Shown one piece after another: positions 1 through 32,609 of a stretch of DNA of 32,609 bases. Where the stretch lies: positions 1-32,609 of the forward strand of contig JAJDZI010000086.1 in NCBI GenBank assembly GCA_022824735.1, given 5' to 3'. This stretch comes from Nitrospirales bacterium. Its GTDB lineage: Bacteria > Nitrospirota > Nitrospiria > Nitrospirales > UBA8639. A model generated the notes under the pieces. The model saw only the letters and a program-made list of their open reading frames with translations, had not been told where the DNA came from and did not search any database. The position numbers and the translations under genes were made by a program. Position 1 is the first letter of the stretch, and every line of letters begins with the position of its first letter.

Positions 1-549
1 GCGCGCCATGACGGCGGCGATGCCGAGACCGGCTTCGGGGTGGAACTGGGCGGCGGGGTGGCCTGGAATGCCCCAGACGTGGGCTTGGCGCTGAATCTGG
101 AGGGGCGGACGCTGCTGGCGCACCGGGATGACGACTTCCGGGATCAAGGCGTGGCCGCCGCCTTTACCTTTGACCCCGACCCGGCCAGTCCACGGGGCCC
201 ATCGCTGAGCCTCCGTCAGGATTGGGGCGGCCGGGCGACCGGCGGCCTGGCTGCGTTGTTTGCGGCAGACCCGCCGGCGCAACGCCAAGGCGCGGCAGGC
301 GCCCCGGCCATGAGCCGCTGGGGGGCAGAGGCGGCCTGGGGCTTCCCGGCCTTTGGCGGCGCGTTCACCGGCAGCCCGCACGTGGGCCTGGGGCTGGGTC
401 AAAGGAGCCGGAACTATACCCTAGGCTGGCGTCTGGCACCGGCCACGGCTGCGTCGGCGCTGACGCTGGATCTCCAAACCACGCGCCAGGAATTCGACGG
501 GGGCCAGCCGGTCCACAACGTCGGGCTGGAAATCACGACCCAGTGGTGA
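1..549 (+). CDS. C-terminal fragment of an autotransporter/outer-membrane beta-barrel-like repeat protein (5' truncated by window edge)
   Basis: Frame 1 is open from base 1 (RHDGGDAETGFGVELGGGVAW...) to TGA at 547-549; alternating aromatic/Gly-rich strands end in 'NVGLEITTQW', typical of a barrel terminus. Confidence 0.6.
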   Translation, partial: ARHDGGDAETGFGVELGGGVAWNAPDVGLALNLEGRTLLAHRDDDFRDQGVAAAFTFDPDPASPRGPSLSLRQDWGGRATGGLAALFAADPPAQRQGAAGAPAMSRWGAEAAWGFPAFGGAFTGSPHVGLGLGQRSRNYTLGWRLAPATAASALTLDLQTTRQEFDGGQPVHNVGLEITTQW

Positions 550-635
550 GGGGCCCTTCTTCGGTGTAGCCGCGCGATTTAATCGCGCCTTTCTCCCTCT
601 CCCAGAGGGTGGGAGAGGGCAGGGTGAGGGGGCAA

Positions 636-678
636 CCGGAGATTGCCGGATTCGCTTCGCTAATCCGACAATCTCCGG
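636..678. repeat. Near-perfect inverted repeat (CCGGAGATTGCCGGATT / AATCCGACAATCTCCGG)
   Basis: 17-nt arms with a single mismatch around a ~9-nt loop; lies between the barrel gene and the convergent minus-strand operon. Confidence 0.75.
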
Positions 679-720
679 CCAGTGGCCGTCACGTGTCCAT
701 TTCGTAGCATCATGATGGCC

Positions 721-1683
721 TTACCGCCTAGTGATCTTTGGACCGACATAGACTACGTAAACCGGCTTGCCGAACTCTATGGGCCAGGAGAAATGCAGGC
801 GAAGTGTCAGGTGTTTCTCCTTGCCGTGCCATGGACAAAACAAAGACTCTCCGGCGACGTTTGGATGGGGAAATGTCAACTGATTGCGGAAACTTGATTT
901 CTCGTCATCCGACGAGTCGGAGAACAGCGCGGTATAACCGCCCGTGAAGTGTTTTTGATAAATCTGATGGCCTTCCGGAGTGCGCCCGCCATTCTCGTCG
1001 AATTCGCGCGCGAGTTGGTCCAGTATACCGAGCAAAACAACGATGCGATCTGCTGTGCTCTGGACAAAAGGAAGCCCTTGAAGAGGCTCAAAGCAATCAC
1101 CAGAGAAGGTCAGATGCATGAAACGTCTAGTAGAAGTTTCTCGTAATTTGTCCCATGACTTGATCTTGGGTGCTTCGATGCGAAGCTTTTCTTCCAGTGT
1201 GACTTCATCGCGCCAGTTGTCTACATGCGTATGCTGGTCTTCTAAGCCTTCGTCCTCCCGGCGCCATATTACCTCCGCGGGCGAGTAATCCCAATCGGAC
1301 GGAGTGATGCTGACCAGACCGCATTCAACGCTATGAAACGTTCGAAATGCGGCTTCACCAACCGCGGAATCCGTAACTATCTCGCCTCGGCATTCCAAGT
1401 ATGCATTTTCAGCATGCTGTCGCAAATCTTCCCAGAACGGACCGTGACGCGTGAGCCATCCCATTGCGGCTCGGCGTTCGTCGTTAGTCAGTTGCCCAAG
1501 AGTCTGTTGCATCGTCATATGCGGCATCGGATTGCGGTTCAGAAGCGCACGATGGCAATGCAACTCCAGTCCGAAGCGTTGGGCTACGCTACGCATGGTC
1601 ATCAGCCGCGCTAGAGCATCGCGAAACGCCGATTTTTCACGAAACTGGCCGTGGATTGACAAATCATTGACCAGGAAATCCAA
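721..1683 (-). CDS. Uncharacterised 320-aa protein, third gene of a DUF262/DUF3696 ATPase operon (putative defence component, possibly NsnA-like)
   Basis: Uninterrupted ORF with TTG start 3 nt after the ATPase TGA (TGA-TCT-TTG); no family recognised; C-terminus LTLRLHFSWPIEFGKPVYVVYVGPKITRR. Confidence 0.75.
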   Translation of the reverse strand: MDFLVNDLSIHGQFREKSAFRDALARLMTMRSVAQRFGLELHCHRALLNRNPMPHMTMQQTLGQLTNDERRAAMGWLTRHGPFWEDLRQHAENAYLECRGEIVTDSAVGEAAFRTFHSVECGLVSITPSDWDYSPAEVIWRREDEGLEDQHTHVDNWRDEVTLEEKLRIEAPKIKSWDKLRETSTRRFMHLTFSGDCFEPLQGLPFVQSTADRIVVLLGILDQLAREFDENGGRTPEGHQIYQKHFTGGYTALFSDSSDDEKSSFRNQLTFPHPNVAGESLFCPWHGKEKHLTLRLHFSWPIEFGKPVYVVYVGPKITRR

Positions 1684-1686
1684 AGA

Positions 1687-2886
1687 TCAACTCCAGCCAG
1701 CAAAGTAATTCATGTCTTTGTCGAACTGGTCGAAAAATCCTTCCGGCCAACTGTCGATGTTTCCATGGGTATCTAGGATTGGACTTTGGACCTGAGAAGT
1801 GCTGCTCGGTTGATCTTCTCGTCTCATTTGGAAAAAGTGCAAGGCGACATCATCGGCAGGTAGCGTTCGGTTTTTGATAGTCCGTCTGATGCCGTTCAAC
1901 ACGTGGTCGCTGTGTGTTTCAATCACAACCTGCACGCCCGCTGCCGCGACTTGGGCCAAGAATTCACCCATCATCGCCTGCCCGGCAGGATGCATATGCA
2001 CTTCAGGGTTCTCGATCAGAAGTAAATCTTCTTTATTTGCAACTAGGGCGGCCACTACGATGGGAAGAACCTGCGTCAGTCCAAATCCTGTATGAATAGG
2101 CCGGTGGAAATCCGTATCGGTGGACATGCGAATCCCTAATGTCACAGCATTGGCGTGACGGACTTGATTAGTCTCCAACACACAATCCGGGAAAAAACGC
2201 GCCATGCGTGCCTCTACTTGCCGGAACAGAGTAGGCGGTACGTCCTGAACCACGAGGCTATCCACCACATGGGTGTCACGCCTCGAGTGAAGAATGCTGA
2301 TGGCGTATTCTCCTCTTGGGCCAACGACGGGCGTGAGTTGAGGATCGTCAAATAAGTAATATTCGCGCGGCCCTAGCCGCTCAGCCGTTAAGTAAGTGAG
2401 CCCGCACATGCGTTTGGCCAACGAATCAGCTAGCAGTACACTTGGTGGCTTGTCACTCGATTGTGTCAGCACACCATGTGGCAATAAGTGGCGAAACGGC
2501 TGAGTTCTATCAATCTCTATGGACAAGGCTATTTCGTTGGTAGGACCACTGAAGCGCCTCAGTTCCATGGACATCTCGTCGCGTTCACCTTCAAATTCCC
2601 ATTGAAATCGAGCTGTATCGCTGTCCAACAACGCAATCGTACAGGACTGGCGTCCATGGACTTTATCAATCACGTCGCCTACGGTGCCAAGTCGCACTAC
2701 ACTGCCATTGAGCAGCAAGCGCATCGACCATTCATGTTCGCGCATAGTCTGATGCAGAAGAACGAGCGCGTGCAGTACTGACGATTTTCCAGAGGCATTG
2801 ACGCCGGACAGCAAGGTTAGTGGGCGTAGTGGAAGCTTCAATGATTCAAAGCATTTAAAATGCTGTAGGTCTATCCGCGTGAGCAC
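1687..2886 (-). CDS. AAA family (OLD/ABC-like) ATPase with DUF3696-like C-terminus
   Basis: Walker A GVNASGKSS; Walker B LLLIENPEVHMHP; ETHSDH motif; C-terminal GFFDQFDKDMNYF. GTG start overlaps the upstream gene by 32 bp. Confidence 0.88.
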   Translation of the reverse strand: MLTRIDLQHFKCFESLKLPLRPLTLLSGVNASGKSSVLHALVLLHQTMREHEWSMRLLLNGSVVRLGTVGDVIDKVHGRQSCTIALLDSDTARFQWEFEGERDEMSMELRRFSGPTNEIALSIEIDRTQPFRHLLPHGVLTQSSDKPPSVLLADSLAKRMCGLTYLTAERLGPREYYLFDDPQLTPVVGPRGEYAISILHSRRDTHVVDSLVVQDVPPTLFRQVEARMARFFPDCVLETNQVRHANAVTLGIRMSTDTDFHRPIHTGFGLTQVLPIVVAALVANKEDLLLIENPEVHMHPAGQAMMGEFLAQVAAAGVQVVIETHSDHVLNGIRRTIKNRTLPADDVALHFFQMRREDQPSSTSQVQSPILDTHGNIDSWPEGFFDQFDKDMNYFAGWS

Positions 2887-3976
2887 CCAGAACCCCCTCT
2901 AAAGTTTTTCGGACCATCTCAAAGCGGTACTTTACTCGTCTGGTATCGCTTGTGCCATAGGTGATCGCGGCATTGAACTCTTCATCTTCAAGTAGCTTAT
3001 AAAGAGTTTGGCGGAGCAGTTCGGCGTGCTCTTCTACAAGGCGTTCGGGGTAATACGACAACCCGGTGCTCATCACGTCCCAAAGGGATGCATTGAGAAC
3101 GCTCCGCCGGTCTTGTCCGGCCTCGTGCTTTCTGAACGCATGCTTGCCGAACAGCGTGAAATTATTGATAAGGCTTCTGCGAAATTCCGCAGACAAGCGC
3201 TTCAACTTAGATTCGTCCATCTTGTTCATTTGACGCAGACATTCGGCAAGGAACTCATCCATGTCGCCGCGATATTCATCAATCCCAAGCAGTTGAAATG
3301 CACAAAATCGATTGACGAACTCCTTGTCGCGCATTGACTTATAATTCAAACTCTCGCCTGTTGCCTCAAGAAATATATCGGTTTTCGCTTCATCTTTCAG
3401 GAAGCGGGTTGCCGGCCCCATAAAGAGGCAGTTGCGCATCTGCTGACGCGTAAGCGGTACGCCGCCATTCACCCTCTCGAAAATGTCCAGACGAGCACGT
3501 TCCGGCGCCTTCGAGTCGATGATGTAGAAAATGAGATTGCTATCTTCGATGCGGTTCCGAAGCTTAGGCGAAAGGTCAGAGAATTTTTTGCCGTCGAGTT
3601 CGTCGCGCCCCGGGAGTTGCAGCTTCAGATTGCCATCAACAAACTGTGTGAATGTGGACAGGCGCTGTAATCCGTCCACGACCACCATTCTTCCTTCGTC
3701 ATCTTCAGCCATGTAGAAAACCGGCAAAGGTATCCGCATGATCACAGATTCGATGAGCTTGCTTTGCTTGTCTTCGGGCCAAATGAAATCGCGCTGAAAG
3801 TCCGGATCCATCACGTAGTTTCCTTGATGAATCCGCCGGATGACGTCGTGAATCGTTCGATTTTCGTTCCGGATCAGGAGATCGTCGATTGGGTAGTCTC
3901 CCCAAGACGCATCCTCGGTATCCAGGCCTTCAATTTCTTCGTCCTTGGTCGGCAGTTCGGAAAGTTGAGCTTCCAT
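2855..3976 (-). CDS. DUF262 (GmrSD N-terminal/ParB-like nuclease fold) protein without an obvious C-terminal HNH (DUF1524) domain
   Basis: DPDFQRDFIWPEDKQSKLIESVIMRIPLPVFY...VVVDGLQRLSTFTQF is the DUF262 signature (DGxQR). ATG at 3976 with GGAG upstream; the ORF can extend to TTG at 4108. Confidence 0.88.
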   Translation of the reverse strand: MEAQLSELPTKDEEIEGLDTEDASWGDYPIDDLLIRNENRTIHDVIRRIHQGNYVMDPDFQRDFIWPEDKQSKLIESVIMRIPLPVFYMAEDDEGRMVVVDGLQRLSTFTQFVDGNLKLQLPGRDELDGKKFSDLSPKLRNRIEDSNLIFYIIDSKAPERARLDIFERVNGGVPLTRQQMRNCLFMGPATRFLKDEAKTDIFLEATGESLNYKSMRDKEFVNRFCAFQLLGIDEYRGDMDEFLAECLRQMNKMDESKLKRLSAEFRRSLINNFTLFGKHAFRKHEAGQDRRSVLNASLWDVMSTGLSYYPERLVEEHAELLRQTLYKLLEDEEFNAAITYGTSDTRRVKYRFEMVRKTLEGVLGAHADRPTAF

Positions 3977-4433
3977 GGTGTTGTTGCTCCGTGTTATCTG
4001 CATATACCGATTGATCTGTCCGTTTATAGTTTCGGCTTGTTCAGAGATAACCTCTGCGAAGTGGCAACAGACGGGGTACTTATGGTATATCGCCGGTGGC
4101 CAAATCAATAGGCCGGTATTGCCCTAGCTTGCACGATGAACTCCTGAAACGCTGCGATGCTATGGTCCTTAAGGAAATGCCGAGTCTTTTGCTGCAGATC
4201 ATGAAATATTACCATAGTCAACCTTCCGGCATCCGTCAATGTTGATGGTGGCACATGCACGGTCCGTCACCGTCGTTCTTGGCCTCTTCGAAAATCAGAT
4301 AATCTGGGGGCAGTGAATCGAGGCTCGGGCCATTTCCTTTCAATCAGCCGATGGTCAACCTTTCATATAGCCGTACCAAAACCTTACAATCAGCCGATAA
4401 ATGATCGTGTCTGCTCTTATGGTGCTTCCTTCT

Positions 4434-4494
4434 CCAAGCGGCCTCTCCGGGCCGCATGAGATGCGGCAGCTACAAATGCGTAGAGGCCGCTTGG
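4434..4494. repeat. Nested inverted repeat: outer 13-bp perfect arms CCAAGCGGCCTCT/AGAGGCCGCTTGG, inner GCCGCAT-gag-ATGCGGC
   Basis: Arms read directly at 4434-4446 / 4482-4494 and 4451-4457 / 4461-4467. Confidence 0.85.
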
Positions 4495-4525
4495 CAACAT
4501 ACGATATTCACTCTACCTCCCCTAA

Positions 4526-4546
4526 CCCCTCCTTACAAAGGAGGGG
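4526..4546. repeat. Dispersed palindromic repeat CCCCTCCTT-aca-AAGGAGGGG
   Basis: Perfect 9-bp arms, 3-nt loop; related copy at 27120-27164. Confidence 0.85.
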
Positions 4547-4572
4547 AAGGGAAAGGAGCACGGCTTTTCCCC

Positions 4573-5694
4573 ATGGCGTCGTTTGGTCGTAGCTTGATGG
4601 TCATGCCAAGCTTGATGATCATGCCAACCTGGTCCGTGAGTCTCCTCTGTGTCGTCATCTGGGTCGTGGGGTCGGGCATGTCTTCGGGGGTCTGCCGGGT
4701 CGAGGAGGGTACGGACCCCCGGGTGATGATGCGCGAGTTGAAAGGCACCTGTAGCGAGGAGGACCGGCAGGCGCTGGCCGTCTCCGCGGACGACGTGTTG
4801 GCGGCGTTGCAGAAGGGCCGGGGGGTGGCGTTGAAAGGGGCTGTGCTGACAGGCGACCTGCCTTTGGACCGTTTGAGCCTCCAGCCGTTTGAACCGGGAT
4901 TGGTCAAGCATCCGGACATTGTTGAACGCATCCAAGCCGAGCGGGTGTCCGAGGTTCGCGTCATTCACGGGCCATTCATGCTTGAAGACGTGGAGGTGCA
5001 GGGCATTCTGGCGACTCACCTCGTCAAGCCCGGGTACATCGTCGTTCGAGGGCCGGTGAGCCTGCGGGGCAGCACGGTCCGGCGGTCCATGGACTTGTCC
5101 AGGATGGTCATCCTGGAGCAAGCCGATTTTTCCGGTATGCACGTCGGCCATGAGGGATTCTTTATTCGAGCCGTGTTTGCCCAAGATGCGGATTTTACCC
5201 GGACGGCGTTCGGCACGCATTCCCGGTTTCATCAGGCCCTGTTCATGGGAAAGGCCGTGTTTACGGGAGCGCGGTTTGAGGGCCTTGCGGAATTACTGGA
5301 GGTGTCCTTTGCGGAGGACGCCGAGTTTGGGCGCACCCGGTTTCTTCAGGGGACGGGTTTCTCCGGAAGCCGGTTTCGCAAGACGCTGGATTTGTCCGGG
5401 TCCCGGTTTGAGCGTGAGGTCTATTTTCGGTTTGCCGAGTTCCAGGGCAAGACGGATTTTCACCGGGCGCTGTTTCGGAACACGGTGGATTTTACGGATG
5501 CCCGGTTTCAAGGCGACGCGGATTTTCGAGAGGCCGTCTTCGAGCGGCCCGGCTTGATTTCCGGCATCGATCTTCCGGAATCGGGTGGTAAGGGAGGCCC
5601 CACCGGCCGGGACCGCGATTTCTTCCTCCTGCTTGCTATCCTGGCCGTTCTGTGGTTGTTGCTGCTCGCAGTCTGGAAGAGAAAAGGCCGGTGA
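4573..5694 (+). CDS. Pentapeptide-repeat protein with N-terminal hydrophobic segment and C-terminal TM anchor
   Basis: Many A(D/N)F-like repeats (ADFSG, DADFTR, AVFTGARF, TDFHRALF, VDFTDARF, ADFREAVF); C-terminal FFLLLAILAVLWLLLLAVWKRKGR. The 4456 start lies in a repeat, so a later start (4573 or beyond) is preferred. Confidence 0.8.
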   Translation: MASFGRSLMVMPSLMIMPTWSVSLLCVVIWVVGSGMSSGVCRVEEGTDPRVMMRELKGTCSEEDRQALAVSADDVLAALQKGRGVALKGAVLTGDLPLDRLSLQPFEPGLVKHPDIVERIQAERVSEVRVIHGPFMLEDVEVQGILATHLVKPGYIVVRGPVSLRGSTVRRSMDLSRMVILEQADFSGMHVGHEGFFIRAVFAQDADFTRTAFGTHSRFHQALFMGKAVFTGARFEGLAELLEVSFAEDAEFGRTRFLQGTGFSGSRFRKTLDLSGSRFEREVYFRFAEFQGKTDFHRALFRNTVDFTDARFQGDADFREAVFERPGLISGIDLPESGGKGGPTGRDRDFFLLLAILAVLWLLLLAVWKRKGR

Positions 5695-5696
5695 GT

Positions 5697-5923
5697 GGAC
5701 AGGCACGGGGGGCCGTCCCTACACCATGCCAAAGACACAATATATAGACGTTTTCGTTGCCTCTCTCCACCAAAAGTGGTATATTAGCGCCCATACGTCT
5801 CGACTGGGTGAAGGGACGGCCTCCGTGTCGTTCCCGATGGACAACCACAGGGGGTTGTCCCTACCGGTGTCATCATGGAGCCGGTCGACCCCGGGTTGTA
5901 GGGACAGGCCCCCGTGCCTGTCC
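5697..5923. repeat. Intergenic element bounded by ~26-bp inverted repeats (GGACAGGCACGGGGGGCCGTCCCTAC / GTAGGGACAGGCCCCCGTGCCTGTCC)
   Basis: Arms at 5697-5722 and 5898-5923 are reverse complements with about two mismatches; related internal sequence around 5813-5878. Confidence 0.75.
5757..5785 (+). promoter_or_regulatory. Putative sigma70 promoter for scpAB (TTGCCT-17 bp-TATATT)
   Basis: -35 TTGCCT 5757-5762, 17-nt spacer, -10 TATATT 5780-5785, upstream of scpA. Confidence 0.45.
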
Positions 5924-5937
5924 GGTTGGTGGCCATC

Positions 5938-6765
5938 ATGCAACAGGTTGAAACCGCATACGAGGTGAAACTTGAGGCCTTCAATGGGCCTCTTGACTTG
6001 TTGCTCCACCTCATCCGCAAGCACGAAATCAATATTTACGATATCCCGATCGCCCTGATTACCCGGCAATATCTTGAGTATCTTCAGATCATGAAGGAAC
6101 TCAATCTCTCGTTTGCCGGTGATTTTTTGGTCATGGCCTCTACCCTGATTCACATCAAATCTCGAACCCTGCTTCCGCAGGAAACAGCCCCCGAGCCGGG
6201 TGACGAGGAAGGTGAAGATCCCCGGAGCGAGTTGGTGCGTCGCCTGGTCGAGTACCAGCAGTTCAAGGAAGTCGCCGGCCGGTTGTCCGATCAGGAACGA
6301 TTGTGGCGGCAGGTGTTCCAACGGGAGCCCGAACAGAGCCAGTCGGTCCGGGACGTGTTGTCCGAGGACGTGCAGGTTTTCGATCTCCTGAGCGCCTTGC
6401 AGGAAGTCCTGGCTCAAACTGCCGTGTCCACGGGGTTGGAATTCACGCCGGATACGTTGACGGTCCAGGACCGTATCAACAACGTGATCGAACGCCTGGA
6501 GGAGACACCGGCTTTAACCTTTGCCGCGTTGTTTGAAGGGGAGACTGACCGGTTGACCGTGATCGTCACCTTTTTGGCGTTATTGGAACTCGTGCGGATG
6601 AAACTGGTCCGCCTGACGCAAGTGAATTTCGGGGGGCCTATCCGGATCACTCGCACGTTCCTTGCGTGGCAATCCGAAGAGCACCCGGAAGGGAACGGGG
6701 CCTCGCCCCGGATCATGAACAACGATGAACACCATGGAGGTTTCGATGGAAATGGAATCCTCTGA
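5938..6765 (+). CDS. scpA: Segregation and condensation protein A
   Basis: YEVKLEAFNGPLDLLLHLIRKHEINIYDIPIALITRQYLEYL is a classic ScpA N-terminus; followed by scpB. Confidence 0.95.
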   Translation: MQQVETAYEVKLEAFNGPLDLLLHLIRKHEINIYDIPIALITRQYLEYLQIMKELNLSFAGDFLVMASTLIHIKSRTLLPQETAPEPGDEEGEDPRSELVRRLVEYQQFKEVAGRLSDQERLWRQVFQREPEQSQSVRDVLSEDVQVFDLLSALQEVLAQTAVSTGLEFTPDTLTVQDRINNVIERLEETPALTFAALFEGETDRLTVIVTFLALLELVRMKLVRLTQVNFGGPIRITRTFLAWQSEEHPEGNGASPRIMNNDEHHGGFDGNGIL

Positions 6766-7537
6766 CAAAACAGATATGCCTGTCCTGAGCGTAGGGCGCA
6801 ACGCGCCTGAAGTCGAAGGGCCTGTCCTGAGCGAAGTCGAAGGAGGCGAAGTCGAAGGGACCGATGCCGTGGAATCGGCCGCGGGTCTCGCCGACGGGTT
6901 GAGTGAGCAGGAACTCAAGGGGATTATCGAAGCCCTGTTATTCGTGTCCCGCGAGCCGCTTCTTCTCGACAAAGTCACAGCGGTCCTGGCAGGTCCGCCC
7001 AAGGTGTCGATCCATAACGCCATGAAGGCCCTTCAGCAGGATTATGACCAAGACGGCCGCGGCCTCCAGATTGTCGAGTTGGCCGGCGGGTACGCCATGG
7101 TCACGCGGGCCGATTGTGCCCCGTGGATTACCAAGCTGAATAAGGTCAAGGCGTCCGTCAAAGTGTCCCGGTCAGCATTGGAAACCCTGGCGATCATTGC
7201 TTACAAGCAGCCGGCCATGCGTGCGGAGATCGAACAGATTCGCGGGGTGGAAACGTCGAGCGTGTTACGGACGTTGCTTGACCAGAAACTCATCCGCATC
7301 GTGGGCCGAAAGGACATTCCCGGCCGGCCCATCCTGTACGGCACTTCAAAGACCTTCCTCCAGAAATTCGGGCTCCGGGATCTTCGGGATTTGCCGCCCC
7401 TCCGTGACTTCGCGGCATTGGGGCAAGGAGAAAATCCCGAACTGTTTGAAGAAGATCCGGATGGTTCCCGGCAAGCCGGCGCCGAACCGGTTGTCGAAGA
7501 ACCCGCTCGGGAGTATCCCGAACCCGTTGCCACGTAG
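6725..7537 (+). CDS. scpB: Segregation and condensation protein B
   Basis: IIEALLFVSREPLLLDKV...ALETLAIIAYKQPAMRAEIEQIRGV...LYGTSKTFLQKFGL is ScpB-typical; start overlaps scpA. Confidence 0.95.
   Translation: MNTMEVSMEMESSDKTDMPVLSVGRNAPEVEGPVLSEVEGGEVEGTDAVESAAGLADGLSEQELKGIIEALLFVSREPLLLDKVTAVLAGPPKVSIHNAMKALQQDYDQDGRGLQIVELAGGYAMVTRADCAPWITKLNKVKASVKVSRSALETLAIIAYKQPAMRAEIEQIRGVETSSVLRTLLDQKLIRIVGRKDIPGRPILYGTSKTFLQKFGLRDLRDLPPLRDFAALGQGENPELFEEDPDGSRQAGAEPVVEEPAREYPEPVAT
6779..6859. repeat. Dispersed CCTGTCCTGAGCG...GAAGTCGAAGG repeat cluster inside scpB
   Basis: CCTGTCCTGAGCG at 6779 and 6821; GAAGTCGAAGG at 6809, 6833 and 6848; encodes PVLSVGRNAPEVEGPVLSEVEGGEVEG. Confidence 0.8.
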
Positions 7538-7682
7538 GGATGGCCCTGTGGTTTTGCCCTGCCTCTGTTGCCTGAGACGGGCCCCTTCTTTTTCCAAACC
7601 ATTGCCTTTCTCGATATAGTGCTCCCGACGTGTGCGCGAATTACGTTCGCATTCCGCGCGGCTCGAATCCCCGAAGAAGGAA

Positions 7683-7811
7683 GACGCATGGATCTCGTAC
7701 TCCCCGATAAACGCTCACGCATTGGAACGGACCTCAGACGCCTGCTTGACCCGGCCAAGGTCAAGGACGACGTGTCCACCTTGCGTGCGTATGCGGTCGA
7801 TGCCAGCATCT
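7683..7811 (+). pseudogene. Truncated 5' duplicate of the FAD/Fe-S oxidase gene
   Basis: MDLVLPDKRSRIGTDLRRLLDPAKVKDDVSTLRAYAVDASI matches the start of the intact gene at 8479 at constant offset (791 bp), ~90% nt identity over 129 bp, then diverges. Confidence 0.85.
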
Positions 7812-7870
7812 GTTGCCTGACATTAATCGACAAATGATTTCTTAGCAGATATATGCAAGAGAACGGCACT

Positions 7871-7912
7871 CGGTTAGCTTGCTTTTTCCTCCACTTGGGC
7901 ATAGCCTAACCG
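7871..7912. promoter_or_regulatory. Inverted repeat CGGTTAG...CTAACCG upstream of the toxin-antitoxin operon (possible autoregulatory operator)
   Basis: 7-bp perfect arms at 7871-7877 and 7906-7912, 27 bp before the antitoxin start. Confidence 0.35.
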
Positions 7913-7939
7913 TCGGAACTGTTAGAGGAGGAGATAAAG

Positions 7940-8137
7940 ATGGCAACGGCTAAGAGCGAAGCGCTGGAGATGATTCAAAATCTTCCTGACGATATAACGA
8001 CTGGCGTGATCATGGAGGAACTGTTTTTTAAGCAGCAGGTGGAGAAGGGGCTTCAAGATGTCGCCGAAGGGCATGTGGTCAGCCATGAAGAATTAAAAGA
8101 AAGAATCGCTCGATGGCGAAACTCCGTTGGTCGCTGA
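7940..8137 (+). CDS. Putative antitoxin of a type II TA module
   Basis: 65-aa acidic protein, strong RBS (GAGGAGGAG), ...FFKQQVEKGLQDVAEGHVVSHEELKERIARW resembles RelB/Phd-like antitoxins; overlaps the toxin gene. Confidence 0.75.
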   Translation: MATAKSEALEMIQNLPDDITTGVIMEELFFKQQVEKGLQDVAEGHVVSHEELKERIARWRNSVGR

Positions 8138-8430
8138 CCGCCGGAAACGATCTGCGGGATATCGAAGATTTTATTGCGAGAGATTCTGTGCTGCACGCGG
8201 TCGCATTTGTCGATCGCATTCTCGAAACTGCCGAACGAGTCTTCAGCACACCCAATCTTGGTCGTATCGTTCCAGAGTTCAAGCGCGAAAACCTCCGAGA
8301 GGTCATTTTCAGAGGATATCGCATTGTCTATCTTCTCCGGAACGAGGAGATCATCATTCTTCGCGTCGTGCATGGTGCACGAGATTTGCGTGACCTTGTT
8401 CATCGGGAGCCGTGGGATATTTCTCCCTAG
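8113..8430 (+). CDS. RelE/ParE family toxin
   Basis: LRWSLTAGNDLRDIEDFIARDS...AVAFVDRILETAERVFSTPNLGRIVPEF...REVIFRGYRIVYLLRNEEIIILRVVHGARD is typical of ParE/RelE. Confidence 0.88.
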   Translation: MAKLRWSLTAGNDLRDIEDFIARDSVLHAVAFVDRILETAERVFSTPNLGRIVPEFKRENLREVIFRGYRIVYLLRNEEIIILRVVHGARDLRDLVHREPWDISP

Positions 8431-8478
8431 GTTAGTAAGGCTCATTCTTCCCGCAAGTGTTCGGAAGCAGCACGACGC

Positions 8479-11319
8479 ATGGACCTCGTACTCCCCGATA
8501 AACGCTCGAGCATCGGAACGGACCTCAGACGCCTGCTTTCCGCAACGAAGGTCAAGGACGACGTGTCCACCTTACGCGCGTATGCGGTCGATGCCAGCAT
8601 CTATCGTGTGGCGCCCCAAGTGGTGGTGCTCCCGGAACGTGAAACGGATATCGACCTGGTGCTGGACTACGCCGTCACCCGGGGCATTCCATTGACCGCG
8701 CGCGCGGCCGGCACCAACCTCACGGGATCGGCCATCGGGTCGGGCATCATTCTGGACGTGTCGCGTCTCAATCGAATCCTCGAAGTAAACCCCGAGGAGA
8801 AATGGGCGCGCGTGCAACCGGGCATCGTGCTCAACGAGTTGAATGCCCAACTGGCTGCCACCGGCCTCATGTTCGGTCCGGATCCATCCAGTGGCGACAT
8901 GTGCAAGTTGGGCGGGATGTTGGCCAACAATTCGTCGGGACCGCACACCCTGCGGTACGGGTCCGTCAAAGATAACGTGATGTCCATGCGGGTCAGGCTT
9001 GAATCTGGCGGGTGGCTGACTGCAGGCCGCGAGTCCTTGGACGGGGAAGGCGTCCCCCGGGCACTCGCGGGCTTCGAGGGGTTGCACAGGGTCTTTGACC
9101 TGGTGCGTGACAACCTGGATTTCATTCAAGCCAAACGCCCGCGCGTCAGCAAGAACAGCGCGGGGTACAACCTCTTTGACGTGGCTGAGAGCCTCACGCG
9201 CGGAGTCTTTGATCTGCCGAAGCTCTTTGTGGGGAGCGAAGGCACCTTGGGCGTGTTCAGTGAGGCGATGATCCGGCTCGTGGACCGCCCGCGTTCGACG
9301 GTGACCGGCATGATTCACTTTCGGGACCTTGAGGAAATGGGCGAAGCCGTGCATCACCTGTTGCGGCTGGACCCGTTGGCCCTGGAAGTCATGGATGCCA
9401 ACACGTTGGACCTGATCGGCCGGTCGCAGTACGGGATTCCCGGTGATGCCGCGGCAACCCTGCTCATCGAGTTTGATCGAGAGGGTGACCACGGAGGCAT
9501 TGCGCAACTGCGCGAGGCCTGCCGGTCATATCGTCTCTCCGGCGATCCCGTGATCGCGACCGATCCGGAACACCAACGGAATCTCTGGAAGGCCAGAAAA
9601 GCCCTCTATCCGACGCTATACCGGTACGACGCCAGAAAAAAGCCCATCAACTACGTCGATGACGTGGTTGTGGCCGCGGAACACATGGGCGAGTTGATTC
9701 GCTACCTGGACCGGGTCTTCGGTCCCGCGAAGGTCCGGGTAGCGATTTTCGGACATATCGGCAACGGCAATGCTCACGTCGTGCCGTTGTTGGACGTGAA
9801 TAACGAGCAGGATTTCCAGCGCATGGTGGACACGTATTATGAGGTCCACGACACGATTCTCGATCGGTTCAAGGGGTCCGTTTGCGGGGAGCACGGGGAC
9901 GGCCGCGTCCGCGCCGAAATGGTCAGGCGGATGTTCGGCGACGAGTTGTATGGTCTCTTCGTGCAGGTCAAACAGGCCATGGACCCGGCCGGGATTCTGA
10001 ACCCCGGCGTGAAAATCAGCGAGACCGCCTTTACCGAGCACATCGATTTTGAGCGGCTGGGAAAATCCTGCGCGACGTGTGCGAAATGCAACGCGGTTTG
10101 CCCCGTCTACGACGTCTTTCAATCCGAAGACATGAGTTCACGGGGATGGTATGAAATCGTGACTGCGCCGGATTACAGTTATTTGGAGTCCAAGCGCGTC
10201 GTGGAAGCATGTTTGAATTGCAAATCGTGCCGGACGGTCTGCCCGGCGGGGGTGGACGTATCCGAATTGATCCTGCAACGCCGGGCGGAACAGCCGAACG
10301 CCCTGGCCGGGAAAATTTTTGCCCTGCACGCGCAACAGGAGCGGTTCGGCACGTTGATCAAGATGGCTGCCAGAACGCAGGCGTTCTGGGACCGGCCGCT
10401 GGTCCGGAAAATCGGCGAAGTGTTCTTGCGACCGTTCCTGGCGCGTCTCTCCCAACGGGCCCGGCTGCCTTGGAACATGAAACTGCCGCGCCTGGCCGCG
10501 TCGTTGTTACGTGAACGGCATCATGCGCTGTGTGTGGCGTCTCCACCCTCACCCGGTGCAAGCGCCGACCAAACACGGGAAAGCGGCTCTTCGCCAAAGG
10601 TCGCCTATTTTCACGGATGCGCCGCCAACTACTTCGACGACGGCGTGGGCGACGCCGTGATCAACGTCCTGGCGCAATATGGAGTGACACCTGACCTGCC
10701 GCCGCAGCGATGTTCCGGGACACCCATTGAAACGTATGGGCATCGGGCCTTGGCCAAGGAAGGGGCCCGGTATAACGTCAACAACTTCGCCGGATATGAC
10801 GTGATCGTCACGGGGTGCGCGTCCTGTACCCTGGCGCTCAAGGATTATGCCAAGTTGTTTCAGGGTGAACCCGAAGAGCCACGAGCCAAGCGGGTTTCCC
10901 GCAACGTGAAGCACATCGCGGAATACGTCATGGAGTTGGATCCTCAACGCTCGAAACCGGCCGAATCGAACGGGACGCGCAAGGTCACGTACCATTCGTC
11001 CTGTCACCTGCGCGCTGCCGGCGTGACGTCCCAACCCCGGCAGTTGCTGGCAACGACCCCCGGCTTCGACTACGTCGAGATGCAGGATGCCGACCGTTGC
11101 GCGGGCGGGGCAGGCACCTACGTCGTGAAGGATTATGACACCGCTCAACGGATTTTCGAGCGGAAGCGCCGGGCGATCGAACGAAGCGGCGCGGAGATCG
11201 TGGCTACAAGTTGCCCGGCCTGCATGATTCAATTGAAAAACGGCTTGCCCGACGGCACGGCCGTCAAGCATATTGCCCAGGTCCTGGACGAATCGGCCAA
11301 GCATGTTCCTCTCCCTTGA
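8479..11319 (+). CDS. FAD-binding oxidase/dehydrogenase fused to 4Fe-4S and CCG domains (GlcD/D-lactate dehydrogenase-like)
   Basis: PCMH FAD domain (ARAAGTNLTGSAIGSGIILDVSRLNRI), VCGEHGDGRVRA, CATCAKCNAVCP and CLNCKSCRTVCP clusters, C-terminal CHLRAAG...DRCAGGAGTY. Confidence 0.92.
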   Translation: MDLVLPDKRSSIGTDLRRLLSATKVKDDVSTLRAYAVDASIYRVAPQVVVLPERETDIDLVLDYAVTRGIPLTARAAGTNLTGSAIGSGIILDVSRLNRILEVNPEEKWARVQPGIVLNELNAQLAATGLMFGPDPSSGDMCKLGGMLANNSSGPHTLRYGSVKDNVMSMRVRLESGGWLTAGRESLDGEGVPRALAGFEGLHRVFDLVRDNLDFIQAKRPRVSKNSAGYNLFDVAESLTRGVFDLPKLFVGSEGTLGVFSEAMIRLVDRPRSTVTGMIHFRDLEEMGEAVHHLLRLDPLALEVMDANTLDLIGRSQYGIPGDAAATLLIEFDREGDHGGIAQLREACRSYRLSGDPVIATDPEHQRNLWKARKALYPTLYRYDARKKPINYVDDVVVAAEHMGELIRYLDRVFGPAKVRVAIFGHIGNGNAHVVPLLDVNNEQDFQRMVDTYYEVHDTILDRFKGSVCGEHGDGRVRAEMVRRMFGDELYGLFVQVKQAMDPAGILNPGVKISETAFTEHIDFERLGKSCATCAKCNAVCPVYDVFQSEDMSSRGWYEIVTAPDYSYLESKRVVEACLNCKSCRTVCPAGVDVSELILQRRAEQPNALAGKIFALHAQQERFGTLIKMAARTQAFWDRPLVRKIGEVFLRPFLARLSQRARLPWNMKLPRLAASLLRERHHALCVASPPSPGASADQTRESGSSPKVAYFHGCAANYFDDGVGDAVINVLAQYGVTPDLPPQRCSGTPIETYGHRALAKEGARYNVNNFAGYDVIVTGCASCTLALKDYAKLFQGEPEEPRAKRVSRNVKHIAEYVMELDPQRSKPAESNGTRKVTYHSSCHLRAAGVTSQPRQLLATTPGFDYVEMQDADRCAGGAGTYVVKDYDTAQRIFERKRRAIERSGAEIVATSCPACMIQLKNGLPDGTAVKHIAQVLDESAKHVPLP

Positions 11320-11498
11320 TGGGAGAGGACAGAGGTGAGGGTGAGAGCTTGTAGGTGGGATTAGCGTAGCGTAATCCAACAGATGTGCTGCCTCTGTCAT
11401 TCCCGCAAGCTTGTCCCCGACGTTTGTAATCGGGGATCGAGGATGACAAGATGGGGAGTCCTGCGCAGTCTGGAGTCTTACAGAAGGAGGGTTTCACC

Positions 11499-11777
11499 AT
11501 GGTGACGATACGTGTATTCGGACAGGTTTTGCTCCCGTGCGTGGACGAGTCCGAGATTCAATGTGAGATTTCTGAGCCGGTCAGCGTACGGGCGTTATTG
11601 GAAAGGAATCCGGAAACCCTGGGCGGGTTGATGGACTTCCTGCGCAAAGGCGAATTGATGGTCACGATCAATCAAAAAATCAGCACCCTGGAATCGATGG
11701 TCAACGACGGCGACGTCCTGAAATTGACGCACCAGTTCAACCCGGAACACGAAGGCGCCTTGTGGCATAACCCGTAG
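11499..11777 (+). CDS. Small beta-grasp (MoaD/ThiS-like) protein
   Basis: RBS AAGGAGG; VTIRVFGQVLL...SVRALLERNPETLGGLMDFLRKGELMVTINQ...LESMVNDGDVLKL fits a ubiquitin-like sulfur-carrier fold, but there is no C-terminal GG. Confidence 0.5.
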   Translation: MVTIRVFGQVLLPCVDESEIQCEISEPVSVRALLERNPETLGGLMDFLRKGELMVTINQKISTLESMVNDGDVLKLTHQFNPEHEGALWHNP

Positions 11778-11797
11778 GAAGTGAAGTTGTTGCGGAA

Positions 11798-11906
11798 CAT
11801 AGCAAAAACATAGCAAATATAGCATGAAACATAGCAGTTCATAGCAATCATAGCAAAAACATAGCAGGCCATAGCAAGACATAGCACAACATAGCACAAC
11901 ATAGCA
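11798..11906. repeat. Phased array of 11 CATAGCA heptamers (one TATAGCA), period ~10.2 bp
   Basis: Heptamer starts at 11798, 11809, 11818(T), 11830, 11840, 11849, 11860, 11870, 11880, 11890, 11900. Confidence 0.95.
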
Positions 11907-11949
11907 CAAACCTTTAGTCTCCTTCGTTCATTCCCGCCTTTCCCCTCCT

Positions 11950-11992
11950 GTCATTCCCGACGTCTTTAATCGGGAATCCAGCGTCTTTCCTT
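11950..11992. repeat. Dispersed intergenic palindrome (GTCATTCCCGACGTCTTTAATCGGGAATCCAGCGTCTTTCC)
   Basis: TTCCCGA/TCGGGAA arms; related copies around 11398-11452, 13460-13492, 18801-18823 and 30235-30358. Confidence 0.7.
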
Positions 11993-12119
11993 TTTATGCG
12001 GGGTGTTGCCCCCGCGCGACGAGGTCATTTTGTTTCGGCAGAAAGCCGCATCCAGCGGCGCGTTTCGCAAAGAGGCGCAGCCTCCGCCGGGCGGCGGCGC
12101 TCCCGGCGCCCGGCCATGA

Positions 12120-12251
12120 CAGGCCGTGGGCAGCTCACCCCACAGTCTGTCAGACAGACCGCCAATGTAGCCTGTCAATTCACCACTGAATCTACCCTGT
12201 ACAGGCAACAGGGGGTGATACAGGGGTAGAATTGGCGGTCCACGGCCCCTG
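12120..12251. repeat. Nested multi-stem inverted-repeat element (structured RNA or transposon-end remnant)
   Basis: GGCCGTGG/CCACGGCC, GACCGCCAAT/ATTGGCGGTC and CTACCCTGTA/TACAGGGGTAG pairs nested in order, with side hairpins TCTGTCAGACAGA and ATTCA-CCAC-TGAAT. Confidence 0.7.
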
Positions 12252-12353
12252 ATAAGAGGTGAGAGGACGGACGGGTCAGAGAAAATGGCGAGGGAACCAA
12301 CACCGTCATTGCGCACCTAAAGGCGACGGCGGTTTTACGGAATTGACCAACCA

Positions 12354-12369
12354 GTTTCTCTAGAGAAAC
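12354..12369. repeat. 16-bp perfect palindrome GTTTCTCTAGAGAAAC
   Basis: Self-complementary on direct reading. Confidence 0.85.
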
Positions 12370-12548
12370 GGCGCGGTAGGGTGCCGTGCTCACACCCCAC
12401 GCATGCGTTCGTCGAAGTTTTTCTTTTTCCTCGTGAATGCGTTATATATATCCAATGGCAGTAGACCCGACTCTCTCACTGAAGCATCATCATGATTGGA
12501 GAAATTGAAAGGTCGGGTTGAGAGAATGGCGGGACAGGCGAACGGGAT

Positions 12549-12791
12549 ATGAGCAACTATAAATTTACGAGTTATTTTGAAAATGAAGTGTTGAGAAAAC
12601 GCCCTTACTTGAAAAAGGAATGGTGTATCTATGTATTGGAACATGCCATTCACTCTGAAGCTCACGAGCAGAATCGATACCGGTTTTGGGCCGCGGTGCC
12701 AGAACTGGAGGGCCGCTACTTGAGAGTTATTACCCTAGACGATAAACTCACCATCCATAATGCTTTTCCAGACAGGGGGTTTAAGCCATGA
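12549..12791 (+). CDS. Hypothetical 80-aa protein, partner of a DUF2283 gene
   Basis: ATGA-coupled with the next ORF; YVLEHAIHSEAHEQNRYRFWAAVPELEGRYLRVITLDDKLTIHNAFPDRGFKP. Confidence 0.7.
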   Translation: MSNYKFTSYFENEVLRKRPYLKKEWCIYVLEHAIHSEAHEQNRYRFWAAVPELEGRYLRVITLDDKLTIHNAFPDRGFKP

Positions 12792-13012
12792 CGCTGAACT
12801 ATCATGCGGAGACCGATTCACTGTATATCGATTTATCCGGGCGTCCCAGTTCAGAAAGTCAGGAAATTTCCGAAGGGATCGTGCTGGACTATGATCTGGA
12901 TGGCCGGTTGGTCGGGATTGATATCGACAACGCGAGCAACAAAGTTGAACTGAAGACGCTCATCCTGAATCAATTGCCGGGGACCGTGGAAAGCATTGCC
13001 CCGCACGCTTGA
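12788..13012 (+). CDS. DUF2283 domain-containing protein
   Basis: MTLNYHAETDSLYIDLSGRPSSESQEISEGIVLDYDLDGRLVGIDIDNAS is the DUF2283 signature. Confidence 0.9.
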   Translation: MTLNYHAETDSLYIDLSGRPSSESQEISEGIVLDYDLDGRLVGIDIDNASNKVELKTLILNQLPGTVESIAPHA

Positions 13013-13063
13013 GACGTGCCCGCTCACCTAAGAGCGCCGAACGCACGACCCCTTGCGGAATAC

Positions 13064-13097
13064 AGGAGATTCGATAACCGGCATGATCGAATCTCCT
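13064..13097. repeat. Perfect 12-bp inverted repeat AGGAGATTCGAT-(10)-ATCGAATCTCCT
   Basis: Read directly; just downstream of the DUF2283 gene; no T-tract. Confidence 0.85.
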
Positions 13098-13257
13098 ATC
13101 AAGTTTCCATCATCCAGCAGGAAGGCCCCGTCGTGCGGCGGGGAGTCCCCGGGGCGGTTCGCTGGCGGCGGAAGCCGGTGGCAATCTAGTGGCAAGGAAC
13201 AAGCCTCGATCTGCTGAAACACGCATGAAGAAAGGCGATTCGCGATTCGCTTGACGC

Positions 13258-13450
13258 AGGCAAAAGGACCCAAAACCATTGGCGCCCGGGCGTGGCCCTC
13301 CGGGTGCCTGTGCCCCGGTCCCGGTGGTGTGGGCTGCGGAACTCGCTTCGCTCAGACAGTCCTCGCCCTCATATAGAATTTGCGGGACCGGGGCGCAGCC
13401 ACGCCCGCAGGCGCCGGGAAATGGCGCCATGAGATGGTGCCGCGACAAAT
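13258..13450. repeat. GC-rich long hairpin element (GCCCCGGTCCCG ... CGGGACCGGGGC) with TTCGCT loop
   Basis: 12-bp exact arms plus flanking GGGCGTGGC/GCCACGCCC complementarity around a ~60-nt apical loop. Confidence 0.6.
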
Positions 13451-13559
13451 GCAAAAACAAAGACGCTGGATCCCGGATCAAGTCCGGGATGACAAGGGGG
13501 GGAGTGATAGAGTGTAGGCCCCTGTGCCGGTCCGCAAGGGAGAGGAGAGAGTGGCGCGG

Positions 13560-14513
13560 TCAGACGTCGGCCAAGGCGGCCATTTGGCGGAATTTTTCGT
13601 AGCGGTTGGCGAGGAGTTGGTCCGTGGACGTGGTGAGGAGTTGGTTCAGTTGGACGTGGAGGGTTTGGGCAAGGGCTTGACTGGTGCGTTCCACGTCGCG
13701 ATGCGCCCCTCCGAGCGGCTCGGGTACGACTTCGTCGACAATGCCTAATTTGAGTAGTTCCGCGCCCGTCATTTTCAAGGCTGCGGCTGCGGCTTGCGTC
13801 TTGGTGGCGTCCTCCCACAGGATCGCCGCACACCCCTCCGGGGAAATGACCGAGTAGATCGAGTGTTCCAACATTACGATCCGGTCGGCCACACCCAATC
13901 CCAACGCGCCGCCGCTCCCCCCTTCTCCCGTGATGATGGCGACGATCGGCACCTTGAGTCCGGACATCGCGAAGAGGTTTTTGGCAATGGCCCCGGCTTG
14001 CCCGCGTTCCTCGGCTCCGATGCCGGGGTAGGCTCCCGGCGTATCGATAAACGTGACGACCGGGCGTTTGAATTTTTCGGCCAACTGCATCAACCGCAAG
14101 GCCTTCCGGTAGCCTTCGGGATTCGCCATACCAAAATTTCGTGTCACCCGCTCCTTGAAGTTTTGTCCCTTTTCATGACCGATGACGCAAATGGACCGGT
14201 CCCGGAACGTGGCGAATCCGCCCACGACGGCCTTGTCGTCCCCGAAGGTGCGGTCACCGTGGAGCTCGACGAAGTCTTCGCACATGTGCTTCATATAGTC
14301 CAGGATCGACGGGCGTTGGGAATGGCGGGCGATTTGCGTTTGTTGCCAAGGGGTCAGGTTGCTGAAGATTTCCTGCTCCGTCCTGGCCAACCGGCTCTGG
14401 AGAATGCGGATCAGCCGCGGGAGGGCTTTCCTCTCGGACCCCGATTTATTCAGCTTCTCCAGCCGTTCCTCGAGTTCTTTCAACGGTTTTTCAAATTCCA
14501 GAAAATCACGCAT
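13560..14513 (-). CDS. accA: Acetyl-CoA carboxylase carboxyltransferase subunit alpha
   Basis: LHGDRTFGDDKAVVGG, VTFIDTPGAYPGIGAEERGQAGAIA, GEGGSGGALGLGVADRIVMLEHSIYSVISPEGCAAILW. Confidence 0.97.
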   Translation of the reverse strand: MRDFLEFEKPLKELEERLEKLNKSGSERKALPRLIRILQSRLARTEQEIFSNLTPWQQTQIARHSQRPSILDYMKHMCEDFVELHGDRTFGDDKAVVGGFATFRDRSICVIGHEKGQNFKERVTRNFGMANPEGYRKALRLMQLAEKFKRPVVTFIDTPGAYPGIGAEERGQAGAIAKNLFAMSGLKVPIVAIITGEGGSGGALGLGVADRIVMLEHSIYSVISPEGCAAILWEDATKTQAAAAALKMTGAELLKLGIVDEVVPEPLGGAHRDVERTSQALAQTLHVQLNQLLTTSTDQLLANRYEKFRQMAALADV

Positions 14514-14525
14514 GGCAGACTCGCG

Positions 14526-17500
14526 TCACTGAAACGTGACGGTTTCTTTCCCGAGAATTTGCTCCACTTCATACACCAGGTTCGAACTCGGCAAAACGCC
14601 TAAATTCGGCAACGGGGCACTCTCCGCGTGCACCTGGGAATCCAGGTGGAAGTGGAAGGTGACCGGGGCCGGCCCCGGGTGACGGTGTAACACTTCGTGC
14701 AGTTTGGGGAGTTTGCCCCACGTGTCCGGCGTTTCCGCGAGTTGGACGACGACCCGTTTCACTGTCCTGGCCTGCAAGTCGTTCAGGGGCTCCAGCTTGG
14801 TTGCTTTCAAACGAGCACCCGTATCCATGTGATCCACCGTGCCGGCCGCCTGGATGACGGTATCCGCGTTCAGAAACTCCGCACAGTTTTGAAACAGTTC
14901 GGGAAACACGATGACCTCGACCAACCCCTGCAAGTCTTCCATTTGGACGTACGCCATCCGGTTTCCTTTTTTTGTCGTGGTCACCTTGACGCTGCCGATC
15001 ACCCCGCAGATTTTGATTTCCCGGCCTTCATGCGCCTCGTGGAGAGTGGCCGTGTTGTGCGTCGACAACAGGCGGATCGCTTCGGCGTATTGTGTCAACG
15101 GATGCGTGGTGATGTAGAACCCGGTCAGTTCCCGTTCAAATTGGAGGATTTGGGATTGCTGCCATTCATCGATCGAGGGTAGCGGTCGAGTCAGGGGGAC
15201 CGCGTTCGCGCCATCCGTTTCACCGGTCCCGAACAAGGACGTCTGCCCCGAGGCGCGTTCCTTTTGAACGGCGTTGGCTGCATCCAGTGTCTGTTCCATC
15301 ACTGCCGTCAATTGAGCCCGTTTTGCTCCCATGGAGTCAAATGCGCCGACCTTGATCAACCCCTCGATCACGCGCTTGTTGACTTTGTGCAGGTCGATCC
15401 GGCAACAGAAATCGAAAAAGGATGAAAATGGGCCTTCGGCTTCCCGGCTCGCAATGACGGACTCAATGGCGCTGCCGCCGACGTTTTTGATCGCTGCCAG
15501 CCCGAATCGAATGCCTCCCTCCACCATGGTAAAGTTCTTCTGGCTCTCATTCACGTCAGGCGGCAGGATAGAAATCCCGCGTTCACGACATTCGGTGAAA
15601 TAGCCCACCATCTTGTCCGTGTTTCCCATTTCGCTCGTGAGGAGCGCGGCCATGAATTCAGAGGGATGATGCGCCTTCAAGTAAGCCGTTTGGAACGTCA
15701 CCAGGGCATAGGCCGCGGAATGGGACTTGTTGAATCCATACCCGGCAAAGTACGCCATCTGGTCGAAGATCGTTTCGGCTTTCTTTTCCGTGAATCCCTT
15801 GGCCTTCGCTCCCTCGAGAAACAGCGCCTTTTGCTTGGCCATCTCTTCGGGCTTTTTCTTCCCCATGGCCCGCCGCAGTAAATCGGCTTGTCCCAAACTG
15901 AACCCGGCCATGAGATTGGCAATGGCCATGACCTGTTCCTGATAGACCATGACTCCGTAGGTTTCCTTGAGAATGGGTTCCACCGCCGGGGGGTCGTACG
16001 CAATTTTCAAGGGATCGCGTTTGCGCTTGATAAAGTCATCCACCATGCCGCTTTCCAGGGGACCCGGCCGGTAGAGGGCAAGGATCGCGATGAGATCTTC
16101 GAAGCCTTCCGGTTTGATGCGAACCAATAAATTGCGCATGCCCGAACTTTCCAGTTGGAAGATCCCTGAAGTCTTACCGGAGGCCAGCAGCGCGTAGGTC
16201 TCGGCGTCGTTCAGCGGAAGCCGTTCGATATCGAGGCGTTTGTCCTGGACCTGGTTCACCATGGTCACGGCATGGTGAATCATGGTGAGGGTTTTCAGCC
16301 CGAGAAAATCAAATTTCACCAGCCCCACTTTTTCGATGTCCGTCATCGAGTATTGCGTGACGATTTCGTTGTTGGCCGTTTTGTACAACGGCACGTGTTC
16401 GATCAGGGGTTTCTGTGAAATCACGACGCCTGCCGCGTGCGTGGAGGCGTGTCTCGCCAGGCCTTCGAGGGCTTGGGCCGTGTCCATGAGTTCCTTCATC
16501 CGTCCATCGCCGTCAACCAGTTCCTGGAGGCGCGGCTCTTGGGTCAAGGCCTCTTTCAAGGTGATATTGAGCTGTGCCGGCACGAGTTTGGCGACACGGT
16601 CCACTTCGGCGTAGGGAATATCCATCACGCGGCCCACGTCCCGGATGGCGGCTTTGGCGCCCAGCGTTCCGAACGTGATGATCTGGCACACGTGGTCTTC
16701 GCCGTATTTGTCGATCACGTAATTGATGACTTCTCCCCGGCGGTCCATGCAGAAATCCATGTCGATATCCGGCATGCTGACGCGTTCGGGATTGAGGAAC
16801 CGTTCAAAGAGCAGGTTGTAGGTGAGCGGGTCCAGGTCGGTAATGGAAAGGGCATAGGCAATCAAACTGCCGGCCGCCGACCCCCGGCCGGGTCCCACCG
16901 GAATGCCGCGTGACCGGGCAAACTTGATAATGTCCCAGACCACCAGGAAATAGCCGGCGTAGCCCATCTGGGTGAGCACGGCCAATTCTTCCTGAAGGCG
17001 GAGTTGGTAGGCCTCCTGGGGCAGGTTCGACGGCCGGGCTGCCAGGCGTTGGGCCAAGCCTTCCTTGGCCAGGGTTTCCAAATAGGTTTCATGGGTGAAT
17101 CCCTCGGGCACCTGGTAGTGCGGAAGCGACAAGGCGTTGTTGGTCAGGTTCACCCCGCACTGTTCCGCGATGCGACAGGTGTTCAGGACGGCTTCGGGGA
17201 GTTCGGAAAATTCCCGGACCATCTCTGCCGTGGACTTGACGTACAGTTGGTCGGTATCGAACTTCATGCGGTTGGTGTCGCTCAACGTCTTTCCGGTTTG
17301 CAGGCACAGCATGATTTCATGGGGACGCGCGTCTTCTTTTTTCAAATAGTGGCAGTCGTTGGTCCCCGCCAGCGGAATGCCGAGTTTTTTGCTGATCTCC
17401 ACGAGGCCCCGGTTGGCGATCCGTTGATAATCGAGTCCATTGGCCTGGACTTCGAGATAATAATGGTCTTTCCCGAAGATCTCGTGGTATTCCCCGGCGG

Positions 17501-17978
17501 TTTGCGCGGCTTTCTCCATATCCCGTTGGCCGATGAGATAGGGAACCTCCCCGCTCAAACACCCGGATAAGGCGATGAGGCCCTCGTGGTGTTCCTGCAG
17601 GAGTTCCTTATCCATCCGGGGTTTGTAATAAAACCCTTCGAGATAGGCCTTGCTCGACAGCTTGATGAGGTTATGGTAGCCCTTGAGATTGGTGGCCAGG
17701 AGGATCAGGTGATAGTAGTCGTTGTGGGCCAACAGGCCTTCGCGTTGTCGCCGGTTGCCGGGCGCAAGATAAGCCTCGCATCCGATGATGGGTTTCACCC
17801 CGTGGGCGGTGGCCTTTTCGTAGAAATCAATGGCGCCGAAGAGGTTGCCGTGATCCGTGATGGCGAGCGCGGGCTGGTGAAAGTCCCGCACCTGCTTGAG
17901 AAGCGGATTCAACTGATTCGCGCCGTCCAGCAGGCTGTATTGGGTGTGGAGGTGCAGGTGAACGAATTGAGAAGACAA
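14526..17978 (-). CDS. dnaE: DNA polymerase III subunit alpha
   Basis: PHP start (FVHLHLHTQYSLLDGA), GPGRGSAAGSLIAYAL, PDIDMDFCMDRRGEVI, C-terminal OB fold; 1150 aa. Confidence 0.97.
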   Translation of the reverse strand: MSSQFVHLHLHTQYSLLDGANQLNPLLKQVRDFHQPALAITDHGNLFGAIDFYEKATAHGVKPIIGCEAYLAPGNRRQREGLLAHNDYYHLILLATNLKGYHNLIKLSSKAYLEGFYYKPRMDKELLQEHHEGLIALSGCLSGEVPYLIGQRDMEKAAQTAGEYHEIFGKDHYYLEVQANGLDYQRIANRGLVEISKKLGIPLAGTNDCHYLKKEDARPHEIMLCLQTGKTLSDTNRMKFDTDQLYVKSTAEMVREFSELPEAVLNTCRIAEQCGVNLTNNALSLPHYQVPEGFTHETYLETLAKEGLAQRLAARPSNLPQEAYQLRLQEELAVLTQMGYAGYFLVVWDIIKFARSRGIPVGPGRGSAAGSLIAYALSITDLDPLTYNLLFERFLNPERVSMPDIDMDFCMDRRGEVINYVIDKYGEDHVCQIITFGTLGAKAAIRDVGRVMDIPYAEVDRVAKLVPAQLNITLKEALTQEPRLQELVDGDGRMKELMDTAQALEGLARHASTHAAGVVISQKPLIEHVPLYKTANNEIVTQYSMTDIEKVGLVKFDFLGLKTLTMIHHAVTMVNQVQDKRLDIERLPLNDAETYALLASGKTSGIFQLESSGMRNLLVRIKPEGFEDLIAILALYRPGPLESGMVDDFIKRKRDPLKIAYDPPAVEPILKETYGVMVYQEQVMAIANLMAGFSLGQADLLRRAMGKKKPEEMAKQKALFLEGAKAKGFTEKKAETIFDQMAYFAGYGFNKSHSAAYALVTFQTAYLKAHHPSEFMAALLTSEMGNTDKMVGYFTECRERGISILPPDVNESQKNFTMVEGGIRFGLAAIKNVGGSAIESVIASREAEGPFSSFFDFCCRIDLHKVNKRVIEGLIKVGAFDSMGAKRAQLTAVMEQTLDAANAVQKERASGQTSLFGTGETDGANAVPLTRPLPSIDEWQQSQILQFERELTGFYITTHPLTQYAEAIRLLSTHNTATLHEAHEGREIKICGVIGSVKVTTTKKGNRMAYVQMEDLQGLVEVIVFPELFQNCAEFLNADTVIQAAGTVDHMDTGARLKATKLEPLNDLQARTVKRVVVQLAETPDTWGKLPKLHEVLHRHPGPAPVTFHFHLDSQVHAESAPLPNLGVLPSSNLVYEVEQILGKETVTFQ

Positions 17979-18138
17979 AGGGGAACCATCCCTTAGCTGA
18001 CGACAGGCGGCCTAAATCGGGCGAACACCGCCCCTACATCGGAATCCGGAAAAATTCTAACCCTGGGTCCGGGTGCTGTCAATGAAGGAGCCCGTCTCGT
18101 CCGGGATGCCGGGGATGACAGCAAGAGACAAGTGACGG

Positions 18139-18636
18139 CTATTTCCCCAAGCTCAGTTCGTAGAGCAGCGCTTTCCAGCCTTGCTCTTCCGTAATGAATC
18201 CTTTGGGTTGGACAACGGGGAGCATGCCGGTACCCGGGACGCGACCGGATTGGCCCATGCTACCGTTTTTCAGGACCCACATCAGTTCGCCGGGCGTGCG
18301 TAACTTATGGAATTTCGGATTTGTGAAGTTGCGGGGCTGAATCGGGAGGTTGTTGGCTGCGGCGCCGTTGCCCTTGCCTTCGGGTCCGTGACAACTGACG
18401 CACCCTCCGACGCCCAGAAAGATGGCTTTCCCCTCCGCCAGGATTTCCGGCGTGGCTTCAAACGGCGGTTTGACTTTCTTGGCTTTGGCTAATTCACCGG
18501 ACGGTACGCGAGGAATCCTGATATCATATTCTCCGCCGGCTTGCCCGTATCCGGTTGGATTCACGCTCCAAGCCACTCCTGAAAAACCCACACACAATCC
18601 CGCAATGAACGTGATGCATAACACACTTCTTCTCAC
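18139..18636 (-). CDS. Secreted c-type cytochrome (monoheme)
   Basis: Signal peptide plus CVSCH haem motif (GVGGCVSCHGPEGKGNG) and downstream Met ligand candidates. Confidence 0.9.
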   Translation of the reverse strand: MRRSVLCITFIAGLCVGFSGVAWSVNPTGYGQAGGEYDIRIPRVPSGELAKAKKVKPPFEATPEILAEGKAIFLGVGGCVSCHGPEGKGNGAAANNLPIQPRNFTNPKFHKLRTPGELMWVLKNGSMGQSGRVPGTGMLPVVQPKGFITEEQGWKALLYELSLGK

Positions 18637-18665
18637 GGTATTCTCCTCCTCGATGAATGTATTAT

Positions 18666-18836
18666 AGGAACCTCTGATTTATAGCACTATCGGGCGTATG
18701 GCTGCGTTGTGTCCTCGCTCAACCCTCACCTATCTCGATGATAAGCCTCGGGTTTCGCTCCGGGACGCCTTGCCCTACATCCCGCTATCACAATAAACAT
18801 GTCCTCGACGTTCTTAATCGGGGATCAGAGGTTCCT
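18666..18836. mobile_element. MITE-like element copy 1 with 13-bp TIRs AGGAACCTCTGAT/ATCAGAGGTTCCT
   Basis: TIRs at 18666-18678 and 18824-18836; shares a ~69-bp core with the element at 30975-31076 (opposite orientation). Confidence 0.75.
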
Positions 18837-18924
18837 GAAGATCGTGACGGCTTGTCGATTTCAAGAAGTTGCGATAGGGTACGGCGCATCTTCCTATCGG
18901 AATACAGGTGAAATTCACCACGAG

Positions 18925-19317
18925 ATGACTATGCGGCTCTCAGGTCGGCAAATCGGGCTCTTGAAGGAGTATATGCATGATCTGGTTGAGCAGGCCAAAC
19001 AGGAAGAGGCCACCACGGCGGCATTCGGGTATGCCTCCAAGCCGTACCGGGCTGATCAGGCTATTTCAGACCTGTTGGCCATCCTGGATGACCGTATCGA
19101 ATCGGAAGGCGTTCAGGTCGGGTTATCAGTCGAGTTTCTGCATCACATGTGGACCCTGTGCAACAGGGCCAACGATCAGGTGCAGGACGTGGTTTGGTTG
19201 AAGCGTAGCCTGGACGGAGAGCCGGCGACAAAAGGCCGGGTCCGGGAATTGACGTATCGGGCATTGCTGGAGTACCTGGAAAGTCTGCCCGAGAACCTGC
19301 GGTCGTCTTCCGACTGA
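18925..19317 (+). CDS. Hypothetical protein (~130 aa)
   Basis: MTMRLSGRQIGLLKEYMHDLVEQAK...; start chosen at 18925 because the upstream ORF extension lies in the MITE-like repeat. Confidence 0.6.
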   Translation: MTMRLSGRQIGLLKEYMHDLVEQAKQEEATTAAFGYASKPYRADQAISDLLAILDDRIESEGVQVGLSVEFLHHMWTLCNRANDQVQDVVWLKRSLDGEPATKGRVRELTYRALLEYLESLPENLRSSSD

Positions 19318-19417
19318 CCGCCTCTTCTTTTCTCACTTGTCTCCACGGAAACGAACGTGACACCAAAGGGGGTTTTCATGTGTGGTGACGCCCTATTTCT
19401 CGTTGTGAGCCGGCGTC

Positions 19418-21268
19418 ATGGATAACGTCCGCCGCAAACGCGAACGCATGATCGTTCGCGGTCGTGATCGAGGAACGCGACTTCTCCTGAAAGGCCGGCG
19501 CGTCAGTTTGGCCTTGAGCCGAAGCCGTATGGGACTGGTGCTGGCCGGGCTTCTGGTTTGTGTCGCGTCGTACAAACTTGGATGGTTCGTCGCGGGGAAT
19601 TGGGCGCTACTGGGGTTTTTTCTCTGTTTTCTGGGTGTGGCAAACGTCCATAACCGGTTGGAGCGACGGTTGCGCCGTCTTGAAACGTGGATCGACATTC
19701 AGGAAAGCAACTTGGCGCGTCTGCGGGTGGATTGGAAATGCATTCCGGAAACGACGCTGGGTCCATCTTCCGAACATCCGTACGCCGCGGATCTTGATCT
19801 CCTCGGAAAGTATTCCTTGTTTCGTTTGCTGGACACGACGGTGTCGCGGGATGGGCAGATGTTCTTGATCGCTTGGATGACTCGTCAGGATGGGCTTTCA
19901 TTCGATCAATGGGAGAGCCGGCAGCAACTCGTCCGGGTCCTGACCTCGTTGCGAGGCTTGCGGGACCGGATTCGACTCGTGGCGAACTGCCTGAGTCCCA
20001 ATTCGATTACGACGGACCGGTTGGAAAGCCTGTTGGAGAACTCCGGGCCCGTGGCTCGATTGGGTTTGTTGTTGCTGACGGCGAGTGCGCTGGCCGGTCT
20101 CAACATGGTTCTTTTTGTTTTCTGGTTGCTGGGTGGGCCGGGTTATTGGATCGTTTCCTTCCTGCTCTACGCGCTCTTGCTGTTCCTCACCGGAAGGCGG
20201 GTGAGTCACGTGTTTGGACGGGCTCTCGATTTGCACCTGGAGTTGAACAAACTCGCCGCGGTGATCGGAATTTTCGAGAAGCGGTCGTATGGGCGGTACC
20301 CCGAGCTTCAGGCGATGACCGGCCTATGGCGAAACGGGGACAGTCGCCCCTCGGTTGCCATCAGACAACTTGCGAGAACGTGCAGCGGGCTCAGTCTGAA
20401 AGCGCATCCTCTTTTGCATATTGCCATGCACCTGGTGGTCCCGTGGGATCTGGCATGGACGTGGTATTTGCAGAAAGTCTGCAACCGGTTACGGCCCGTT
20501 CTGCCGGATTGGGTCTTGCACTTGGCGATTATCGATGCGGCTATGGCATTGGCCACGTTTGCCTACTTGAACCCATCGTATGCGTGGCCTTCTTGCAGAC
20601 GGCCGGAAGGGGGCGCCGCGACAATCGGCATTTCCGGAACGGCGGTCGGTCACCCCCTGCTTGCCTACGAACAACGGATCAACAATGATTTGACGCTGGA
20701 AGGCCTGGGCCGCGTTTTCCTGGTGACCGGCTCCAACATGTCCGGGAAAAGCACGTTCTTGCGAACGGTCGGGATCAACGTGTGCCTGGCGCAGGCCGGG
20801 GGACCGGTATGTGCCGAATCCTGGTCCTGGTCGTGGCTGCGGATCAGGACTTGTATCAGGGTCGGAGACCGGCTCGAAGAAGGGTTGTCGTATTTTTACG
20901 CCGAGGTCAAACGTCTGAAAAGCCTGCTGGTCGCGATGGCCGATCAGGACAAAGCCCCTGTGTTGTTTCTGATCGATGAAATCTTCAAGGGAACGAATAA
21001 CCGGGAACGATTATTGGGGAGCGAAGCCTTCATCCGGGAGCTGACTGCCGGGCGGGGACTGGGCCTCGTCACCACGCACGACCTGGAGTTGGCCAACCTG
21101 GAACGGGAATTGACAAATCTCGCCAACGTGCATTTTCAGGAAACACTCGGCGAGAAGGAATTACAGTTCGACTATCGGCTCCGCCCCGGACCCTGTCCCA
21201 CCACCAACGCGCTTCGCATCATGGCCATGGAAGGCCTGCCGGTGCCCGAAACACCTTCAGGGCCGTGA
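19418..21268 (+). CDS. MutS-related DNA-repair-type ATPase with predicted transmembrane segments
   Basis: LVTGSNMSGKSTFLRTVGINVCLAQAGGPVCAES, VLFLIDEIFKGTNNRERL, LGLVTTHDLELANLE are MutS domain V motifs; hydrophobic segments VLAGLLVCVASYKLGWFVAGNWALLGFFLCFLGV and LGLLLLTASALAGLNMVLFVFWLLG...WIVSFLLYALLLFLTG. Confidence 0.88.
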   Translation: MDNVRRKRERMIVRGRDRGTRLLLKGRRVSLALSRSRMGLVLAGLLVCVASYKLGWFVAGNWALLGFFLCFLGVANVHNRLERRLRRLETWIDIQESNLARLRVDWKCIPETTLGPSSEHPYAADLDLLGKYSLFRLLDTTVSRDGQMFLIAWMTRQDGLSFDQWESRQQLVRVLTSLRGLRDRIRLVANCLSPNSITTDRLESLLENSGPVARLGLLLLTASALAGLNMVLFVFWLLGGPGYWIVSFLLYALLLFLTGRRVSHVFGRALDLHLELNKLAAVIGIFEKRSYGRYPELQAMTGLWRNGDSRPSVAIRQLARTCSGLSLKAHPLLHIAMHLVVPWDLAWTWYLQKVCNRLRPVLPDWVLHLAIIDAAMALATFAYLNPSYAWPSCRRPEGGAATIGISGTAVGHPLLAYEQRINNDLTLEGLGRVFLVTGSNMSGKSTFLRTVGINVCLAQAGGPVCAESWSWSWLRIRTCIRVGDRLEEGLSYFYAEVKRLKSLLVAMADQDKAPVLFLIDEIFKGTNNRERLLGSEAFIRELTAGRGLGLVTTHDLELANLERELTNLANVHFQETLGEKELQFDYRLRPGPCPTTNALRIMAMEGLPVPETPSGP

Positions 21269-21306
21269 GAAGCATTTCAGACAATCACGGTCCGGATTCT
21301 GATTGC

Positions 21307-24300
21307 TTACGCAGAGACGCGGGAAAGAGGTTCCGAGGCAACGGGGACCCCATTGTGGTAGATCACGTATCGTGAAGGGTGGGATGGAATCCGGTCGCCA
21401 GGGAGAATGATGCCGACGAGATTTAACGGGTCGGACCCGGAGAGCCGGATTTCCTGTGCCCCGGCTTGCAGGTCGTTGCGCACGGCGCGAAGGGCCTCCA
21501 CGGCTTCAGGCAGCCCGAATTGTTCACCCGTCATGCCTGCGACAAAGTGCCCGCCGCGAATTTCCCCGCGCAATTCCATTCGTCGATAGATCACCAGCAG
21601 GTCACGCCAGGCCACGGACAGGGATTCCCGTTTCAGCAGGTCGCGGAATACGATGCCATACCGTTGCAATAATTGCCGTGCCCAGGCTTCGGTGGGGTTG
21701 GATGCCGGTCTTGCCGGTATTTCGGCCTGTTCATCCGCGCCGGTCGCGAGTAATGACCAGCGTCCGATCGTATGTCTCGGCCGGCGTGTCTGATGGCGTC
21801 CGGTCCCTCGACGGCGTTTGGGATCGAGCAAGGCGCGGAGATTGTCGAATCCATCCGCGGTGATCAGTCCGACGCTGGCCAGTTCCCATAACCCCTGTTC
21901 CACTTCTGCCTGGAGGTGGCCCGTGCCGCGCGTGACGTCGGCAAAAAAACTGGCTCCTCGTTGTGAGAGATACTGATACACGGTTCGGGCGACGGCGGTC
22001 AGTTGTTCCGGCAGCCACGCGAGTTGGTTCCGGGGGGCTTTGCGAGCCAGGGCCAGCAACCATTCCGCGCTGTGACGGGGAAAGAGGCTGATCGGAGCGA
22101 GACTCGTGGGGATCATCCGTTTTTTCTGTTTGGGACCGGCGAGTTCCTGGTCCCGGGTGGGTGGAGTCAGCCGTCCCCACGTCATGATTCCGCGCAGACA
22201 GAGATAGTCGAGTTCGTCCTGCCGGTAATGGGCCATGCGGCTGCCGAGTACGTGGGGTTCCCAGGCGGAAGCCGCGGCTTCAAAGCCCGCCAGTTGCTCG
22301 ATGATGGTTTGGAGCCCGGGCTCTCCGTGCAGCCTGGCGGTGGGAGCGACGTGCTGCCACCGGAACAGAAAGCGCATGAAGTCCGACGCGGAGACGGTTT
22401 GAATTTCCCGGCGAAGCGTCAGGACGGTTCGCCGATGAATGCGAGCCAGCAAACGACGATCGCACCATTCGATTTCGGGTTTCGCATCGTGGGGTTGCGC
22501 AGAGGGAAGATCGTCCCGTGGGCGAAACGTGCCTTGGAGGACTTGGCCTTGTGCTTCGAGTTGTTTGAGCGCCGTGTGCGTGACTGAAAGATGCCATCGA
22601 AGGGTTGTTGCCAATTCCTGCGCCGTGGTGGGGCCGATGACTTCCATCCAGCTTCGTACGATCGTGGTTCGCGCCTCCTGCTCAGTGCCGGAGAAAAGGG
22701 GCGAAGGCGCGCGCTCATGCTGTTGGATATTTGTGTCCGCGGCCAAATCAGGCTTGATTGCGGCAAGGAGAGAGAGATGATCGGGCGTGGTCCATATGGG
22801 AATGGTCGTTCCTGTTGTCGCGTCCGCGTGGGAGAACACGAGGGCTCGTCCTGAACCGAGCAGGTCCGGTAGAAAGGTGCTCCATTCTGCGGCCCGGTCT
22901 TCCGGGACCCACGTCAGAAGGTGAAGCGCTTCCTGTAATTCATCGGCATCACGAACGTGCGGCCAGGCCTCCCGGCAGACCGACGCAATGGCATCGGCAT
23001 CCAGCGCGCCCACCGTGGCGGCTTCTTCGGGGGACAGCACGTGTCGCATATTCACGGCGCGTGAGCGTCGCTCTTCGAGTGGGGCATCGTCCAAAAACCC
23101 ATAAGGATTTGCATTCAGGATTTCATGAGAAAAAGGAGACGGCGTCGGAGATTCGACGGACAGGCATTGCACGTCGCCCTGTTCGATGCGTTGCAGAAGG
23201 GTCGTCAGTCCTTGGAGGTCCATGGCATCCTCCAGGCAATCCTGAAGCGTTTCTTGCACCAGGGGATGGGAGGGGACTTCGATGTTTCCGGGAGGGCGGT
23301 TATCCTGACAGGCCAGGGCCATGGGAAACACGGCCGTCAGGAGATCTTCGGCCCGCATGCGCTGCAAGTGGAGGGGAACCCGTTTGCCGTTGCGAAAACG
23401 CAGCACGGCCAACGCGCGTGAGACGTTCCAGCGCCAGCGGGCCATGAACATGGGGGATTGCAGGACGGCTTGTGTAAGCACCTCCTTGACGGTGGAAGAA
23501 CGGAGCAGTGTCCACACGGTTTCCAATGGGAAGCTGTGCCGTTCGCCCAATGACAGCACCAGCCCTTCGTCCGTGGCGGCCGCTTGCAGTTCAAAATCGA
23601 AACTGACGCAGAACCGTTTTCGTAAGGCGAGCCCCCAAGCCCGGTTGATGCGTCCGCCGAACGGTGAATGAATCACCAGTTGCATGCCGCCGGCTTCATC
23701 GAAGAAGCGTTCGGCGATAATGCTTTGTTGCGTGGGAACGGCGCCCAGCATCCGTACCCCAGATTGGTGGTACGCGAGAATTTGTTCGGCTGCGCGTTGA
23801 TCGGCCCCACATTGCGATTCGAGCCAACGCAGCGCGTTGTGTTGTGGGTCACGTTCGGACGGCGCAGGGGCCGTTGTGGGCTGCGTCATGAGCCGATCCA
23901 CAACGGCTTGGCGCAATTTCGCCACCTCCTGCGAGAGTTCAACGGTTCGCGAAGGGGCTTCTCCGCGCCAGAACGGAATGGTCGGAGGGGCACCGTGCGC
24001 GTCTTCCACCCGCATCACGCCGGTTTCGACTCCGCGAATCCGCCACGACGTATTGCCCAACAGGATGATGTCGCCGGCCAGGCTTTCCACTGCAAAGTCT
24101 TCGTCCACCGACCCGACCGTGTTGCCTTGAGGTTCGGCAACGACGGCATACGTTGCGGTGTCCGGGATCGCGCCACCGGACGTGATTGCCGCCAGCCGCG
24201 CTCCTCTTCGAGCACGCAATCGATTGTGCGCGCCGTCGTGGAAGAGAAACGCCTGTTGCGTGCCGCGGTTCGGATTCCAGCCGCGAGTCAACAGGGCGAC

Positions 24301-25731
24301 GATTTCGTCAAATGCCGTTCGGGTCAAGTGTCGATACGGATAGGCCTGGATGTAGCGTCGATAGAGCGAACCCACGTCCCATTCTTGAGCCGAGACTTCC
24401 GCGATGATTTGTTGAGCCAGAATATCTTGAGGGCATTGCGGGATGAGAATCTCATCCAGGTTGCCGCGATGAATCGCGCGAATCAGCGCCGCGCATTCCA
24501 CCAGTTCGTCACGGGTCGTACACAAGAGACGGCCTTTTGGAATCGCCCCCACCCAGTGACCGGCTCGACCAATTCGCTGCAGGCAGGTGGCGATGGCGCG
24601 CGGCGAACCTACCTGGCACACGAGATCCACAAAGCCGATGTCGATGCCCAGTTCCAGGGACGCCGTTGCAATGACGACGCGCGTTTCTCCTTTCTTGAGA
24701 CGTTCCTCGGCGGATAACCGTATCTTGCGGGACAGGCTGCCGTGATGGGCCGCCACGAGGTCTTCGCCCAATCGATCCGTCAACTGGTGGGCGATGCGTT
24801 CCGCCAATCGCCTGGTGTTGACGAACACCAGGGTGGAGCGATGGGCTTGGACCAACTCGGTGAGGCGATCATACACGTCCGCCCAAATCGCATTGGTCGC
24901 GATCGCGCCAAGTTCGTCCTTGGGTGTTTCAATAGCCAGATCCATTTTCCGGCGTTGTCCCATGTCAACGACGTGGCAGGGGTTGGGCGCCCATATGGTG
25001 TCCCGGTTTTCAGCCTCGTGGCTGCCGCCGGCCAGGAATTGAGCAATGGCTTCCAAGGGTTTTTGCGTGGCGGAAAGCCCTATGCGATTCGGTTTCACCC
25101 GTGTGACGGCATCCAGGCGTTCCAGGGAAAGCGCGACGTGCGCGCCGCGTTTATTCCCGGCCAGGGCGTGGATTTCATCGACGATGACCGTGCGGACGGT
25201 GCGCAGGATATTCCGGCTCCTGCGGGCCGTCAGTAGCAGGTACAAGGATTCGGGCGTCGTAATGAGAATATGAGGCGGGCGACGAAGCATGTTCTGCCGA
25301 TTTTTTGCGGGCGTGTCGCCCGTGCGGACTTCGACTCGGATCTCCGGAAGGAGAAGGCCGGCTGCCAGGGCATTTGTCGAAATGTCATTCAAAGGCTGCC
25401 GGAGATTTTTTTGCACGTCGTTGCTCAGGGCTTTAAGCGGGGAGACGTAGAGAATTTGCACGTGGTCGGCCAGGTCGTTGGAGAGTCCCTGTTGGAATAA
25501 GGAATCAATCGACGCCAAAAAGGCAGCCAACGTTTTGCCCGACCCCGTGGGCGCGGCGATGAGTGCGTGTCCACCTGAGCCAATGGCGGGCCAACTTGCG
25601 GTTTGGACGTCGGTGGGCGTGCCGATCGTATCCTGGAACCAGCGGGCAATGATGGGATGGAATGACGCAAGCGACACGTCGGGAGGAGCGGGAACAGTGC
25701 GTTGTGAATCCATCGTGCGGTTTCCCGTCAA
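21307..25731 (-). CDS. lhr: Large Lhr-type ATP-dependent DEAD/DEAH helicase
   Basis: PTGSGKTLAAFL, DEIH (VIVDEIHALAGNKRGAH), GSPRAIATCLQRIGRAGH; 1474 aa, consistent with Lhr core plus C-terminal extension. Confidence 0.92.
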   Translation of the reverse strand: MTGNRTMDSQRTVPAPPDVSLASFHPIIARWFQDTIGTPTDVQTASWPAIGSGGHALIAAPTGSGKTLAAFLASIDSLFQQGLSNDLADHVQILYVSPLKALSNDVQKNLRQPLNDISTNALAAGLLLPEIRVEVRTGDTPAKNRQNMLRRPPHILITTPESLYLLLTARRSRNILRTVRTVIVDEIHALAGNKRGAHVALSLERLDAVTRVKPNRIGLSATQKPLEAIAQFLAGGSHEAENRDTIWAPNPCHVVDMGQRRKMDLAIETPKDELGAIATNAIWADVYDRLTELVQAHRSTLVFVNTRRLAERIAHQLTDRLGEDLVAAHHGSLSRKIRLSAEERLKKGETRVVIATASLELGIDIGFVDLVCQVGSPRAIATCLQRIGRAGHWVGAIPKGRLLCTTRDELVECAALIRAIHRGNLDEILIPQCPQDILAQQIIAEVSAQEWDVGSLYRRYIQAYPYRHLTRTAFDEIVALLTRGWNPNRGTQQAFLFHDGAHNRLRARRGARLAAITSGGAIPDTATYAVVAEPQGNTVGSVDEDFAVESLAGDIILLGNTSWRIRGVETGVMRVEDAHGAPPTIPFWRGEAPSRTVELSQEVAKLRQAVVDRLMTQPTTAPAPSERDPQHNALRWLESQCGADQRAAEQILAYHQSGVRMLGAVPTQQSIIAERFFDEAGGMQLVIHSPFGGRINRAWGLALRKRFCVSFDFELQAAATDEGLVLSLGERHSFPLETVWTLLRSSTVKEVLTQAVLQSPMFMARWRWNVSRALAVLRFRNGKRVPLHLQRMRAEDLLTAVFPMALACQDNRPPGNIEVPSHPLVQETLQDCLEDAMDLQGLTTLLQRIEQGDVQCLSVESPTPSPFSHEILNANPYGFLDDAPLEERRSRAVNMRHVLSPEEAATVGALDADAIASVCREAWPHVRDADELQEALHLLTWVPEDRAAEWSTFLPDLLGSGRALVFSHADATTGTTIPIWTTPDHLSLLAAIKPDLAADTNIQQHERAPSPLFSGTEQEARTTIVRSWMEVIGPTTAQELATTLRWHLSVTHTALKQLEAQGQVLQGTFRPRDDLPSAQPHDAKPEIEWCDRRLLARIHRRTVLTLRREIQTVSASDFMRFLFRWQHVAPTARLHGEPGLQTIIEQLAGFEAAASAWEPHVLGSRMAHYRQDELDYLCLRGIMTWGRLTPPTRDQELAGPKQKKRMIPTSLAPISLFPRHSAEWLLALARKAPRNQLAWLPEQLTAVARTVYQYLSQRGASFFADVTRGTGHLQAEVEQGLWELASVGLITADGFDNLRALLDPKRRRGTGRHQTRRPRHTIGRWSLLATGADEQAEIPARPASNPTEAWARQLLQRYGIVFRDLLKRESLSVAWRDLLVIYRRMELRGEIRGGHFVAGMTGEQFGLPEAVEALRAVRNDLQAGAQEIRLSGSDPLNLVGIILPGDRIPSHPSRYVIYHNGVPVASEPLSRVSA

Positions 25732-25743
25732 GTGGCTCCAGGT

Positions 25744-26460
25744 TTACTCAGGCGGGTCAGGGCGTTGATTCGCGGCTCGAATGGTTTCCACTTGGCGATC
25801 AATAGCCAGTGCGTCCTCGTCTCGACCGGCCTGACGCAGGAATGACGCATAGCGTTCATAGAGGGATATCAGGCTGGGATGGTCTGCGCCCAAGGTCCGT
25901 TTGCCGATTTCGATGGCGCGAAGATAGTAGGCCTCCGCACGATCAAACTCCTTTTGCGCCTGGGTGACGAGTCCCAGGGTAAGAAGAGGCTGGATGAGGT
26001 GGGGGTGCGCGTCTCCCAGGAACTTTTCACTGATGGAGAGTCCTCTTTGCCAAAGCGGCTCGGCCTTCTCAAATGCTTCTTGCGAAAAATATAACGAGGC
26101 CAGGTTGTTGAGTCCGACCACGACGTCCGGATGTTCGGCGCCCTGGATCGTTTCGATCATCGTGAGCGCATGACGATAACGAAGTTCGGCTTGTTCGTAC
26201 TCACCCAGGGCTTCGTGAGTCGCGCCGAGATTGTTCAGGGTGGTGGCGGTTCGTGAGTCGAGATCCGTCGATCCTTCCATGACGTTCAGCGCCCGGTGAA
26301 ACATCTCCTTTGCCAGGGCAAAATTCCGTTCTTTGTAGGCCAGCATGCCGGCGGTATTCAGAGTTTTCCATGTTTCCGTTTCCGCTTGCGCGGGGACGGA
26401 TGCCAGAAACACGCCTAATACCAGTATCAACGCAGACATCATTGGAGCGATTTTTAACAC
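25744..26460 (-). CDS. Exported tetratricopeptide-repeat protein
   Basis: Signal peptide (MLKIAPMMSALILVLGVFLASVPAQA) and TPR-12-like repeats (TLNNLGATHEALGEYEQAELRYRHALTMIE...). Confidence 0.88.
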   Translation of the reverse strand: MLKIAPMMSALILVLGVFLASVPAQAETETWKTLNTAGMLAYKERNFALAKEMFHRALNVMEGSTDLDSRTATTLNNLGATHEALGEYEQAELRYRHALTMIETIQGAEHPDVVVGLNNLASLYFSQEAFEKAEPLWQRGLSISEKFLGDAHPHLIQPLLTLGLVTQAQKEFDRAEAYYLRAIEIGKRTLGADHPSLISLYERYASFLRQAGRDEDALAIDRQVETIRAANQRPDPPE

Positions 26461-26553
26461 ATCACCGTGAAGAAGTTAAGCTGCATGCACGCATGGATCA
26501 AGACGTGGTATTCTGGATTTGATGATGTCACGAACTGTCAATCCTAGGAGGGG

Positions 26554-27171
26554 GTGATGAACGTGCCGGATCGGTCTCGAACGATTCATCTGAGTGTTCT
26601 GGTGTTGTTTCTCGGATGGTGTCTGACAGGAACCAGTGTCTCTCTTGCGGACGCAGGGGACGGCCCCCGAACCGAGCCTCCCTTGGCGCGAGCCAAAGTG
26701 TATCTGGCGGCCGGGGATTACCGTCGCGCGGTCGAAGCCTGCCAAATGAACATCGATCAATCGCCGTCCGTCGAAAGTTACGTGTACCTCATTTACGTGT
26801 ATCATGCGCTGGACGGCTACTTGGAGTGGCTAGCCGAACACGATGATTGGGTCAAGGTGGGGCAGTTGTCGCTCTCCATGGTCAATCGCGGAACCATGGA
26901 TCTTGTCGATCCTCCCGATATGCTGGCCAGGATGGCCAAAGAAATACTGCATGAGGGAATCCGGCAGCAATATGACGTGGTTGCCGGTATGGCCAACCGG
27001 CTCGATAAGACGCGCGCGGACGAATTATGGTTGGAAGTCCGGGCCTGGGAAAAGAACCATCCTGAAAACTGGTGGGCCGGAGTGCCTGAACCATGGCAAT
27101 GGGACTCTACCTCCCCTGGCCCCTCCTTACCCTTCGGCTCCGCTCAGGGCAGGCAAAGGAGGGGAAAATAA
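26554..27171 (+). CDS. Exported hypothetical/TPR-like protein whose C-terminus runs into dispersed repeats
   Basis: Signal sequence SVLVLFLGWCLTGTSVSLADA; TPR-like ARAKVYLAAGDYRRAVEACQMNI; final ~20 aa (SPGPSLPFGSAQGRQRRGK) encoded by repeats. Confidence 0.75.
   Translation: MMNVPDRSRTIHLSVLVLFLGWCLTGTSVSLADAGDGPRTEPPLARAKVYLAAGDYRRAVEACQMNIDQSPSVESYVYLIYVYHALDGYLEWLAEHDDWVKVGQLSLSMVNRGTMDLVDPPDMLARMAKEILHEGIRQQYDVVAGMANRLDKTRADELWLEVRAWEKNHPENWWAGVPEPWQWDSTSPGPSLPFGSAQGRQRRGK
27120..27164. repeat. Nested repeat: CCCCTCCTTA / AAAGGAGGGG hairpin interrupted by CCCTTCGGCTCCGCTCAGGGCAGGC
   Basis: Arms equal those at 4526-4546, but the loop is replaced by another dispersed-repeat sequence. Confidence 0.75.
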
Positions 27172-27325
27172 AGCACCTTCTCCCCAGTGTGGGAGAGGGT
27201 TGGGGTGAGGGGGCAAAGCAAGAAAGATCCGATGAAGTTGACACCTTTTGGAATGCATGGTTAGGATTCTTCCTGCCGTTTGAAGAAAAACGCCGTCTCG
27301 TTACGTTTCAGAAAAGGAGGATGCT

Positions 27326-27673
27326 GTGTCCGAACTCGTCGCGCAAGCAACGGCTGCCAATTGGGAAGCCGAAGTGGGTCAGATAGATGGATTGGTCATG
27401 GTTGATTTTTGGGCCGTCTGGTGTGGGCCCTGTCAGATGGTCGCCCCGGTCGTCGAAGAACTGGCCAAAGAGTATGAAGGCAAATTGAAGGTCATGAAAC
27501 TCAATACCGATGAAGTTCCCGAGATTGCCGGCAAATTTCAAATCATGAGCATTCCCACGATTCTTTTTTTCAAGAACGGGCAACCGGTTGAAAAAATAGT
27601 GGGTGCGAGACCCAAACCCCAATTCAAACAAGTCATCGATTCGCTGCTCACACAACACTCCGCTCCGGCCTAG
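27326..27673 (+). CDS. trxA: Thioredoxin
   Basis: VDFWAVWCGPCQMVAPVVEELAKEY..., IPTILFFKNGQ; GTG start after AAAGGAGG. Confidence 0.96.
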   Translation: MSELVAQATAANWEAEVGQIDGLVMVDFWAVWCGPCQMVAPVVEELAKEYEGKLKVMKLNTDEVPEIAGKFQIMSIPTILFFKNGQPVEKIVGARPKPQFKQVIDSLLTQHSAPA

Positions 27674-27696
27674 GGTGGTGAGCATGCGCCGTCGTT

Positions 27697-29367
27697 ATGC
27701 TCACTGAACTGCGGATTTCCCATTTTGCCCTTATCGAAAGCCTCGAACTTGAATTTTCGCCGGGCTTCCAGGTGTTTACCGGAGAGACTGGCGCCGGGAA
27801 GTCTCTCCTGGTTGACGCCCTGATTCTGTTGCTGGGCGGGCGCGCGTCCGCTGAGCATATCCGAAGCGGAGCAAAGGAAGCCGTACTGGAGGCGGTGTTC
27901 TCCGTATCCGGGAACGCGCCGATTCTCGAAAAATTGAAGGAATGGGACTTGCTGCCGGACGGCACGCAGGATCTCCTGCTTCGCCGGACCATCTCTCGCG
28001 AAGGGCGGAGCCGGATGTACGTGAACGGGAGGCTGGTCCCCTTACACCAGATGGTGGAATTGGGCGGCTGGCTGGTTGACATTCACGGGCAGCATGAACA
28101 GCAATCGCTGCTTTCATCAAAAGTCCAACTGAACGTCCTTGATGCCTTTGGGGGCTTGCTGCCGCTACGCGACGAGTACGCGACGCAGTACCATCGCTGG
28201 CAGGATCTGGTTCGTGCCGTGGCTGACGTTGCGCAACGGGCGAAAGAGCAGCAGGAACGCGAAGAGTTTTTGCGTTTTCAATCAGAGGAATTGGGGAAGG
28301 CCCAATTGGTTCCCGGAGAAGATGAATCCCTTGTGCGGGAACACCGGAAACTGCAAAACAGCGGCCGGGTGCTGGAGATCGTCAATCAAGCCTATGATCT
28401 GTTGTACGACAATCAGGCGTCGGTTCTTTCCCAATTAACGGAAGTCAGGAAGCTGGTGCATGAACTGGGCACGATCGACGATAACGTTCGAAATTGGCAT
28501 GAATCAATTGAGGGCAGCATTGCCCAGGTTGAGGAACTGGTGTGGGCGACTCGAAATTATCAAGACGGATTTGAACACGACCCGGCCCGGCTTGCGCAGA
28601 TCGACGAACGCCTGGCCCTGTTGCAACGGTTGAAAAAGAAATATCGCGAGTCGCTGGAAGATTTGTTGGCTCGTCAAACCCGGATTCAAGCCGAATTGGA
28701 GGAATTAGCGAACATCGAGGAGCGCACGCAGGATCTTCAGCAACAAGTCTCGCAGGCGCATCAGGATGCGTTAGTGTTGGGCCAAAAACTGTCTGAAGCT
28801 CGTCAATCCGTGACCAGAAAACTGGAAGAACGCATCACCGCCGAATTGGCGCATTTGATGATGGACAAGTCACGATTCCACGTCGGGCTCACGACGGTTC
28901 CTGAAATGGAGCAGGCCGGACCACATGGCCTCAATCAGATCGAGTTCACGTTTTGCGCGAATCCCGGGGAGAGCCTGCAACCGTTGGCGCGGGTGGCATC
29001 AGGCGGGGAACTCTCCCGGCTGATGTTGGCATTGAAAACGGTGCTGGCGAGCGTGGATCAAGTGCCGGTGTTGATTTTCGATGAAGTGGACGCGGGCATT
29101 GGAGGCAATGTGGCCTCGACCATGGGGCAACGTCTCAAAGCATTGGGGCAAACCCACCAGGTGATGTGCATCACCCATCTGCCGCAAATTGCAGCCCAGG
29201 GGCACCATCATTATCTGGTGAAGAAGGAAAGCGTGGATGCGCGGACCGTGGCGTCGGTCACACGGCTTCAGGCCGGGGCGCGGGAAGAAGAAATTGCGCG
29301 AATGCTGGGGGGAGCGACAATAACGCAAACCGTGAGAAAAGCAGCCGGAGAACTGCTGAAAGGGTGA
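27697..29367 (+). CDS. recN: DNA repair protein RecN
   Basis: MLTELRISHFALIESLELEFSPGFQVFTGETGAGKSLLVDAL, LVDIHGQHEQQSLL, FDEVDAGIGGNVA, CITHLPQIAAQ. Confidence 0.97.
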   Translation: MLTELRISHFALIESLELEFSPGFQVFTGETGAGKSLLVDALILLLGGRASAEHIRSGAKEAVLEAVFSVSGNAPILEKLKEWDLLPDGTQDLLLRRTISREGRSRMYVNGRLVPLHQMVELGGWLVDIHGQHEQQSLLSSKVQLNVLDAFGGLLPLRDEYATQYHRWQDLVRAVADVAQRAKEQQEREEFLRFQSEELGKAQLVPGEDESLVREHRKLQNSGRVLEIVNQAYDLLYDNQASVLSQLTEVRKLVHELGTIDDNVRNWHESIEGSIAQVEELVWATRNYQDGFEHDPARLAQIDERLALLQRLKKKYRESLEDLLARQTRIQAELEELANIEERTQDLQQQVSQAHQDALVLGQKLSEARQSVTRKLEERITAELAHLMMDKSRFHVGLTTVPEMEQAGPHGLNQIEFTFCANPGESLQPLARVASGGELSRLMLALKTVLASVDQVPVLIFDEVDAGIGGNVASTMGQRLKALGQTHQVMCITHLPQIAAQGHHHYLVKKESVDARTVASVTRLQAGAREEEIARMLGGATITQTVRKAAGELLKG

Positions 29368-29427
29368 CCGGAGAGGCGTCCGTTCGTCCTGAGCGTAGCG
29401 CGGCAGCGCGAAGTCGAAGTGTCCGAC

Positions 29428-30099
29428 CTACGATTGCACCTTCCAGAAAAACACCACCGCCATACGTTTGGAAGCGAGTTCCGTCCCCCACCCGAAATAC
29501 GAAGTGGCAGAATGAATCAGGTCGGATTTGTAGGCCAAGAGGCGATTGAAGACGTAGGGTACTTCCAGGATTTCCTGAAACAGGGTTGGGTCCGTTTCTC
29601 CGGGCATCCCCGGAACGTCGCGTAAACTTTCATATTCCCGTGGACAGATGTTGCCTCCGGGTTCTTCCCCAGGGAGATGGAGCCGGTAAAACGAGGTTCC
29701 CGCGTGAGGCGTCGGGGGATTCGGGTGGAGGTACAGAACCGCGGCATAATCGCAAATGGCTGCGGAATCCACGTGGGGACGGGCCACGCCTTCGGCCCCG
29801 CCACATAGTTGGATATGGTTATGTCCGGACATCCCCATATCCGAATCGCTTTGCGGTTGCAGGGCCGTGATGCCGAGCCGTTGTGTCACGCATTCTTCCA
29901 CGTGGCGCAATTCTTCCGGCAGCAGGGCATGGGGAGCCCTCATGCCGGGCCAAGGTTCCGGACGCCACGGTGAGCCCAATGTCCAGGTATTGTTGGCAAT
30001 GCACCGTTGGGCCACTTCAAGGGCATTGGGAAGAATATCGTCCTCGATCCAATAATCCTGTCCCAGCCGTGGTTCTCGAAAGGGAAGGGCAACAGTCAT
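29428..30099 (-). CDS. DUF6445-like / 2OG-Fe(II) oxygenase-fold protein
   Basis: RPHVDSAAICDYAAVLYLHPNPPTPHAGTSFYRLH ... FNRLLAYKSDLIHSATSYFGWG...KRMAVVFFW: HxD, distal H and R spacing. Confidence 0.75.
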   Translation of the reverse strand: MTVALPFREPRLGQDYWIEDDILPNALEVAQRCIANNTWTLGSPWRPEPWPGMRAPHALLPEELRHVEECVTQRLGITALQPQSDSDMGMSGHNHIQLCGGAEGVARPHVDSAAICDYAAVLYLHPNPPTPHAGTSFYRLHLPGEEPGGNICPREYESLRDVPGMPGETDPTLFQEILEVPYVFNRLLAYKSDLIHSATSYFGWGTELASKRMAVVFFWKVQS

Positions 30100-30234
30100 G
30101 AGAGGCTCCGTGCGGTACGATCTCGATCTCGTCGTTATTGAAGAAGTTGAAAATAGAGCACGGCAGCATAGTAACAGAATTGCCCGGCGGTCAAGAGAGA
30201 ATCTCGGATGACGCCGCTACAATGACCAAAACAA

Positions 30235-30365
30235 AATCCCTGGATCCCCGACTCTCCCCTCTGTCATCTTTGCGAACGCGAGGATCCCGGGGTTTTGCAG
30301 TTTTCCTTTATGAAGAAAAAGACCCTGGATCCCCGATCGGGGTCGGGGATGACGGAAGGGGAATT
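30235..30365. repeat. Dispersed GGATCCCCGA-type palindromic repeats (at least two units)
   Basis: CTGGATCCCCGACTC...; GACCCTGGATCCCCGATCGGGGTCGGGGATGACGG. Confidence 0.7.
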
Positions 30366-30471
30366 ACTGATCACAGACGAGGATGGTAGAGGGGGAGCGT
30401 CGATTCGAAATAGACATTTCCAGTCAGTTGTGATAATTGCATTCACTGGAATTCAGTGGCTGGTGTCCAAA

Positions 30472-30969
30472 ATGTCAATAGATTCAGCAAATGAGGTCGG
30501 CACGCCCTCGTTGGGCGTGAGACTCTCCACAGCCGGTTCAATCATCTCACTGGTGTGTGCGGTGCATTGCGCCTTAACGCCATTGGCGTTGTTAGCGCTT
30601 CCCTTGCTCGCTGCGCAATACGGTGGAGCGCTCGAGGCCGTGGTCGGTTCAGTGTTTTCTCCTTCGGCTGAATGGGTGTTTTGGGGCGTTGTCGTGGTCG
30701 TTGCCGGTGGAGGTGTACTCGTGACCTATCCCCTTCATCGGGACCGCCGGCCGGTAACGTTGACGATGGCCGGCTTCTTGACGTTGCTGTTGGCGCGTTT
30801 AGTTGTGGGAGAGGGTTCGAGCCTGGAACTTGCCGGAGACTTGATCGGGGCTTCCTTCATCGCCTGGGGTGGATTCGTGAACCGGTCCTTGTGCCGGTGT
30901 CATCCTTGTCATGCACGCGACAAGAAGACCGAAGACTCCCAGCCCGTTATTGTTTCGCCGGGTCCTTGA
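30472..30969 (+). CDS. MerC-like membrane protein
   Basis: AGSIISLVCAVHCALTPLALLALPLL; several TM segments; C-terminal Cys-rich LCRCHPCHA. The 30295 start lies in a repeat; ATG at 30472 preferred. Confidence 0.8.
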   Translation: MSIDSANEVGTPSLGVRLSTAGSIISLVCAVHCALTPLALLALPLLAAQYGGALEAVVGSVFSPSAEWVFWGVVVVVAGGGVLVTYPLHRDRRPVTLTMAGFLTLLLARLVVGEGSSLELAGDLIGASFIAWGGFVNRSLCRCHPCHARDKKTEDSQPVIVSPGP

Positions 30970-30974
30970 TTTAC

Positions 30975-31076
30975 GGAACCTCTGAGTTATTGTGATAGCG
31001 GGATGCAGGGCAAGGCGTCCCGGAGCGAAACCCGAGGCTTATCAGGGAGATAGGTAAGGGGTAAGTCAGAGGTTCC
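30975..31076. mobile_element. MITE-like element copy 2 with TIRs GGAACCTCTGA/TCAGAGGTTCC flanked by TTAC duplication
   Basis: TIRs 30975-30985 and 31066-31076; flanks TTAC at 30971-30974 and 31077-31080; core shared with copy 1. Confidence 0.85.
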
Positions 31077-32153
31077 TTACGGGGTGCCTACGTGCATGGG
31101 CGATTGTTTTGCCAATGTATCGGCCAGTTCATACAATAGGGTTTCCGTATCCTCCCAACCGATACAGGCATCGGTAATCGAGATCCCGTATTCCAACGTT
31201 TTGCCGATCCCCCAGGATTGCTTGCCCGGTTTCAGGTTGCTTTCCAGCAAGAGCCCCAGGATGTATCGTTGTCCTTCGCAATATTGTTGCAGGACGGAAT
31301 GGGCAACCGGAATCTGGCGTGTGTGATCTTTGTCTGAATTTCCGTGAGAGCAATCAACCATGATGGGTCTGGCGATGTCTTCATCCACCAATCCGTCGCG
31401 GGCTTGAAGAATGTGTTCATGGCTGTAGTTTGTCTTTCCGCCGCCGCCGCGCAAGACGACGTGCCGGTCGGGGTTCCCGTTGGTCTTGATAATGGATGTG
31501 ACCCCGTCGAGATTAATCCCGACGAAACTGTGCGGTTGCCGCGCTGCCACCATGGCATTGAGCGCGACTTGCAGGCTGCCGTCCGTCCCATTCTTGAAGC
31601 CGACCGGCATGGACAATCCACTCGCCATTTCCCGGTGGGTTTGGCTTTCCGTCGTGCGTGCGCCGATGGCAGACCAACTGAGGAGGTCGGAAAGGTATTG
31701 GGGCGTGACCGGATCGAGTAATTCGGTGGCGCAGGGCACACCGAGCGCATTCAAGTCCAGGAGAACGGTTCTAGCCTGCCGGAGGCCTTCGGCAATGTCA
31801 CAGCTCCCGTCCAAATGCGGATCATTGATCAGCCCCTTCCACCCGACCGTTGTTCGCGGTTTTTCAAAGTAGGTTCGCATGACGATCAGCAGATGGTCTT
31901 TGGTTGCTTCACTCACCTTCTTGAGGGCGGCTCCGTAGGTCATGGCCGCTTCCGGGTCATGAATGGAGCAGGGGCCGATGACGACGAGGAGCCGATGCTG
32001 GTCTCGTCCATAGAGAATATCCCGAATGGCCTGACGGGTGTCCAGGACCGTGGCTTCCGTCGCCGTGCCGGCCGGCATGTGTTCCTTAATCTGCCGCGGA
32101 GTGACCAGTTCCTTGATTTCGATAACGTTTCGATTGTTCAGTGGTTCGTTCAT
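31077..32153 (-). CDS. aroF: 3-deoxy-7-phosphoheptulonate (DAHP) synthase, class I AroFGH type
   Basis: VVIGPCSIHDPEAAMTYG, MRTYFEKPRTTVGWKGLINDPHLDGSCDIAEGL, SMPVGFKNGTDGSLQVALNA, VDCSHGNSDKDH. Confidence 0.95.
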   Translation of the reverse strand: MNEPLNNRNVIEIKELVTPRQIKEHMPAGTATEATVLDTRQAIRDILYGRDQHRLLVVIGPCSIHDPEAAMTYGAALKKVSEATKDHLLIVMRTYFEKPRTTVGWKGLINDPHLDGSCDIAEGLRQARTVLLDLNALGVPCATELLDPVTPQYLSDLLSWSAIGARTTESQTHREMASGLSMPVGFKNGTDGSLQVALNAMVAARQPHSFVGINLDGVTSIIKTNGNPDRHVVLRGGGGKTNYSHEHILQARDGLVDEDIARPIMVDCSHGNSDKDHTRQIPVAHSVLQQYCEGQRYILGLLLESNLKPGKQSWGIGKTLEYGISITDACIGWEDTETLLYELADTLAKQSPMHVGTP

Positions 32154-32489
32154 GAAGACAGCCTTCCTGACAATGCAAATATTCGCTGGAAAAATGAATA
32201 AAATTCGTACAATTGGCTGCGAAGCTTAGCGAAAATGACGATTTCTCGCAAGCGACGGTCTGGGTCCGTCACATTGGGTGGGCCGCAGTTGGCGAAGTCC
32301 AGGTCGTTTCCTATATTGTTGTAGAATAGGAGTGACACAGGAATCCCTCATGCAGGCTTGTCGCCTGTACCCCAAGGGATGACGGTGGGGACTTCTCTCT
32401 CCAATCTGTCATCCTCGTATGTGTTCAGTCATTCGTTGACAGTTTCAGTCGATGGGTTGAGGGGGCGTCATCCGTAAGAACACACCCAA

Positions 32490-32609
32490 GTTGTCATCCT
32501 GAGTTTGTCCTGAGCGAAGCGAAGGACCTGCGAAGGATCTGCTTTTACGGGCGTTTGGTCAAGCAACGACCCGTTCGCTTCGCTCAGGGCAGGCTCCTTG
32601 ATTCTTCGC
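32490..32609. repeat. Dispersed TCCTGAGCGAAGCGAAGGA / GTTCGCTTCGCTCAGGGCAGGC repeat in inverted arrangement
   Basis: GTCCTGAGCGAAGCGAAGGACCTGCGAAGGATC... then ...CGTTCGCTTCGCTCAGGGCAGGC. Confidence 0.7.

Follow-up and report, generated by a model that had tools for sequence, protein, structure and literature searches.

A Menshen (NsnABC) anti-phage operon, very probably intact and spread by horizontal transfer, in a Nitrospirales genome

Menshen is a three-subunit anti-phage system (NsnA, NsnB and NsnC) that was reportedly described by Millman et al. in 2022, and its domain diversity is said to be the subject of a paper by Li et al. from 2025. One of its proteins has a DUF262 domain, which in GmrSD, BrxU and SspE binds and hydrolyses NTP and acts together with a DUF1524 nuclease (PMC10952713). 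Menshen is among the DUF262 systems that lack DUF1524, and according to a review its protection is abolished when the DUF262 gene is mutated or deleted (PMC10952713). We analysed a stretch of 32,609 nt (hereafter the window) from a Nitrospirales genome (contig JAJDZI010000086.1), of which three minus-strand ORFs (721–1683, 1687–2886 and 2855–4108) had been predicted to form such a system. After revision of one start codon, the genes were as follows.

2855–3976, minus strand: nsnA, 373 aa from the ATG at 3976; DUF262 (GmrSD_N) protein with a VDGLQR motif, recognized by Pfam and PADLOC
1687–2886, minus strand: nsnB, 399 aa, GTG start; ABC/OLD-type ATPase with DUF3696 at its C-terminus, recognized by Pfam and PADLOC
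721–1683, minus strand: nsnC, 320 aa, TTG start; recognized by PADLOC only

The name Menshen, given in the original prediction, was confirmed for each subunit by a PADLOC model. The nsnA and nsnB products matched the NsnA model PDLC03877 (1.7e-118) and the NsnB model PDLC03878 (2.9e-105) near full length, and the nsnC product matched the NsnC model PDLC03896 (1e-115) over residues 1–320. The DUF262 and DUF3696 matches, which had been set beforehand as a test, were both found with Pfam: NsnA contained GmrSD_N (PF03235, 1.4e-23) and NsnB contained AAA_15 (1.9e-21) followed by DUF3696 (8.3e-17). No Pfam family was matched by NsnC. The ATPase had also been called OLD-like, which holds for the ATPase part of NsnB but not for a nuclease, as Pfam detected AAA and DUF3696 families only and no TOPRIM domain, the feature of OLD-family classes 1 and 2.

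The tight coupling of the three ORFs was evident from their coordinates. The end of nsnA (2855) overlaps the GTG of nsnB (2886) by 32 bp, and 3 nt lie between the end of nsnB (1687) and the TTG of nsnC (1683). The same couplings were seen in a relative (L004), with an overlap of 17 bp and a gap of 3 nt. For nsnA, the TTG at 4108 (417 aa) taken as the start in the original prediction was replaced by the ATG at 3976 as the most likely one, because the DUF262 protein of L004 begins at the corresponding ATG.

All three subunits were present, adjacent in the order A-B-C on one strand and with intact ATP-/NTP-binding motifs. In NsnA, Asp101, Gly102, Leu103, Gln104 and Arg105 of VDGLQR were invariant in 11 of 11 aligned sequences, as were, in NsnB (also 11 of 11), the Walker A motif GxNAxGKS (Gly33, Lys34 and Ser35), Glu295 and the ETHSDH motif from Glu323 to His328. 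Comparison with the copy in another genome of the genus (G005) gave dN/dS values of 0.17 for nsnA, 0.15 for nsnB and 0.23 for nsnC. Each of the genes is intact and evolves under purifying selection, and with dN/dS at 0.15–0.23 nsnABC is maintained. Judged by its sequence, the three-gene block is almost certainly Menshen; positions 721–3976 (minus strand) very probably represent an intact, horizontally spread Menshen anti-phage operon, and this copy is predicted, with good probability, to work against phage. Menshen is an already described system, and what is new here is another copy of it, in a Nitrospirales host.

The effector of the system is not obvious, because neither a DUF1524 nor a TOPRIM domain was found; for the DUF1524 HNH nuclease, Pfam gave no match in NsnA, NsnB or NsnC. 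NsnB, as an ABC/OLD-type ATPase, could serve as scaffold and switch. NsnA, with its NTP-binding DUF262 domain and no nuclease partner domain, may help to sense the infection or to gate the response, and would form an NTP-driven switch together with NsnB. The C-terminal module of NsnC (His286, Lys288, Arg295, His297 and Tyr312) would then carry out a toxic or nucleic-acid-acting step, or bind the target, making the whole an NTP-gated three-part switch. We put forward this division of labour, with NsnB as the switch, NsnA as the sensor-regulator and the NsnC C-terminus as the active part, as a tentative proposal.

The role proposed for NsnC was derived from conservation alone. Two groups of motifs were recognized, NDLSxxGQ at the N-terminus and WHGK-x6-RLHFSWP-x10-YVGPK at the C-terminus; in the latter, His286, Lys288, Pro301, Tyr312 and Gly314 were present in 23 of 23 sequences, and Arg295 and His297 in 22 of 23. 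A profile search of the PDB with NsnC returned nothing significant, and neither did a fold comparison with the PDB using a model of its C-terminal part (pLDDT 72, moderate confidence). A full-length model built from seven sequences was poor (pLDDT 42) and was discarded. It is in our estimate unlikely that the C-terminal module would be a small catalytic domain of undescribed fold whose effector activity requires no metal and is gated by NsnA and NsnB. The alignment narrows the question of mechanism to a few near-invariant residues of the NsnC C-terminus, which are directly mutable.

The roles may also be reversed, with NsnC as the infection sensor, NsnB as the transducer and NsnA (DUF262 plus an uncharacterized C-terminal half) as the effector, a possible assignment that we hold to be nearly as likely as the one proposed. 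Sensors are often variable, and NsnC is the most variable subunit: the queries matched 14 different PADLOC models for NsnC but a single one for NsnA and a single one for NsnB, and nsnC had the highest dN/dS of the three genes. This variability would suit the sensor role no less than the effector role and is a point against the role proposed above for NsnC. The reversed assignment is at odds with the lack of a known nuclease domain in NsnA, and with the polar residues suited to catalysis at the NsnC C-terminus, which are kept in 22–23 of the 23 sequences.

From the C-terminal motif of NsnC, a RelE/HigB-like ribonuclease was suspected, which upon infection would cleave mRNA and lead to abortive growth arrest. 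Short strands follow one another in the module in a similar way, with lysine, arginine and histidine residues and a final Y-V-G-x-K, and HigB structures recurred among the non-significant fold matches. However, these matches had E-values of at least 1 and a TM score of ~0.22, NsnC had no Pfam toxin match, and profile–profile alignment against HigB and ParE alignments gave a probability of <1% compared with 51% for the HigB–ParE control. Kinship of the NsnC C-terminus with RelE, HigB or ParE was thus unsupported and was rejected as a candidate, and we regard such a ribonuclease as quite improbable.

The locus was then compared with other genomes. The NsnC family was found in 2/14 genomes of the genus, this one included, and in 6/296 genomes of the phylum. 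Menshen is therefore accessory in its genus, with a patchy distribution, and is not part of the core genome of its close relatives. In G005 the system is located at another site, upstream of a MutS2-like gene. DNA alignment with that locus covered window positions 690–4052 with 85% identity, and nothing else was aligned except a piece on the promoter side (4174–4256, 72% identity), which together gave the following extent.

690–4256, no strand: extent common to this locus and the Menshen locus of G005, by DNA alignment

This extent is likely to be the transferred unit. The block had been described as more AT-rich than its neighbours, which was borne out by a G+C content of 51% compared with 57–58% in the remainder of the contig, and by GC3 values of 0.54–0.58 compared with 0.64–0.75 in ten other genes of the window. 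The lowest-GC stretches of 3.26 kb in the contig fall inside the block.

A conserved three-gene neighbourhood, as expected of a genuine system, was found across unrelated bacteria and also on three plasmids and one phage contig. NsnA and NsnB precede NsnC in records of Nitrospirales, Dadabacteria, Methylococcaceae, Nitrosomonas and Spirochaetia, and the trio of DUF262, DUF3696 and hypothetical proteins recurs on plasmids of Crinalium, Cupriavidus and Gluconobacter, in the last of which it is flanked by two recombinase genes. An IMG/VR phage contig (L057:2683-5980) holds a complete Menshen between terminase and head-protein genes. It was found through the NsnB search only, NsnC itself giving no direct match in viral contigs and phage records. 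As the terminase and head genes adjoining the cassette matched their profiles only in part, the phage may be defective there, and the cassette may have been inserted into a defective prophage. The present analysis adds a well-supported Menshen copy for Nitrospirales, and its relatives, among them those on a phage contig and on three plasmids, show the spread of the PDLC03896-type NsnC. Two further loci looked like decayed Menshen: in one (L009:5865-7498), NsnA is followed directly by pieces of NsnC and no NsnB was found, and the other (L071) retains NsnC residues 112–319 alone.

The flanks of the block contained the following candidate features.

4211–4239, minus strand: candidate promoter TTGACG-17-TATGGT, found by a scan, ~235 bp upstream of the start codon (ATG) of nsnA
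636–678 (arms 636–655 and 659–678), no strand: inverted repeat downstream of nsnC, with 20-nt arms that are 90% complementary

Both hexamers of the candidate promoter and their 17-nt spacing are also present in G005. It is this conservation alone that speaks for the site, because matches of the scanner did not outnumber those in shuffled sequences. The hairpin repeats said to border the block are both real, one being the inverted repeat at 636–678, which could mark the end of transcription, and the other lying at 4434–4494 (arms 4434–4449 and 4479–4494). The right-hand hairpin belongs to the host site, since in a genome without Menshen at this site (G013) the DNA matches from window position 4278 onward. 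An exact-pattern search of the genome found the left-hand hairpin only once, and it was rejected as a repeated element. Neither hairpin is thus counted as the end of an element.

The pentapeptide-repeat gene flanking the block is present in 14/14 genomes of the genus, and several relatives have a peroxiredoxin gene directly upstream of it. In the present genome these two genes lie on different contigs, both of which end in other DNA that is inserted or repeated, with unrelated DNA after the peroxiredoxin gene on its contig, and the comparison gave no clean empty site. The interval preceding the pentapeptide gene looks variable, because G005 has a DUF4143/AAA_14 ATPase gene there (L050:8475-9833), where this genome has Menshen; it is possible that the interval is a variable spot. 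Beyond nsnC, positions 1–549 (plus strand) encode the C-terminal end of a protein family without a Pfam match. This family has several members in the present genome, and in the genus it is found in many copies and forms very long ORFs, which reach 13,364 aa in relatives. Elsewhere in the window, a small gene (7940–8137, plus strand) is followed by a ParE-type toxin gene (8113–8430, plus strand; PF05016, 3.9e-19). This pair is located between 139-nt direct repeats (7673–7811 and 8464–8602, 89% identical), the first of which duplicates the start of a gene at 8479 for a 946-aa FAD-oxidase/iron–sulphur protein.

The suggestion that the block is a mobile defence cassette was supported only indirectly. 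The patchy presence, the other site in G005, the lower G+C content and the relatives on plasmids and a phage contig are in favour of it, but no integrase, mobility gene or element ends were seen at this locus. That the genes might instead be a housekeeping or regulatory operon of the lineage, as their intactness and purifying selection would allow, is hardly credible, given that they are missing in 12/14 genomes of the genus, occupy different sites in the two carriers, have relatives on plasmids and a phage contig, and match a described defence system in all subunits.

Compared with known systems, the locus is closest to Menshen itself, to which all three subunits correspond near full length and with a like gene order and coupling. 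No structural difference was detected here; what sets this copy apart is its Nitrospirales host and its NsnC of type PDLC03896. GmrSD, BrxU and SspE have the DUF262 NTP-binding domain in common with NsnA, although they possess a DUF1524 HNH nuclease domain that is absent from NsnA, and their motif is DGQQR rather than the DGLQR of NsnA (PMC10952713). NsnA also matched PD-T4-2_A (1.1e-40), but far less well than the NsnA model, and the present locus differs from PD-T4-2 in having full-length NsnB and NsnC partners. Gabija, Septu, PARIS and the OLD ATPases share the ABC/OLD-type ATPase domain with NsnB, which was matched by the AriA, GajA and PtuA models. NsnB differs from them in its DUF3696 tail and the absence of TOPRIM, and the partner proteins are different as well.
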